Of a stretch of DNA of 64,000 nucleotides, positions 1 to 64,000 are shown in pieces; position 1 is the stretch's first letter; each line of letters begins with the position of its first letter. The stretch is from Thermoflexus sp. (GTDB lineage: Bacteria; Chloroflexota; Anaerolineae; Aggregatilineales; Aggregatilineaceae): positions 124,001-188,000 of the forward strand of contig DYGX01000001.1 in NCBI GenBank assembly GCA_020724465.1, in the 5' to 3' direction. The position numbers and the translations under genes were made by a program. The notes below the pieces were generated by a model that saw nothing but the letters and a program-made list of their open reading frames with translations, was not told where the DNA came from and searched no databases.

Positions 1-17
1 GATTCCCACGATTTCAC

Positions 18-46
18 CTGACATTTTATAGACAGTAATCTATAAT
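18..46 (+). promoter_or_regulatory. Sigma-70-type promoter of the rhodanese-sufE pair
   Basis: CTGACA (18-23, one mismatch to the -35 consensus), a 17-base spacer and a perfect TATAAT (41-46). Transcription would start near 53 and leave a leader of about 64 bases before the ATG at 117. The local AT-rich composition also fits a promoter. Confidence 0.75.
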
Positions 47-116
47 ATTCGTGAGTATCAGGAAGTAGACTTCCAGGGAGCGATGACTGGCAACAAGGCC
101 CCAACGGGAGGCATAC

Positions 117-977
117 ATGACGGACATTTCGCAGCGTGGCTATGTACATCCTGAGGTGTTGGTTTCGACCCAATGGGTTGAGGATCACCTCAATGACCCG
201 CAGATCCGCATCATTGAGTCCAACGAGGACCCGCTATTGTATGCATCGGGGCACATCCCCGGCGCGGTCGAGGTTGACTGGGCGAAGGACCTCAACAATC
301 CACTGCGACGGGATTACCTCGACCAGCGCGAGTTTGAGCAGTTGATGTCACGTCTGGGCGTGACACCGGAGACAACACTGGTCTTCTACGGAGATAAGAA
401 CAATTGGTGGGCCACCTATGCGTTCTGGGTGTTCCAGCTTTTCGGGCACGAGCGCGCGCGCGTTATGGATGGCGGGCGCGGCAAATGGCAGGCGGAAGGC
501 CGCCCCATGACTCAGGAAGTGCCGCAATATCCGCCAACAACCTACAAGGCGCGCCCGCGTGACGACCGGCATATCCGCGCCTTTCGCGACCAGGTGTACC
601 AGCATGTCCAGGCGAGTCTGCCCCTGGTTGACGTGCGCAGCCCCGAAGAGTACTCGGGTCAGCGCCTGCATATGCCCGACTATCCCAACGAAGGGGCGCT
701 GCGTGGGGGGCACATCCCCGGCGCCGTCAACGTCCCGTGGAGCAGGGCGGTCAACCCGGATGGCACGTTCAAATCGGCGGACGAGCTGCGCCGCATCTAC
801 GAAGAAGAACAGCGGCTCTCGCCTGACAACGAGATCATCACCTACTGCCGCATCGGTGAGCGCAGCAGCCACACCTGGTTCGTTCTGAAGTATCTCCTGG
901 GCTACCCGCGTGTGCGCAATTATGACGGAAGTTGGACCGAATGGGGCAACCTGGTCAACGTCCCCATCGAACGCTGA
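117..977 (+). CDS. sseA: Sulfurtransferase (thiosulfate / 3-mercaptopyruvate type), two rhodanese domains
   Basis: This 286-residue cytoplasmic protein has two tandem rhodanese domains. The N-terminal one (about 12-130) has no cysteine in its active loop (VFYGDKNN, around 89-96), as is normal for the inactive half of the family. The C-terminal one (about 165-283) carries C244 in the loop CRIGERS, which would hold the persulfide during sulfur transfer from thiosulfate or mercaptopyruvate to an acceptor. The ATG at 117 is preceded by CGGGAGG at a good distance. A SufE-like gene follows after 28 bases in the same transcription unit, so the persulfide may be handed to SufE; that link is inference. 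The exact donor cannot be read from the sequence, although the CRxGxR loop is nearer to thiosulfate-type enzymes. Confidence 0.9.
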
Positions 978-1005
978 GTCCGGCGCCCCAAGATCGCGAG
1001 AAGGT

Positions 1006-1452
1006 ATGAGGAACTATCCGCAAGCGTTGAATGACCTGCTGGACGACTTCGACTTTGTAACCACCCGTAATGAGCGTGTCGAGCTGCTGCTCGATATCGC
1101 GAGCCGGTTCGAGCCGGTTCCCGCGCGGATCGCCACGCGGCCATACCCCGAGGAACACCGCGTGCCGTTTTGCGAATCAGACGCTTATGTCTGGTCAGAG
1201 CCGCGCGATGATGGCACCCTGAAATTCTACTTCGCGGTCGAGAACCCGCAGGGTCTATCCGCCCAGGCGATGGCGGTCATTCTCGACGAGACGCTATCCG
1301 GCGCGCCGCTGGAGCAAGTAGCCAGCGTCTCGCCCGACATCGTGCTGAAAATCTTCGGCAACGAGATCTCGATGGGCAAGGGGCAGGGTCTGATGGCGAT
1401 GGTTACGGCGGTTCAGAACGCGGCGCGGCAGGCCCTGGCCGAACGCCAGTAA
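1006..1452 (+). CDS. sufE: SufE-family sulfur acceptor protein
   Basis: A 148-residue protein of normal SufE length. SufE proteins accept persulfide sulfur, usually from the desulfurase SufS, and pass it to Fe-S cluster assembly. The conserved region includes VPFCESDAYVW (53-63), which places C56 where SufE has its acceptor cysteine, and a typical C-terminal helix ending about residue 145. An in-frame extension upstream would overlap the end of the rhodanese gene, so I chose the ATG at 1006, preceded by GAGAAGG. The unusual feature is the partner: the neighbour is a rhodanese rather than SufS or SufU, so sulfur may reach this SufE by a different route. No other suf gene lies nearby. Confidence 0.85.
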   Translation: MRNYPQALNDLLDDFDFVTTRNERVELLLDIASRFEPVPARIATRPYPEEHRVPFCESDAYVWSEPRDDGTLKFYFAVENPQGLSAQAMAVILDETLSGAPLEQVASVSPDIVLKIFGNEISMGKGQGLMAMVTAVQNAARQALAERQ

Positions 1453-1487
1453 GCCGCCGGCGCATTCTACTGCGGGCGGGGCCGCTC

Positions 1488-2660
1488 TCAGAACCGGTCG
1501 CGCATGGTGCTGTGATAGCCGGTCAGCTCCGCGTAGCCATAGCCTGTCGCGCCGCCAGAAACGCGCACCGCCCCTTCCCAATAGACAATGCCCTCGCGCA
1601 GCTCTTGATCGGCCAGCAGCGGCTCGATATGTAGCGTGAGCGGCGCGCCGCCCCCTGGCGCGACCGTGATCCGCCATTCCGCCGGGTACATTGCGCCGGA
1701 GTGCGGGCTGGTCCACCACCGCAGCGGCTCAATCGTGATCTCGGATGCGCTGAGCGGCACCGTCCGGCCGTCCGCTTCGATCAGCAGACCGCCGAAGGCT
1801 GGTTCGATCCCGCCATCCACCAGGCGGATCTGCCCGACCATCAATTCGCGGTTGCCGTCCAGGTGCAGCCCGAACCAGTCCCACCCCTGTGCATCCGGGC
1901 CGAGCGCGCTCGTGCCGAATTCGTGATCCATCCAGCTTGTACCGGTCACGCTGAACTGCTCCGCGCCGATCGAAATGACGCCGGACGTCGCCAGGCGGCT
2001 GAGCGAGAAGTAGTAGCTCGCGTTGCCCGGCTCGCCGCTCTTCGGGCTGAGGCCGTCGCGGCCATGCAGAGCCGGCGGCTTAAGCTGGCGCAGCTCCAGT
2101 TCAACCGCCACGTCGGGCGACCGGGCGCCGATCGCGGTCCGCTCGGCGGATTCGTCGCGGGCGCTCACCGCCCAGTCATCCAGCCAGACCCGGTAGCGCG
2201 GCTCAGTCGTGGCGCCTGCCAGACCTGCCGCCCCACGGCTAAAGCGCTGCGCCTGGTAGAAAGCGCCGCCCGCGACATCCGTCACGGTGAAGTGTGCCAT
2301 ATAGACCTGATTCGTGCGCCACTCGGATGCCGACGGGTGCTCGCCAGGCGCCAGCGCACGACGGAAGATGGTGAACTGGTAGCCGAAACGTCGCCCGTCT
2401 TCGGTGGCGAGGTTGCCGGTGTAGTACCACCATTCCGTCTGAAAAGCGGGATGCGCACCGTGATCGGCGGGGAAGGACCATGTGCGCGGCTCGATTGCGC
2501 GTGCGAAACCGTCCAAAGCGAGGGCAGGGGCATCCAGCAGCACTGCGCGTTGCTCCGCAGCCGCGCCCGGCGCACCCCGGCTCGCCAGCACCGACGACAC
2601 AATCAGCGCCACAGAGGCGACGAACGCCGCCGCCACGCCCCACCGCACTAGCACACGCAT
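1488..2660 (-). CDS. AttH/CrtC-like lipocalin-fold secreted protein
   Basis: A 390-residue protein with an N-terminal membrane anchor or signal (about 7-27), then the family hallmark EWWYYTGNL (76-84) and a long beta-rich region. The family (AttH, carotenoid 1,2-hydratase-like, COG5621) has a double-lipocalin fold and is thought to bind or act on hydrophobic ligands outside the cytoplasmic membrane. The ATG at 2660 shares one base with the TGA of the preceding gene (TGATG), so translation is probably coupled; longer starts run into that gene. It is the last gene of an operon with an ABC permease and ATPase. This matches the attEFGH arrangement known from Agrobacterium, where AttH travels with its transporter. 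There is no carotenoid gene nearby, so I do not call it CrtC. Confidence 0.8.
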   Translation of the reverse strand: MRVLVRWGVAAAFVASVALIVSSVLASRGAPGAAAEQRAVLLDAPALALDGFARAIEPRTWSFPADHGAHPAFQTEWWYYTGNLATEDGRRFGYQFTIFRRALAPGEHPSASEWRTNQVYMAHFTVTDVAGGAFYQAQRFSRGAAGLAGATTEPRYRVWLDDWAVSARDESAERTAIGARSPDVAVELELRQLKPPALHGRDGLSPKSGEPGNASYYFSLSRLATSGVISIGAEQFSVTGTSWMDHEFGTSALGPDAQGWDWFGLHLDGNRELMVGQIRLVDGGIEPAFGGLLIEADGRTVPLSASEITIEPLRWWTSPHSGAMYPAEWRITVAPGGGAPLTLHIEPLLADQELREGIVYWEGAVRVSGGATGYGYAELTGYHSTMRDRF

Positions 2661-3595
2661 CACCAGCCCAGCCCCGCGATGATCTTGTCCGCCAACCCGG
2701 CGCCGATCATCTCGCACGCTTCCAACCGGCGAATCAAATCGACCCACTCGGCGCGTCGAGGATCGCGCTCGAACGCCGGATGCAGCAACGCCACGGCCTG
2801 CTCCACGTCCCCCAGCTCATCGGCGGCGTTCATCGCCTGCCAGAAAGGCAGCTCTTCCATCTCCGGCGCCATCTCGCGCGCCTGCTGCCACAGCGCCAGT
2901 GCTTCGGTCGAGTTCCCCGCGTTCAGCAGATCGAATCCGCGCTCGTCAAGCACCGCAGCGCGGCGCAGACGGATCAGCCGCGCCAGCTCGTCAAGCGGTG
3001 AGTCGTGCTCGTCCACGCGCAGATCGTAGATCGCATCCCAGGCGGGTTGGGAGCGATCGCCGGAGACGATCTTGAGCGCCGCCGACTGCATTCCGCGAAT
3101 GTCGCCGTCTTCGGCCTGGGCCGCCTGCAACGCCGCCAGCATCCGCGCCGCCAGGTCTCCGGACGTGCGCTCGTACGCTTCGGCCATCGCCGGGACAACG
3201 GTCGGGCGCGTCATCATATTCGCCTGGACGCTGTACCCCTCGCCGACGTGGTGCGATGCCTCGGCGATACATTTCTCGCCGGTCCACGCGGCGGCCCGTC
3301 CCTGCGCGTCCACCACGGCGACCTGCCGCCGATCCGCGCCGGCATCGGACGCGACCAGGGCGGCGATAACCCGCTCCGGCTCGATCCCCTCTTCCAGCAG
3401 CGCCAGCCCCAGCGGTCCGAAGCGGATGTTCACCGAAGCCTGCGTGGCCAGCGCGCCGAGTCCCGGCCGCAGCCAGGGAACAACGCTGCCCACGCACATT
3501 TGGTGGGTCTGCACAGCGACGCCCAACTCCCCCGTGTGCGGATCGCGCGCCACGATGCTGTAAGTGCTGAATTCCCGCGAAAAATGCTGCTTCAT
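2660..3595 (-). CDS. DUF1028 family protein with helical C-terminal extension
   Basis: 311 residues. Residues about 8-210 match the DUF1028 pattern: the start FSTYSIVARDPHTGELGVAV, a conserved HQMCVGS and a glycine-rich stretch. DUF1028 is believed to have an Ntn-hydrolase-like fold, but its substrate is not established. Residues about 220-311 are helical and TPR-like (repeated A-L and A-xx-A patterns). The ATG at 3595 lies one base after the permease stop, with GAGGAG within the end of that gene, and its own stop overlaps the next start. It therefore sits inside the ABC/AttH operon. Its role there could be processing of the exported substrate, but that is a guess. Confidence 0.75.
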   Translation of the reverse strand: MKQHFSREFSTYSIVARDPHTGELGVAVQTHQMCVGSVVPWLRPGLGALATQASVNIRFGPLGLALLEEGIEPERVIAALVASDAGADRRQVAVVDAQGRAAAWTGEKCIAEASHHVGEGYSVQANMMTRPTVVPAMAEAYERTSGDLAARMLAALQAAQAEDGDIRGMQSAALKIVSGDRSQPAWDAIYDLRVDEHDSPLDELARLIRLRRAAVLDERGFDLLNAGNSTEALALWQQAREMAPEMEELPFWQAMNAADELGDVEQAVALLHPAFERDPRRAEWVDLIRRLEACEMIGAGLADKIIAGLGW

Positions 3596-3596
3596 C

Positions 3597-6173
3597 CTAC
3601 TCGCTCCTCAACGCCTGGGCGGTCACCAGGCGGCTGAGGCGCCACGCCGGATAGACCCCGGCCAGCAGCGCCGCACCCAGCGCAACCGCCAACGCCTGCA
3701 CAAACGGCTGGCCGCTGAGCATCAGGTCCATCGACCAGCCGAACGAACGCACGTTGATCACGTCGATCAGAATCACAGCCAGCGCGATCCCCTGAGGCAG
3801 AGCAAGCAGCCCGGCAGCCAGGCCCATCAGGCCGGTTTGAATCAGGGTGAAGGCGCGAAGCTGGCGCGGCGTCATGCCGTTGGCGCGCATCACGCCGTAC
3901 TGGCGCGTGTGCTCAAGCTGCAGCGCCAGCAGAGTGCTCAATATGCCGATAAACGCGACAATCGCCGCCAGCAGACGCAAGGCAATCGTGATCGCGAAGG
4001 TCCGGTCGAACACCTCAAGCGCGCCTGCCCGCAAAGCCCGGTTGCTCTGGGCGCGCAGCCCGGTGTCGATCAACGTCTCGCTTTGCAGCGACTCCAGCAC
4101 GCGCTCAAGATTCGCGCCCGGTGCCAGATCAAGCGCGATAGCGGAGATGTACGGATCATCCCAGTAGCGATCATACGTCGTGCGCGCCATCATAACGCTG
4201 CCCTGATCGGTCGTGTAGTCGTAGTACACGCCGGCCACCTCGAATGTGTGCGGCCCACGATCGGTCAGCAGCGTGATCTGCGCGTTCTCGGGCGTGATAC
4301 CCCGACGGAACGCGAACGGCTCGCTGACAACGACCTGTCCGGAGCGCAAGGCATCCCAATAGTTGCCGGGCGCGCGCTGCCAGGCGAAGCGGCGCGCCGA
4401 GTGCGTGATGTCGTCGCTGGGAACGACCAGATTGGCGGGGGGCTGGTCCGGATAATCCGGCGCGAGAACCGCGACATTCCGCACGGTGGTCACGCGCTCG
4501 ACGCCTTCGACGCGCTCAAGGCGTGACACGATGGCCGGGTCCACATCAACGGGGATGTCATTCGACTCGCCCGCGAAGGGCGAGATGAAAATGTCCGCGC
4601 CCAGCGTCGTGTCCAGCCACTCGCTGACCGTCTGCCGGAAGCTGCTGATCATGACGCTGACGCCGACGATCGCGCTCACCGCCAGGGTCAGCGCGGCCAC
4701 GGCGACCGACGTCCGGCTGAGCGAGCGCGTAATCGCGCGCGGCGCCATGCGCCCCAGCACGCCAAACCCGCGCGTCATGCCCGGCGCGACGGCCCGCATC
4801 AACACGACCAGCGCTGCCGGGGTCAGCAGCGCGCCCCCGACCAGGATCATAAACAGGCCGCCAAAGCTCACTTCCAGGCGCCGCGTGTCGATCTGCAAGA
4901 CGAGCACTCCCACGCCCACCAGCGCGGCAGCGCCAAGCGTCACCACGGGCAGCAGGCGTTGCGTTGTGCGCTCCATGTCCGAACGGCGCATCACCCCAGC
5001 CGGCTCAGTGCGCGTCGCTTCGAGCGACGGCAGCACGGCGGCCAGCACGCTGACCCCCATCCCGATCACGAAACCCCGCGCCAGCGTGCCCGCCGGTACC
5101 GTGATCTGCTCGACCTGGACGCGGAAGTACAGGTCGTTCACCGTCTGCGCGACAAGGCTCACCGTGCTGCTTCCGAGGATAATCCCTAGCCCCAGGCCGA
5201 TCACGGTCCCCACACAACCCAACAGCACCGCCTCAGCCAGAATCAGCGCGAAGATCTGTTGTCGCGTGGCGCCCACTGCGCGCAGAATCCCGAGAGTCGG
5301 ACGCCGCTGCACCACGCTGAACGTCACCGTGTTGTAAATCAAGAAGACACCCACCAGCAGCGCCAGCAGGCTCAGCGCGCGCAGGTTTAGTTCGAATGCA
5401 TCCGTCATCTGAGCCAGGGCGCTGCGGCTCGCCGCGGCGCTGACCAGCGCTGTTCCGGGTGGCAGCAGCCCCTCGACGGCAGCGCGCTCCGCGTCTGACT
5501 CCAGGATCAGGTCGATGCGGGTCAGCTCGCCCGGCCTGCCGGAGATCTCTTGTGCCGTGGCAATGTCCGCCACCATCAGATCGTTGACGGCGCTGGCGCT
5601 GCCCTCGTGCGCTGGCGAGAGGAAGCCTGCGATGGTGACCACGGCGGCCCCGCGCGTGCGTGTGCGCAGCGAGAGCGTGTCGCCCGGGGCGAGGTTCGCC
5701 TGCTCGGCCAAAGCGCGGCTGATCAGCACGGCGCCCGGCTCGGTGAGGAAAGCCAGGGCACCAGCGCCGCCGTCGGGCCCCGCCTCGGCGAGCATATCCG
5801 CCGTCAGGTAAGTACGGAACGGCCCCTCGGCAAACGGGTCGATGCCCAGCAGGCGGAACGTCCGCCCGCCCAGCGACTCGGCGCGAACAATGGACTCAAT
5901 CACTGGCGCGCTGGCCCGCACCCCTGCCTCGATGCGCAACGCGCGGTAGAGACTGGTCGGGACGCTGCCGGCGCTGCCGACGATCTGGTGCGTGGCGCGC
6001 CCGGTGACGCTGTTCACGCTCAGCGCAAAGGCGCGGCTGGCTGCGCCGTTCGCCAGATCGATCGCCACGCCGACGGCCACCCCCAGCGCCACGCCCGCGA
6101 TGAACAGCAGGCTTTGCACCAGGCGGCGGTCGATGTAGCGCCGTGTGAGTCGGAGCACAGCGGTATTGATCAC
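3597..6173 (-). CDS. ABC transporter permease, FtsX/MacB-like, two FtsX modules in one chain
   Basis: 858 residues if translation starts at the GTG at 6173, which has GAGAGG six bases upstream and begins as VINTAVLRLTRRYI. Longer forms would overlap the ATPase gene. The first hydrophobic helix (about 20-40) is followed by a large extracytoplasmic MacB-like domain, then a block of three membrane helices (about 260-400). A second membrane pair, a second periplasmic-type domain and a final set of three helices follow (about 720-850). This is the LolC/E or AttF/G layout with both halves in one polypeptide, so one chain may replace the usual permease pair. It is translated right after the ATPase and before DUF1028 and AttH-like genes. 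Export or extraction of a lipid-like substrate is the family expectation. Confidence 0.85.
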   Translation of the reverse strand: MINTAVLRLTRRYIDRRLVQSLLFIAGVALGVAVGVAIDLANGAASRAFALSVNSVTGRATHQIVGSAGSVPTSLYRALRIEAGVRASAPVIESIVRAESLGGRTFRLLGIDPFAEGPFRTYLTADMLAEAGPDGGAGALAFLTEPGAVLISRALAEQANLAPGDTLSLRTRTRGAAVVTIAGFLSPAHEGSASAVNDLMVADIATAQEISGRPGELTRIDLILESDAERAAVEGLLPPGTALVSAAASRSALAQMTDAFELNLRALSLLALLVGVFLIYNTVTFSVVQRRPTLGILRAVGATRQQIFALILAEAVLLGCVGTVIGLGLGIILGSSTVSLVAQTVNDLYFRVQVEQITVPAGTLARGFVIGMGVSVLAAVLPSLEATRTEPAGVMRRSDMERTTQRLLPVVTLGAAALVGVGVLVLQIDTRRLEVSFGGLFMILVGGALLTPAALVVLMRAVAPGMTRGFGVLGRMAPRAITRSLSRTSVAVAALTLAVSAIVGVSVMISSFRQTVSEWLDTTLGADIFISPFAGESNDIPVDVDPAIVSRLERVEGVERVTTVRNVAVLAPDYPDQPPANLVVPSDDITHSARRFAWQRAPGNYWDALRSGQVVVSEPFAFRRGITPENAQITLLTDRGPHTFEVAGVYYDYTTDQGSVMMARTTYDRYWDDPYISAIALDLAPGANLERVLESLQSETLIDTGLRAQSNRALRAGALEVFDRTFAITIALRLLAAIVAFIGILSTLLALQLEHTRQYGVMRANGMTPRQLRAFTLIQTGLMGLAAGLLALPQGIALAVILIDVINVRSFGWSMDLMLSGQPFVQALAVALGAALLAGVYPAWRLSRLVTAQALRSE

Positions 6174-6183
6174 CGGTTGCCTC

Positions 6184-6918
6184 TCATTGGGGACCCGGAT
6201 GCACCCGCTCCGGCGGATGGAGCACCGGTTCAAGTTGGGCACTGCGGATGCGGAACACGCGATCGGCGTGCGGAACGATAGCCGGGTCATGCGTCGCCAT
6301 GATCAGCGCGCGGCCAGGCTGCCGGGCCAGCTCAAGCAACAGCGCCAGAACCGCTTGTCCCGTCGCGGCGTCCAGATTACCGGTCGGCTCGTCGGCCAGA
6401 ACCAAACGCGGCTCGTGGACCAGCGCCCGCGCGATTGCGACGCGCTGCTGCTCGCCGCCGCTCAGCCGGTCGGGGAAGTCGGCGGCCCGGTCGGCCAGCC
6501 CAACACGCTCCAGCAGCGAGCGCGCCCGCGCCTGAGCCTCGCGCAGCCGGGTGCCGCGCAGTTCCAGCGGCAGGGTGACGTTCTCGATCACCGTGAGCGT
6601 CGGGATAAGGTTGAAGAATTGGAACACGATCCCGATATGATCCCGGCGGTGCAGGGTTCTCTGCTGTTCGTCGAGGCGCGTCACGTCCACCCCGTCGATC
6701 AGGATCGTGCCGCTGTCCGGCGTGTCGATGCCACTGATCAGGTTAAGCAAAGTGCTCTTGCCGCTGCCGCTCACGCCGAGCAGCGCCACGAATTCCCCTT
6801 CGCCAATTTCCAGGTCCACCCCGCTGAGCACCGCACAGGTCGCGCCGTCTTGCTGATACGATTTGCTCAACCCGCGAATGCGCAGTAGCGGGTGAGCGTT
6901 CCATCCGTCTGAAGTCAT
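6184..6918 (-). CDS. ABC transporter ATP-binding protein, LolD/MacB/AttE type
   Basis: 244 residues with every motif of an ABC ATPase: Walker A GVSGSGKS (48-55), Q-loop VFQFFNL (98-104), signature LSGGEQQ (152-158), Walker B LVLADEP (172-178) and the H-loop in [16 protein letters not shown] is typical of the LolD/MacB subfamily. It would energise the FtsX-type permease encoded 10 bases downstream. The start at 6918 is an ATG with a modest GGGA upstream. It is the first gene of a four-gene minus-strand operon: ATPase, permease, DUF1028, AttH-like. Confidence 0.92.
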
Positions 6919-6983
6919 GGGCCGTCCCGCTGAAGAATGCCCCCGCCAGGCAACATTTCGGCAAGAGCACAGGTCTGGAGTAG

Positions 6984-7012
6984 ATTATAACAGGCGGCTC
7001 AAGGCGTGTGAC
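6984..7012 (-). promoter_or_regulatory. Possible promoter of the ABC/AttH operon
   Basis: On the minus strand a perfect TATAAT (6989-6984) lies 66 bases before the ATPase ATG. With a 17-base spacer the -35 would be GTCACA (7012-7007), a weak match, so the assignment rests mainly on the -10. The 163-base divergent gap (6919-7081) also serves the aspartase gene, for which I see no clear promoter. Confidence 0.4.
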
Positions 7013-7081
7013 GCCCGGCAGATTAAGAGATGCTCAGAGAACGGTGACAAACACTCACCGGCAGGACGCTTGAGGAAAGAC

Positions 7082-8977
7082 ATGCCCAATACCAGCATCG
7101 AAACCATGCTGCATCACACGAAACTGTTCCAGAAACTCGACGCGGAGGCGCTGGCATACATCGCCGGTTTGATCCGCGTGGTCGAATACCGGCCCGGCCA
7201 GTACCTCTTTCACGAGCGCGCTGCGCGGGAGTCCGTGTTGCTGATCGAGCAGGGCAGCGTCGTCATCACCCACGGCATCGGGCAACAGCCAGCCGAACTC
7301 GCGACAGTCGGGCCGGGCGCCATGCTCGGCGAGCGGTTGCTGCTCGGCAGCCCGACTCACGTTGCGTCGGCGCGCGCTCGCACGCCCGTGCGCGCTCTCA
7401 GCCTGACGAAAGACGCCGTCGAGCGCATCCGGACCGAGCGCCCCGAGATTTACCACCAGCTAGTGCTTGTCGCATCCGAGACGCTGGCCGAGCGTCTTGA
7501 ATACTCCGCCGGCCAGATTGCCGGGACGCGCGCCCCACTCGCGACCGGGCGGTTTCGCCTCGAACGCGATTCCCTGGGCAAGCGTGCCATCCCCGAAGAA
7601 GTGTATTACGGGATTCAGACCCAGCGGGCCGTCGAGAACTTCCCGATTTCGGGTACGCCGATCAGCGCCTATCCGTTCTTGATCGTGGCGCTGGGCTGCG
7701 TCAAAAAGGCGGCCGCGCTGGCAAACCGCGAGCTGGGGCTGCTGGACCCCACCATCGCGGACGCGATCATCCAGGCGGCAGAAGAGGTGCGCCAGGGCCG
7801 GTGGAACGATCAGTTCGTGGTCGATGTGATCCAGGGTGGGGCGGGGACGTCCACCAACATGAACGCCAACGAGGTTATCGCCAACCGCGCACTGGAAATT
7901 CTCGGCCATGAGCGCGGCGACTACTCGGTTGTGCACCCGCTCAACCACGTGAACCTGTCGCAAAGCACCAACGACGTCTATCCCACCGCGCTCAAGATCG
8001 CCCTGCATTTTGCCATCGACGAGCTTCTGGAAGCCATGCAGGAATTGCGCGACAGCTTCGCGGCCAAAGCCGAGGAGTTCAGGGATGTGATCAAGATGGG
8101 GCGCACCCAGCTTCAGGATGCCGTGCCGATGACGCTCGGCCAGGAGTTCAGCACATATGCCGTCATGCTCGACGAAGATATGGCGCGCCTGCGCGAGGCG
8201 GCCCAACTGGTGATCGAGATCAACATGGGGGCGACGGCCATCGGCACGGGCTTGAACGCCCATCCTGACTACGCCCCCGCCGTCTGCCGGCATCTGCGCG
8301 AGATCACCGGGATTGACTTGGTCACCGCGCCGAACCTGATCGAGGCCACTCAGGACACGGGCGTGTTTGTCCAGCTCTCAGGCGTGCTCAAGCGGATTGC
8401 GGTGAAGCTCTCGAAGAGCGCCAACGATCTGCGCCTGCTCTCGTCCGGTCCACGCGCCGGGTTAGGCGAGATCAACCTGCCAGCAGTCCAACCCGGCTCG
8501 TCGATCATGCCGGGCAAGGTCAACCCGGTCATCCCCGAAGTCGTCAACCAGGTGGCGTTCGAGGTGATGGGTAACGATGTTACGGTCACGCTGGCCGCCC
8601 AGGCGGGCCAGCTTCAGCTCAACGTGATGGAGCCGATCATCGCCTACGCCCTATTCAACAGCCTGACGCACCTGCGCAACGCCTGCCACACCTACGCGAC
8701 ACGCTGCGTCAACGGCATCACGGCCAACCGCGAGCATCTGCGGCGGATGGTTGAGAACTCAATCGGGATCGTGACCGCGCTGAACCCCTACATCGGCTAC
8801 GATAACGCCGCCTCAATCGCCAAAGAGGCACTTGCCACCGGGCGCGGCGTATACGAGCTGGTCCTCGAGCGCGGGCTGCTTAGCAAGGAAGAGCTGGACG
8901 ATATCCTGCGCCCGGAGCGCATGACGCAGCCGCACTGGCTCCCGCCGGTGCCGCCCGGCACCGGCGACGAGGGCTAG
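7082..8977 (+). CDS. aspA: Aspartate ammonia-lyase with N-terminal cyclic-nucleotide-binding-like domain
   Basis: 631 residues from the ATG at 7082, which has GAGGAAAG six bases upstream. Residues about 1-125 look like a CRP-type cNMP-binding beta-roll (LFQKLDAEAL, then RPGQYLF, then GAMLGERLLLG). The arginine that usually grips the cyclic phosphate (PRTA) appears here as PTHV, so cAMP binding is doubtful. Residues about 155-625 are a full aspartase/fumarase enzyme, which would convert L-aspartate to fumarate and ammonia. It has the signature loop GSSIMPGKVN (472-481). The following VIPEVVNQV favours aspartase over fumarase, which has TQCEA there. Ordinary AspA is about 470 residues, so the extra domain is an unusual addition that may couple activity to a ligand. 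The gene stands alone, with a terminator just after it. Confidence 0.88.
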   Translation: MPNTSIETMLHHTKLFQKLDAEALAYIAGLIRVVEYRPGQYLFHERAARESVLLIEQGSVVITHGIGQQPAELATVGPGAMLGERLLLGSPTHVASARARTPVRALSLTKDAVERIRTERPEIYHQLVLVASETLAERLEYSAGQIAGTRAPLATGRFRLERDSLGKRAIPEEVYYGIQTQRAVENFPISGTPISAYPFLIVALGCVKKAAALANRELGLLDPTIADAIIQAAEEVRQGRWNDQFVVDVIQGGAGTSTNMNANEVIANRALEILGHERGDYSVVHPLNHVNLSQSTNDVYPTALKIALHFAIDELLEAMQELRDSFAAKAEEFRDVIKMGRTQLQDAVPMTLGQEFSTYAVMLDEDMARLREAAQLVIEINMGATAIGTGLNAHPDYAPAVCRHLREITGIDLVTAPNLIEATQDTGVFVQLSGVLKRIAVKLSKSANDLRLLSSGPRAGLGEINLPAVQPGSSIMPGKVNPVIPEVVNQVAFEVMGNDVTVTLAAQAGQLQLNVMEPIIAYALFNSLTHLRNACHTYATRCVNGITANREHLRRMVENSIGIVTALNPYIGYDNAASIAKEALATGRGVYELVLERGLLSKEELDDILRPERMTQPHWLPPVPPGTGDEG

Positions 8978-8995
8978 CTGAGCGCCGGGAAACAA

Positions 8996-9022
8996 AAAAG
9001 CTCCGCACACGGCGGGGCTTTT
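8996..9022. terminator. Bidirectional intrinsic terminator
   Basis: AAAAGCTCCGC pairs with GCGGGGCTTTT across a 5-base loop (11 pairs, one G-T). T-runs follow the stem on both strands, so it can end the aspartase transcript (+) and the S1-protein transcript (-), which converge here. Confidence 0.85.
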
Positions 9023-9048
9023 CATTGCACTACGGTGCCGGCGGGCAT

Positions 9049-10029
9049 CTAGCGGCGCAGGCTCAGCCCAAGCCGGCGCGCACTGCCGTCGATGTTGAGG
9101 ATGCGCGCTCTGACCGTTTCGCCTTCGCGCACGACATTGCGCGGATGGAGGAAATGCCCCTCGGCCAGTTCCGAGACGTGGATCAGCCCCTCCAGCCCTT
9201 CTTCGATGCAGGCAAAGGCGCCGAAATCCACCACGTTCGTGATCACGCCCTCAACCATCTGGCCGACATGATAGCGCTCTTCAACCGTTTTCCACGGGTC
9301 GGGGCGCATCCGTTTCAAACTCAGAGCGATGCGGCCTTGCTCTGGGTCCACCTGCAGGACGTGCACAGTCACAGTGTCGCCCCGCTTGACAACGTCGCGC
9401 GGATGGCTGACGCGCCCCCAACTCAACTCGCTGATGTGGATCAGCCCTTCCAACCCACCCAGATCAACGAACACGCCGAAATCACACAGGTTCGTGACCT
9501 GGCCGGTACATGTGTCGCCGGGGCGAATGCGGGTCAGGACGTTGGCCCGCGCACCCGGTTCGACCTGAGCCGCGCGCTCCGAGAGAATCAGCCGGTTCTG
9601 ATCGCGATCCAGCTCAATAACCCGCAGCCGGAGCACCTGGCCGACGCGCTGCGCCAGCGCCTCGCGCCTGGCGCGGTTGTCGGCCATGACCGGAAAGTCG
9701 ATCAACTGGCTTGCCGGGATGAAGCCGCGCAAGCTGTTCCATTCAACCAGCAGCCCGCCCCGGTTAAAACCGACGACACGCAGATCAACGGTTTGATCGG
9801 CATCATAGACGGTCTGCACTTCATCCCAATCGGAATCCATCGAGGCCGGCAGAGAGCCATTTGCCGTGCCAGGCACTCCCTCATCAAGCGGCAGTTCACC
9901 CCAGTCGAACTCGTGATGCCGAGGCACCCCCCCTGCGGCGATCTCCCCCTCTTGGAGCAGCGCCTCCCAATAACCCTCATCGGGAGGCAGAGGAGGCGAG
10001 GAACTCGTGTCATGATACTCGCTCGTCAT
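9049..10029 (-). CDS. S1 domain RNA-binding protein (RpsA-like, three S1 repeats)
   Basis: 326 residues. An acidic, low-complexity N-terminus (about 1-60) is followed by three OB-fold S1 domains at about 74-155, 170-240 and 256-326. The last two have the strong pattern V.D/N-FG-F-..-LEGL-H-SEL. Such proteins bind mRNA, as ribosomal protein S1 does, but with three repeats rather than four to six it is a short S1 homologue, as seen in many non-proteobacterial phyla. The ATG at 10029 was chosen over an upstream TTG. GGAAGG lies upstream at a slightly long spacing (11). A perfect consensus promoter precedes it, which fits a highly expressed translation protein. Confidence 0.82.
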   Translation of the reverse strand: MTSEYHDTSSSPPLPPDEGYWEALLQEGEIAAGGVPRHHEFDWGELPLDEGVPGTANGSLPASMDSDWDEVQTVYDADQTVDLRVVGFNRGGLLVEWNSLRGFIPASQLIDFPVMADNRARREALAQRVGQVLRLRVIELDRDQNRLILSERAAQVEPGARANVLTRIRPGDTCTGQVTNLCDFGVFVDLGGLEGLIHISELSWGRVSHPRDVVKRGDTVTVHVLQVDPEQGRIALSLKRMRPDPWKTVEERYHVGQMVEGVITNVVDFGAFACIEEGLEGLIHVSELAEGHFLHPRNVVREGETVRARILNIDGSARRLGLSLRR

Positions 10030-10123
10030 AATCTGATCAGCCTTCCTCAGCCACGTGCGCCTGCTCAATATTCGGTTATCCGCGTCGCCGATACCGCTAA
10101 GTTACGGTTGTCGCCAAGCAGTC

Positions 10124-10152
10124 ATTATAGAAATGGGCAAAAACGTTGTCAA
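10124..10152 (-). promoter_or_regulatory. Perfect consensus promoter of the S1-domain gene
   Basis: On the minus strand TTGACA (10152-10147), a 17-base spacer and TATAAT (10129-10124), a 12/12 match. Transcription would begin near 10117 and give a leader of about 88 bases. It lies just downstream of the stop of the 7TM-GAF gene, so the S1 gene is independently transcribed. Confidence 0.88.
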
Positions 10153-10158
10153 ACGGCC

Positions 10159-12189
10159 TCAGCGTGTCGCGGGAGCACTGGGAACTTCGCGTTGCCGGCT
10201 GGGTGTCGTTTCGGGGACTTTGTTCGGCGACGTGCCATTCGCGGTCTCAGCCAGCAGATCGCGTTCCATCTCGGCGATCTGCCGCGCCACTTCTTCGATG
10301 GCGATGCGCTGCTTGCGATACAGGTCGGACTCGCTCATGGCGAGGCGCAGTGCTACGTCGCGCACCTTGCGCCCCTGGAGAAAGCGCATCTCCAGAATGT
10401 TGTACAGCACCCACTCGGTGGTGGTGAGGCTGCGCTGCCCTTCCGGCTTAAGATTCTCAATCGCGCGCGCCAGAACCGTCCGCAGCGCGCGAACCGGGTT
10501 GTTATCGTTCGCTTCGGCCATCTCGCGCCAGACGATGTTGAGCTTCAGCAGCTCGCTGTCCGTCAGTTTTGGGCCGCCCCAGTAGTCACGCAGGGCGTCC
10601 TTGACCAGATCGGAGAACGCTTCATGGTCCAAGAGATCGCTGGAAGGGTAGGGGGTCGGCTCGGCAGACATATAGCCATAGCGCGATATCCCGTGAAGCT
10701 GTTGCATCTGGTCCATCTGAGATGCCAGACCTTCCAGAATAAAGAACACTTCCGCCTGGCGCTGCATGTCTTCCAGCACGCGCGCCGCCTGGGCCACCAG
10801 CCGGGAGAAAGTGATCTGCTCTTCTTCGTCCAGGTTGGGCTGCGGCGCGCGCGCCCACACCCCGAGAATTCCCAGCAACGAGGCACTCTTCTCGCCGCTT
10901 GAGGTGGAGCGCAGCGGCACCAGCCAGTACGAATGCCACACGAACATCTCGCCGACCTGCTCGATTTCTGGCTGGCTGTGCGCCCCGCCGTTGACCAGCA
11001 GCGACAGGTCGGTTGACTCCAAAGCGTCGGGGGACGGAGTCAGCGAACCCACCACCTGCACCAGATGGGCGCCCCCCGGTCCGACCTCCGCGACAAACGC
11101 AGTCGGCACGCGCAAGTAATCGCAGATGGCGGCCAGCACGGACTCGAGAAGCTGCGACGCATCGGCCTGGGTCAGCAGCCGCTCGCTGACTCGCTCAATA
11201 GTGCGCGCCTGATGTTGATCTTCAGTGTAGATCAGCCAGCGCCGGAGCACGGGCAACAACAGCGTGATTGACCACTGCAAGAACAGCAGGATCGCCACCG
11301 CTGCAAACGGCATAAACGCGTCACCGTCGATGCCGAGGAAATTCGTCGCCCGCGGCACGAACAAGATCACCATGAGAATGGCGGCCCCGGTCAGCGGCCC
11401 GCGCAGCATGAACTCCAGCAGCCGCGTCTTGACCACGCGGTCCGGCTGCTGCGTGCCAAAGAACGAGAGCGGGTAGGCCATGAAGACCAGCATCAGCATG
11501 ATGACCAGGTTAGCCGCGTTCAGAATGACGAGCAGTGCGGTCGTCTTCTCGTCTCCGAGCCTGCCAAAGAACAACGAATACGGATATGTGCCGTACACTG
11601 GCGTCAGGAAGACCGTGAGCAAATAGGTCATCCGCCGGCGAGTGTAGCGCGTCAGACAGCGGCGCCGGGCGCGCGCCACATTGATCACCGCGGCCGTCCC
11701 AACAACCAGCAGATAGGCCGTGTAGACGATGAAACCGGCGGCGGGCCGCATGCGTGGAATCTCGCCCAACGCAGGGTCTCTCACCACCGTATCGGTAAAC
11801 AACGCCAGCAGCAGGAAAACCGTGCTGATCAGATAGCTGACCCGGATCACCAGCCGCCTGCGCCCGCGCGAGGGGCGGCCTGTCGTCTCGAGCAGAGCGT
11901 CCGACAGGTGAAAGAGCGCCGCTGGGATGTAGGCGATGCCGATCCATTGCAGGCGCATGTACGCTTCCAGATAATCGTTCCCACCTGGATCTAGCGACAC
12001 AAACACATCCGCGACATACGCCACAACCACACAGGCCAGCACGATCGACGCTGCCCGCGTCACCCGGTCGTGCATGCGCCGGCTAAGGTTGTACAACAGG
12101 ATCGAGGCCGAGATGATGACGATGGTCGTCGTCAGCGCCTCGTTGATCAGTTCCAATACGCTCCGCAGAAGACCCGGATCATTCATCAT
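10159..12189 (-). CDS. 7TM-GAF membrane sensor with HTH-like C-terminus and no kinase domain
   Basis: 676 residues. The first about 318 hold eight or nine hydrophobic helices; the early part resembles the 7TM input domain found in front of histidine kinases. A GAF domain follows (about 330-475, ending in a coiled segment EQITFSRLVAQAARVLEDM). The C-terminus (about 520-645) is helical. It contains DALRDYWGGPKLTDSELLKL and a helix-turn-helix-like stretch around 590-640 (RKVRDVALRLAMSESDLYRK). I see no H-box, ATP-binding N/G boxes, GGDEF, EAL or phosphatase residues, so the output is not enzymatic in any familiar way. The two ATGs at 12189 and 12186 are equally possible starts. The GNAT gene ends 21 bases upstream and may be co-transcribed. 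Confidence 0.7.
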   Translation of the reverse strand: MMNDPGLLRSVLELINEALTTTIVIISASILLYNLSRRMHDRVTRAASIVLACVVVAYVADVFVSLDPGGNDYLEAYMRLQWIGIAYIPAALFHLSDALLETTGRPSRGRRRLVIRVSYLISTVFLLLALFTDTVVRDPALGEIPRMRPAAGFIVYTAYLLVVGTAAVINVARARRRCLTRYTRRRMTYLLTVFLTPVYGTYPYSLFFGRLGDEKTTALLVILNAANLVIMLMLVFMAYPLSFFGTQQPDRVVKTRLLEFMLRGPLTGAAILMVILFVPRATNFLGIDGDAFMPFAAVAILLFLQWSITLLLPVLRRWLIYTEDQHQARTIERVSERLLTQADASQLLESVLAAICDYLRVPTAFVAEVGPGGAHLVQVVGSLTPSPDALESTDLSLLVNGGAHSQPEIEQVGEMFVWHSYWLVPLRSTSSGEKSASLLGILGVWARAPQPNLDEEEQITFSRLVAQAARVLEDMQRQAEVFFILEGLASQMDQMQQLHGISRYGYMSAEPTPYPSSDLLDHEAFSDLVKDALRDYWGGPKLTDSELLKLNIVWREMAEANDNNPVRALRTVLARAIENLKPEGQRSLTTTEWVLYNILEMRFLQGRKVRDVALRLAMSESDLYRKQRIAIEEVARQIAEMERDLLAETANGTSPNKVPETTPSRQREVPSAPATR

Positions 12190-12210
12190 ACGTTCGGCAA
12201 TCCACTGAAC

Positions 12211-12765
12211 CTACACCGGCCGCCCAAAGAACAGCGCGATGTCCTGATTGGGATAGTAATGGTCATTGAACCCGTAGAATGCAAAACCATGCGAACGGGC
12301 AAAGCAGGATGCAGGGTAGTTCTTGGTTTGCATATCCAGCGCAATATGCTGCAGCCCATGCAGGCGCGCCCAGCGCAACGCCTGCTCAAGTAGCGCGCTG
12401 CCAATCCGCCGCCGCCGCACGCGTTGGTCCACCACCAGGTCCTGGATCCAGCCGCGGGGAAAGACCGGATCGACCCGCATATTCACGTAGCCCAGAACAA
12501 CGTCTTCAATCGTGGCAACTAGAAAGCAGTCGCGGGTCTTCCAGGACCGCAGCAAAGCATCGCGATCGCGCGGATACGCCACGCGGATCGTACGCGGGAG
12601 ACGGACAACGCGAAACCGGACGGTGGTTTCGTCGCCTTCCTCGCGCAGATCGACCTGCCAGACATATTCCGTCGAATAGGTGTGGTCCAGCGCGCTGCAC
12701 GCGGCCAGATCCGCTTCCGACTGCGCCTGGCGGACCACAAACTGGTTGCGTTTGGGTGTCGTCAT
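12211..12765 (-). CDS. GNAT-family N-acetyltransferase
   Basis: 184 residues with the GNAT core. IQDLVVDQRVRRRRIGSALL (about 118-137) contains the acetyl-CoA pyrophosphate loop (R/Q-xx-G/R), followed by the helix EQALRWARLHGL and the C-terminal strands with FARSHGF and DHYYPNQDIALFF. It would move an acetyl group from acetyl-CoA to an amine; the substrate cannot be told. The N-terminal about 75 residues are less typical. The ATG is at 12765. It is the first gene before the 7TM-GAF sensor. Confidence 0.78.
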   Translation of the reverse strand: MTTPKRNQFVVRQAQSEADLAACSALDHTYSTEYVWQVDLREEGDETTVRFRVVRLPRTIRVAYPRDRDALLRSWKTRDCFLVATIEDVVLGYVNMRVDPVFPRGWIQDLVVDQRVRRRRIGSALLEQALRWARLHGLQHIALDMQTKNYPASCFARSHGFAFYGFNDHYYPNQDIALFFGRPV

Positions 12766-12774
12766 CGTACCCGC

Positions 12775-12804
12775 ATTCTACCTGATACGACTGCCTGTCG
12801 GCAA
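12775..12804 (-). promoter_or_regulatory. Possible promoter of the GNAT gene
   Basis: Minus strand: TTGCCG (12804-12799), an 18-base spacer and TAGAAT (12780-12775). Both hexamers have one or two mismatches. It lies only 10 bases before the ATG, so the transcript would have almost no leader. Confidence 0.4.
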
Positions 12805-12883
12805 TGGAAGGTTCTGCGCGTTGTGCCCGCCAATCGCCGCCTGTCATCCGCCGGGTTAGTGCTTTGGTACCCCCTCAAGTGAT

Positions 12884-12912
12884 TTGTGTTGCATTACGTG
12901 TTCATGTACAAT
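12884..12912 (+). promoter_or_regulatory. Promoter of the 12991 membrane-protein gene
   Basis: TTGTGT (12884-12889), a 17-base spacer and TACAAT (12907-12912). The -10 is one base off consensus and the -35 keeps the TTG. Transcription would start near 12919, about 72 bases before the ATG. Confidence 0.6.
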
Positions 12913-12990
12913 GCATCGCAGTAGATCCGGTCCATGATACACCATCGCGCTGCCGTTTCCGTGGCAGCCCTAAGAGAAAGGCTAGGCCGT

Positions 12991-14154
12991 ATGGGACGCC
13001 TTGTACCCCAGTTCAAGATCATGGCAAAACCCGTGCTAAGCTCGATGGCTCCGGCACTGATACGGCTCGGCTTCGTCTTGTTGGGGGTTCTCATCGGGAT
13101 GGCGTGGACCTATTGGGGGGCGCCAATCAAGTTCTACGATGCAGAACCAGTTCATCTGGCCGACGGCTACAAGGACCAATGGATCAAAATGACCGCCGTC
13201 GAACTGGCCGAATCCGGCGATACGGTCGAAGCGCGGGACAAGATCGTCGCGGCGGGTGTCTCGCCGGCGATGATTCGCGAACTGATCGAAGCTAACCAGC
13301 AGGCCGACCCGCAGTTGGCGACACAGCTCACCGCGCTGCTGGACATCGCCGAGGCGAATGAAGAGGCAGCGGCCCAGCAGGCAGCCAAAATCGAGCGCAG
13401 CACGCTCCAAGAAGTGATCGGGCCGCTCGCATGTATTGTGGGAACCCTGGTCATCGGCCTGATTCTTGCCGTCATTTTCTCGTTCTACTGGGCGATCCCA
13501 ATCGGCACAGCGAGAGGTGCGGCGCAGCCCGCCACAGTGGCCGCATCGCCAGGCGGTGCGGTTCCGCGCGTCAGCGCCTCGACGGCGCATGTAGAGCGCG
13601 TGGTGGCGCAAAGAGCCGCAGTCGAGCAGAAAACCGACTTCGGCGCGGCGGGCGAAAAGCCCCCGGTCGGGCAGTTCATGTCGACCTACGTGCTTGGCGA
13701 CGATCTCTATGACGACTCGTTTAGCATCGAAACCGCGTCGGGCGAGTTTCTGGGCGAATGTGGCTCGGGCATTTCCGAGACGATCGGAGTAGGGGACCCC
13801 AAGAAGGTGACGGCGACGGAAGTCTGGCTGTTCGACAAGAACGATATCCGGACCGTGACCAAAGTTCTGATGAGCCGCCACGCCTTCAACGACGAGGCAC
13901 TGCGCACCAAGCTGGCGCCGAAGGGCGAAGCCGTGCTGGCCGAGCCTGGGCTGGTAACCACCCTGGAAACGCAAACCCTGCGTGTTCAGGTCCGGATCAT
14001 CGATCTGAAATACGGCGAAGGAGCGCTGCCGCCGGAGAGCTATTTCGAACGGCTGACGGTTGAGCTGGCCGCCTGGCCCAAAGAGGGCGGCGCGCCGACG
14101 ACCCCTAAAACCGATGCCGCTTTCGGCGACACCGCCGAACTCCTGAACTACTAG
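12991..14154 (+). CDS. Membrane-anchored protein of unknown function, two transmembrane helices
   Basis: 387 residues from the ATG at 12991, which has GAAAGG nine bases upstream; a longer form lacks such a site. A first helix (about 21-42) is followed by an alpha-helical acidic region (about 50-140), rich in A, E and Q. A second helix (about 143-171) follows, then a linker and a soluble C-terminal domain (about 215-375). That domain contains FMSTYVLGDDLYDDSFSIET and ends with an acidic tail. I recognise no enzymatic motif. The helical stretch between the two membrane segments may be a coiled coil. It is followed by a strong terminator and forms a single-gene unit. Confidence 0.75.
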   Translation: MGRLVPQFKIMAKPVLSSMAPALIRLGFVLLGVLIGMAWTYWGAPIKFYDAEPVHLADGYKDQWIKMTAVELAESGDTVEARDKIVAAGVSPAMIRELIEANQQADPQLATQLTALLDIAEANEEAAAQQAAKIERSTLQEVIGPLACIVGTLVIGLILAVIFSFYWAIPIGTARGAAQPATVAASPGGAVPRVSASTAHVERVVAQRAAVEQKTDFGAAGEKPPVGQFMSTYVLGDDLYDDSFSIETASGEFLGECGSGISETIGVGDPKKVTATEVWLFDKNDIRTVTKVLMSRHAFNDEALRTKLAPKGEAVLAEPGLVTTLETQTLRVQVRIIDLKYGEGALPPESYFERLTVELAAWPKEGGAPTTPKTDAAFGDTAELLNY

Positions 14155-14189
14155 CCCCCTGGCGCGTGCGGTCCGCCAGCAGACTGAAG

Positions 14190-14223
14190 AAAGGCCCGGC
14201 GAAATTGTCCGGGCCTTTTATTT
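14190..14223 (+). terminator. Intrinsic terminator after the 12991 gene
   Basis: AAAGGCCCGG (14190-14199) pairs with CCGGGCCTTT (14209-14218) across a 9-base loop and runs into TTTTATTT. The A-run on the other side means it can also serve the converging greA unit. Confidence 0.88.
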
Positions 14224-14250
14224 CGCGCATGCAGCAGGCGCCAGAGAGGG

Positions 14251-14724
14251 CTACCAGGCGATTTCCTTGATTTTCACGATCCACACGCCACCCGGTGTCT
14301 CGACCTGGACCGTATCGCCCTTGCGGTGCCCAAGCAAAGCCGCGCCGATAGGGCTTTCATTCGAGATCTTGCCATTGCGCGGATCGGCTTCCGCCGCCCC
14401 GACGATGCGATAGGTTTCGGCCGGCTCGCCTTCCGGCTCGATGGTCACTTCACAGCCAACTTCCACGCGCGGCGGCGCCTTGCCGTTGCCCTCGTCGATG
14501 ATTGTGGCGTTGCGCAGCAGATTCTCCAGATACTGGATCCGGCCCTCTAAAAACGCCTGTTGCTCTTTCGCGTCCGCATAGTCGGCATTCTCCGAGAGAT
14601 CGCCCTGGCCGATGGCCTCGCGCAGCCGGGCCGCCAACTCCGGACGCTTGACTGCGATCAGGTACTCCAACTCGGCGCGCAACTCCGCGGCGCCTTCTGC
14701 GGTCAGGAATTGTTCTTCAGCCAT
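14251..14724 (-). CDS. greA: Transcription elongation factor GreA
   Basis: 157 residues, the normal GreA length. The N-terminal coiled coil carries the acidic tip GQGDLSENADYADAKEQQ (about 45-62), whose D and E residues insert into the RNA polymerase channel and stimulate cleavage of backtracked RNA. The C-terminal FKBP-like domain ends with GDTVQVETPGG. The ATG at 14724 follows GAGGGTG at proper spacing; a longer upstream form is unlikely. It is 70 bases downstream of the dGTPase-like gene on the same strand and may share its transcript. Confidence 0.95.
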   Translation of the reverse strand: MAEEQFLTAEGAAELRAELEYLIAVKRPELAARLREAIGQGDLSENADYADAKEQQAFLEGRIQYLENLLRNATIIDEGNGKAPPRVEVGCEVTIEPEGEPAETYRIVGAAEADPRNGKISNESPIGAALLGHRKGDTVQVETPGGVWIVKIKEIAW

Positions 14725-14794
14725 GATGCACCCTCGTGTGTATCCTGAAAGATCGGATGATTGGGTTCTTTGGTGTCCTGTGCGCGCGGATGCA

Positions 14795-15952
14795 CTACGG
14801 TAGCGTGAACGGATCGTAGAGCCGCTGCCATTCCTCAAGCGCGAAGCGGTCGGTCATCCCTGCGATGTAGTCGCACACGGCCCGGTGAATCCCGCGCCCG
14901 TTGGCGACTCGCCGGACCGACGGGGGAAGCTGCTCCGGCTCTTCCAGATAGGTCTCAAAAAGCTGCGCGATGAAACGCTCGGCCTTGACAGCCATTCGGA
15001 CCACGCGATGATGCCGGTACAGATTGGCATACAAGAATGATTTTAACTCTTGGTTGAGCGCACTTAGCCGCTCGGAGTGCACCACAACGTTGTACGGCAG
15101 CCGCTGCAGCGCTTCGGGTGTGGGCAGATCATGCTGTGCCAGGTTCGCGCCGGTGGCCTGGATGACATCGTCGATCTCGATGCCGATCATCCGCCGGATC
15201 AGCCGGTGGCGGATCTGCTCGGTGAACAGCTTGCCATCCCATCCCACGCTTTCTTTGAGCATCTGCCACAGCTCGATCTCGTTCAACTGATCTGGCGCGA
15301 TCAACCCCGAGCGCAGGCCGTCGTCCAGGTCGTGTGCGTTGTAGGCCAGCTCGTCGGCCACGTTGGCGATCTGCGCTTCCAGGCTGCCGCGCAGCTCGGG
15401 ATCGAAGCCGCTCGCCGCCGAATTGCTCAGATCGTATTCGGTTTCGTGCTTGACGATTCCCTCGCGGACCTCGTAGGTCAGGTTCAGTCCGGGCCAGTGC
15501 GGGTAGCGATTCTCAAGCTTGGTCACGATGCGCAGAGACTGCTTGTTGTGGTCGAATCCGCCGTAGTCGGCCATCAATTTGTTTAGAACCATCTCGCCCG
15601 AATGGCCGAAGGGCGGGTGGCCCAGATCGTGGCTGAGGCAGATCGCTTCGACCAGGTCTTCGTTGGCGCCCAGCGCGCGCGCCAGACTGCGGCCGATCTG
15701 GGCCACTTCCAGCGTGTGAGTCAGGCGCGTGCGGTAGTAATCGCCCTCGTAGTTAATGAAGACCTGCGTCTTGTACTCCAACCGGCGAAAGGCGGTCGTG
15801 TGCAGGATCCGGTCGCGGTCGCGCTGAAAAGCCGTCCGGTATTCCGCCTCTGGCTCCGGATAGTGACGCCCCTTGGATTGACCGCTCTTCAGGGCGTACG
15901 GTGCCAGCGTCTGCGCTTCGATTTCTTCCTGACGTTGGCGTGTGACAATCAT
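14795..15952 (-). CDS. dgt: Deoxyguanosinetriphosphate triphosphohydrolase-like protein (HD domain)
   Basis: 385 residues. The HD metal-binding residues are clear: H79 in TRLTHTLEV and H108-D109 in LSHDLGHPPFGHSGE, plus a later D in ADELAYNAHDLDDGL. Dgt-like enzymes cleave dNTPs to deoxynucleosides and tripolyphosphate and help control nucleotide pools. FRRLEYKTQVF near the start is typical of the dGTPase-like subgroup. The ATG at 15952 (AAGG upstream) was preferred to an upstream TTG that would add 25 atypical residues. It lies between uvrB and greA, all on the minus strand. The preferred dNTP is not predictable. Confidence 0.9.
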   Translation of the reverse strand: MIVTRQRQEEIEAQTLAPYALKSGQSKGRHYPEPEAEYRTAFQRDRDRILHTTAFRRLEYKTQVFINYEGDYYRTRLTHTLEVAQIGRSLARALGANEDLVEAICLSHDLGHPPFGHSGEMVLNKLMADYGGFDHNKQSLRIVTKLENRYPHWPGLNLTYEVREGIVKHETEYDLSNSAASGFDPELRGSLEAQIANVADELAYNAHDLDDGLRSGLIAPDQLNEIELWQMLKESVGWDGKLFTEQIRHRLIRRMIGIEIDDVIQATGANLAQHDLPTPEALQRLPYNVVVHSERLSALNQELKSFLYANLYRHHRVVRMAVKAERFIAQLFETYLEEPEQLPPSVRRVANGRGIHRAVCDYIAGMTDRFALEEWQRLYDPFTLP

Positions 15953-16087
15953 CGAACAACCTTGCTGCGCACCCTCGCGCACAAGACGATCCCCGGCAAT
16001 TGAATTGGCTGCAGGCAGGCTCGTCAACGGATGGAATCAGAAGATACCGTAACTTGGGCCAAGATGCAATTGCACGCACCCGATCAG

Positions 16088-16123
16088 GCGGCAGGAGCGC
16101 GCGGGGAACGGCGCTCCTGCCGC
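16088..16123. terminator. Long GC-rich hairpin between uvrB and dgt
   Basis: GCGGCAGGAGCGC (16088-16100) pairs perfectly with GCGCTCCTGCCGC (16111-16123) over a 10-base loop: 13 pairs, 18 bases after the uvrB stop. No T-run follows on the minus strand, so it may be a Rho-type or mRNA-stabilising hairpin rather than a classical intrinsic terminator. Confidence 0.6.
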
Positions 16124-16140
16124 ACCACAGCTCCGGTGAT

Positions 16141-18207
16141 TCAGCCGCCGGGCGTCGGCCGCGGACGCCGGCCCGCTCCAGCAACCATACTCAGGCTGGC
16201 ATCCCGGCGTGTTTCGTCTTTGAGCGCCATCACCTGGCGCAGCTCGAGCAGTTGGTCGCGCAGCACCGCCGCTTTCTCGAACTCAAGCGCCTTGGCCGCG
16301 GCTTTCATCTCCTGCTCCAGCGTGTCGATCAGCCGCCGCAGATCGGACGCCGGCAGATCGGCAGGCGAAGGCGCTTTCTCGGCCACGGGCGGCTTGGCGC
16401 TCGCGCTCATGGCCTGCACGCGCTGGGTCAGATCGCGGATCTCCTTGACGATGCTGGCCGGCTCAATGCCGTGTTCCTGGTTGTACGCAAGCTGAATAGC
16501 CCGGCGGCGCTCGGTCTCATCGATCGCGGCGCGCATGGCATCGGTGACGCGATCCGCATACATGATCACGTGCCCATTGACGTGACGCGCCGCGCGTCCG
16601 ATGGTCTGGATCAGCGCCTGTTCCGAGCGCAGAAAGCCCTGCTTATCCGCATCGAGAATCGCAACCAGTGAGACTTCGGGCAGGTCGATCCCTTCGCGCA
16701 GCAGGTTGATGCCAACCACCACATCGTACACCCCCAGCCGCAGGTCGCGCAGAATCTCGATCCGCTCGATGGTCTCAATCTCGGAGTGTAGATAGTGCAC
16801 CTTGATGCCCATTTCGAGCAGGTAATCCGACAGGTCTTCGGCCATGCGCTTAGTCAGAGTGGTGACCAGTGCACGCTCACCGCGCTTGACCCGCCGGCTG
16901 ATCTCGCTCAACAGATCGTCGATCTGCCCCTGGGTCGGGCGCACATCGATCGACGGGTCGACCACGCCGGTCGGTCGGATGATCTGCTGGACAACCCGTT
17001 GCGAGTGTTTCTCTTCATACGGGCCGGGTGTTGCGCTCATGAAGATCGTCTGGCCGATGCGCGCCTCAAACTCCTCAAAGCTGAGGGGGCGATTGTCCAT
17101 CGCGCTGGGCAGGCGGAATCCGTACTCGATCAGAATCTCCTTGCGCGAGCGGTCGCCACCCCACATGCCGCGCACCTGCGGGATCGTCATGTGGCTCTCG
17201 TCAATGATGAACAGCGAGTCCGCCGGGAAGTAATCGAGCAGAGTCCAGGGCGGGCTGCCGGGCGGGCGTTGATCGAGGTGACGCGAGTAGTTCTCAATCC
17301 CGCTGGTGTACCCCAGCTCGCGGATCATCTCCAGGTCATAGCGGGTGCGCTGTTCCAACCGTTGAGCCTCAAGCAGCTTGTTCGCCTTCTGAAACTCGGC
17401 GACGCGCTGTTCAAGCTCCTGCTCGATGTCGATCAGCGCCTGGCGCATCTTCTCTTCCTCGGTGATGAAGTGCTTGGCCGGGAAGAGCTTGATCTCGCGC
17501 GGCTCGTCCAGAATCTCGCCGGTCAGCGGGTCGAACTCCACCAGGCGCTCGATCTCGTCGCCGAACATCTGCACGCGGTAGGCCGTTTCGCTGTATGCCG
17601 GGGCGATCTCCAGGGTGTCGCCGCGCACGCGGAACGTTCCGGGACGCAGCTCCAGGTCGTTGCGGTTGTATTGGATGCCCACCAGATGGCGCAGGATCAG
17701 GTCGCGCCGGTGAATGGACCCGGCCCGTAGTTCCAAAATGACCTTGCCCCATGCCGCCGGATTGCCGATCCCATAGATGCACGATACGGACGCCACGATG
17801 ATCACATCGCGCCGGCTGAGCAGGGCGGCGGTTGCCGACAGGCGCAGCCGGTCGATGTCTTCGTTGATCTCCGTCTCCTTCTCAATATAGAGGTCGTGGC
17901 GCGGCACGTAGGCTTCGGGTTGATAGTAGTCGTAGTAGCTGACGAAGTACTCAACCGCGTTGCGCGGGAAGAACTCCTTGAACTCCGCGTAAAGCTGGGC
18001 TGCCAGCGTCTTGTTGTGCGCCAGCACCAGGGTCGGGCGCTGCACCTGGGCGATGACGTTGGCGACCGTGTACGTCTTGCCGGTTCCGGTAGCGCCAAGC
18101 AATGTCTGAAAGCGCAGGCCCTGGGCGATGCCGTCCACCAATTGCTCGATCGCCTGCGGCTGGTCCCCCGTGGGTTTGTAGTCCGAGATCAACTCAAACG
18201 GTGGCAT
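16141..18207 (-). CDS. uvrB: Excinuclease ABC subunit B
   Basis: 688 residues. UvrB is the damage-verifying helicase-like subunit of nucleotide excision repair; it is loaded by UvrA and then binds UvrC. Visible motifs are Walker A GATGTGKT (38-45), the beta-hairpin region [12 protein letters not shown] (about 95-106), the DEAD-like box IDESH, helicase motif [11 protein letters not shown] and a C-terminal UVR domain (about 625-660) that contacts UvrC. The ATG at 18207 has GGAGAG five bases upstream; an alternative GTG is at 18222. A LexA-type operator sits between the promoter and the start, so SOS induction is likely. Confidence 0.97.
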
Positions 18208-18227
18208 CGCGTCTCTCCGCACTCATT

Positions 18228-18241
18228 CGAACGGGCGTTCG
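18228..18241. promoter_or_regulatory. LexA (SOS) box at uvrB
   Basis: A perfect 14-base palindrome, CGAACGGGCGTTCG. This is exactly the Gram-positive-type SOS box CGAAC-N4-GTTCG. It lies between the -10 (18251-18246) and the uvrB ATG (18207), over the expected transcription start, where LexA would block initiation. uvrB is a classical SOS gene, which supports the reading. Confidence 0.82.
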
Positions 18242-18245
18242 GGAT

Positions 18246-18274
18246 ATTATAGCGCAGCGGCGACAGGCCGTCCA
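18246..18274 (-). promoter_or_regulatory. uvrB promoter
   Basis: Minus strand: TGGACG (18274-18269, 4/6), a 17-base spacer and a perfect TATAAT (18251-18246). Transcription would start near 18239, inside the LexA box. Confidence 0.7.
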
Positions 18275-18291
18275 CCGTTTCGCCGTCGCCG

Positions 18292-19386
18292 TTACAGGGT
18301 GATCCGGGTGGAGTTGGGCAGCACATAAATGGGATTGCTGAGAATCCAGGCGCGCTCGCGCCCGTTGTATTCGCGCCACGCCTCGACCCGATAGGCGCCC
18401 GGCTCGCGCACCACGTGGGTAAGATTGACGACGTTCGCCTCTTCGGCCACGACCTCGCCTCGACACAGCACCCGTATCCGCGACCGGGCCGGCGCCAGCG
18501 CCTGCAACGTGACGCCGTGGCCGAGCCGGATTTGTTCGCCCATGATCGCCTGAGCATTCTGCCCCTGGGCCGAGAACCGGAAGCCACGGGTATCACCGGG
18601 GATGTCGTAGCCGATGAACGCGCGCCCTTGCTGCAGCGCCTGAAAAATCAGATCGCGATCGACGGCTGCTTCGCCCGTCAGCGGTGCTTTGGTAAAGACG
18701 TGTGTGTTGACACAGCTAAAGAGAAAATCGTACGGGAACACGACATGCGACAACGGCCCAAACGTATAGCGTGTGCCATGCGCGTCCGCCCCCCCAATCG
18801 CGACCACGCGACGCCCCATCGCCAGCAATTGATCCCACAGCGCCAGCGTGCGCGGGTTCGGTCCAACGACGATCTCTTCCGGCCGGAAGACGTGGCGAAC
18901 CGCGTCCGCCTGGTTCTGCAGGTAGTCCTTGAAGCGCGACATATAATTCCACACTTCCAGGCCGGTAAACCCCTGCACGCCGCGATCGAGCCAGGGAATG
19001 GCCGGCTCTCCCAGCCAGTGAACAGCGTGATCGTCCGGGTGGGCGATGAACGTCAGCCCGCCGGCGTCGGAGACTGCCTGAAGCAGCTCCGCCAGATCCT
19101 CCGCCCCGGCAGCCATCTCCCGATCTACCCCGAAGACCAGCACGTGATTGCACTGGGGCGACCGCTGGGTGTCGTGCACTTCTTCCCCGGCGAGCAGCAG
19201 AACATATCCGCGCTCATCGTCCCCGTAGTAGCCGTCAATGCCGCACACCAGCAGGTTATGATCGGTGAACACGACAAAATCCAGCCCGGCCAGCAGCGCC
19301 GCTTCGGCGACCTCGCGATGCGTGCCCTGGCCGTCGGAGTAGGGGGTGTGCACGTGCAGATTGCCAACGTATTCGAAAGCAGGCAT
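18292..19386 (-). CDS. PHP-domain metal-dependent phosphoesterase
   Basis: 364 residues. The PHP metal ligands appear in order: NLHVHTPYSDG (9-19), VVFTDHN (about 37-43), AGEEVH, TFIAHPDDH (about 110-118) and IGGADAHG (about 197-204). PHP proteins hydrolyse phosphate esters, for example in histidinol phosphatase, DNA polymerase proofreading domains or nucleotide phosphodiesterases. This one is a stand-alone member whose substrate is unknown. The C-terminal about 90 residues look like a beta-sandwich (RVEAWREYNGRERAW). The ATG is at 19386. The uvrB promoter lies just downstream of its stop, so the two are separate units. Confidence 0.82.
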   Translation of the reverse strand: MPAFEYVGNLHVHTPYSDGQGTHREVAEAALLAGLDFVVFTDHNLLVCGIDGYYGDDERGYVLLLAGEEVHDTQRSPQCNHVLVFGVDREMAAGAEDLAELLQAVSDAGGLTFIAHPDDHAVHWLGEPAIPWLDRGVQGFTGLEVWNYMSRFKDYLQNQADAVRHVFRPEEIVVGPNPRTLALWDQLLAMGRRVVAIGGADAHGTRYTFGPLSHVVFPYDFLFSCVNTHVFTKAPLTGEAAVDRDLIFQALQQGRAFIGYDIPGDTRGFRFSAQGQNAQAIMGEQIRLGHGVTLQALAPARSRIRVLCRGEVVAEEANVVNLTHVVREPGAYRVEAWREYNGRERAWILSNPIYVLPNSTRITL

Positions 19387-19571
19387 AACCCGTGCTCAGT
19401 GACAGATATGACGCCGCGTCCGATCCTCAGCAAGCGTACTGCACGCGCCGGGCATCGTCAAATCGCCGCGTGTCGTCCCGCTCCGGTGTGGTATACTTGG
19501 CGCCAGAAGCACGCTGCCCGTCCGGCTACGCCAGACAGGCAGCCAGCGAACCGGCCAGGGAACAGCACAGA

Positions 19572-23640
<4,069 letters not shown>

Positions 23641-23709
23641 GCGCGCGGCGAGGCGACGCTTCTGCCACCTGGCGCGTTGGCTCCCGCGTGCTGCGCACAC
23701 CAGGCCCCC

Positions 23710-24651
23710 TCATGCCCCTTCGCGCTCGCGACGCAGCACAGCCAGACGCTGGATTTTGTCGCTTGTTTCGCGCCAGCTAATCCGGCTCAGACCGAACTTC
23801 TCGCGCAGCGCTTCCAGATCAACACCCCGCTCGTAGTCGCGGACGCCGCATGTCCAGCGCAGCGTTTCAAACGAGACGCGTGTCGTTACGCCTGCTGCCT
23901 GGGCCACATCGTGCAAAATGTACTCCAGGTTGCGCGCCGTGCAGTCGAAGATCGTGTCGGGCGGTCGGTATTGCTCCAGATACTCGTCGAGCACGTCCAG
24001 CCATTCCGGGTCCAGCGCGATCTTCCGCTCTTTGTAAACGTCGCTGCGGCGCTTGTGCCGGATGAACAGCACCGGCTCGCGCGGATCCCGGCGGTCGATA
24101 TGCTCTGGAGTGAGGGCCATGCACTCGCCCTTTTTGATGCCGGTGTCCAGCAGCAGGCGCAGAAGCAGATCGGGCCGTGCGTCGGGCTTCTCAGCGACGC
24201 GCAGGGCGTGCGTTTGTGCCAGGAGCCGCGCGATCTCGGACTCGGTCAGCACCGGTTGCAGCGGCGCCGCGCCCGAGCGTTGAAGCAGGGCAGCCGCCGG
24301 ATTGTCGGGCAGCACCTTATCTTTGAGCAGAAAGCCAAAGAAGACTTTGAGCGTTGTCACCCGGCGCGCGTACGATTTGCGGCTGCATGGCACGCCGCGC
24401 CCAAACTCGATCCATTCCATGAACCGCTCCAGCTTGCGCGTAGTGAAATCGTTGAGGATCGCCTCGCCGCCGAAGAACTCCACAGCCAGGCGCAGGTCCG
24501 AGGAAAACGCGTCGATGGTGTGCTGGCTGCGTCCTTCGTGCCGCAGATACGCCTGGAACGGCCCGATGGCCTCAGCGAGCGTGCTGTGCCGGGTCAGCGC
24601 ATGCTCGGTATCTGATGAGAACAGAGGAAGCTGTCGGCCTGGGAGCGTCAT
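23710..24651 (-). CDS. Tyrosine-recombinase-fold protein with catalytic residues lost
   Basis: 313 residues. The N-terminal SAM-like core-binding domain (about 23-110) and the C-terminal recombinase domain (about 130-305) are recognisable. However, the family R-K-H-R-H-Y set is mostly replaced: Arg I is K173 (TGIKKGE), His is E262 (ETLRW), the LGH histidine is L288 (FGLS) and the nucleophilic Tyr position is S297. Only the second Arg (R265) and a lysine near 199-206 persist. It should still bind DNA but not cut it. Codon use and GC look like the neighbours, and there is no integrase-associated tRNA or element nearby. The ATG is at 24651. The next gene on the other side starts across an AT-rich gap with an inverted repeat. 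Confidence 0.78.
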   Translation of the reverse strand: MTLPGRQLPLFSSDTEHALTRHSTLAEAIGPFQAYLRHEGRSQHTIDAFSSDLRLAVEFFGGEAILNDFTTRKLERFMEWIEFGRGVPCSRKSYARRVTTLKVFFGFLLKDKVLPDNPAAALLQRSGAAPLQPVLTESEIARLLAQTHALRVAEKPDARPDLLLRLLLDTGIKKGECMALTPEHIDRRDPREPVLFIRHKRRSDVYKERKIALDPEWLDVLDEYLEQYRPPDTIFDCTARNLEYILHDVAQAAGVTTRVSFETLRWTCGVRDYERGVDLEALREKFGLSRISWRETSDKIQRLAVLRREREGA

Positions 24652-24686
24652 TAGGATTTCCTATGCTACGACTGTATTTGTCTCGA

Positions 24687-24708
24687 TCGATTTTTCCATT
24701 AAAATCGA
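24687..24708. repeat. Inverted repeat, possible operator, in the 24652-24800 AT-rich gap
   Basis: TCGATTTT (24687-24694) and AAAATCGA (24701-24708) form a perfect 8-base inverted repeat with a 6-base centre. It lies nine bases downstream of the predicted -10 of the recombinase-like gene, as an operator or 5' leader hairpin would. Confidence 0.5.
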
Positions 24709-24716
24709 ATAATAAT

Positions 24717-24745
24717 ACTATACCTACTTCTGAAATTCGAACCAA
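24717..24745 (-). promoter_or_regulatory. Possible promoter of the recombinase-like gene
   Basis: Minus strand: TTGGTT (24745-24740), a 17-base spacer and TATAGT (24722-24717). The -10 is one base from consensus; the -35 keeps TTG. The leader would be about 58 bases and would include the inverted repeat. Confidence 0.45.
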
Positions 24746-24800
24746 GATAACCCTGGCCGTCAGTTGAGTGAGAGAAGGAGGGCGCATCAGCGCGCGCAAA

Positions 24801-26555
24801 ATGGTTAGCTACCGTGACAAACCCTGGCTGAAGCACTACGATCCCGAGGTCCCGCATTCCCTAGAGCCATATCCGTCGCATCCGCTTCATGAGTTCTTGA
24901 CCGATGCCGCACGGGAACACGGCGACTCTCCAGCGACGCTGACCTCGGCCCGGCTGCCGTTGATTGGTCGCGTTCAGTCGACAGTTGACTACCGGACGCT
25001 GAACGCCGCGACCGACGCGCTGGCCGCCGCCCTGGTCGATATGGGGATCCGCAAGGGCGATCGCGTGGCGATCATAATGCCCAACTGCGTCCAGTTTATC
25101 ATCGCCTTCTACGCCATTCTGAAGGCGGGTGGGGTGGTCGTTGCCACCAATCCCACCTATCCCCCGCGCCGCCTGCAAGAGCAGCTGGTCGACGCGGGCG
25201 CGCGCGCCGTTATCGTACTTAGTCTTTTCTACAACAACGTGAAACAAATTCAGGCCGAAACACCCGTTGAGCATGTGATCGTCACCAACATCAAAGAATA
25301 TCTGCCGGGAATTGCGCGCTTCCTGTTCAGCGTCGCCAAGGAGAAGAAGGAAGGCCACCGCATCGAGAAGCACAGCGGCGATCACTGGCTGCAAGACATC
25401 CTCGCTCGCTATGCCGGCAAGCAGCCCGATGTGAGCGTCGAAGGCGACGACCTGGCAATTTTCCAGTATACCGGCGGCACGACCGGCATTCCGAAAGCGG
25501 CCATGGTCACGCATGCGGCGCTGGTCGCCAACACGCTCCAATGCCAGGCGTGGCTGGCCCGCGCTGGCTATCAGGAGCGGTTCCTGGCCGCCATCCCGCT
25601 GTTTCATGTCTTCGGCATGGTGGCGGTGATGAGCTTTGCCGTGGCAACGCACGCCGTGATGATCCTGGTTCCCAACGCGCGCGACATCGATGATGTGGTG
25701 GACAACATTCACCACTATCGCCCGACGCTGTTCATGGGTGTCCCGGCCCTGTTCAACGCCATCAACAACCATCCTGGCGTTCAGGCCGGCAAGTACAACC
25801 TCTCGTCGATCTACGCCTGTGTCAGCGGATCGGCGCCGCTGCCGCCCGCCACCAAGCGCCGTTTCGAGGAACTGTCCGGCGGCGTGATCCTTGAGGGCTT
25901 TGGCATGAGCGAGGCGCCCACCGCGTCGCATGCCAACCCGGTGCGTGGCGAAAACCGCACCGGCTCGATCGGCCTGCCGTTCCCGGATATGGAGATGAGC
26001 ATCGTGGACCTGGACGACGGCGTGACAGAGGTGCCGGTCGGCGAGGTCGGCGAGCTGATCATGCGCGGGCCGATGCTGATGCGCGGCTATCATGGCATGC
26101 CAACCGAAACTGCCAACGCCCTGCGCGAGGGGCCGGACGGCAAGATCTGGCTGTATACCGGCGACATCGCGCGTATGGACGAAGACGGCTACTTCTACAT
26201 CGTCGACCGCAAGAAGGACATGGCGTTGATCGGCGGCTTCAACGTCTATCCGCGCAACGTTGAAGATGTGCTGATGGAGCATCCGGCGGTGCAAGAAGTG
26301 GGTGTGGCAGCCATCCCGCACCCCGATCCAACCAAGGTTGGGCAGGAATCGCTCAAGGCGTGGGTCGTGGTCAAGCCCGGGCACAGCGTGACCGCCGAAC
26401 AACTCGTCGAGTTCGCGCAGCAGAAGCTGGCGCGTTACGAAATTCCATCGCGCTTCGAGTTCGTCGATTCGCTCCCGCGCACGACTGTCGGCAAGATTCT
26501 GCGGCGCGAGCTGGCGCGGATGGAGATCGAAGCGCGCGAGAAAGCCGAGTCGTGA
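24801..26555 (+). CDS. fadD: Long-chain acyl-CoA synthetase (AMP-binding)
   Basis: 584 residues. The adenylate-forming motifs are present: P-loop-like YTGGTTGIPKAA (about 221-232), GFGMSEAP (A5), YTGDIARMDEDGY (A7), DRKKDMALIGGFNVYPRNVE (A8/hinge) and the late catalytic lysine in TVGKILRRE. It activates fatty acids to acyl-AMP and then acyl-CoA. The N-terminus WLKHYDPEVPHSLEPYP is typical of long-chain enzymes. The start is uncertain. The ATG at 24801 is preferred because it begins the conserved part, but the GGAGGG at 24777 is 18 bases away; a GTG at 24768 would add 11 residues. The HAD gene overlaps its stop. Confidence 0.9.
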   Translation: MVSYRDKPWLKHYDPEVPHSLEPYPSHPLHEFLTDAAREHGDSPATLTSARLPLIGRVQSTVDYRTLNAATDALAAALVDMGIRKGDRVAIIMPNCVQFIIAFYAILKAGGVVVATNPTYPPRRLQEQLVDAGARAVIVLSLFYNNVKQIQAETPVEHVIVTNIKEYLPGIARFLFSVAKEKKEGHRIEKHSGDHWLQDILARYAGKQPDVSVEGDDLAIFQYTGGTTGIPKAAMVTHAALVANTLQCQAWLARAGYQERFLAAIPLFHVFGMVAVMSFAVATHAVMILVPNARDIDDVVDNIHHYRPTLFMGVPALFNAINNHPGVQAGKYNLSSIYACVSGSAPLPPATKRRFEELSGGVILEGFGMSEAPTASHANPVRGENRTGSIGLPFPDMEMSIVDLDDGVTEVPVGEVGELIMRGPMLMRGYHGMPTETANALREGPDGKIWLYTGDIARMDEDGYFYIVDRKKDMALIGGFNVYPRNVEDVLMEHPAVQEVGVAAIPHPDPTKVGQESLKAWVVVKPGHSVTAEQLVEFAQQKLARYEIPSRFEFVDSLPRTTVGKILRRELARMEIEAREKAES

Positions 26556-27280
26556 CCAGAGTGCAGACACACAGCCCGTTTGAGCAGATCTGGCCCGATG
26601 CTCCACCGCTTCGGGCCGCAGCATTCGACATCGACGGAACACTCAGCCACGGCGCCGATCCCTGGCTGCCACTGCGGCACTCTCCGCATGTCGCACGCTG
26701 GCGCAAGGCGCGCCTGTACGCAGAAGTGGTGCCGCACATGCTCGTGATGCGCGCCGGCCTGGCTGACCAGGCAGGCTTTCGCGATCGCTGGGTTCGCCAC
26801 ATGGCCGCGCTGATGACCGGATGGCCGTCGGCGCAGGTACAGGCGTTGTGCCGACGCATCGTCCACGAGATTCTGATCCCGGACCTGCGCGCTGACGTCG
26901 TCGAAATCCTGCGCGCTCACCAGCAGCACGGCCACCGGGTTGTGCTGGTCTCCACGATGTTCGACGCCATTGTCGGCGAGTTGGCGGCGGCGCTTGGCGC
27001 GGATGCCGGGCTGGGATCGACCATCGCGTATGATAACGGGCGCTGTGTGGGGCGCATTTCGGGGGAAACCTGCGCGGGCGCGCGCAAGGTGACGGCGCTT
27101 GGCAGCTATCTGGCCGCGCTGAACCCGCCAGCTGCGTTGAGCGAGTGCGCGGCCTATGCCGACAGCCGTTCCGACGTCGCTTTTCTGGGCGGGGTGGGCT
27201 GGCCGGTAGCTGTGTATCCCGACGCGGAGATGCGCGCGGCTGCCCGTGAGCGCAACTGGCGCATCTACCCGGCCACCTGA
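26552..27280 (+). CDS. HAD-superfamily phosphatase, SerB-like (HAD-IB)
   Basis: 242 residues from the GTG at 26552, which overlaps the acyl-CoA synthetase stop (GTGA). Motif I is FDIDGTLS (about 25-32), with the nucleophile and acid-base aspartates. Motif II is VVLVSTMF and motif III/IV is the K in ARKVTAL with ADSRSDVAFL. The cap domain is small and helical. HAD-IB members hydrolyse phosphoserine or similar phosphomonoesters; the gene is coupled to lipid activation, but the substrate is not predictable. A GTG nine bases downstream is an alternative start. Confidence 0.82.
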   Translation: MTRVQTHSPFEQIWPDAPPLRAAAFDIDGTLSHGADPWLPLRHSPHVARWRKARLYAEVVPHMLVMRAGLADQAGFRDRWVRHMAALMTGWPSAQVQALCRRIVHEILIPDLRADVVEILRAHQQHGHRVVLVSTMFDAIVGELAAALGADAGLGSTIAYDNGRCVGRISGETCAGARKVTALGSYLAALNPPAALSECAAYADSRSDVAFLGGVGWPVAVYPDAEMRAAARERNWRIYPAT

Positions 27281-27307
27281 CCGGCACGACTGCTCGCACA
27301 AAGACAA

Positions 27308-27328
27308 GGCCCCGCGTGGTGCGGGGCC
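27308..27328. terminator. GC-rich hairpin between converging genes
   Basis: GGCCCCGC (27308-27315) pairs with GCGGGGCC (27321-27328) over five bases. There is no good T-run on the plus strand; on the minus strand TTGTCTTTG follows, so it fits the end of ftsH slightly better. Confidence 0.6.
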
Positions 27329-27360
27329 TGCTGTATCTGCCGAAACCGCTGCTTTCCGCG

Positions 27361-29304
27361 TTATGCCGGTGAGGGTGCCGTCCCTAACGGGGCAGGGGGC
27401 ATATCGCTGTCAGTCTGCTTTTCCGAGTCTTTCGCGCTCGACTCGGCTTGCGCCGCTGGCTCGCTGGGCGGCTCGCTCGGGCCGGTCGGTCGCTCGCCCA
27501 TCACTTCGAGAAACTCCTCGCGACCGATGGTTTCCACTTCCATCAGACGTTCGGCCAGCGCATCGAGTTTGTCTCGGTTCTCGCGCAGCACCTCAAGCGC
27601 GCGCTGGTACGCCGTTGAGACGATCTCATGCACTTCCTGGTCGATGATCTCGGCCACACTCTCGCTGTAGTCCCGCTGCTCGCCGATCTCACGTCCCAGG
27701 AAGATCAGCTCTTCCTTCTGCCCGAAGACGCGCGGCCCAAGCTTGGCACTCATTCCCCAGCGCGTGACCATCGTCCGCGCAATACGGGTGACGTTCTCCA
27801 GGTCGCTCGACGCCCCGTTGGTCACGTCGCCAAAGACGAGCTCCTCAGCAGCGCGCCCGCCCAGCGCCGCGGCGATCTGGTCGAAGTAGCGTTTGGACGT
27901 GCCGAGCGCGCCGTCGTTTTCCGGCATCACCCACGTCACGCCGCCCGCCATCCCACGCGCCACGATCGTGACTTTGCGGACGGGGTCGGTGTGCGGCAGT
28001 TTGTGGAAGACAATGGCATGGCCGGCCTCGTGGTAAGCGATCAGGCGCTTCTCTTCCTCGGTGATGATCCGGCTGCGGCGCTCCGGTCCAAGAACCACGC
28101 GCTCGAGCGCCTCTTCGAAGTCGCGCATGCTGATGCTCTTCTTGTTTTTGCGCGCCGCGACAATGGCCGCCTCGTTCACCAGATTCTCGATGTCAGCGCC
28201 CACAAAGCCCGGCGTCGACTTCGCCAGCACGCTCAGATCGACATCCGAAGCCAGCGGCTTCCCGCGGACATGCACCTTCAAGATCGCCTCGCGGCCGCGC
28301 ATATCGGGCCGGTCGAGCACCACGCGGCGGTCGAAGCGGCCGGGGCGCAGCAGCGCCGGGTCGAGGATGTCCGGACGGTTGGTTGCCGCGATGATGATGA
28401 CGTTGGTGTCGGTGTCAAAGCCATCCATCTCAACCAGAATCTGGTTGAGCGTTTGCTCGCGCTCGTCGTGGCTGCCACCAAGCCCGGCGCCGCGCTGGCG
28501 CCCCACGGCGTCAATCTCGTCCACAAAGATGATGCACGGGCTGTGGCGCTTGGCCTGGTCGAACAGGTCGCGCACGCGGCTGGCGCCCACGCCCACAAAC
28601 ATCTCGACGAACTCCGAGCCGGAAATGCTGAAGAACGGCACGCCTGCCTCGCCACTGACCGCCTTTGCCAGCAGGGTCTTACCGGTTCCGGGATGGCCCA
28701 CCAGCAGCACGCCTTTGGGAATACGCGCGCCAAGCTGAATGAAGCGCTCCGGATCCTTCAGGAACTCGACGACCTCGCGCAGTTCTTCTTTCGCCTCGTC
28801 CGCGCCCGCCACATCATCGAAGGTGACGGTTGGCTGGTCCCCAGTGAACATCCGCGCCCGGCTCTTGCCGAAGGACATCGCCTGATTATTGGACCCCTGC
28901 GCCTGGCGCAGCATGAGATAGATGAAACCACCGATCAACAGCAGCGGCAGAAACGTGCCGATCAAGCCGATCCAGTTGAAGAGGTTGCTGGGCCGTGTGA
29001 ACTCGAATTCGATCTTATTGAGACGATCCTGGTTGGCGCCCAGCGATTGAAGCACCGCAACCGGATCATCTGCATTCGCAGGGATCTGCGTGGTGCGGAT
29101 GTCGTTGTTGTCATACGTTGCCGTCAGCTCGCCATCGTCCGAGATCGAAATGGCGCTGACACGGCCAGCGTTGATGTCGCTCACCAGGCGGCTGACGCTG
29201 ATTTCTCTGGAGCTGGTGCTGTTGTTGCGTACGCCGAAGACAATTGCAGCGATGGCCGCAATAATCAGGACGTAGACAAACACATTGCGAGAGCGATTGT
29301 TCAC
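27361..29304 (-). CDS. ftsH: ATP-dependent zinc metalloprotease FtsH
   Basis: 647 residues. Membrane helix 1 (about 8-25), an extracytoplasmic domain and helix 2 (about 110-132) come first. The AAA+ domain follows with Walker A GHPGTGKT (203-210), Walker B IIFVDEID (about 258-265) and the second region of homology [19 protein letters not shown]. The M41 protease site is HEAGH (425-429). FtsH degrades misfolded membrane and regulatory proteins. The GTG at 29304 has GGAGG seven bases upstream. The C-terminal tail is short and rich in S, E and P. It has its own promoter and probably forms a single-gene unit. Confidence 0.97.
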
Positions 29305-29421
29305 TGCTTAGCCTCCAGCCGTCATCGCGCACTACATTTACACGCGCGGTCCATCGTTTTCGTTCTCATCAGTTCGCACTTCCGAAAGAACGAGACATTT
29401 CCCTACATATTCGCTAACAAA

Positions 29422-29450
29422 ATTATACCGGAAGGGGGGGTGGAAAACCA
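29422..29450 (-). promoter_or_regulatory. ftsH promoter
   Basis: Minus strand: a perfect TATAAT (29427-29422) with TGGTTT (29450-29445) at a 17-base spacing; the -35 is weak. Transcription would start near 29415, giving a leader of about 110 bases. Confidence 0.55.
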
Positions 29451-29561
29451 GCTTGAGCCACGCGGGCCGTATTAGGGTTGCATAAGAAAACCCGATTGCC
29501 GGCGTGCAGTTATCGTGCCGGGGCACGCCAGCGGCCCAGACAGCCCGGCTCAATGCCATCG

Positions 29562-30812
29562 CTATCCGGTCCACGCCTGGTAGACGGCGATCCACAAGGG
29601 GATGAGCAGCACCACGGCAATGAAGGCTAGAAACGCCAGCACCAGCGTGACCAGGTCAAGCTGCTGGGGCGGTTCGGTGGCGCGATAGCGAGACTGGAGC
29701 ATGGCATCCGGCGCGCGCGGGGGCTGGAAATGGCGCGGATCCCCGGCGCGCGGAACGACCGGCGCCGTCGCGCGGCTGGCATCCGGATAGGACCAGCCTG
29801 TGTAGACGTTGGTTGGCGCTTCGGGCGCGGCCTGCGCGCGCACCACCGCCGGGATGCTGGCCGGCACCCCGCCTTGTCCCCCGCCTGTCACGACAACCGG
29901 TGGAGGGGTTGGTGGCAGGGTGGGCGCCGTATCGGGAGAAGGCATCCGATCCGGCACGCGCGGAATCTCGTCTGTGGCAGAGTGCCCCTGGCGACGGTAG
30001 CTGATCAAAATGCGCCCTAACTGATCGGCGGTGCGGTAGCGAGAAGCAGGCTCTTTGGAAAGCACTTTGTCCAGAATGCGATCCAGGTGCACCGGCACAT
30101 TCGGGTTGAAATCGGACGCGTGGGGTGGTGTCTCGCGAATATGCGCCAGCGCCAGCTCTTGCTGATCGGCCCCGACGAACGGCAGACGCCCGGTGAGCAT
30201 TTCAAACAGGACGATCCCGATGGCATAGACATCGGAAGCGGGGGTAGGTGGCTCGCCTTGCGCCTGTTCTGGCGAGAAATAGTGCGGGCTGCCCCAGACG
30301 ACCCGCTGCCGCTCCAGCGGCTGTGTGACCGACAGCGCCTGCGCGATGCCGAAGTCTGTCACCTTGACCTTGTCGTTCTCGGTAACCAATACGTTCTGCG
30401 GCTTGACGTCAGCGTGCACCAGCCCGGCCCGGTGCGCGTAGCCCACCCCCGCGCAAACCTTGATGGCGATGCTCAAAGCGCGGTCGATCGAGAATGGCGC
30501 TTCGGCGCGGATCAGCCGCTTGAGGTCGTCGCCATCGACATACTCCATCACAATGTAATGTGTGTTGCCGTCCTGACCGACGTCGTGGACGGTCACGATG
30601 TTGGGGTGCGACAGGTTGGCGACGTTGCGCGCTTCCTGCCGGAAGCGCTTGAGAAATTCGGGGTCGCTCGTCAGGCTCGGGCGCAAGATCTTAACGGCGA
30701 CGGTGCGGCCAAGCGCCAGATCGGTAGCTTTATAAATGACCGCCATCCCGCCCGACCCCTGTTGAGAAATCAGGCGATAGCGGCCATTGAGCAGGGTCTC
30801 TTGTGCGGACAT
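29562..30812 (-). CDS. Serine/threonine protein kinase with C-terminal membrane anchor
   Basis: 416 residues. The kinase domain (12-270) has the glycine loop GSGGMAVIYKA, VAVK with K41, E60, the catalytic loop HADVKPQN (133-140) with D135, DFGIAQ, and SPEQ in place of APE. The loop is HAD instead of the usual HRD, so it is a non-RD kinase that may not need activation-loop phosphorylation. A proline/threonine-rich linker (about 285-375) leads to one transmembrane helix near the C-terminus (about 388-410), with only a short tail outside. Known bacterial relatives (PknB type) have extracellular sensor domains; this one has none, so it may sense through a partner. The ATG is at 30812. Confidence 0.88.
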   Translation of the reverse strand: MSAQETLLNGRYRLISQQGSGGMAVIYKATDLALGRTVAVKILRPSLTSDPEFLKRFRQEARNVANLSHPNIVTVHDVGQDGNTHYIVMEYVDGDDLKRLIRAEAPFSIDRALSIAIKVCAGVGYAHRAGLVHADVKPQNVLVTENDKVKVTDFGIAQALSVTQPLERQRVVWGSPHYFSPEQAQGEPPTPASDVYAIGIVLFEMLTGRLPFVGADQQELALAHIRETPPHASDFNPNVPVHLDRILDKVLSKEPASRYRTADQLGRILISYRRQGHSATDEIPRVPDRMPSPDTAPTLPPTPPPVVVTGGGQGGVPASIPAVVRAQAAPEAPTNVYTGWSYPDASRATAPVVPRAGDPRHFQPPRAPDAMLQSRYRATEPPQQLDLVTLVLAFLAFIAVVLLIPLWIAVYQAWTG

Positions 30813-30898
30813 GCCGTTCTCGCTTTAGGGAAGCTGGCCGCCGTACCGTCGCGGGCAAGCCCCGGGGTTCCCGGCGCAATCCAGCCGTATCGAGTAAG

Positions 30899-30926
30899 AT
30901 TATACCAGGAAGTCCCGCCGCGTCGA
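30899..30926 (-). promoter_or_regulatory. Promoter of the Ser/Thr kinase gene
   Basis: Minus strand: TCGACG (30926-30921, 4/6), a 16-base spacer and a perfect TATAAT (30904-30899), with a leader of about 80 bases. Confidence 0.55.
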
Positions 30927-30992
30927 GCGACAGGAATACCGCCAATCCCTGGCGCCTGCTGCGCTCGGCGGGTCAGGAAAGAGCAGCAAACC

Positions 30993-33437
30993 GTGCAGCC
31001 ACCCCGGGTTTCAGTCTGGCCGGTCGACGTCGCCTACGACGATCTACCCGCCTGGATGCGCCGAACGCGCCGCGCAGTAGACTGGCCACTTGCGTTGATC
31101 GCCGCTCTGGCTTCCGCGCTGGTGGCGCCGTGGCTGATGCGGCCGAACCTGCCCTGGAGCCTCGGCCTGCAAGCCGAGGCTGCCCGCGCCTTGCAGATGA
31201 GCGACAGCTTTCAGGCGGGATTCGTCTACCCGCGCTGGGCCGGAGATTTCAACGCCGGCTACGGCTCGCCACTATGGAACTACCTGCCACCTCTGCCGCA
31301 CTACCTCACCGGCCTGCATCGCTACCTGGCGCAGACCGACCCCGAATTCAGCGTGAAGGTTGTGCTTGCCGCCGCTCTGATCGGTCTGGCGATCGCCCTG
31401 TTCGGCTTTGCGCGCCGTCGCTGGGGGACGTACGCGGGCCTGCTGGCCGCTGTGCTCGGCCTGTTTGCCCCGCAAACCGCTCTGGTCAAGCCTATCCTGG
31501 ACGGCGACCTCGGCGCGGTCCTGGCTGCCGCTCTGGCTGTGGCCAGCCTCTGGGTGCTGGACCGCCTGCTCTCCGCCGGTCGCGGACTGGATCTGCTATT
31601 GGCAGCGGGCGCGTGCGCCGGTCTGTGGCTGGCACATAGCCCGCTCAATCTGGTTTTTGGCGCCATAGTCCTTGTCTGGCTTCTGCTGCAAGGTCTGCCC
31701 GGTGCCCGGCCGGGTGCGGCGCTGCGCTACGGTTTGCTGGCGTACTCGCTCGGCTTCATGCTCAGCGCGTTCTATTGGCTGCCCGCGTGGGGCGAGCGCC
31801 AGGCCGTGCAGTGGCATCCGGTCGAGGGAGCCGGGCTGGCAGAAAACGGTCACCTGGCCTGGCAGAGCGTGTTCGCCTTCCCCCCGCTGCTCGATCGCGC
31901 TGCCGCCAATCCCGCCCCCACACCATCCCTCGGTATCGCGCTCTGGATCGCGGCGGCGCTCGCTCTGTTAGTGTGCGCCGGCGTCCGGAGCCGCCGGGCC
32001 GGCTCCGCCAGAACGGAACAACCTGGCAGGCGCTGCCAGGTCGGGCGTGATGCGCTCTTCTTCGCCCTGGCCGGGGCGCTGCTGCTCGCCGTCGCGGTCT
32101 CGCCGCTCGGTGATAGCCTGGCCGGTGCCTGGGACTGGCCCCCCTTCGCCCCGCGCGATCTGGTCTTTCCGGCCAGCCTTTGCTGGGCGTTGGCTGGCGC
32201 ATCGCTCGGCTACCGGCTGGAAATACGCCGCCCGCGCTGGCAGGGCACCGCCGGGATGCTGGCGCTGAGCGTGGGCATCGCCGGGTCGGCGCTGTCCCTT
32301 CTGCCGCTTCCTCTGGCGCCCGAAGGCGCGCAGCCGCTGACCCTGGCGGCGCTGGTCCACAGCGATACCAGCGGTCTGCCGCTGGCGGGACGCACGCCGG
32401 GTTGGCTGCTCCCACGCCCGGTAGCGCGCATCCCGATCACGACGCCGGCCCTGGTCGCTTCCTATCAGACCGGTGCGGTGGACAAGGTCGCGCGCGAGGA
32501 CCTGCCTGTGACCACTCAAGTCGATGTCATCGAGCACACGCCACAGTCCGAGCGGCTCGTGATCCGGTCGGCGGCGCCGCTGGATATCACGCTGCGCACG
32601 TTCATGTTTCCGGGCTGGCGTGCCCGCCTGGATGAACGCCCCGCCAGCCTGGGCACCACGCAAGACGGGCTGATCACGCTGCGCGTTCCCGAAGGCCAGC
32701 ATGAGCTGCATCTCACGTTCGCATCCACCGCCGGACGCACGGCGAGCTGGCTGCTGTCCGCCTTGGCGGCTGTGCTGCTGGTCGGTCTGGCCGTGCGCCA
32801 GGAATTCGGCGCGCCGCCCGCTGATGAAAACGAGGCGCTGCTGCTTCAGCCGGGCGGGGGAGCGGCTGAGTGGATCGTGCTTGGCGGGATGCTGAGCATC
32901 TTCGCGGCGGCGTTCGGGCTGGCATATCTCGCGCCGCAGTGGTTCACAATCCAGTCACCCCCCGGCGTCGTGATCCCGGCGGATGTGCCCCTGCCGCGCG
33001 CGTTTCAGGGCGGCGTCGATTTGCTGGCGTTTGATCGCCCGCGCCTCGACACATCGGCGCGGGCGGTAGCGCTCACGCTGTACTGGCGTGGGTGGCGGCC
33101 CGATCTGCCCGATTATCAGGTTACGCTGAGATTGATCAGTGTTGATGCGGCAGACGCAGCCTACCCGCTGGCGCAGCGCCGCCACCCTGGCCTGCTGCCC
33201 AGCAGCGAGTGGCCACGCTGGCCCCTGGTGGACACTTACGTGCGCGACGCGTACCGGCTCCGCATTCCGGATACCATCCCGCCCGGCCGGTATCGGATCG
33301 CGCTTCAGATGAGCCGCTGCAGCCAGCTCAATCCGGCGCCGTGCGAGGCTGGGACGCCGCTCTTTGTGCAAGACGGCAGGGGAACGAGCCTGGGGCAATC
33401 CGTAGTGTTGCCAGACGAAATCCTGATCGGCGGTTAG
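30993..33437 (+). CDS. Large membrane protein, 6-pyruvoyl-tetrahydropterin synthase-related family
   Basis: 814 residues from the GTG at 30993; the upstream open frame overlaps the kinase gene and is rejected. The first helix (about 36-52) is followed by GYGSPLWNYLPPLPHYL (about 89-105), a hallmark of this family, and about ten more helices up to 430. An extracytoplasmic beta domain (about 480-580) ends in GWRARLDERPA. One more helix (about 587-605) and another near 630-650 follow. A C-terminal beta-sandwich (about 665-810) with ALTLYWRG and PPGRYRIALQMSRC resembles the domain seen after many Chloroflexota membrane glycosyltransferases. The family is probably a GT-C-like glycosyltransferase or polymer handler; activity is not proven. 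No strong ribosome binding site is seen. Confidence 0.75.
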   Translation: MQPPRVSVWPVDVAYDDLPAWMRRTRRAVDWPLALIAALASALVAPWLMRPNLPWSLGLQAEAARALQMSDSFQAGFVYPRWAGDFNAGYGSPLWNYLPPLPHYLTGLHRYLAQTDPEFSVKVVLAAALIGLAIALFGFARRRWGTYAGLLAAVLGLFAPQTALVKPILDGDLGAVLAAALAVASLWVLDRLLSAGRGLDLLLAAGACAGLWLAHSPLNLVFGAIVLVWLLLQGLPGARPGAALRYGLLAYSLGFMLSAFYWLPAWGERQAVQWHPVEGAGLAENGHLAWQSVFAFPPLLDRAAANPAPTPSLGIALWIAAALALLVCAGVRSRRAGSARTEQPGRRCQVGRDALFFALAGALLLAVAVSPLGDSLAGAWDWPPFAPRDLVFPASLCWALAGASLGYRLEIRRPRWQGTAGMLALSVGIAGSALSLLPLPLAPEGAQPLTLAALVHSDTSGLPLAGRTPGWLLPRPVARIPITTPALVASYQTGAVDKVAREDLPVTTQVDVIEHTPQSERLVIRSAAPLDITLRTFMFPGWRARLDERPASLGTTQDGLITLRVPEGQHELHLTFASTAGRTASWLLSALAAVLLVGLAVRQEFGAPPADENEALLLQPGGGAAEWIVLGGMLSIFAAAFGLAYLAPQWFTIQSPPGVVIPADVPLPRAFQGGVDLLAFDRPRLDTSARAVALTLYWRGWRPDLPDYQVTLRLISVDAADAAYPLAQRRHPGLLPSSEWPRWPLVDTYVRDAYRLRIPDTIPPGRYRIALQMSRCSQLNPAPCEAGTPLFVQDGRGTSLGQSVVLPDEILIGG

Positions 33438-33451
33438 GATGCATTGCTTGC

Positions 33452-33479
33452 TTGCCAACTGCCCTACCTAAGCTATAAT
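33452..33479 (+). promoter_or_regulatory. Promoter of the TPR-UroD-RsmD unit
   Basis: TTGCCA (33452-33457, 5/6), a 16-base spacer and a perfect TATAAT (33474-33479), 15 bases after the stop of the large membrane gene. Transcription starts near 33486, about 52 bases before the ATG at 33538. Confidence 0.82.
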
Positions 33480-33537
33480 GCATGACGTTCTCACGGGGTT
33501 CTTCCTGCGGACCAGTCGCCTCATAGCGGAGATAAAG

Positions 33538-33852
33538 ATGGCTGAAAAAGACATTAATGCCCTGATTGGCGAAGCATGGAGCGCGCACTACCAGGGACAG
33601 CACGACGTCGCAATTGAGAAATTCTCTCGCATTTTGAGCCAGGACCCGGATAACATCGACGCCAATTGGGGCTTGGGGCTTTCGTATCGCAGCCTGAACC
33701 AGAACGAAGCCGCCCGCGAGATCTTTCTCAGGATCAAGCAGTTGATCGCGGATGAAGTCGCCAAAGAAGTGGGCACGACCCCAGGGCGCTACGTCATGCT
33801 GAACCGCATGGTCGAGCAACAGCTTCAGTTCCTGGAGCAGTTCATCCGGTGA
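33538..33852 (+). CDS. Small TPR-like protein
   Basis: 104 residues from the ATG at 33538, with GGAG seven bases upstream; a longer form would start inside the promoter. It has two helix pairs of the tetratricopeptide type (AWSAHYQGQHDVAIEKFSRI, then ANWGLGLSYRSLNQNEAARE) and a C-terminal helix rich in Q, L and E. It is likely an adaptor. It is the first gene of a unit with the UroD-like and RsmD-like genes. Confidence 0.7.
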   Translation: MAEKDINALIGEAWSAHYQGQHDVAIEKFSRILSQDPDNIDANWGLGLSYRSLNQNEAAREIFLRIKQLIADEVAKEVGTTPGRYVMLNRMVEQQLQFLEQFIR

Positions 33853-33894
33853 CGCGCGTTCCCTCCCTGGCGCAGACAACGCAAAGGTGAAAAC

Positions 33895-34887
33895 ATGGCG
33901 CTGACCAAACGCGAGCGATTGGAGAGGACCATCGCCGGGCAGGAGACTGATCGCGTACCGGTCGCCCTATGGCGGCACTGGCCGGGTGACGACCAACGCG
34001 CTGTCGATCTGGCCGAAGCCACAGTCGCTTTCCAGCGCCGGTGGGATTTCGACTTCGTCAAGGTGTCGCCATCGAGCGGCTTTTGCATCACCGATTACGG
34101 CGTGCAAGATCGCTGGGAAGGCGATATCGAAGGAACGCGCACGTACATCAAGCGCGTGGTCCACCGCTCGCTGGACTGGACCGAACTACGCGTCCTGGAT
34201 CCCACTAAAGGCGCACTGGGCCGCCAGCTAGAGGCGCTCAGACTGCTCAAAGAAGCCTTTGGCGACGAGACGCCCTTCATTCAGACCATTTTCAGCCCGC
34301 TGGCGCAGGCCAAAAACATCGCCGGGCCAGGGCTGGTGATCGAGCATATGCGCACCGCGCCCGACCGGCTGAAAACCGGGCTGAGCACCATTACCGAGAG
34401 CACGCTGCGTTTCATCGACGCCATGCGGCGCACCGGCGTGGCTGGCATCTTCTACGCCATCCAGCACGCGTCGTACGCGGTTATGAGCGAGACCGAGTAC
34501 CTGGAGTTCGGGCGCCCCTACGACCTGCGCATTCTTGAGGCGCTGCCCCCGGATTGGTGGTTCAACATGGGGCACCTGCATGGCCGCGCCCCGATGTTGA
34601 ACGCCGTCAAAGATTATCCGCTTCAGGCGCTCAACTGGCACGGCCGCGAGAGCGAACCCGATCTGGCCACCGGCAAAGTGTTGTTTCCCGGCGCCGTCAG
34701 CGGCGGCATCGGACGGAACGATCCGATGAATCTCGGCTCGCCGGTCGAGGTCCGCGCCCAGGCACGCGACGCCATCGAGCAAACCGGCGCCCGCCGCTTT
34801 ATTCTCTCGACCGGCTGCGTGATCATGACCACCACGCCGCAGTCGAATATCCGCGCCGCGCGCGAAGTCGTCGAGACCGGGGGGTGA
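33895..34887 (+). CDS. Uroporphyrinogen decarboxylase (UroD) family protein, not classical HemE
   Basis: 330 residues with the UroD TIM-barrel fold. It opens TKRERLERTIAGQETDRVPVALWRHW, and a later TSP-like stretch and C-terminal ILSTGCVIMTTTP match the family. True HemE has RQAGRY soon after the start for binding carboxylates of uroporphyrinogen; here that stretch is WRHWPGDDQ, so porphyrin decarboxylation is unlikely. Alternatives are corrinoid or methyl-transferase relatives (MtaA/CmuA-like) or an unknown activity. No Zn-binding His-x-Cys motif as in MtaA is obvious. No haem gene lies nearby. Confidence 0.72.
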   Translation: MALTKRERLERTIAGQETDRVPVALWRHWPGDDQRAVDLAEATVAFQRRWDFDFVKVSPSSGFCITDYGVQDRWEGDIEGTRTYIKRVVHRSLDWTELRVLDPTKGALGRQLEALRLLKEAFGDETPFIQTIFSPLAQAKNIAGPGLVIEHMRTAPDRLKTGLSTITESTLRFIDAMRRTGVAGIFYAIQHASYAVMSETEYLEFGRPYDLRILEALPPDWWFNMGHLHGRAPMLNAVKDYPLQALNWHGRESEPDLATGKVLFPGAVSGGIGRNDPMNLGSPVEVRAQARDAIEQTGARRFILSTGCVIMTTTPQSNIRAAREVVETGG

Positions 34888-34897
34888 GGAGCGCCAC

Positions 34898-35473
34898 GTG
34901 CCGATCCGCGTCATCGGGGGAACAGCGAAAGGCAGGCGGCTCAAGCTGGTGCCGGGCGGCACGACCAGGCCCGTGATGGATCGCGTCAAAGAGGCGCTGT
35001 TCAACATCATCGGCCTGGGGATCCGCGACGCGAGCTTGCTCGATCTGTTCGCCGGCACAGGCAGTGTCGGGATCGAGGCGCTCAGCCGCGGCGCCGCTCA
35101 CGTCACCTTCATCGACAGCGATCGGCTGGCGATTCGCACTATTCACGAGAACCTGAGCCACACCGGCCTGGCCGACCGCGCCCTGGTGCTGCGCACCAAC
35201 GCGTTTGACTATCTGCATCGCCGCCAGCCGCGCACCTTCGATTACGTATATATCGCGCCGCCGCAGTACAAAAAGCTGTGGAAAGACGCGCTGCTGCTGC
35301 TCGACCAGCACCCGCATCACCTGAACCCGGACGCGATCATCATTGTACAGATTGATCCTGCCGAACAGGAATCTGTTTCGCTTACCACGCTGGAACCATA
35401 TGACGAGCGGCGCTATGGCAAAACGCTGCTGTGGTTCTTCGAGCACATCAAGCCCGAAGACGCTGCGGAGTAG
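34898..35473 (+). CDS. RsmD-like 16S rRNA (guanine-N2) methyltransferase family protein
   Basis: 191 residues from the GTG at 34898 (GAGGAG upstream). The opening RVIGGTAKGRRL and RPVMDRVKEALFNI are RsmD hallmarks. LDLFAGTGSVG (48-58) is the SAM-binding motif and FIDSDR (71-76) the acidic ribose contact. The catalytic motif IV, DPPF or DPPY in RsmD, reads YIAPPQYK (118-125) here: the first Asp is A120 and a Gln follows the prolines. So either the fold is retained with altered chemistry or this lineage uses a variant motif. Start and stop spacing indicate co-transcription with the UroD-like gene. Confidence 0.8.
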   Translation: MPIRVIGGTAKGRRLKLVPGGTTRPVMDRVKEALFNIIGLGIRDASLLDLFAGTGSVGIEALSRGAAHVTFIDSDRLAIRTIHENLSHTGLADRALVLRTNAFDYLHRRQPRTFDYVYIAPPQYKKLWKDALLLLDQHPHHLNPDAIIIVQIDPAEQESVSLTTLEPYDERRYGKTLLWFFEHIKPEDAAE

Positions 35474-35477
35474 GGGG

Positions 35478-36986
35478 CTAGTTCTGACCCGGTCGCTCGA
35501 TGAAGCGCTGAACCCAGTTTAGCGCCTCTTCATAGCTGGATACCTCGCCAGCGATCTGCGCTTCCCGCAGCAGCTCAAGTATCTCGCCGATACGCGGCCC
35601 TGGCTCCAGCCGGAATTCGCGGATCAGGTGGTGGCCGGTCAGCAGGGGCGGGGGCGCCACCGCGCTTTCGTATTCCAGGAAATAGCGGTTCAGCAGGCGC
35701 TGGATCATCTCAACATAGGCAAGCCACGCGTTTTGATCGAGCATGACACCGTACGTCGCCAGATAGTCGGCCAGCGCCAGCAGGCACACATCAACCCCTG
35801 CGGGACCGGTATCCCGCCAGAAACGGTACATCGCCCGCGCGGACAACTGCGGGACTTCGGCCAGCCAGTGCGGGCGCATATGGTGGGCCACGATGGTCAT
35901 CAAACGCGCAATCTCGTCGTTGCTCAAACGCAGGCGCTTGCCGGTTTCCTCGGCAATTCGCTCGCTGATCACCTCGTGACCGCGAAACCGGATCCGGCCG
36001 TCCGGCTCGATCTCTTGCGTCTCGCCTTTGCCGGTGTCGTGGAGCAGCGCCGCCAGCAGCAGCAATGTGCGATGACTCCGGCCATTGGCCCACGTTCTGC
36101 CGATGTGCTCGGCCAGCTTCGGGCGAAGGTGCGCCAGCGCGATAGTCACGGCTCCGTAGCCGATGTTGGCCGCATCACGGACATCGCGCGCCGGACCCAA
36201 TATCCGCAGCAGAGCGTCGAGCCGCTCGACTGTCTGGAGCGTATGCTGCCAGACGTTGTACTGGTGCGGCGGACCCTGCCGGATAGCAGCCAGGCCGTCC
36301 AGTTCGGGGATGATCGGCGCAAGCAGGCCGAGCCGCTGTGCAGCCGCCAGGGCCGCAGCCGGCTTGTTCGAGCCAAGAAGCTGCAAAAATTCGTCGCGGA
36401 TGCGCTCGGGCGACGTTTCGGCGAGCCGCGCCGCATGCGCGCGCACATCCGCCAGCGTTTCCCGCTCAATGCGCAGACCAAAATCCACACTGGCGCGGAC
36501 CGCGCGCAGCCCGCGCACCGGGTCGCTGGCAATCGCAGCCGGAGAACAGCGGCGCAGCACCTTGCGGTCAAGATCGGCCAGCCCGCCGAGCGGATCGAGG
36601 ATCGCGGTCCGGTCGCCCGTCGCGGCAACGGCCATGGCGTTGACCGTAAAATCGCGCAGGCGCAAATCGCTGAGCAGATCCGGCCCGCGAAACCGCGCGA
36701 CATCAACGATGATCTGCGCGCCTTCCCAGGGGATCAGCGCGCGGCCCACACCGCGCTCGCTGTCCAGCGGGTAATAATCTCCGCCGAGCGCATCCGCGAT
36801 GCGACGCGCCACCGGGCCGCCATCGCCCGGCGTCGCCAGGTCGATATCGCGAATGGGCCGGTGAAGGTATGCGTCTCGCACAACCCCACCAACCAGATAC
36901 ACTTCGGCTTCCGGGGGCAGGGCGGCACAGACTGCCTCAACTGCCGGGGACCAGTAGAGCGGGCGGGAAGGAATCTGCGGCTCCAT
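35478..36986 (-). CDS. cca: tRNA nucleotidyltransferase / poly(A) polymerase family with HD domain
   Basis: 502 residues. The class II nucleotidyltransferase head has LVGGVVRDAYLHRPIRDIDL (31-50, GG and the DxD metal pair), then the neck motifs RDFTVNAMAV and DPVRGLRAVR. An HD domain follows (LLAALLHDTGKGE, about 305-325) and a helical tail. The family adds or repairs the CCA end of tRNAs. This enzyme is needed here because the tRNA-Arg gene lacks an encoded CCA. A pure A-adding or CC-adding variant cannot be excluded. Its ATG shares one base with the stop of the upstream hpt gene (TGATG). Confidence 0.88.
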   Translation of the reverse strand: MEPQIPSRPLYWSPAVEAVCAALPPEAEVYLVGGVVRDAYLHRPIRDIDLATPGDGGPVARRIADALGGDYYPLDSERGVGRALIPWEGAQIIVDVARFRGPDLLSDLRLRDFTVNAMAVAATGDRTAILDPLGGLADLDRKVLRRCSPAAIASDPVRGLRAVRASVDFGLRIERETLADVRAHAARLAETSPERIRDEFLQLLGSNKPAAALAAAQRLGLLAPIIPELDGLAAIRQGPPHQYNVWQHTLQTVERLDALLRILGPARDVRDAANIGYGAVTIALAHLRPKLAEHIGRTWANGRSHRTLLLLAALLHDTGKGETQEIEPDGRIRFRGHEVISERIAEETGKRLRLSNDEIARLMTIVAHHMRPHWLAEVPQLSARAMYRFWRDTGPAGVDVCLLALADYLATYGVMLDQNAWLAYVEMIQRLLNRYFLEYESAVAPPPLLTGHHLIREFRLEPGPRIGEILELLREAQIAGEVSSYEEALNWVQRFIERPGQN

Positions 36987-37555
36987 CAGGCGCAGTCGTC
37001 TCCGACCTGTACCCCTGGCTTGCAGACTCCGACAAACGGCAGGTTGCGAAACAGCTCGTCCAGGTCCAGGCCGTACCCGAACACGAACTTATCGGGGATT
37101 TCAAAGCCAATATAGTCGAGGGTAATTGGCACCTGGCGCCGGCTTGGCTTGCTCAGCAGCGCGCAGACCGAGATGCTCGCTGGCTGGCGCGTGCTGAGCA
37201 GACTGATAATGTAGTCGAGGGTGTGGCCGCTGTCCACGATATCCTCGACGATCAGCACATTCTTGCCGGCAATATCGTGACTCAGGTCCATCTCGATGCG
37301 CACCCGTCCCGATGACTCGCGCACCCCGGCGCCATAGCTGGAGATCGCCATGAAATCGATGCTGTGCGGCACATCGATGTGGCGGGTGAGGTCGGCCAGG
37401 AACATCACACCACCCTTCAGCACGCAGATCAGGTGCAGATTCTTGGTATCGCGATAATCTTCGCTGATCTGCTGCCCCAGCTCGGCGATGCGCGCCTGGA
37501 GTGTTTCCGCTGGGATCAAGATTTCATCGAGATAGCGCTCGTAGGATCGGCTCAT
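36986..37555 (-). CDS. hpt: Hypoxanthine phosphoribosyltransferase
   Basis: 189 residues from the ATG at 37555, with GAGGA seven bases upstream; an earlier ATG at 37567 adds four residues. The PRPP-binding motif is VLIVEDIVDSGHT (about 99-111), the flexible loop carries SSYGAG, and the purine-contact region is KPSRRQ with FEIPDKFVFGYGLD near the C-terminus. It salvages hypoxanthine and guanine to IMP and GMP. It is coupled by overlap to the nucleotidyltransferase gene downstream. Confidence 0.95.
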   Translation of the reverse strand: MSRSYERYLDEILIPAETLQARIAELGQQISEDYRDTKNLHLICVLKGGVMFLADLTRHIDVPHSIDFMAISSYGAGVRESSGRVRIEMDLSHDIAGKNVLIVEDIVDSGHTLDYIISLLSTRQPASISVCALLSKPSRRQVPITLDYIGFEIPDKFVFGYGLDLDELFRNLPFVGVCKPGVQVGDDCA

Positions 37556-37618
37556 GAGATTCCTCATTCTGCTTGAGAGAAGCGGTGCGCGTGACCGCGC
37601 AACACCAACCTGGTGGGG

Positions 37619-38191
37619 CTAATGCAGCCAGTCGAGATGCGGCGCGCTCTCATGGGGAAAGTGCCCATAGCGGCGGGCTGCTGTGGCTTTGATTGCGGCC
37701 AGCCAGTCGTCCAGCAGCGCGAACACCTGCCCCGTCAGGCGCAGGTCCGCCTGCAACTGGGCCGCCTTGGACAAAGACGCCCTGACCAGATGGCGAAGCA
37801 GGGTCACATCAGCTGCCGCGTCGGCATTGGTCGCCAGGACGTGATCGATAATCGCGGCGCTCTGAAGCGTGTGATAGCGCTCCAGCCCGTCATCGGGGGC
37901 CAGCGGCGTGATATCAACCCCATAGGCATCCTGAAGCAGCCGGACCACCCGCTCGCGCACGTCGGCAAGGTGGGTCCGCAGCGTCAGCAGGCGCTGCTCA
38001 AGGTCCTCGGCCAGCGCATGCAGCAGCAACAGATGGGGCGGTTCTTCGGCCAGGTGGCGCTCGATGAAGTGCACCAGATCGCTTACGTCCCCGGTGGCCA
38101 GCGCTTGCTCGAAAAGCTGGAGTGCTTCCAGCCGCAGCTCAGTGAGTTCGGAGATCCCCCAAAACCCGTACTCGCTCAGATCTTCAAGCAT
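37619..38191 (-). CDS. Helical protein of unknown function
   Basis: 190 residues, almost wholly alpha-helical (LTELRLEALQLFEQALATGD at 16-35, then a leucine-rich HLLLLHALAEDLEQRLLTL). No cysteines, signal, membrane helix or enzyme motif is visible. The ATG at 38191 lies inside the end of the DUF971 gene (8-base overlap), so the pair is translationally coupled. It sits in a unit with HhH, DUF971, hpt and cca genes. I do not recognise it. Confidence 0.65.
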   Translation of the reverse strand: MLEDLSEYGFWGISELTELRLEALQLFEQALATGDVSDLVHFIERHLAEEPPHLLLLHALAEDLEQRLLTLRTHLADVRERVVRLLQDAYGVDITPLAPDDGLERYHTLQSAAIIDHVLATNADAAADVTLLRHLVRASLSKAAQLQADLRLTGQVFALLDDWLAAIKATAARRYGHFPHESAPHLDWLH

Positions 38192-38519
38192 CAGTCTGCT
38201 CCGCAGGGCACAGGCGGTACAGATAGTCCCAGGTATAGATCCCGGCATGGTGGCCGTCGTCCCAAAAGAACTGCAAGGCGTAATTGCCGACCTGCACGAC
38301 TTGCTCGACCTGATAAGGACGGGTGGGCGCGACGAGCAGGATATCCGGCGGGTCGAACGCAGGCCCCATCTGCTCGTGCCCGCCGCGGCATTCGGCGCAC
38401 GGGCACGCCAGACGCAGGCGATCCAGCGGATAGTGACACACGCGCCCATCCGGCCACGTGATGATCAGTTCGCCCGTGCGCTGGTTCAGCGTAACATCGG
38501 TGGGAGTTCGCATCAGCAT
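38184..38519 (-). CDS. DUF971 protein
   Basis: 111 residues. The DUF971 pattern is clear: ITWPDGRVCHYPLDRLRLACP, CAECRG with two cysteines, then VGNYALQFFWDDGHHAGIYTWDYLY. The same domain forms the N-terminus of gamma-butyrobetaine hydroxylases. As a stand-alone protein it is linked in other bacteria to Fe-S or Mrp/ApbC proteins, but here the neighbours are a HhH protein and an unknown protein. The ATG is at 38519 or 38513. Confidence 0.85.
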   Translation of the reverse strand: MLMRTPTDVTLNQRTGELIITWPDGRVCHYPLDRLRLACPCAECRGGHEQMGPAFDPPDILLVAPTRPYQVEQVVQVGNYALQFFWDDGHHAGIYTWDYLYRLCPAEQTDA

Positions 38520-38544
38520 CCAGGGTATGAGGTAGGCAGCGGTT

Positions 38545-38982
38545 TCAGGCAGATGCAGCGCGTGCCTTCGCCTGGCCGATCCAGTCGAAATCGCGGATGC
38601 GCTGCGGTCGGATGGTCACATACGGAGCCAGCTTTTCTGCCAGGCTGTCGGGTGTTTCGCTGGCCAGCGCGGCAAACGTGGTGATGCCGCACTGATACAG
38701 CGCCTCGGCAAAACGCGGCCCGATCCCCCGAATCTGCGTGAAATCGTCTGCACCGGCACGCGGCACATAGCCAGCCTGCTCGTCAGCCGTGGCTTCGAGG
38801 GCCTCACGGGGCAACACAATCGGCTGCATGGCTTCGGTTGGCCCGTTGCCCGCTTGCGACCGGATCGTCACGGTTGACGTGTCTTTGCTGCGCTTGGACT
38901 CGCGCAGCAGCAGCCACCCAATAATGGCGCTGGCGCTCAACCCCAACCCAAGTACTGTGGCATTACGAACGGTTCTTAACAT
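38545..38982 (-). CDS. Membrane-anchored helix-hairpin-helix protein
   Basis: 145 residues from the ATG at 38982. A single membrane helix (about 8-27) is followed by a short linker and a C-terminal HhH region with IRGIGPRFAEALYQCGITTF (about 83-102) and a second element TPDSLAEKLAPY. HhH repeats bind DNA or RNA backbone or mediate protein contacts. The anchor would place the domain at the membrane face. It is the first gene of the unit that continues through DUF971 to cca. Confidence 0.72.
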   Translation of the reverse strand: MLRTVRNATVLGLGLSASAIIGWLLLRESKRSKDTSTVTIRSQAGNGPTEAMQPIVLPREALEATADEQAGYVPRAGADDFTQIRGIGPRFAEALYQCGITTFAALASETPDSLAEKLAPYVTIRPQRIRDFDWIGQAKARAASA

Positions 38983-39018
38983 CGGCTCACTCGCTGATAG
39001 CCTCGAAAGCTGACTATC

Positions 39019-39047
39019 ATTGTAGTGCCAGGCAAGGGGGCTGTCAA
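39019..39047 (-). promoter_or_regulatory. Promoter of the HhH-DUF971-hpt-cca unit
   Basis: Minus strand: a perfect TTGACA (39047-39042), a 17-base spacer and TACAAT (39024-39019, 5/6). Transcription would start near 39012, about 30 bases before the ATG. Confidence 0.82.
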
Positions 39048-39099
39048 AACATTGCGCGCCGCACATGCCCGTAAGCAGCAAATACTTGCAGCTTAGCAC

Positions 39100-39128
39100 T
39101 TGCCTTATCAGCACCCTTAGTCTATACT
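39100..39128 (+). promoter_or_regulatory. Promoter of the SARP-like regulator
   Basis: TTGCCT (39100-39105), a 17-base spacer and TATACT (39123-39128). It is back to back with the minus-strand promoter at 39019-39047; the two -35 elements are about 52 bases apart. Confidence 0.75.
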
Positions 39129-39173
39129 CAGGATGTATCTATTCAGCGGTTTTACACGAGGCACGGACGGGCT

Positions 39174-40448
39174 ATGAAGCTGAACAGCTTGATTGAAGCG
39201 TCCTACCAGACCTTTAAAGAGCGGGCGCGCGACGCGCGCGTAGTCCTGCTGCACCCCCACAGCCGCTACCGTTCGGTGCTGGTCGCGCAATTGATGAACG
39301 ATCCCGATACGCGTGTCTTCTATTACGCCATGGGACCGGATGACGTCAACGTGCGCGCGTTTCTATCCAGCATCACGCACGATCTGGCGAATCAGCACCC
39401 GACCTTTGGGCGCCACCTCAACCAGATCCATTTTGAGACGCAGGCAAGCAACGACGCTCTGCTTGAGGCATTCGTCGCCGATGTGGCGGAGCTGAGCGAC
39501 GAGCCGTTCCTGTTCATCTTCGATGAGTACGACCGCACCGACAGCGCAGACGACATTCAGGCGTTCGTCGAGCAGGCGATCCTGCGCTTGCCCCCCACCA
39601 CACAGCTTGTCATCAACAGCCGCACCCTGCCGCGGCTCCCCTGGGTGTCTCTGATTGCCCAGCACAAAGCGGTCATTCTGCTGGATGATCAGATCGTCTC
39701 CAGCGATTTCTACGGCATGCGCACAGAAGACAGCGAGACAAAGCTCGAAGTGTTCGCCCTCGGGCCTGGCTATGTCCTGCTGAATGGCGAACCGGTCGAG
39801 ACCTGGGAAGGACACCTGCCGCGCCTGCTGTTCTTCTTCGCGCTGGACCGCCCGGTTGTCACCCGTTCCGAGATTTGCCAGGCGTTCTGGCCGGACCTCG
39901 ACAACGATCAGGCCGTCAACGTCTTTCATGTGACCAAGCGCCGCCTGCACAAGGCGCTGGACTTCGACGTGCTGGTCCACGAGGACGGCTACTATCGCGT
40001 CAATCCAGCCGTGTCGATCTACTACGACATCATGGCTTTTGTCGGCGCGCTGGTCCAGGCCCGCGCGCCAGAGACCGTGGACAAAGCCGCCAAGTGGCAG
40101 GAGGCGATCGATCTGTATCGCGGCCCGTTCTTGCAGGGGCACAACGACAAGTGGATCGTGGAGCGCCGCCGCAACTACCAGACGGGCTACCTCGAGGCGC
40201 TGAGCGAGATGGCACGCATTCGCCTGGAAGAAGGGCGCCAGGAGAACGCGCTCGGCCTGCTGCTTCGCGCGGTCAGCGAAAACGATCGCTACGAGCCAAT
40301 CCACCGCCAGATCATGCAGCTCTATGCTGACCTGGGTCGCCGCAGTGAAGCCGCCGCGCACTATCAGAAGCTCGTCGACCGGCTGAAAGCAGAAGGCATG
40401 GTTCCGGAGAAAGAAACCCAGGAATTGTACGCCGCCATCATGTCCTGA
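39174..40448 (+). CDS. SARP-like regulator: ATPase-like domain without P-loop, winged helix, BTAD
   Basis: 424 residues. Residues 1-180 align in pattern with the MalT/AfsR-type STAND ATPase core: LFIFDEYDRTD (113-123) looks like Walker B, and VINSRTLPRLPW (146-157) like the sensor strand. The P-loop position is LLHPHSRYRSVLVAQL (25-40), with no GKT/S, so nucleotide binding is probably lost. Residues about 190-275 form a winged-helix DNA-binding domain (RSEICQAFWPDLDNDQAVNVFHVTKRRL, in two parts), and 278-420 a BTAD helical repeat domain. SARP-family proteins activate transcription. Targets are unknown; the nearest genes are tRNA-Arg and two unknowns. The ATG is at 39174. Confidence 0.75.
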   Translation: MKLNSLIEASYQTFKERARDARVVLLHPHSRYRSVLVAQLMNDPDTRVFYYAMGPDDVNVRAFLSSITHDLANQHPTFGRHLNQIHFETQASNDALLEAFVADVAELSDEPFLFIFDEYDRTDSADDIQAFVEQAILRLPPTTQLVINSRTLPRLPWVSLIAQHKAVILLDDQIVSSDFYGMRTEDSETKLEVFALGPGYVLLNGEPVETWEGHLPRLLFFFALDRPVVTRSEICQAFWPDLDNDQAVNVFHVTKRRLHKALDFDVLVHEDGYYRVNPAVSIYYDIMAFVGALVQARAPETVDKAAKWQEAIDLYRGPFLQGHNDKWIVERRRNYQTGYLEALSEMARIRLEEGRQENALGLLLRAVSENDRYEPIHRQIMQLYADLGRRSEAAAHYQKLVDRLKAEGMVPEKETQELYAAIMS

Positions 40449-40473
40449 GTGCGGCGTAGAGCGACAACGAACG

Positions 40474-40497
40474 ACGCCCACCGGATCTGGTGGGCGT
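40474..40497. terminator. Shared terminator between the SARP gene and tRNA-Arg
   Basis: ACGCCCACC (40474-40482) pairs with GGTGGGCGT (40489-40497) over a 6-base loop. GTCGTTTG follows on the plus strand, so the T-run is short. It lies between two converging units. Confidence 0.65.
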
Positions 40498-40509
40498 GTC
40501 GTTTGCCTG

Positions 40510-40583
40510 CGCCCCTGGAGGGATTCGAACCCGCGACCTTCCGCTTAGAAGGCGGCTGCTCTGTCCAGCTGAGCTACAGGGGC
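40510..40583 (-). tRNA. tRNA-Arg (anticodon UCU)
   Basis: The minus strand folds as a cloverleaf: acceptor GCCCCTG/CAGGGGC, D arm GCTC...GAGC, anticodon loop CTTCTAA giving UCU (reads AGA and AGG), and T loop TTCGAAT. The T stem has one mismatch (C-T). The discriminator is G, and CCA is not encoded; the next bases are CAG. AGA and AGG are rare in this GC-rich genome, so it decodes minor codons. Confidence 0.93.
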
Positions 40584-40643
40584 ATCGCGCTGACCATTGT
40601 AAAGAGGCAATCCGGGCGCGTCAAGCGCGACTCGCGCGGTTGC

Positions 40644-41090
40644 TCACTCATCCTCGTCGGAGACAGGCCGCAGCCCTTTGTAGACCGTCGTGCCGGATAG
40701 CGTCCGCAAAATGGTGCGCGGGTCGCGCCCGGTGATCTTGCCCAACTCGACTGGGGTGAGGGGGGTGTTATTATTCGCCAGAAAGACCCGGAACACCGCA
40801 TCGACCAGCGACGTCCGGTGACTGATGAAATCGGGCTGCTGGCTGGCTTCCATCAGCGCGCGCTGCAGCGCGTCGACCCGCGTCACCTCGCCTGTAGCCG
40901 GGTCGATCCAGTCAATTTCCTCGATGTCGCGGTTTGCGGCGAAAAAGTCGCGCTGCGCGGGATCCAGGTGGCTCAATAGATAAACGCGCAGATCCTGGCC
41001 TTCCCGTTCCCACCAGTCGTAATCAATATGAAAGCGCGTCTCAAGGGTCGGCTTTATGCGTTTGCTGGTTGTGCCGGGTGGGACTGCCAC
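40644..41090 (-). CDS. Uncharacterised protein with possible winged-helix C-terminus
   Basis: 148 residues from the GTG at 41090, with GGAAGG six bases upstream. An N-terminal region (TLETRFHIDYDWWEREGQDLR) rich in W, D and E precedes a helical section. A C-terminal segment follows, with TPVELGKITGRDPRTILRTL (about 110-129) that looks like a helix-turn-helix. I do not recognise the family. It follows the 522-residue gene by 24 bases and is probably co-transcribed. Confidence 0.6.
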   Translation of the reverse strand: MAVPPGTTSKRIKPTLETRFHIDYDWWEREGQDLRVYLLSHLDPAQRDFFAANRDIEEIDWIDPATGEVTRVDALQRALMEASQQPDFISHRTSLVDAVFRVFLANNNTPLTPVELGKITGRDPRTILRTLSGTTVYKGLRPVSDEDE

Positions 41091-41114
41091 AGGTCATCCT
41101 TCCCTTGATGCCGG

Positions 41115-42683
41115 CTAACCCAGGCGCCAATACGGACCACCTACGTGCTCAAACTCCGGGTGGGCGACCAGCGCCGCAAAGATCGGCCCCGGCGGGCAGC
41201 GCCGCACCACGTTCACCACGCTGTAGAGCGTCTTGGCGTGCACGGTGCGCTGCGGGCTGAGCCGGGCCAGGGCGCCCATCAGGTGGCGTATCGTCTCGTG
41301 CAGCGGTTCGCGCGGGTTAGCCGGATCCATCCAGATCGAATCAATCGCCTTCAGATCTTCCGCGCCCAGCGCCATCAACTCATCGTACTCCGCGCCGATC
41401 AACCGTTTCTGGCTGTCCAGACGAAGGCGGTTATCATCGCCCACGTAAGCCAGCCGAATCCATTCGGTGCGCGGGCGATAGCCCCGGAAGTTCACCATCA
41501 CGCGCGCCGGATCGTCCGTCCGCTCGACGGTAATGTACGCGCCAACGGGCAGCTTGTGGCGCCGGTAGAAATCGCTCAGCCCGTATACGTAGCGATGCTC
41601 GCGCACGACCCAGCCGTTCATTTCCTCGCCAGTCTGCCCGTCGATCAGAACCACCAGCACACGCGGCGCTTCGTAGGCTGTGGGGAACAACTGGCGAAGC
41701 TGCGAGTTCAGCGGCAATGTCCCGGCGCGGCGGTGCGGGAAATTCAGGCTGATCGTCACCGGCCCGTCGGTTTTGGGCGGCGTGCGCAGATTTGACAGCT
41801 CATCGTCGATCTCTTGCTCGAGCGCGAGCAGCTCATCGGTCAGCAGGCTGCGATCGTAATCGATCGGCACATAGCGCAGATGCTGCGGGACGGTTGTAAC
41901 ACCTTCCGGTTCCAGCTCTTTGAGGAACCACAGCACCTGGCCCGCCGGACCAACCTCGTCGAATCGCTCGTCGTGGAACAGCGCGTAATCCAGCGAGAAA
42001 GCCTGCAGCCGGGGATTGACTTCCGCGGGCAGGTCCAGCTCGCGCATAATCTCCGCCGTTGCCAGCGGGCCGCCGTTGTGCACCACCAGCACGGCCTCGG
42101 CCAGGTTCCGATTCGCCAGGCCAACATCCACCAGCAGCGAGCGCAGGAACCAGCGCCCCGCGAAATAGACGGCGTCTTCCTCTTGTTCCAGGCGCTGCTC
42201 CAGCAGATACGCGATATCGTCGCCGTACTGCTCGAACAACGTATCAACATCGACGGACGGCACCGCCAGGTCGGTTGGCGCGTCGATATTCAGAGCGTGC
42301 GGCGTCTGGAGCGCGCTGGCGAATTCGCGCACCTTGCCCGGCGCGAACTGCACTTTCAGCACGGTGAATTCGCCGTGCTCCGGATTGTAGCCGGGCCGCT
42401 CTGCGATCACCTCACCGTGCCGGTAATTCAACGCCGGGAAAACGAGGACCTGGCCCACCGAGTACGTGTTGCGCGGCTGGTAGATCGCGCCGCGCTCGAT
42501 CTGCCGGCGCAACTGCTGAATCTCTTGTTCAACGCGGTGCTGGATCAACCGCCGCGCGATCTCGCGGCTCGATAGAGGCTTCTCTTCCTCGAGGAAGAGA
42601 TTGAACACGAACTCGATGTCACTGTCCGTGATCGAGAAACTCTCGGTCCAGTACTGCTCGGAATCGACTTGATAGAGCTGCAA
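41115..42683 (-). CDS. Large uncharacterised protein with N- and C-terminal winged-helix-like segments
   Basis: 522 residues. Near the N-terminus (about 17-55) DIEFVFNLFLEEEKPLSSRE reads like a HARE/winged-helix (a hydrophobic helix, then LS-REIARRLI). The middle holds a beta-rich GQVLVFPALNYRHGEVIAER, then helical and beta regions without catalytic motifs. The last about 45 residues (TLYSVVNVVRRCPPGPIF, then EHVGGPYWRLG) again look like a winged helix. No transmembrane segment is seen. The ATG at 42683 has AAGGAAAG upstream. The pair with the 148-residue gene may be a DNA-associated module; I cannot assign a function. Confidence 0.62.
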   Translation of the reverse strand: MQLYQVDSEQYWTESFSITDSDIEFVFNLFLEEEKPLSSREIARRLIQHRVEQEIQQLRRQIERGAIYQPRNTYSVGQVLVFPALNYRHGEVIAERPGYNPEHGEFTVLKVQFAPGKVREFASALQTPHALNIDAPTDLAVPSVDVDTLFEQYGDDIAYLLEQRLEQEEDAVYFAGRWFLRSLLVDVGLANRNLAEAVLVVHNGGPLATAEIMRELDLPAEVNPRLQAFSLDYALFHDERFDEVGPAGQVLWFLKELEPEGVTTVPQHLRYVPIDYDRSLLTDELLALEQEIDDELSNLRTPPKTDGPVTISLNFPHRRAGTLPLNSQLRQLFPTAYEAPRVLVVLIDGQTGEEMNGWVVREHRYVYGLSDFYRRHKLPVGAYITVERTDDPARVMVNFRGYRPRTEWIRLAYVGDDNRLRLDSQKRLIGAEYDELMALGAEDLKAIDSIWMDPANPREPLHETIRHLMGALARLSPQRTVHAKTLYSVVNVVRRCPPGPIFAALVAHPEFEHVGGPYWRLG

Positions 42684-42760
42684 AGTCTTTCCTTAGCACA
42701 CTAGTCGCGGTTGATAGGACGCGGCAGAGTCGCGGTTTGCCAGGCAATCGGCAGAGGTCA

Positions 42761-42789
42761 ATTATATGCAAGCGTTGAGGAAGTGGCAA
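42761..42789 (-). promoter_or_regulatory. Promoter of the 41115/40644 gene pair
   Basis: Minus strand: TTGCCA (42789-42784, 5/6), a 17-base spacer and a perfect TATAAT (42766-42761), 78 bases before the ATG at 42683. Confidence 0.82.
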
Positions 42790-42853
42790 GGTTAAAGCGT
42801 GCGCCCGCACAAAGACGCGGGGTCAATTCTGCCTGCCCGCCGACCGCCCGGAT

Positions 42854-42862
42854 TGGTATAAT
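42854..42862 (+). promoter_or_regulatory. Extended -10 promoter of acnA
   Basis: TGGTATAAT is a full extended -10 (TGn plus TATAAT, 42857-42862). The -35 region is poor, as is common with an extended -10. Transcription would start near 42869, about 70 bases before the ATG. Confidence 0.7.
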
Positions 42863-42938
42863 ATTCATATTGTTTAAAACCAGAACCCTGAGACCCCACC
42901 ATCTTCCGCCCCGCATCGCGCGGACAGAAAGGAGTATA

Positions 42939-45695
42939 ATGAGCAAGCAGACTCCCCGAGACACGTTTGGAGCACGCGCTGCGTTCACCGGGCCGGACGG
43001 CCGTCGCTATCACTATTACCGTCTGGCCGCTCTCGAAGAACAGGGCATCGGCCAGATCTCGCGCCTGCCGTTTTCGATCAAAACCATGCTCGAGTCCGCT
43101 CTGCGCAACAACAACGGCTTCGAGATCACCGATGACGACGTGGTGCGGCTGGCGCAGTGGTCACCCACGATAGACAAGCCGCAGGAGATCCCCTTCAAGC
43201 CGGCGCGCGTCATCCTGCAGGACTTTACCGGCGTCCCCTCGCTGGTTGATCTGGCGGCGCTGCGCTCGGCCATGAAGCGCATGGGTGGCGACCCAAGCCA
43301 GATCCAGCCGTCGATCCCGGTCGACCTGGTGATCGACCACTCGGTGCAGGTCGATGTCTTCGGATCGGCGGCTGCGCTGATGATCAACGCGGAGCGCGAG
43401 TTCGAGCGCAACCGCGAGCGTTACGAGTTCCTGCGCTGGGGGCAGAGCGCGTTCAAGAACTTCCGGGTCGTGCCGCCGGCAACGGGGATCGTCCATCAGG
43501 TCAATCTGGAATTCCTGGCGCGCGGTGTTTTCGTCGACGAGGAAGACGGCGAGGCGGTCGTCTACCCCGACAGCCTGGTCGGGACCGATTCGCACACCAC
43601 GATGATCAACGGTCTGGGAATCCTCGGCTGGGGCGTCGGCGGGATCGAAGCCGAAGCCGTCATGCTCGGCCAGCCGATTTACATGTTGATGCCTGAGGTG
43701 ATCGGGTTCAAGCTGACCGGTCGCCTGCCGGAAGGCGCGACCGCGACCGATCTGGTGCTCGTCGTAACCGAAATGCTGCGCAAGAAGGGCGTTGTCGGCA
43801 AGTTCGTCGAGTTCTACGGCGAAGGGCTGAGCACGCTTGGGCTGGCCGACCGGGCAACCATCGGCAACATGGCGCCGGAGTACGGCGCGACGATCGGCTT
43901 CTTCCCGATGGATGCCGAGTCGCTGCGCTATCTTCGCTACACCGGGCGCGATCCCCAACTCGTCGATCTGGTCGAGCAGTACACCAAGCTGCAGGGCATG
44001 TTCCGCACCGACGACACCCCGGATCCGCTCTTCACCGACACGCTGGAGCTGGATATGAGCACGGTCAAGCCCAGCGTAGCCGGGCCGAAGCGCCCGCAGG
44101 ACCGCATTGACCTGGAGAACGTCAAGCGTGCTTTCGAGGCCGCCCTGACGGCGCCCACCAGCGAGCGAGGCTACGCGCTGGATAAGCGGCAGCTCAAACG
44201 CCGCGCCACGATTGAGCTGGGGCGCAACGGCCATCGCGAGAACGTCGAACTATCTCACGGCTCGGTCGCGATTGCAGCCATCACAAGCTGCACGAACACA
44301 TCGAACCCGTCGGTGATGGTCGCCGCGGGCCTGCTGGCGAAGAAGGCCGTCGAGAAGGGCCTGAAGGTCCCGCCCTACGTCAAGACCAGCCTGGCGCCCG
44401 GATCAAAGGTCGTGACCACTTATCTGACCGAAGCCGGCCTGCTGCCCTATCTGGAAGCGCTGGGGTTCTACGTGGTAGGCTATGGCTGCACCACCTGCAT
44501 TGGCAACAGCGGCCCGCTGCCCGAGGCTATCGCCCAGGCCATCGAGGAATACGATCTCGTCGCGGCCAGTGTCCTGAGCGGCAACCGCAACTTCGAAGGG
44601 CGCATCAACCCGCACCTGCAGGCGAACTACCTGGCTTCGCCGCCGCTCGTGGTCGCCTACGCGCTTGCCGGCACAGTCGACATCGACCTGGTCAACGAGC
44701 CGCTCGGTTACGATCGCGACGGCAACCCCGTCTACCTGCGCGACATCTGGCCCAGCCAGCGCGAAATCGCCGATACAATTGCCGAGGCGCTCAGGCCGGA
44801 GATGTTCCGCGAGCAGTACAGCAACGTCTACGACGGCAACGAAATGTGGAACGCCATTCCCGTCAGCGGCAGTGAAGTATACGACTGGAATCCGGAGTCC
44901 ACGTATATCCAGGAACCGCCGTTTTTCATCAATATGCCGCTGGAAGCCGAGCCGCCACGCTCGATCTCGGGCGCGCGGGTGCTGATCATGCTCGGCGACT
45001 CGGTCACCACCGACCACATCTCGCCCGCCGGATCGATCGCGCTCAACAGCCCGGCCGCCCGCTATCTGATGGAGCGCGGCGTCGAACCGCGCGACTTCAA
45101 CTCGTACGGCGCGCGACGCGGCAACGATCAGGTGATGGTGCGGGGCACCTTCGCCAATATCCGCATCAAGAATCTGCTGCTGCCCGGCACCGAAGGCGGC
45201 GTGACGATCCACCTGCCCAGCGGCGAGCAGATGAGTGTGTTCGACGCCGCCGAGCGCTACAAAGCCGAGGGCACGCCGCTGATCGTGATCGCGGGCAAAG
45301 AATATGGCACGGGCAGCTCGCGCGACTGGGCGGCCAAAGGCCCGCTGCTGCTCGGCGTGCGCGCGGTGATCGCCGAGAGCTTCGAGCGTATTCACCGCAG
45401 CAACCTGATCGGCATGGGTATTCTGCCGCTGCAGTTCCGCCCCGGCGAGACACCCCGCGAGCTGGGACTGACCGGCCGCGAGGTCTACGACATCGAGTTG
45501 GGTGAGGACCTGCGGCCCGGCCAGACGCTGACCGTGCGCGCCACCGCGCCAGATGGCACGGTGAAAACCTTCCAGGTCATTTCGCGGCTGGACACGCTCG
45601 TCGAGGTCAGCTACTACCGCAACGGCGGCATCTTGCACGCCGTGCTGCGCAATCTGCTGAAAGCGTCGGTCGGCGGAGAGCAGCCCGCGCACTGA
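42939..45695 (+). CDS. acnA: Aconitate hydratase A
   Basis: 918 residues, typical for AcnA. Cluster cysteines are C451 (SCTNTSN), C517 and C520 ([11 protein letters not shown]), which bind the 4Fe-4S centre. Other family landmarks are VIDHSVQVD near the start, GTDSHTTM, and the swivel domain with [10 protein letters not shown]-like [15 protein letters not shown] and RSNLIGMG. It interconverts citrate and isocitrate in the TCA cycle; when iron is short the protein can bind mRNA in some bacteria. The ATG at 42939 has AAAGGAG five bases upstream. It has its own promoter and terminator. Confidence 0.97.
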
Positions 45696-45717
45696 TCGCT
45701 GCTGCAATCACACAGCC

Positions 45718-45760
45718 AACAGAGAGCAGCCTCCAAAGCAGGGGGCGCTCTCTGTTTTGT
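45718..45760 (+). terminator. acnA terminator
   Basis: AACAGAGAGC (45718-45727) pairs with GCTCTCTGTT (45747-45756), with a 19-base loop region, and runs into TTTTGTT. Confidence 0.75.
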
Positions 45761-45882
45761 TCCCAGGGCCGGCCACCGCACCGGTGGGCGTTGCTGCGCG
45801 AAAAATGGAATCGAGTAAGATAATAAGCGGAAGCGGCGCCCTGAGGCGCTCGCGATCGGTCGCACACGCAAGCGAGGAATTC

Positions 45883-46812
45883 ATGGCCCGGATTGTTGTC
45901 GTTGGCAGCGCTAATGTCGATCTGGTGGCTCAGACGCCGCACTTGCCGGAGCCGGGGGAGACGGTTCTGGGCAGTGGGTTCATGACGGCTATGGGCGGCA
46001 AAGGCGCCAACCAGGCTGTTGGAGCAGCCCGGCTTGGAGCAGCAGTGACCTTCGTCGCGCGGGTGGGCGACGATGCCTTCGGCCAGCAGTGCCTGGCCGC
46101 CTACGCGAGGGAAGGGATCGACACCCGGTATGTCAACATCACGCCGGAGACACCGACCGGAATCGCTCTGATCGCCGTCGCCGCCGATGGCGAGAACACG
46201 ATTATCGTCGCATCGGGCGCCAACATGACTCTGACGCCGGACGACGTGGCGCAAGCCGAGCCGGCCTTCCAGGGCGCGGATGTGTTGGTGTTGCAGCTTG
46301 AGGTCCCGCTGGAGACGTCAATCGCAGCGGCGCGGCTGGCGCACAGGCACAATCTGCGCGTGGTGCTGAACCCGGCGCCCGCCCAGCGCCTGCCAGACGA
46401 GTTGCTGCGCGAAATTGACATCATTACGCCCAACCGGATCGAGCTGGCACAGATGATGCGCCTGTCTGAAGCTGAAGTCCAGGCGCTGCCAGACGCTGAG
46501 CTGGCGCACACGGCGCTCAAGCTGGGACCTCCCGCCGTGGTGATCACGCTGGGCGCCGAAGGCGCGCTCGTCGCGGACTCCGGCGGCTGGATACGTGTGC
46601 CCGCGTTCGAGGTGCGCGCGGTCGACACGACGGCGGCCGGGGATGCGTTCAACGCCGGGCTGGCAGTGGCTCTGGCGCGCGGCGCTGATCTGGTCGACGC
46701 TGTGCGCTATGCCAATGCATGTGGTGCCCTGGCAGCCACCAAGCTCGGCGCCCAACCATCCCTGCCAACCGGGGCCGAAGTCGAGCGGCTGCTGCACACT
46801 GTCGGTGAATAG
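45883..46812 (+). CDS. rbsK: Ribokinase / PfkB-family sugar kinase
   Basis: 309 residues from the ATG at 45883 (GAGGA upstream). The N-terminus VVVGSANVDLVAQTPHLPEP and the GGKGANQAVGAARLGA signature (about 36-51) are those of ribokinase. The C-terminal PfkB signature is DTTAAGDAFNAGLAVAL, with the catalytic Asp. It phosphorylates ribose or a related sugar at O5; nothing else in the window uses ribose, and the ribose transporter is absent, so specificity is inferred from the family. A response regulator follows 15 bases later. Confidence 0.88.
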   Translation: MARIVVVGSANVDLVAQTPHLPEPGETVLGSGFMTAMGGKGANQAVGAARLGAAVTFVARVGDDAFGQQCLAAYAREGIDTRYVNITPETPTGIALIAVAADGENTIIVASGANMTLTPDDVAQAEPAFQGADVLVLQLEVPLETSIAAARLAHRHNLRVVLNPAPAQRLPDELLREIDIITPNRIELAQMMRLSEAEVQALPDAELAHTALKLGPPAVVITLGAEGALVADSGGWIRVPAFEVRAVDTTAAGDAFNAGLAVALARGADLVDAVRYANACGALAATKLGAQPSLPTGAEVERLLHTVGE

Positions 46813-46827
46813 GGTAGGGGGATAGCC

Positions 46828-47526
46828 ATGCCTGCCAAAGTCCTGATCGTTGACGATGAGATCGCCATCCGTGACGCACTGGGGCGCAAGCTCCAGCGAG
46901 AAGGCTTTCATGTCACCCTGGCCGGCAGCGGGCTGGAAGGGCTGCGCGCGTTCCACGCCGAGCGCCCCGATCTGGTCGTTCTCGACATCGTTATGCCCGA
47001 GATGGATGGGCTGACCGTCTGCCAGCGCATTCGCGAGATCGCCGAGACGCCGGTGATGATGCTCTCCGCGCAGGCGATCACCGAGAACGACATTGTCGAA
47101 GGATTAAACGCCGGCGCTGACGAATACCTGGTCAAGCCCATCCGGCTCAACGAGTTTGTGGCGCGGGTCCAGGCACTGCTGCGCCGTGCGCAGATGACCG
47201 CCACCGAGGCGGAAACGGGCTATAACGATGGCTATCTCTGCATCGATCTGCAGCGCCGGCACGTGTTTGTCGACAACCAGAAGGTCCACCTGACGCCGAC
47301 GGAGTTCAAGCTCTTGGTAGTACTCCATGAAAACGCGGGGCGTGTTGTGCCCCAGCGCGAACTGCTGGAGCAGGTTTGGGGGCCGGAATATGCCGATGAC
47401 GTCTATTACCCGCGTGTGTATATCAGCCAGCTTCGTCGCAAAATCGAACCCGACCCGGCCAATCCGATCTATATCCTGACGGAACACCGGGTTGGCTACC
47501 GGTTCGAAAAGCAGCCTAACATCTAG
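46828..47526 (+). CDS. OmpR/PhoB-family response regulator
   Basis: 232 residues. The receiver domain (4-115) has the acid pocket D9, D10, E11, the phospho-acceptor D53 (LDIVMP), S81 and K102. The C-terminal winged helix (about 130-228) has LTPTEFKLLVVLHENAGRVV and YISQLRRKIEPDP. The start ATG at 46828 has GGGGGAT upstream. It is followed 27 bases later by its probable partner kinase. Confidence 0.93.
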   Translation: MPAKVLIVDDEIAIRDALGRKLQREGFHVTLAGSGLEGLRAFHAERPDLVVLDIVMPEMDGLTVCQRIREIAETPVMMLSAQAITENDIVEGLNAGADEYLVKPIRLNEFVARVQALLRRAQMTATEAETGYNDGYLCIDLQRRHVFVDNQKVHLTPTEFKLLVVLHENAGRVVPQRELLEQVWGPEYADDVYYPRVYISQLRRKIEPDPANPIYILTEHRVGYRFEKQPNI

Positions 47527-47553
47527 GCTCAGCGCTGGCGCCCGCGCCTGTCC

Positions 47554-49788
47554 ATGATCACCAACAATCTCGCGCTGCTCTTCAACAGCCTGACCCTCGC
47601 GCTGGCGCTCGGCCTGCTGATCCTGGTGGTGTGGCAGGACCCGCGCAGCACTGCCAACCGCTTCTTTGCCCTTTTTCTGTTCTCCGCGCTGGTTTGGGCG
47701 GCGGGGTCGCTGCTGGCACGTGCCGCCGTCTTTGTTGGCGCCAGCGAAAGCCTGATCCAGACCGGACTGCGCCTGCTGGATATCGGGTTCAGCGCGTCGT
47801 CGATCACGCTTTACACCTACAGCGCGGTGGTCGGCGGCGTGCGTGCCCGCTGGTTTCGGAGCTTCGCGCTGGCCGGCCTGGCGCTGATTCTGACCTATCA
47901 ACTGCTGCTGTGGATGGCGCAAACGCCGCACAGTTACACCGTCACGGCCACACGGGCTCTCGACTACCGTTTCGACCGGCCCAGCACTGTGCTCTACCTG
48001 ACATTTCAACTCGCGACCATCGCCGTGATCTGGCGCAACCGCAAGCGTGTGCGCGCCCCCGCGCTGGTGGCCGGGATCCTGCTCTTTGCGACCGGCCAGC
48101 TTCTAAGCCTGCTCAGCCCTCGCTTTCGGACGCTCGGCATCCCGGAAGAAATCAGCGCGCTGGCGACCCTGGTGATCAGTTACGCAGTCGTGCGTCACCA
48201 GATCATGATTCCGCTGTTGGGCCGGGCCAAGCAGCTTGAGGCAGTGCGGGACGTCGGCATCGCGATCACGAGCCGGCTGCGCCTGCAGGAAACGCTCGCC
48301 ACCATCACCGCGCAGGCGGTCGCGCTGCTGGAAGCCGACGGCGGGGCGATCTACCTGAAGCACGGCGGAACGCTCAAGCTCGCTGCCGTCCATAACCTGC
48401 CCGAGCAGTATGTCGGCATCGAAATCCCACTGGGGCAGGCGGTGGTGGGGACGGTCGCCCTGGAACGGCGCGGGCGGCGCGTGGACAACTATCACGCGGA
48501 CTGGCGCGGCGCCCAGGATATGCCGTGGGCCGGCAAAGCTTTTGGGGCGGTGATCGCCGCGCCGCTGATGTTCGCCGACGAAGTAGTCGGGGTGTTGCTG
48601 GTGGCGCGTGGAAGGCAGGGTCGCCTGTTCAACCGCGAGGACATGCATCTGCTGGAGCTGCTCGGCCCGCAGGCAGCGGTTGCCATCACCAACAGCCGCC
48701 TGTTCGAGGCAGAGCGCGAGCTGTCGTCGGATCTGGCAAGCGCCATGAACCAGCTTGAGACGGTGCTGACCAGCACTGAAAACCCGGTGATCGCCGTCGA
48801 TCGCAGCCTGCGCGTGCTACTCGCGAATCCGGCGGCGGTAGGCCTGCTCAATGTTCACAACGGCGACCCGGTGGGGCGTCCGCTGACAGAAATTGCTCCG
48901 CGGCGCTTTCTGCCCCCCGACCGCCGCCAGGCCCTGCGTTCCCTGCGCCGCCAGGGTGCATACATCTACGAACTGACTGTCGCCGATCGCACTTATCTCT
49001 GTCACGTGGCCGAGATCAACAAGCCGCGCACGGTGGGGTGGGTGGCCGTGCTCAACGATGTGACACAGCTTAAAGAGCTGGACCGCCTCAAAAGCCAGAT
49101 GATCCAGATGACCAGCCACGACCTCAAGAACCCGCTGCAAGCCGCCATGAGCTATCTAGAACTGCTGACGGAAGACGGGCGGACGCTATTCACGGACGAC
49201 ATGCGGCAGTACATCGACACGATCTGGGTGCAACTCAACCGCATGTACCGCATCATCAGCGGGATTCTCAACCTGGAGCGCGTCCAATCCGGCCAGCCGT
49301 CGATGGAGCCATGCGCGCTGGACGAGGTCGTCCGCCGCGTGGTCGCCGAAATGGAGAGCCAGGCGCGCGCCAAGTCTCTGGCGCTGCAACTTGAGATCGA
49401 AAGCCCGGTGTCGCCTGTACTGGGCGACGCTCAACAGCTTGGGCAGGCTGTGGCGAATCTGGTCGATAATGCGATTAAGTTCACGCCCGCCGGGGGGCGC
49501 GTGGTAGTGCGCGCGCGCGACGAGGGCCGCTGCGTCGAGATTACGGTCAGCGATACGGGCATCGGGATCGCGCCGGACGAGCAGGCGCGCGTCTTCGACC
49601 GTTTCTACCGCTCGCCGCATCCCGCCGCCGCGCATGCCACCGGATCCGGCCTGGGCCTGAGCCTGGTCAGCGCCATTGTCCGTGCGCATCACGGCACGAT
49701 CTCGCTGGAAAGCGCGCCCCAGCGGGGCACCACCATGCAGGTCCGCCTGCCGATCTTGAGCGAGCCGGAAATTGAGGAGCCAGCATGA
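47554..49788 (+). CDS. Membrane sensor histidine kinase (7TM - GAF - PAS - HisKA)
   Basis: 744 residues. Seven hydrophobic helices fill the first about 225 residues (MITNNLALLFNSLTLALALG and so on). A GAF domain follows (about 235-400: LEADGGAIYLK, LGQAVVGTVAL, then NREDMHLLELLGPQAAVAI). A PAS-like domain lies at about 405-510 (VIAVDRSLRVLLANPAAVGLL). The HisKA dimer helix has the phospho-acceptor H522 in TSHDLKNPL, and the ATPase domain has NLVDNAIKFTP, DTGIGI, FDRFYR and GSGLGLSLV. It should sense a membrane or cytoplasmic cue and phosphorylate the regulator encoded just upstream. The signal is unknown. Confidence 0.9.
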   Translation: MITNNLALLFNSLTLALALGLLILVVWQDPRSTANRFFALFLFSALVWAAGSLLARAAVFVGASESLIQTGLRLLDIGFSASSITLYTYSAVVGGVRARWFRSFALAGLALILTYQLLLWMAQTPHSYTVTATRALDYRFDRPSTVLYLTFQLATIAVIWRNRKRVRAPALVAGILLFATGQLLSLLSPRFRTLGIPEEISALATLVISYAVVRHQIMIPLLGRAKQLEAVRDVGIAITSRLRLQETLATITAQAVALLEADGGAIYLKHGGTLKLAAVHNLPEQYVGIEIPLGQAVVGTVALERRGRRVDNYHADWRGAQDMPWAGKAFGAVIAAPLMFADEVVGVLLVARGRQGRLFNREDMHLLELLGPQAAVAITNSRLFEAERELSSDLASAMNQLETVLTSTENPVIAVDRSLRVLLANPAAVGLLNVHNGDPVGRPLTEIAPRRFLPPDRRQALRSLRRQGAYIYELTVADRTYLCHVAEINKPRTVGWVAVLNDVTQLKELDRLKSQMIQMTSHDLKNPLQAAMSYLELLTEDGRTLFTDDMRQYIDTIWVQLNRMYRIISGILNLERVQSGQPSMEPCALDEVVRRVVAEMESQARAKSLALQLEIESPVSPVLGDAQQLGQAVANLVDNAIKFTPAGGRVVVRARDEGRCVEITVSDTGIGIAPDEQARVFDRFYRSPHPAAAHATGSGLGLSLVSAIVRAHHGTISLESAPQRGTTMQVRLPILSEPEIEEPA

Positions 49789-50372
49789 AAATCTACACAC
49801 GCAGCGGTGACGAGGGACAGACCAGCCTGTTTGCCGGGGGGCGGATCAGCAAGAGCCATCTCCGGCTGCATGCCTACGGTACAGTTGATGAGCTGAACGC
49901 CGTGCTGGGGCTGGCCGCGTCGGTCGGGGTAGGGGGATCGGTCGCGGGACCATTGGAGCGCGTCCAGGGCGAGCTGTTCGTTCTCGGCGCCGATCTGGCG
50001 ACGCCGCTCGACGCGCAGCCGAAATGGTTGGTGCGCGTTTCCGCCGAAATGACGGCCCGTCTGGAACACGAGATCGACGTGTGGCAGGCGGCACTGCCGG
50101 AACTGCGCAATTTCATCCTGCCGGGCGGGTCGCCGGGTGGAGCGTTTCTGCACCAGGCGCGGGTCGTCTGCCGGCGCGCAGAGCGGTGGCTGGTGGCGCT
50201 TCAGGAACAGGAACACGAAGCGGTCAACCCCGAGGCGCTACGCTATCTGAACCGCCTGTCCGATTGGCTGTTTGTGGCCGCGCGTGCCGCCAATCACGAG
50301 GCCGGCCAGCCGGAGCGAATCTGGCAGGCACCGGCGCGCGATTCGAACTCTGCGCCGGATTCAAACGCTTGA
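49785..50372 (+). CDS. Cob(I)yrinic acid a,c-diamide adenosyltransferase, PduO type
   Basis: 195 residues. The PduO family opening YTRSGDEGQTSLFAGGRI (4-21) holds the ATP-binding TRxGDxGxT/S motif. HLRLHAYGTVDELNAVLG and the late RRAERW with YLNRLSDWLFVAAR complete the pattern. It transfers the adenosyl group of ATP to cob(I)alamin, the last step of coenzyme B12 formation. Its ATG overlaps the sensor-kinase stop (ATGA), so it is coupled to the two-component pair; no B12 biosynthesis gene or cobalamin riboswitch is seen here. Confidence 0.92.
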   Translation: MKIYTRSGDEGQTSLFAGGRISKSHLRLHAYGTVDELNAVLGLAASVGVGGSVAGPLERVQGELFVLGADLATPLDAQPKWLVRVSAEMTARLEHEIDVWQAALPELRNFILPGGSPGGAFLHQARVVCRRAERWLVALQEQEHEAVNPEALRYLNRLSDWLFVAARAANHEAGQPERIWQAPARDSNSAPDSNA

Positions 50373-50688
50373 GAAACATCTCGTCATACAACTGCTAACA
50401 TTCAGTGCTCTTATCATATCCATGACATCATCTGGGCAGGGTCACCGGTCACGTGTGCGCCGCATCGATTCAGCCTAAATCCGCACAAGCCGGGCGCGAG
50501 CATCGCAAGATAGCCGTTGCGCCGACGAAACCGGCGGTCGGACCACAGCCGGGGCAGGGAGCAGGGGAAAGATTGCCTGCAGATGGCCTCTGGGATCGAG
50601 AGCCTGCGCGATAGAGATTTGCACGCCGAGATGAATAGATGTAACATAAGTAAGGAAATGTATCATTATCTTGCATGAGCGATAAAAG
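50373..50688 (+). other. 316-base intergenic region before the TIR-recombinase gene
   Basis: No gene is supported here. A possible promoter is TTGCAC (50619-50624), a 17-base spacer and TAACAT (50642-50647). The end (about 50640-50690) is AT-rich compared with the surroundings. I found no direct repeat, tRNA-like end or clear inverted repeat that would mark a recombination site. Confidence 0.4.
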
Positions 50689-52158
50689 ATGCCGATGCAG
50701 ATCCTCATCGCTGCCGCTCCCAAGGATTCACCCTTTGCCGACTGGCTCCATCGCGAGCTGCAACGCGCGGGATATTCCAGTCAGTTTCTGCTCTATGCCG
50801 ACAATGCTGACGTAATCGAACACGCTGTTCGTGCTTGTCGTGTGGTGCTGCCTGTCCTCAGCCCGCACGCCGCCACCTGGCAGCTTCTTGGCTCTGTCGT
50901 GGCACTGGCTCAGCGCCACCACAAGCGAATTATCCCACTTCAGATCGCTCACCTTCCGGACCAGCCCGAATTTGTGCGCAACCTGTCGATTGTGGACCTC
51001 ACCGCGCTGACAGCCCCGCAAAAAGCCGTCGAGCACATCCTGCACCTGCTCGCCCAACACGGCGACCGCACCTTTGGCGCAGCGCGCGATGCCTATCTCC
51101 AGCGCGCCACACTCAAAGCCGAGAATACGATCGCTGCCTACCGCCGTTCGATCGAGTTGTTTCTGGATTTTCTGGGCGATCCGTCGCAGCGCGGGCGGTT
51201 GCCGATTCATGGGTTTGTGGCGCTCGCGCCGGACGACACGGCGCTGAGCGCGCTCAGCGCCGAGGATGCGCCCATCTTCCTGCATTTCGCCGAATGGATG
51301 CTCTCTGCGCCGTCGCGCCAGCCCGGAGACAAGCGCCCGTACAAAGTCTCCACGGTGGAGCTGCGGCTGGCGGGCGTCCAGAACTGGTTCCAGTTCATGG
51401 ATGACCACGGCTGGCTGCCGGCGGATTTCCGGCTGGCGAAAGCCCGGCGCATTGTGCGCGACGAACTGCGCAGCCGCTCGCGGCGCAGCGGACCGCCGCA
51501 GCCGCCCGATCACATCGAAGAATTGATTTACTACTTCGATCATCTACGCCGCCCGCTGCACCTCGACAAGCCCGACGTTGATCCCGAGCGCGTGCGCCGC
51601 TGGGAGCTGACACGCCTGCGCAACCGCGCCCTGCTGCACGCGCTGGCCGAAACCGGCGGTCGCATCAGCGAGATCCTCAGCCTGGATGTCAGTGACTTTC
51701 CGATCCGCTACCTGGAGCGCGGCGAGGTGCTGCGCGTTGAGGTCAGAGCCAAAGGCGGGCACACCTACCAGCTTCGCTTCCTGCATGCTCTGCCGGCGAT
51801 CAAAGCGTATCTGGACGCACGGGGTGCGGATCTACGCGCGTCCATCAGCGGCCGCGCGCCGCTTTTCGTCAGCCACGATCCTCGCTTTGACGGCAACCGC
51901 ATGAGCCGCGTAATCGCCTGGCGGGTTGTGCAGCGGGCTGCGCGCGCGCTCGGCTTGAAGAGCATCTCACCGCACGATTTCCGGCACTGGCGCGCCACCC
52001 AACTGATCAACGCCGGAACACCGCTCGATGTGGTGCAGGACTATCTGGGACATCGGTCGGTCGAGACAACCCGCGTCTACTACGCGCACACCGACCCGCT
52101 CCGCGTCGACGATGCGACACGACAGATCGGCTTGCCGCGTCCCGAAGATGAGGAATAG
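50689..52158 (+). CDS. TIR-like domain fused to a tyrosine recombinase with intact catalytic residues
   Basis: 489 residues. Residues 1-122 have the pattern of a TIR-2-like domain: ILIAAAPKDSPFADWLHREL, ACRVVLPVLSPHAATWQL, then VVALAQRHHKRIIPLQI. The position where NAD-cleaving TIRs have Glu (four residues after the Trp, W64) is G68, so it probably works as an interaction module. Residues about 125-260 are a SAM-like core-binding domain. Residues 290-489 are a recombinase with every catalytic residue: R325 (GGRISEI), K355 (AKGG), H429 and R432 (SPHDFRH), H455 (LGHRS) and Y464. It should cleave and rejoin DNA. The ATG at 50689 has only a poor ribosome site. It stands alone, with a converging gene 3 bases away. 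Confidence 0.82.
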   Translation: MPMQILIAAAPKDSPFADWLHRELQRAGYSSQFLLYADNADVIEHAVRACRVVLPVLSPHAATWQLLGSVVALAQRHHKRIIPLQIAHLPDQPEFVRNLSIVDLTALTAPQKAVEHILHLLAQHGDRTFGAARDAYLQRATLKAENTIAAYRRSIELFLDFLGDPSQRGRLPIHGFVALAPDDTALSALSAEDAPIFLHFAEWMLSAPSRQPGDKRPYKVSTVELRLAGVQNWFQFMDDHGWLPADFRLAKARRIVRDELRSRSRRSGPPQPPDHIEELIYYFDHLRRPLHLDKPDVDPERVRRWELTRLRNRALLHALAETGGRISEILSLDVSDFPIRYLERGEVLRVEVRAKGGHTYQLRFLHALPAIKAYLDARGADLRASISGRAPLFVSHDPRFDGNRMSRVIAWRVVQRAARALGLKSISPHDFRHWRATQLINAGTPLDVVQDYLGHRSVETTRVYYAHTDPLRVDDATRQIGLPRPEDEE

Positions 52159-52160
52159 GT

Positions 52161-52460
52161 CTATTTGTCTCGGTAGCCCTGGCCGAGCGGCGTCGCCAGC
52201 ATCAGGCCGACGAATCCGCTCAAGACGCCCAGGTGAAACAGCGCCGCCGGCAGACACAGCCAGTATAGCCCTGCGGAGAGGTTGTAATAGGTGACAAGCA
52301 TAATCACGACGGCGCCGTGTGCCAGCAGGCTAAGCAGTACCAGCCCCGTCCCGATGATCAGCAGCAGCCCGCGCTGCGTCGCCATCATCGACGAGATGCG
52401 ATCGATGCGCCGGCTAAGGCGCGGTGAGGAGTCCAGGCGGTTCAGCAGAGGTCGAAACAT
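52161..52460 (-). CDS. Small membrane protein of unknown function
   Basis: 99 residues. A basic N-terminus (RLDSSPRLSRRIDR) is followed by two hydrophobic helices (about 31-57 and 66-90), with a tyrosine/leucine turn between. The ATG is at 52460. I recognise no family. It converges on the TIR-recombinase with a 2-base gap and ends where that gene ends. Confidence 0.6.
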   Translation of the reverse strand: MFRPLLNRLDSSPRLSRRIDRISSMMATQRGLLLIIGTGLVLLSLLAHGAVVIMLVTYYNLSAGLYWLCLPAALFHLGVLSGFVGLMLATPLGQGYRDK

Positions 52461-52528
52461 AGCCGCAGCGCGCTTTCTGAATCACAAAACTATTAGCAAG
52501 AACAGAACTTACAATTAAAGCTTGCGCT

Positions 52529-53845
52529 TCAGGACGTCTGATATGCTTCCAGGCGCCCGGCCAGACGCGGCGGAACGAGCACACGGAGCCTGACGCCGTG
52601 TTCGGTATGGCGCTCACTCTGCACGACGCCGTTCTCGTGCACGGCGGCCAGCAGTTCGCCCTGGGTGTACGGGATCAGGACGGTCAGCGGGATCAGCGCG
52701 TCGCGCAGGCACGTGCCGATCGCTTCCAGCAACTCGTCAAGCCCCCTACCCTGTGTGGCCGAGGTCCGCACCACAGCGCGATATCCCAGGTCGTCCAGCT
52801 CCTTTGGCAGCGCCTGGTCTCCCCGATCGATCTTATTCAGAACCAGGATTTTGGGAATTCGCGACGCTTCAAGCTCGGCCAGCGTATCCTCGACAACGTC
52901 GATCTGGTCCCACGCGTGCGGGCCGCTGATGTCGACCACATGCAGCAGCAAATCCGCTTCGACTACTTCCTCGAGCGTGGCGCGGAATGCGGCGACCAGC
53001 GTCACCGGCAGCTTCTGAATAAACCCGACCGTGTCCGACAGCAGCACGATCCGGCCGCTGGGCAGCTCAACGCGGCGGGTCGTCGGATCGAGCGTCGCGA
53101 AAAGCTGGTCGGCGACGTATACATCCGCGCCAGACAGCGCATTGAGCAGGGTCGATTTGCCCGCATTGGTGTATCCGACCAGCGCCACGGTCGGCATGCC
53201 GGCCCGCGCGCGCTGCAGGCGGTGCCGCTGGCGGTGTGCCCGCACCGCTTCCAGCTCTTCCTTCAACCGGGCGATGCGCCGGCGGATATCGCGCCGGTCG
53301 ACTTCAAGCTGAGTCTCACCGGGGCCGCGCAGCCCGACGCCTGCCGCGCCGCCACGTGCCGCGCCGCCACCCGCCTGCCGCGCCAGGTGAGTCCACTGAC
53401 GGGTCAGGCGCGGCAGGCGGTACTCGTACTGCGCCAGCTCGACTTGCAGCGCGCCTTCGCGGGTGCGCGCGTGCTGCGCGAAGATGTCGAGGATCAGCGC
53501 CGAGCGATCGAGCACCTGCACGCCCTCGCCCAGTCGCTTTTCCAGCTCGCGCTGGTGGCGGGGCGAAAGCTCGTCGTCAAAGATTACGACGTCCGCGCCC
53601 AACACGGCTACCTGCTCGATGACCTCTTCGAGCTTACCCGCGCCGATGAACGTTGCCGGGTCGATCTGAGCAACGCGCTGCACAGCCCGGCCGCACACCT
53701 CAAGCCCTGCGGTCTGAGCCAGCAGCGCCAGCTCGTCGACCGAGTCTTCGACGGTAAACTGCGGGCGACTGCCCCTGACCTCGACTCCGACCAGAAATGC
53801 CCGGCGGGCGTTTGAAGCAGGCGTTTCGGCGTTAATGGGAGCCAA
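52529..53845 (-). CDS. hflX: GTPase HflX
   Basis: About 438 residues. The HflX N-terminal nucleotide-binding-like domain (about 30-170) includes [10 protein letters not shown] and [17 protein letters not shown] glycine-rich stretch and [15 protein letters not shown] follow. The G domain has [12 protein letters not shown] (G1), [10 protein letters not shown] (G3) and NKID (G4). HflX binds the 50S subunit and rescues stalled or heat-damaged ribosomes. There is no ATG or GTG near the conserved start. The best options are a TTG at 53845 or an ATT at 53836 whose last two bases begin the trmFO TAA, and both depend on trmFO translation. I list the TTG; the start is uncertain. Confidence 0.9.
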
Positions 53846-55202
53846 TCCTTTCGCCCGGCATGATGCATGTCTGCTCGTCCTGCGCGGCCAAAAACGCTTC
53901 CAGCGCGGCGGCAGCGCGCTCGGCATAGCCCCGCTGGCGGTCGCGCTTGCTGCGTGGGGGTGCATCCAGCGGGGGCAAAATGCCAAAGTTCGCTTTCATC
54001 GGCTGGAACTCGCCCGGCTCGGCGTGTGTGACATAGTAGCACAGCGCGCCGAGCATCGTCTCGCGCGGCAGCACCCACGGCTCGCAGCCGGCGACCAGGC
54101 GCGCCAGGTTGATGCCGGCCAGCAGACCGGTGCCGATATTGCCGACATACCCTTCCACGCCGGTGATCTGGCCTGCAAAGAAGAGGGTGTCGCGCCGCCG
54201 AAACTGAAGCGTCGGGCGCAAGTGGAGCGGCGCGTTGATGAACGTATTGCGGTGCATTTGCCCGTAGCGCGGGAACTCGGCGTTTTCCAGCCCCGGGATC
54301 AGGCGCAGGACGCGCTTCTGCTCACCCCAGCGCAGGTTGGTCTGGAAACCGACGATGTTGTAGAGCGTCCCGGCCAGGTTGTCCTGGCGGAGCTGCACGA
54401 CGGCATAGGGCCGCCGCCCGGTGCGCGGATCGCGCAGCCCCACCGGGCGCATTGGGCCAAACGCCAGGGCCTCGCGCCCGCGCGCCGCCAACTGCTCAAT
54501 CGGCAGGCAACCCTCGAAGAACTGCGGATCGTCGCGCTCGAAATCGCGCAGGTCGATCCGCTCCGCCGTCAGAAGCGCGTCCACGAATCTTTCGTACTCG
54601 TCGCGCGTCATCGGGCAGTTGATGTAATCGCCACCCTCATCCTCACCGCGCCCGTAGCGGCTGGCGCGGAACGCGATGTCCATGTTGATCGTCTCGGCGT
54701 CAACCATCGGCGCGATAGCATCGTAGAAGTAGAGGTGCTCCTCACCCACCAACGCGGCGATCTCTGCCGCCAGCGAGGGTGCGGTCAGCGGGCCTGTCGC
54801 GATGATGGTCGGCTCATCCGGGATTGCGGTGACTTCCTCGCGCACGACCTCGATGAGCGGGTGCGCGGCGATATGCTCGGTGACGCTGCGCGCGAACACC
54901 TCGCGGTCCACGGCCAGCGCGCCCCCGGCCGGAACTGCCGCCGCTTCCGCGCAGCGCAGCAGCAGCGAACCCAGGCGCCGCAGCTCGGCCTTCAGCACGC
55001 CCGGCGCGCGATCCGGCAGGTCCGAGCCAAGCGAATTGCTGCAAACCAGCTCGCTCAGCCAGCCGGTGACGTGCGCGGGCGTAGAGCGCAGCGGGCGCAT
55101 CTCATAGAGCCTGACCGGCACACCGCGCTCAGCCAGCTGCCAGGCCGCCTCAGAACCGGCCAACCCTCCGCCAATCACGATAACGCGTTCAAAATCCGCC
55201 AT
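53832..55202 (-). CDS. trmFO: Methylenetetrahydrofolate-tRNA-(uracil-5-)-methyltransferase
   Basis: 456 residues. The FAD-binding motif [15 protein letters not shown] (8-22) is at the start. [30 protein letters not shown] (about 51-80) is a TrmFO hallmark, as are [15 protein letters not shown] and the late [20 protein letters not shown]. It makes 5-methyluridine at position 54 of tRNA using methylenetetrahydrofolate and FADH2. This is the Gram-positive/Chloroflexota alternative to SAM-dependent TrmA. It overlaps the 5' end of hflX. Confidence 0.96.
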
Positions 55203-55265
55203 GCTACCTCGTTAACACCTGTATCCGATATCCAACCTAAACAAGCGCGAGTCCGTTCGCCCATT

Positions 55266-56552
55266 TTAGCGGCGTGCCGTGCCGTTGTCCATCGCCTGCT
55301 GCGGGTGCGTGCGTGCCAGCGCAAGATCGCGAGCGCGAACCAGCGCGGCCCGCTCTGGCCCCTCGGCAGGGACCAGCGCCAGCGCGTGTGCGTACATCTC
55401 ACCGGCGCGTGCGTACTGCCCGGTCGCGGCATAGCTATCACCGAGCAGGCTGAAGACGCGGTGATCCAGAATCATCTCGCCATCTGCGTCCGCCGCAGCC
55501 CACACGCGCTCCAGGGTTTCGATCGCACGCCCATAATCGCCGGCGTCGTAGCAAGCCTGGGCGATTTGAAGCTCAAGCGTTGCTGCCAGGGGGTTATAGG
55601 GGTTGTAGGCCAACGCCGTGCTGAACGCTTCTGCCGCGGCGGTGTAGCGCCCCAGCCGCAGCGAAAGAGCGCCGATCGTCTCGTACACCCGGCTCCAGGT
55701 TACGTCCACGCCCAGCGGCCGCCGGCTGAGCTGCAAGAAACGCACCAGATGATCGATCGCGTCTTCCTCGCGCGTGCGGAAATGGGCCAGCGCTTCGCCA
55801 ACGGCCAGGTGCGCCTCGGAATAGGCCAGCCGGTAATCTGGCGCGCTGGCATCGACCTCGCGCAGGGCCTGCCGCGCGGCCTGCAACGCCGCGACATAAT
55901 CTTTCTGCTCGCGCAGCGCCCTGCTCCGCAGAATGTGAAGCTGCACCAGCCAGCCGGTGTTCTCGTGCGGCGGATAGGCCTCGATCGCGCGGTTGAAGAA
56001 GGCCAGCGCCGCCGCCGGGTCGCGCTTTTCGAACAGCTCGACGAACCCCAGCCGCTCGTAGCACAGCGACGGCAGCGAGGCAATGCGCGATGGCTCTTCG
56101 AGCGCCGAATAGAACATCGCGACCGCTTCGTCGACCCGGTCGGCGCTGAGCAGCACGCGCCCCTTTTGGTACAGGATCCAGCCCCGGTTCGTGTGCGTGG
56201 GCTGCATCTCGGCCAGCTCGTTATAGTACGCCAGAGCGCGATCCGCATCGGTGCGATCTGCGAAGCCCAGCGGCGCCAGCTCGAAGCGGGCAAAGTGCGC
56301 GTCGGCCAGCAATTCCCGGACGTCAGGCTCAGCAGCCAGCGCCGGACCCAACGCCAGGACCTCGCGCAGGTCGGCCAGCGCGTCATCGGGCTTCTCGCTG
56401 AACAGCCGCACGCGCGCCCGCCGCAGCAGAAGCGCGCAGCGCGCACTCGTGTCAACGCCATCACGGCGCAGGCGGCGCGCGATCATGATCTCAGCCTGCT
56501 TGATGTCGCCGCGTTCGAGCTGCTCGTCAATCGCCTCCAGATAGTCGTTCAA
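55266..56552 (-). CDS. TPR-repeat protein
   Basis: 428 residues made almost wholly of tetratricopeptide-like helix pairs, such as ALAYYNELAEMQPTHTNRGW, AVAMFYSALEEPSRIA and ALAFFNRAIEAYPPHENTGW. There is no signal peptide, membrane helix or enzymatic motif, so it is a scaffold or regulator. The start at 56552 is a TTG with only GGGG directly upstream, so the true start could be elsewhere. It is 63 bases upstream of trmFO on the same strand. Confidence 0.72.
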   Translation of the reverse strand: MNDYLEAIDEQLERGDIKQAEIMIARRLRRDGVDTSARCALLLRRARVRLFSEKPDDALADLREVLALGPALAAEPDVRELLADAHFARFELAPLGFADRTDADRALAYYNELAEMQPTHTNRGWILYQKGRVLLSADRVDEAVAMFYSALEEPSRIASLPSLCYERLGFVELFEKRDPAAALAFFNRAIEAYPPHENTGWLVQLHILRSRALREQKDYVAALQAARQALREVDASAPDYRLAYSEAHLAVGEALAHFRTREEDAIDHLVRFLQLSRRPLGVDVTWSRVYETIGALSLRLGRYTAAAEAFSTALAYNPYNPLAATLELQIAQACYDAGDYGRAIETLERVWAAADADGEMILDHRVFSLLGDSYAATGQYARAGEMYAHALALVPAEGPERAALVRARDLALARTHPQQAMDNGTARR

Positions 56553-56668
56553 CCCCGCCGCGTTCTCCCCCGTTAACCCATCCAGAACGTCATGCCCCCT
56601 ACCCTCATTATAATCGGGGCGGGCCGTCCAGCAGCGCCGATTCCTATGAAGATTCTAACGCACAGATA

Positions 56669-56697
56669 TTGACTCGATCCGCCAGATTGGGTATCCT
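56669..56697 (+). promoter_or_regulatory. Promoter of the lytic transglycosylase gene
   Basis: TTGACT (56669-56674, 5/6), a 17-base spacer and TATCCT (56692-56697). The -10 lies inside the inverted repeat 56688-56708. Confidence 0.7.
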
Positions 56698-56708
56698 TTA
56701 GATACCCA
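56688..56708. repeat. Inverted repeat over the -10, possible operator
   Basis: TGGGTATC (56688-56695), centre CTTTA, then GATACCCA (56701-56708): a perfect 8-base inverted repeat covering the -10 and expected transcription start. This is a classical operator position, though it could also form a short 5' hairpin. Confidence 0.5.
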
Positions 56709-56713
56709 GAAAG

Positions 56714-56725
56714 GAACATATGTTC
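56714..56725. promoter_or_regulatory. LexA (SOS)-type box upstream of the lytic transglycosylase
   Basis: GAACATATGTTC is a perfect 12-base palindrome of the GAAC-N4-GTTC class, identical to the core of the Bacillus SOS consensus. It lies about 10 bases downstream of the expected transcription start and 17 before the ATG, much as the box at uvrB lies relative to its promoter. Confidence 0.68.
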
Positions 56726-56741
56726 TAATTCCGAGCGATCA

Positions 56742-57551
56742 ATGAAGCGACCATCCACCACATCTGACAGGCAGTCACCAACATCTCAGAAACCGCCTCG
56801 CAAGGACGTCGTTGCCCGCCGGCCACACCCCCGCTGGTTTGGTCTGGCCGTTGTGCTGCTGGCGCTCAGCGGGATCATGGGGTTTTCCAGCTCCTTCACC
56901 GGCGCCACGTTGATTCTGCCGGACGAGCCGCGCGTGGTAAACATTGTGGATACCAATCGCCCGTTCTATGCGACAAGCCCCATCGGGCCAGAAGCCGCGC
57001 GCGCGACCCTGTCGCCGGTGTTCACGGGCGAAGTGCAATACTGGGAGCCGATGATCCGCGCGTGGGCGTTGATCTACCAGATCGACCCGAACCTGATCGC
57101 CACGCTGATTCAGATCGAAAGCTGCGGCGACCCGACCGTATCGTCACCCGCTGGCGCGCAGGGTCTCTTCCAGGTTATGCCTTTCCACTTCGCGCCCGGC
57201 GAGGACATGCTCGACGTGCAAACGAACGCGCAGCGCGGCATGGACTATCTGGCGCGCGGGCTGGAAATTGCGGACGGGCATGCCGGGCTGGCCCTGGCCG
57301 GCTACAACGGCGGCCACGGCGTGATTAACCGCGGCTGGGCCACGTGGCCCTCGGAGACGAAGCGGTACTACTACTGGGGATCGCGCATCTACGCCGAGGT
57401 GACATCCGGCAGCCCTTCCAGCCCGACCCTTCAGGAATGGCTCAGCGCCGGGGGGCAGGCTCTCTGCGCCCGCGCCCGCGAGAGCCAGCGCCGCCTCGAA
57501 GCGCAGTATCACCAGGAAGTCGCCAGCGCAGCGCTGCCGGCCACTGGCTGA
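56742..57551 (+). CDS. Membrane-anchored lytic transglycosylase (SLT domain)
   Basis: 269 residues. A basic, proline-rich N-terminus precedes one membrane helix (about 32-52), so the enzyme is anchored with its active domain outside. The SLT domain (about 95-215) has the catalytic Glu E126 in IQIESCGDP, SPAGAQGLFQVMPFHF and the ALAGYNGG signature. It cuts the MurNAc-GlcNAc bond of peptidoglycan and forms an anhydro end. The ATG at 56742 has a poor ribosome site. AAAGGA at 56710-56715 would instead serve the two-codon frame ATG TTC TAA at 56720, which may be chance. A LexA-type box upstream suggests DNA-damage control. Confidence 0.87.
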   Translation: MKRPSTTSDRQSPTSQKPPRKDVVARRPHPRWFGLAVVLLALSGIMGFSSSFTGATLILPDEPRVVNIVDTNRPFYATSPIGPEAARATLSPVFTGEVQYWEPMIRAWALIYQIDPNLIATLIQIESCGDPTVSSPAGAQGLFQVMPFHFAPGEDMLDVQTNAQRGMDYLARGLEIADGHAGLALAGYNGGHGVINRGWATWPSETKRYYYWGSRIYAEVTSGSPSSPTLQEWLSAGGQALCARARESQRRLEAQYHQEVASAALPATG

Positions 57552-57572
57552 GCGCGCCCCGCCGGCCAACGC

Positions 57573-57600
57573 AAGGGGAGAGCACAGACGCTCTCCCCTT
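57573..57600. terminator. Perfect hairpin between converging genes
   Basis: AAGGGGAGAGC (57573-57583) pairs with GCTCTCCCCTT (57590-57600) over six bases: 11 perfect pairs. No T-run beyond the stem, but its place between two gene ends fits a transcription stop for either strand. Confidence 0.7.
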
Positions 57601-57645
57601 CATCGCTTCACACCCGGCCGGACGTCCGGCGTTCGAAGCACAGAG

Positions 57646-58905
57646 CTAGACCGTGCCGAAAACAACACACGCGTTCTGCCCGCCCAGTCCGAAGCTGTTG
57701 GACAGGGCATAGCGCAGCCCTTTGGCCTCGCGCGCCACATTCGGCACGTAATCGAGATCGCACTCGGGATCGGGCGTCTCATAGTTGATCGTCGGGTGCA
57801 CAATCTTCTCGTACAGGCTCATCACCGACGCGATGCCCTCAACGGCGCCCGCGCCGCCCAGCAGGTGTCCGATCATGCTCTTGGTCGAGTTGACCATGAT
57901 ATCGTAGGCATGTTCGCCGAAGACTTTCTTGATCGCGTTCGTCTCGATCGCATCGTTGGCTTTGGTAGACGTGCCGTGCGCATTGATATAGTCGATATCT
58001 TGCGGGTTCAACCCGGCATCCTGCACGGCCCATTTCATCGCGTTCTGCGCCCCTCGACCGTCCGGATCGGGCGCCGCCACGTGATAGGAATCCGACGAGG
58101 TCGCCATGCCAAGCACCTCAGCATAGATGCGCGCTCCGCGCTTGACGGCCCGCTCCAGCGTTTCCAGAATCATCACGCCCGCGCCCTCGCCAAAGACAAA
58201 GCCATTGCGGTTGGCGTCGAACGGACGGCTGGATTTCTCCGGGGCGTCGTTATACCCCGTCGCCAGGGCCGTCATCGAAATGAAGCCTGCGATCGCGTAG
58301 TCCAAGATCATCGCCTCGACGCCGCCGGCAAAGACCACATCCGCCCGGCCATGCCGGATCATGTCCAGCCCGTCGCCGATGCTGTGCGTGCCGGTCGCGC
58401 ACGCGGTCGAAATGCAGACCAGCGGCCCCAGCGCACCGATCACCCGGCTCACGTAGTGGGCTGGAATGTTCGGCAGCGACTGGATGAGCGAGAACGGACC
58501 AGGCCGCCGCCCGCGCGAGCGATAGCCGAAAGAAGCCTGCTGTGCCAGATCGTGCCCGCCCATCGACGAGCCAAAATCGACACCGACGCGATCCTGAATC
58601 GCTTCGATGTCGGACAGCGTCATCCCCGAGTCCTTCAGGGCGTCCATCGCGGCGGTGACGCCAAACTGCGACGCCCGCGCCATGCGGCGCGCTTCTTTCG
58701 GGTCGATATACTCGGTGGGATCAAAGTCGATCACCTCGCCGGCGATCTGCACTTCGAGATCGGACGGATCAAACGACTGAATGCGCCGGATTCCTGACTC
58801 GCCGCGCTTCAGCCGCTCCCAGAATTCGGGGAACCGTCCCAAAGGCGTCACCGCGCCCATTCCCGTCACAACAACACGAGGCCAACCGTTGCGTGTGAAT
58901 TCCAT
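57646..58905 (-). CDS. fabF: Beta-ketoacyl-ACP synthase II
   Basis: 419 residues. The C-H-H triad is C169 (STACATGTH), H310 (NAHGTST) and H347 (KSMIGHLLGG). The N-terminus VVVTGMGAVTPLG and C-terminus NSFGLGGQNACVVF are typical. It extends acyl-ACP with malonyl-ACP in fatty acid synthesis. The ATG is at 58905. plsX lies 44 bases upstream on the same strand; together they link fatty-acid elongation and phospholipid synthesis. Confidence 0.96.
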   Translation of the reverse strand: MEFTRNGWPRVVVTGMGAVTPLGRFPEFWERLKRGESGIRRIQSFDPSDLEVQIAGEVIDFDPTEYIDPKEARRMARASQFGVTAAMDALKDSGMTLSDIEAIQDRVGVDFGSSMGGHDLAQQASFGYRSRGRRPGPFSLIQSLPNIPAHYVSRVIGALGPLVCISTACATGTHSIGDGLDMIRHGRADVVFAGGVEAMILDYAIAGFISMTALATGYNDAPEKSSRPFDANRNGFVFGEGAGVMILETLERAVKRGARIYAEVLGMATSSDSYHVAAPDPDGRGAQNAMKWAVQDAGLNPQDIDYINAHGTSTKANDAIETNAIKKVFGEHAYDIMVNSTKSMIGHLLGGAGAVEGIASVMSLYEKIVHPTINYETPDPECDLDYVPNVAREAKGLRYALSNSFGLGGQNACVVFGTV

Positions 58906-58949
58906 GGTGAAAGCCCCTTTGTCCTCACGGCCTGCAGTCCAGGCCCGTA

Positions 58950-59948
58950 TTATGTGGGCTGACGCCCTAACCCATCCCGAATTGCTTCGACAATCTGCCC
59001 CTGAACGGCAGCGCGAGCCTGACGGATCGCGTTCCTGATCGCCCAGGCATTGGAGCGGCCGTGCCCGATGATGACCACACCGTTGACTCCCAGCAGCGGC
59101 GCACCACCGACCTCGAACGGATCGATCTGGCGATACACACGCCGAAACGCCGGTTTCGCCAGCAGCCCGCCGATCTTCGAGCGCGTGTCTGCCAACAGCT
59201 CGCGCCGCACAAGCTGGAATATGGTCTGTCCGATGGCTTCCATAGTCTTGATCATAACATTTCCGGTGAAGCCATCGGTCACGGCGACGTCCACCGCGCC
59301 GCCCAACACCTCTTTGGGTTCGGCATTGCCTATAAAGTTAACACCATTGTTTCTTAAGAGTTCCGCCGCTTCCTGGACCAATGTGGTCCCTTTGCCGGCT
59401 TCCTCACCATTCGAGACAAGTCCCACGCGCGGGTGGGGCCGGTTCAGCGCTCGCTCGGCGTAGAGGCTGCCCATAACGCCGTACTGCGCCAGCCACTCGG
59501 GCCGCGAATCGGTGTTGGCTCCGGCATCCAGCAGAATAAGCGATTGGCCCTCGAGGGTGATGATCACCGACAGCGCCGGGCGATGAACTCCCCTGATTCG
59601 TTTGAGGGTGTGCAGGGTTGCGATGGCGAGCACCGCCCCCGTGTTTCCGGCCGTCACAAAGGCGTCGGCGTCGCCAGTGGCGACCAGTCGCATGCCGACA
59701 TGCATCGACGAGTCGGGTTTGGCCCGCCCCACCAGGCCGGGTCTATCTTCCATGGTGATCTGCTGCGACGCGTGGATCACTTCGATGGGCAGGCCGGTCG
59801 TCGTATGGCGCGCAAGCTCAGCCTGCACGCGCTCCCGGTCGCCTACCAGAACAATTGTGTCGCCGAACTCGCGCGCTGCCAGGACGGCGCCCTCAACGTC
59901 TGGCCCCGGGTGATTATCGCTTCCCATTGCATCAACCACGATCCGCAT
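58950..59948 (-). CDS. plsX: Phosphate acyltransferase PlsX
   Basis: 332 residues. The start RIVVDAMGSDNHPGPDVEGAV is typical of PlsX, with DAGANTDSRPEWLAQYG (about 140-156), SNGEEAGKG and the C-terminal LGVNGVVIIGHGRSNAWAIRNAI. It makes acyl-phosphate from acyl-ACP, the substrate of PlsY in phospholipid synthesis. The ATG is at 59948. fabF follows; the acpP and fabD genes that often lie nearby are absent. Confidence 0.95.
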   Translation of the reverse strand: MRIVVDAMGSDNHPGPDVEGAVLAAREFGDTIVLVGDRERVQAELARHTTTGLPIEVIHASQQITMEDRPGLVGRAKPDSSMHVGMRLVATGDADAFVTAGNTGAVLAIATLHTLKRIRGVHRPALSVIITLEGQSLILLDAGANTDSRPEWLAQYGVMGSLYAERALNRPHPRVGLVSNGEEAGKGTTLVQEAAELLRNNGVNFIGNAEPKEVLGGAVDVAVTDGFTGNVMIKTMEAIGQTIFQLVRRELLADTRSKIGGLLAKPAFRRVYRQIDPFEVGGAPLLGVNGVVIIGHGRSNAWAIRNAIRQARAAVQGQIVEAIRDGLGRQPT

Positions 59949-60054
59949 GGTGGTGTGCTATCCCGTTCACACAGCCCTTCAACCGTCGCTCAAGACGTGT
60001 CGTTGGGACAGGCTCCGGACTGATTGTACGCATCCGGCCGCCGCCTGCCAACCA

Positions 60055-60082
60055 TTGACATCCGCCGGCCAGCGTGTATAAT
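60055..60082 (+). promoter_or_regulatory. Perfect consensus promoter of tRNA-Leu
   Basis: TTGACA (60055-60060), a 16-base spacer and TATAAT (60077-60082), a 12/12 match. The tRNA begins 13 bases later, so transcription starts at about 60089. Confidence 0.88.
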
Positions 60083-60095
60083 TTCGGGCAGTCTA

Positions 60096-60181
60096 GCCCT
60101 GGTGGCGGAATTGGCATACGCGGCAGGTTGAGGGCCTGTGCCCTTTCGGGCGTGGAGGTTCGAGTCCTCTCCAGGGCACCA
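60096..60181 (+). tRNA. tRNA-Leu (anticodon GAG)
   Basis: A class II tRNA with a long variable arm (TGCCCTTTCGGGCG). The acceptor is GCCCTGG/CCAGGGC, the anticodon loop TTGAGGG gives GAG (reads CUC and CUU), and the T loop is TTCGAGT. The discriminator is A and CCA is encoded at 60179-60181, unlike tRNA-Arg in this window. Confidence 0.95.
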
Positions 60182-60193
60182 GCACACGCGCAC

Positions 60194-60222
60194 AAAAAGC
60201 GGACCCCTTCGACGGGTCCGCT
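60194..60222 (-). terminator. Terminator of the PPC-repeat gene
   Basis: AGCGGACCC (60198-60206) pairs with GGGTCCGCT (60214-60222). On the minus strand the stem is followed by TTTTTG, as expected of an intrinsic terminator 31 bases after the stop of the minus-strand gene. Confidence 0.82.
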
Positions 60223-60252
60223 GCGATCTGGTTATGCCTGCCCCGCGCGCTG

Positions 60253-63200
60253 CTAGTCAGGCGGCGTTTCCCCTTCACCGGACAGCGACATCAACTGCAC
60301 CCGATAGCGCAGCCCAAGCGCCTCGTCGCGCGCTGCCACAACAAGCGTGTAGACACCCGTTTCCTGGAAGATCAGCGGCCCGATCATCATCGTACCTGCA
60401 CCGGGCGCCGGCACCTCGTCCAGCAGTGTCGTCCCGTCCGGTGCCAACAGAGTCAGTTCAACAGCCAACACACCTTCCAGCCGCGCCACTGCCAGCACGG
60501 CCTGGTCGCCGCGGCTCGCGCGGAACGTCCACAGGTGCACCCGGGACGGATCCTCGATGCGCCCGTACGACGGCTGCCCCCAGTCCAGCAGGCCGCCGGC
60601 TTGCACCCGCCCGGCCTGCCCGCCGATCAGCGCCAGCTCAAGCTCGTATGGGCTGTATGGGGCGCGAGCGTCAGCAAGGCGGCGAACTTCCAGCACGTAC
60701 AGTCCACTGGATGGCAGCGTCAGGCCCTCGATTGTGGCGCGCCCTCCCGCACGCGTGCCACTGGCCAGCACGTCGCCCGCCGGATCGGCTACCGTCAGCA
60801 CGAGTGGCGCGTCGTCCGTCGGGAAGCGAACCGAGGCGCGGATTGAATCGCCTGCAGCGCCAGCGAACATCCAGTAGGCCTGCGTTGTGGTGGCGTCGAC
60901 TGCGCCGATCGCGCGCTGCCCGTACCCCAGCATCGGCTGCGCGGCCAGATCTGCGACCCGGTATGTGCGGTTCAGCGACAGCGCATAATTGCCCTGCCCG
61001 GTCCCAAACACGCCGCTCAAGCGCGCCACCTCGATCCGGTAGGTGCCGCTGGCTGGCAGCCGTGCCTGCACGCGTGCCCCGGCAATCGTATCCTCGCCCG
61101 AGACCGCCAGAAGCGCCTCGTCTGGCCCGTACAGACGCATAACCGGGTCGAGCGACCCGCCTACAACCGCTAGCTGCGCCTCAACCACATCGCCCGCTTC
61201 GCCTTCGAAGGTCCATTGCTCGACCGGTGCTGCCGTATTGAGCCAGCTCCGTCCCACCTGGCCGTACCGGAGCAAACGCGCCGCAACGGGTGGGGCAGAC
61301 GCCAGCTCGATTTCCGCCCGGTAGCGCCCTTCCGTTTCACCGCTTTCTGCCAGGCGTCTGCCGATCTCGACGGTGTACGACCCGGTCTGTGGCAGCGCAT
61401 AGGATTCCAGCCGGGCTTCCCGGTCGCTTGTGGTGCGCACCTGTACCAGCGGCTCGCCCTGCGGCCCGTAGACCGTCGCCACCGGCGCAAGCGTGGCGCG
61501 GCTGTCGGCCACGACGCGCACAGACAGCGTGTCACCCTGCCGTCCCTCGACCATCCAGGCGTCGTGCAAATTGGCCAGCGAAATTCGCCCTTCGACTTGC
61601 TGAGGTGGCACAACGGGAACCGCCGGCTGTGCCCCGGCCGGCTCCAGCTCAAGGCGGACGGTATAGCGTGTGTCGGCGTTGGGGGGAGCACTGACATCTA
61701 TCGTGTACACGCCGTCCGCCGGAATGACCACCGCCTCAAGCAGCAGCGTGCCTTCGTCGTCGCTGTCGGCGACGGTCAACGTGCTGGGCCGCCCGGCGGT
61801 GCTGGCGATATGCCAGTCCGTCGTCATGATGCTGGCCGCCACACCCCCACCCTGGGCCGTCACAGATGCCCGCACCAGATCGCCCTGGCGCGCGAGGAAC
61901 AACCATACATCCCTCAGGTCCGCCCCGCTGAGCACCCCCGCCCCATAACCCGAACCGCTCAGCACCCCGCCCATCGACCGGGCCTGTGTGCTCTCAAGCA
62001 GCACCGTCAGGTCATACGCAAGCGCGCCGTCAAACGTCGTATCCACATTCCCTACGGCCAGCGTATAGTGACCCGTTTCGGGCAGAAGCACTTGGGGCGC
62101 CACAGCCCGCCCGGAAGCGTCGGCGGCGGCCGTAGTCAGCACAGCGCCCGTCTGCGTCCGGATCTGGAAGCTCAGCAGGGCCGGGTCGCCGCGAATAGCT
62201 CGCGCTTCTGCCGAAATGACATCCCCTTTGGTCCCCGCAAAGGCCCACACGTCGATCCGGTTCTCCGCCGTCAGCACCCGGCTGACCGTCCGGTTCAGCG
62301 ACAAAGCCTGCTGCGCATCGGACAGACTGCTCAAATCGCGCGTCAGGGTGACGCGGTACAGGCCACGCTCGCCCTGGCTGGTGCGGACGAGCAGACGATA
62401 CACGCCCGGGCGCGGCAGGCTGATCGACTCCAGCGTCACGGTCGATGCGCCCACCATCGAGGCACGGCGCAGAAATGGCACGCCGGCGGTGTCGGCCAGC
62501 TCAACCGTGAGCGGCAGGCTCTGGCCGTCCACGGGCTGAACCGCGATCGACACACGCTCTCCGCCGAGCGCTGAAAAAAGCCAGACGTCTGCCGGGTTGT
62601 CTGGATCGAGATTGCCGTATCCCTCAGTGTCAAGCGCGCGGCCATCGCGGCTGAGCGCGCTCGCGCCGCGCAAAGCCAGGTGGATTGCCACCGGACTGGC
62701 TGCAGACTCGCCCCCGACAGGCTCTACGACCAGGCGGTACACGCCTTCATTCGCCACGCGCGCATCGAGACTCGCGCGCCAGGGCGTGTCTGGAGCGACG
62801 TCCGTGGCGGCCAGCACGCCGCCCCCGACGGTCTCTAGGCTCAGCTGCAACCCGCCGGACCCGGCCGGGCGTGCAGCCTGGATCCGGATCTGATCTCCAT
62901 CCTGCGCGTAGAAAACCGCGTAAAGAGGAGCATCCACGCCGGGCAGCTCCGCGTGAAGCGTCTGGCCGAAGTCGATCACGTGGCCGGGCAGAACGCCGCG
63001 CACACTGTCGTCCAGACGGCTCAAATCGTCCACGCGCAGCAGATACCGCCTGCCGGGGTCATACCGCACCGTGATGTAGTAGCGCCCGGCCGCCGCAAAG
63101 CGATGCTCCAGGGTATTCCGCAGGCGATCCGGTCGAACGCTGCGCGCCAGCACCGCGCCTACTTCATCGAGCAGGGTGATATCTGGCGCGGCGGCACGCG

Positions 63201-64000
63201 CCAGCCCGATCGCCGAGATGTCGACCTTCTGGCCCGCGCCGGCCTGAAAGCGCCAGACCTGATAGCGCGCATTGAGCGGGATCTCACCGCGCACGGTCGT
63301 GTCGAGCGCGATCGGCTGCGCGTTCGCCAGCACATCCGGGCCGGGTCGCGATGCGGGCAGGATTTGCTCGGCCGGGTCCAGCACAAGGGGCTCGGTTACC
63401 GGCTCAGGCGTAGCGATCAGGGATGCCTGCCCTGCCGCAGCCATCTGTGCGACCGGCGGCGTCGGGTCGAACGGTGGCTCTGCGGCGGCGGTGATCAGGT
63501 AGCGGGTGTGCGTCACTCCTGCCGGCTGATGGACCACAATGGTATACAACCCGCTCTCAGCCACCGGCGCCGACAGGATCTCCGGCTGCTGCACGTCAAC
63601 GGGGATTAGCGGTGCCAGCAGCCCGTCGGGCTGCACAACCAGCAACTCCGGCAGCGCCGCATCCGGCACGCTCTCCACCCGAACCTGAAGCAGCGCCGGT
63701 GCCGCGACGCGGATCGTCCACCGGTTTTCCGCGCTGCTGCCGGACAATGCGCCGCGCGCCGGAACACCCGGCACGAGCAAGCCCCCCGTTATTGGCTCGG
63801 CCCGCAGCGTGTACGTCGCCTGCTCTGCCGTCATATTGAGAACAGCGATCCGATAACGCCCCGGCGCAGGAATCTCCAATACAAGCCGTGCCAGGCCGTT
63901 CACCGGCTTACCGACTCGCTGGTCCAGCAGCTCTCCAATGGGCGATTCGACGCGCAGCGCGAGCGGCGGACCGTCCGGGGGACCCGCCAGCTCGAACGCC
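60253..64000 (-). CDS. Large extracellular protein with tandem PPC-like beta-sandwich repeats (5' end beyond the window)
   Basis: At least 1,248 codons; the frame stays open to the edge of the window, so the start is missing. It consists of about ten repeats of roughly 115 residues. Each has the pattern D/Q-V-WLF or WTFEG, then G-D-x-V, V-x-L-x-DP-x-G, and a final GxYTLEV or GVYRLVV strand, as in bacterial pre-peptidase C-terminal (PPC) domains. Examples are DVWLFSALGGERVSI, VEQWTFEGEAGDVVEA and AYWMFAGAAGDSIRAS. No catalytic motif is seen in this part. The family suggests a secreted adhesin, stalk or carbohydrate-contact protein. A signal peptide must lie outside the window. Confidence 0.82.
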   Translation of the reverse strand, partial: AFELAGPPDGPPLALRVESPIGELLDQRVGKPVNGLARLVLEIPAPGRYRIAVLNMTAEQATYTLRAEPITGGLLVPGVPARGALSGSSAENRWTIRVAAPALLQVRVESVPDAALPELLVVQPDGLLAPLIPVDVQQPEILSAPVAESGLYTIVVHQPAGVTHTRYLITAAAEPPFDPTPPVAQMAAAGQASLIATPEPVTEPLVLDPAEQILPASRPGPDVLANAQPIALDTTVRGEIPLNARYQVWRFQAGAGQKVDISAIGLARAAAPDITLLDEVGAVLARSVRPDRLRNTLEHRFAAAGRYYITVRYDPGRRYLLRVDDLSRLDDSVRGVLPGHVIDFGQTLHAELPGVDAPLYAVFYAQDGDQIRIQAARPAGSGGLQLSLETVGGGVLAATDVAPDTPWRASLDARVANEGVYRLVVEPVGGESAASPVAIHLALRGASALSRDGRALDTEGYGNLDPDNPADVWLFSALGGERVSIAVQPVDGQSLPLTVELADTAGVPFLRRASMVGASTVTLESISLPRPGVYRLLVRTSQGERGLYRVTLTRDLSSLSDAQQALSLNRTVSRVLTAENRIDVWAFAGTKGDVISAEARAIRGDPALLSFQIRTQTGAVLTTAAADASGRAVAPQVLLPETGHYTLAVGNVDTTFDGALAYDLTVLLESTQARSMGGVLSGSGYGAGVLSGADLRDVWLFLARQGDLVRASVTAQGGGVAASIMTTDWHIASTAGRPSTLTVADSDDEGTLLLEAVVIPADGVYTIDVSAPPNADTRYTVRLELEPAGAQPAVPVVPPQQVEGRISLANLHDAWMVEGRQGDTLSVRVVADSRATLAPVATVYGPQGEPLVQVRTTSDREARLESYALPQTGSYTVEIGRRLAESGETEGRYRAEIELASAPPVAARLLRYGQVGRSWLNTAAPVEQWTFEGEAGDVVEAQLAVVGGSLDPVMRLYGPDEALLAVSGEDTIAGARVQARLPASGTYRIEVARLSGVFGTGQGNYALSLNRTYRVADLAAQPMLGYGQRAIGAVDATTTQAYWMFAGAAGDSIRASVRFPTDDAPLVLTVADPAGDVLASGTRAGGRATIEGLTLPSSGLYVLEVRRLADARAPYSPYELELALIGGQAGRVQAGGLLDWGQPSYGRIEDPSRVHLWTFRASRGDQAVLAVARLEGVLAVELTLLAPDGTTLLDEVPAPGAGTMMIGPLIFQETGVYTLVVAARDEALGLRYRVQLMSLSGEGETPPD

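Follow-up and report, generated by a model that had tools for sequence, protein, structure and literature searches.

The gene, its protein and its neighbourhood

Within the window, that is, the whole analysed stretch of 64,000 nucleotides, an open reading frame at 50689–52158 encodes a TIR domain fused to a tyrosine recombinase. The fusion is confirmed, and the coordinates and length given for the frame in an initial annotation of the DNA are correct. The features of the locus are as follows.

50619–50647, + strand: possible promoter, TTGCAC (50619–50624), 17 bp and TAACAT (50642–50647), overlapping the left arm of the palindrome; read from the upstream alignment and weak in this genome
50639–50666, + strand: dif-like palindrome, ATGTAACATAA-GTAAGG-AAATGTATCAT (arm, 6-bp centre, arm); from upstream conservation, the sole exact match in the genome and the GC-skew location in relatives
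50689–52158, + strand: coding sequence of 489 amino acids, TIR domain fused to a Xer-like tyrosine recombinase; from the open reading frame, Pfam, orthologs and synteny
50689–51063, + strand: TIR domain, residues 1–125, lacking the catalytic Glu (Val70 in the ungapped alignment) and with a shortened BB-loop region; from Pfam TIR_2, the structural model, the match to the SPARTA TIR (Z 17.4), alignments and a dN/dS of 0.22
51067–51582, + strand: core-binding (SAM-like) domain and linker, ca residues 127–298; from a weak Pfam Phage_int_SAM_1 match, the start of the TIR-less orthologs and a XerH structural match from residue 127
51583–52098, + strand: catalytic domain, ca residues 299–470, with R325, K355, H429, R432, H455 and the probable nucleophile Y465 (codon 52081–52083); from Pfam Phage_integrase, conservation and the structural match

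The Pfam matches of the protein are TIR_2 at residues 6–117, with 43.5 bits (cut-off 28), and Phage_integrase at residues 309–468 (E 1e-26). An AlphaFold2 model was built from 21 window and locus sequences; its mean pLDDT is 83, and the N-terminal domain is predicted well. Foldseek alone gave mixed flavodoxin-like matches for this domain, which were then sorted by means of VIA-align. Residues 2–125 of the model match the SPARTA TIR-APAZ with a Z of 17.4 and an rmsd of 1.8 over 120 residues, residues 128–465 match XerA (Z 16.7), and residues 127–467 match the XerH–difH complex (Z 15.9). The profile and the predicted flavodoxin-like TIR fold together place the N-terminal domain in the TIR domain superfamily. 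The TIR-like domain recognised initially is thus borne out, also by the structure prediction that had been proposed as its check.

The active-site set of a tyrosine recombinase is complete, consisting of R325, K355, H429, R432, H455 and Y465. The first five of these had been assigned previously, together with Y464 as the nucleophile. However, position 464 is F, H, L or V in several relatives, and position 465 is Tyr in all of them except L019; the catalytic residue is therefore most likely Y465, as judged from this conservation. The recombinase part has 356–366 residues, the size of XerS and XerH.

The initial annotation had asked for the fusion to be sought beyond this assembly, and it is found in nine genomes of the same family, f1 (G000, G002, G003, G004, G007, G008, G011, G012 and G015). 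The other f1 genomes comprise four, of genus g12, that carry the gene without a TIR domain, two with copies cut by contig ends, and three that lack the gene, two of which are 77–87% complete and one of which (G001) is 98% complete in five contigs. TIR-less relatives of the gene occur in the families f3, f4 and f5 of the order and also in f60 and, at 35–44% identity, in many families of the class. A fusion outside the family was looked for as well and rejected: in a search of 400 genomes of the phylum with the relative L034, only the window gene matched both domains among the frames that were read. A TIR domain in family f60 was considered and rejected, the long frame of G365 being without a TIR-like N-terminus.

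The order of the genes is conserved in f1, namely histidine kinase, cobalamin adenosyltransferase, the TIR-Xer gene, small membrane protein, HflX and TrmFO (the product names are our reading of the sequences), and it is identical around the TIR-bearing and TIR-less copies where the flanks are covered. The gene thus stands alone in a core-gene region, just as had been noted. The plasmid, phage and viral collections contain neither a close relative nor such a fusion. The synteny shows that the fusion is inherited vertically, and an origin as the integrase of a mobile element, be it phage, plasmid or transposon, was rejected in view of the fixed core surroundings and the lack of a close relative in these collections.

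The palindrome upstream of the gene

The palindrome is 28 bp long, non-coding, with an 11-6-11 layout, and is located 23 bp ahead of the start codon. Of its 28 bases, 7 are G or C, compared to ca 64% in the surroundings. It is present in one copy in the window, where 0.02 would be expected, and has a single exact match in the draft genome. In the upstream alignment of the orthologs, a left arm ending in TAACATAA is followed by a 6-bp centre and by a right arm starting with AAATG or TTATG. Wherever the upstream DNA is covered, the palindrome precedes nearly every ortholog in f1 and its nearest relatives (f4 and f5). The arms are symmetric at 7 of 11 positions in the window and at 7–11 of 11 in the TIR-less genomes of f1, f4 and f5; the palindrome of L039 is perfect, and a substitution in the outer part of one arm recurs in mirror image in the other in both L036 and L039.

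The 18 f1 genomes contain ten exact matches to GTAACATAA-N6-AAATG, all ten upstream of the gene, and a version with one mismatch is found there in G004 and G008. Matches with one mismatch elsewhere occur in G005, G007, G010, G011 and G016. In the three genomes that lack the gene, even the closest matches have at least two mismatches. Where the DNA ahead of the gene is intact, this position holds the best match of the whole genome in nearly all members of f1. In G012 (L019), the palindrome was not found in the 164 bp upstream that extend up to the contig end. In G011, two of the dif-like copies located elsewhere, L120 (C62) and L121 (C34), have one mismatch each and similar flanks; they were considered as integrated elements, and this was rejected, as no clear element was found apart from the shared flanks.

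Several f11 genomes have a different adjacent palindrome with a similar organisation, ATGTTACACAA-TGTTGA-TTAAGTAACAT, and one f17 genome has TTGCAACATAA-TACCAA-TTAAGTTGCAA next to the gene. No adjacent site was found in the f3 relatives. In two genomes, pairs of half-site-like motifs, ca 400 bp apart, are found at equivalent positions ca 17 kb from the f3 gene, namely in L167 (G026:C45, near 241,000) and L175 (G027:C14, near 71,200–71,600).

It should be pointed out that several TIR-bearing genomes have a degenerate right arm. Six of the eight TIR-bearing genomes, and none of the seven TIR-less ones, possess an extra arm (TTATGTTACAT, with one mismatch at most) 24–26 bp past the left arm, and the right arm of those that possess it is often poorer. 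This association between TIR and third arm does not constitute independent evidence, because the two features are physically linked.

Terminus location and the Xer/dif interpretation

The maximum of the cumulative GC skew marks the replication terminus. In the stretch examined of G034:C24, the peak is at 565,538 and the site starts at 565,515, a distance of about 20 bp. The corresponding distances are ca 50 bp in G016, 320 bp in G004 and 550 bp in G008. In three f11 genomes, one of which is a single contig of 4.67 Mb, the site is 11–16 kb from the maximum within the 100–400 kb examined. In the window genome, the maximum is found 64 kb upstream of the site on the same contig (C53, of which the window is 124001–188000), corresponding to 1.45% of the genome. 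As for G017 and G013, their site is by a slope break beside a plateau, the maximum of which is 36–40 kb off. In two genomes of f3, where the gene has no adjacent site, the gene is 41–46 kb away from the local maximum, a third genome being covered on one side only. The gene order near the site in the window genome matches that of relatives in which the skew maximum is at the site.

For comparison, dif was located between 146 bp and 199.6 kb from the skew maximum in a published survey, with a median of 7.3 kb (PMC2731167), and in another the differences were within 1.39% of the genome at one sigma (PMC3025954). The 64 kb of the window genome thus fall inside the published range of 146 bp–199.6 kb, and the site is near the skew maximum in the way known for dif. 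It also adjoins the recombinase gene and occurs once per chromosome, in terms of a single exact match in the draft genome.

The evidence points to a terminus-located, Xer/dif-like module of chromosome maintenance, which was overlooked in the initial annotation. On the grounds of sequence comparison, we consider it quite likely that the gene and the palindrome form the single-recombinase Xer/dif module of these Chloroflexota, organised in the same way as XerS and XerH, and the TIR domain is most likely an add-on to this module in one family. The protein would bind the 28-bp palindrome that is located in the terminus region directly 5' of its own gene, and it would bring the two copies of this site on a dimeric chromosome together within a tetrameric synapse. 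Recombination between the paired sites would then yield chromosome monomers, probably under the control of FtsK. FtsK-gamma genes are present in all 18 f1 genomes. Since they are present and the testable features of a single-recombinase Xer system fit, we infer that dimer resolution takes place at the palindrome. Two FtsK-gamma genes are present in 16 of the 18, one of them in a long frame and the other in most cases in a frame of ca 950–1050 amino acids. Three of the five integrase matches in the own genome were scanned and are far below the NCBIfam cut-offs for XerC and XerD.

A number of observations speak against the Xer/dif interpretation, namely the skew offset in the window genome, G017 and G013, the f3 relatives without a site, the three f1 genomes without the gene, a conserved second recombinase, referred to below as the C13 type, and the degenerate right arm in several TIR-bearing genomes. 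Searches of an open-access literature library turned up no paper on a TIR-bearing recombinase of this probable role in chromosome-dimer resolution, nor any account of a Chloroflexota terminus where a single recombinase adjoins a dif-like site. A single-recombinase Xer/dif module is thus apparently undescribed in this phylum.

Several alternatives have to be weighed against this interpretation. The palindrome could be only the operator of the gene's own promoter, with the recombinase acting elsewhere. In several genomes a possible −10 box indeed coincides in part with the left arm and is preceded, at a spacing of 17 bp, by a −35-like hexamer, which is TTGACA at the same spacing in some relatives. 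A consensus promoter scan gave no site at its threshold. However, the 11-6-11 layout and the absence of a second exact copy in the genome do not favour this option, and in four genomes the palindrome is at the GC-skew maximum, a location that no operator need have; we therefore regard it as improbable. Another option is that two recombinases share the site in the manner of XerC and XerD at dif, the TIR-Xer protein acting on the strong left arm and the C13-type protein on the degenerate right one. The C13-type gene (L245, G000:C13:4800-8000) has a 347-residue frame with apparently intact active-site motifs and is conserved in f1 with 63–84% identity, and the two arms often differ from each other in the TIR-bearing genomes. 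In the f4 and f5 relatives, however, the arms are nearly or fully symmetric, and there is no conserved palindrome linked to the C13-type gene, for which reason this gene was also rejected as the owner of the site. Such a division of labour is unlikely.

The reading put forward originally, that of a phase-variation or defence switch under the control of TIR interactions, draws on the frequent occurrence of TIR domains in defence, and the canonical TIR of L034 does score against the models of the Argonaute-associated TIR and of ThsB. On the other hand, the genome has one exact site and no convincing invertible pair, the only repeats flanking the gene being rich in G+C and such as chance would produce; phase variation is not supported. 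As for defence, the neighbours are conserved core genes with no defence genes among them, the fusion is absent from the plasmid, phage and viral collections, and PADLOC has no match for the whole window protein and gives only E values of 0.003–0.009 for its TIR domain alone. A switch of this kind is very improbable. The earlier reading is thus partly supported, namely in its description of a TIR module on an apparently intact recombinase in a core region; this TIR is without its Glu and therefore probably non-enzymatic.

A second Xer-like protein of 313 residues is encoded in the window at 23710–24651 on the minus strand. By our reading most of its catalytic residues are lost, including the Tyr, and it is apparently a conserved, dead recombinase beside the terminus. 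In eight f1 genomes with both on one contig, integrase matches of the same kind are found 17–33 kb from the TIR-Xer gene.

The TIR domain and comparison with known systems

We now turn to the TIR domain. The relative L034 (5001–6491) has a canonical TIR, the Glu of which aligns with that of the WVHKE motif of SARM1. In the ungapped alignment to L034, the position of the catalytic Glu is occupied in the window protein by Val70, and not by Gly68 as initially assigned. The Glu is missing all the same, as had been noted, since no acidic residue occurs across positions 60–75, and the domain therefore lacks the residue that characterises the NAD-cleaving TIR enzymes. In addition, the BB-loop region is ca nine residues shorter than in L034. 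Among the nine TIR-bearing copies, only L034 and L009 have kept the Glu. L034 itself looks chimeric, the N-terminal half of its recombinase grouping with genus g1 and the C-terminal half with g12, which suggests recombination within the gene; the TIR of L034 has its nearest counterpart in g1 (51–52%). The window genome has six further TIR_2 loci, one of them in a 554-residue frame on the same contig (C53:308131).

A comparison of the window protein with its closest relative gives a dN/dS of 0.22 for the TIR domain and of 0.046 for the recombinase, so that the TIR domain stays under purifying selection. Because the Glu is lost and the BB-loop region shortened in spite of this selection, the domain is probably a non-enzymatic assembly module in this genome and not an NADase. 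SPARTA TIRs form tetramers whose interface includes the BB loop, and their catalytic residue is Glu77 (PMC10474274); Xer synapses are likewise tetramers. By analogy, this suggests a role in subunit assembly, although the shortened BB-loop region argues against the SPARTA mode of assembly in the window protein. We tentatively favour a role of the TIR domain as a protein–protein module that helps to assemble recombinase subunits, or to draw in a partner, where the right arm of the site is in many cases degenerate.

The main rival is decay, in which case the protein would be an ordinary Xer recombinase apart from a TIR domain that it carries as a passenger without a current function. The dN of the TIR is ca seven times that of the recombinase, and such fast evolution fits decay too; the Glu and the BB-loop region are gone from most copies, and the domain is absent from the four g12 genomes at the same locus. 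On the other hand, the reading frame is intact in all nine copies, dN/dS is not near 1, and the window copy exceeds the TIR_2 cut-off and is modelled with a TIR fold. A passenger is a genuine, if somewhat doubtful, possibility. It is far less probable that the domain was recruited for chromosome maintenance such that four TIRs meet in the tetrameric Xer synapse and gate recombination; in this case, the lineages that have kept the Glu (L034 and L009) could cleave NAD and thereby couple failed segregation to metabolism or cell death.

The known settings of TIR domains are immunity and cell death, and the presence of one on a recombinase that most likely resolves chromosome dimers would tie the immunity toolkit to housekeeping segregation. 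The role of the domain is directly testable, because TIR-bearing and TIR-less orthologs share one locus in one genus.

Finally, the module can be compared with known systems. The single-recombinase systems XerS and XerH have recombinases of ca 356 residues, and the adjacent site is their hallmark (PMC5357621; also PMC2731167). XerS/difSL of streptococci and lactococci is similar in having one recombinase of ca 356 residues and a site beside the gene near the terminus (PMC5357621, PMC2731167). It differs in the centre of difSL, 11 bp compared to 6 bp in the window, and in lacking the added TIR, and the window protein is far below the NCBIfam cut-off for XerS (62 of 267 bits). XerH/difH of Helicobacter and Campylobacter has 354–362 residues, a 6-bp centre and a site that lies close to the gene, at the peak of the GC skew (PMC2731167), and XerH is a structural match of the model (Z 15.9). 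However, the identity is 21%, and there is no NCBIfam XerH model match for the window protein. Furthermore, the conserved Tyr of the present family is ten residues past the box His, compared to nine between H335 and the catalytic Tyr344 of XerH (PMC5241119), and the TIR is again an addition. By its sequence features, the window protein is thus organised as in the XerS and XerH systems, and no membership in either of these protein families is claimed for it.

The archaeal XerA/dif also employs a single recombinase, with an adjacent site in some species, and XerA is the best structural match to the recombinase part (Z 16.7); it is shorter, the window protein reaches 85 of the 220 bits of the NCBIfam XerA cut-off, and the TIR is once more added. 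With the TIRs of SPARTA (Z 17.4, rmsd 1.8, 120 residues) and SARM1, the fold is shared, and the Glu of L034 aligns with that of SARM1, but the TIR of the window is without this Glu and part of the BB-loop region, and it is fused to a recombinase.
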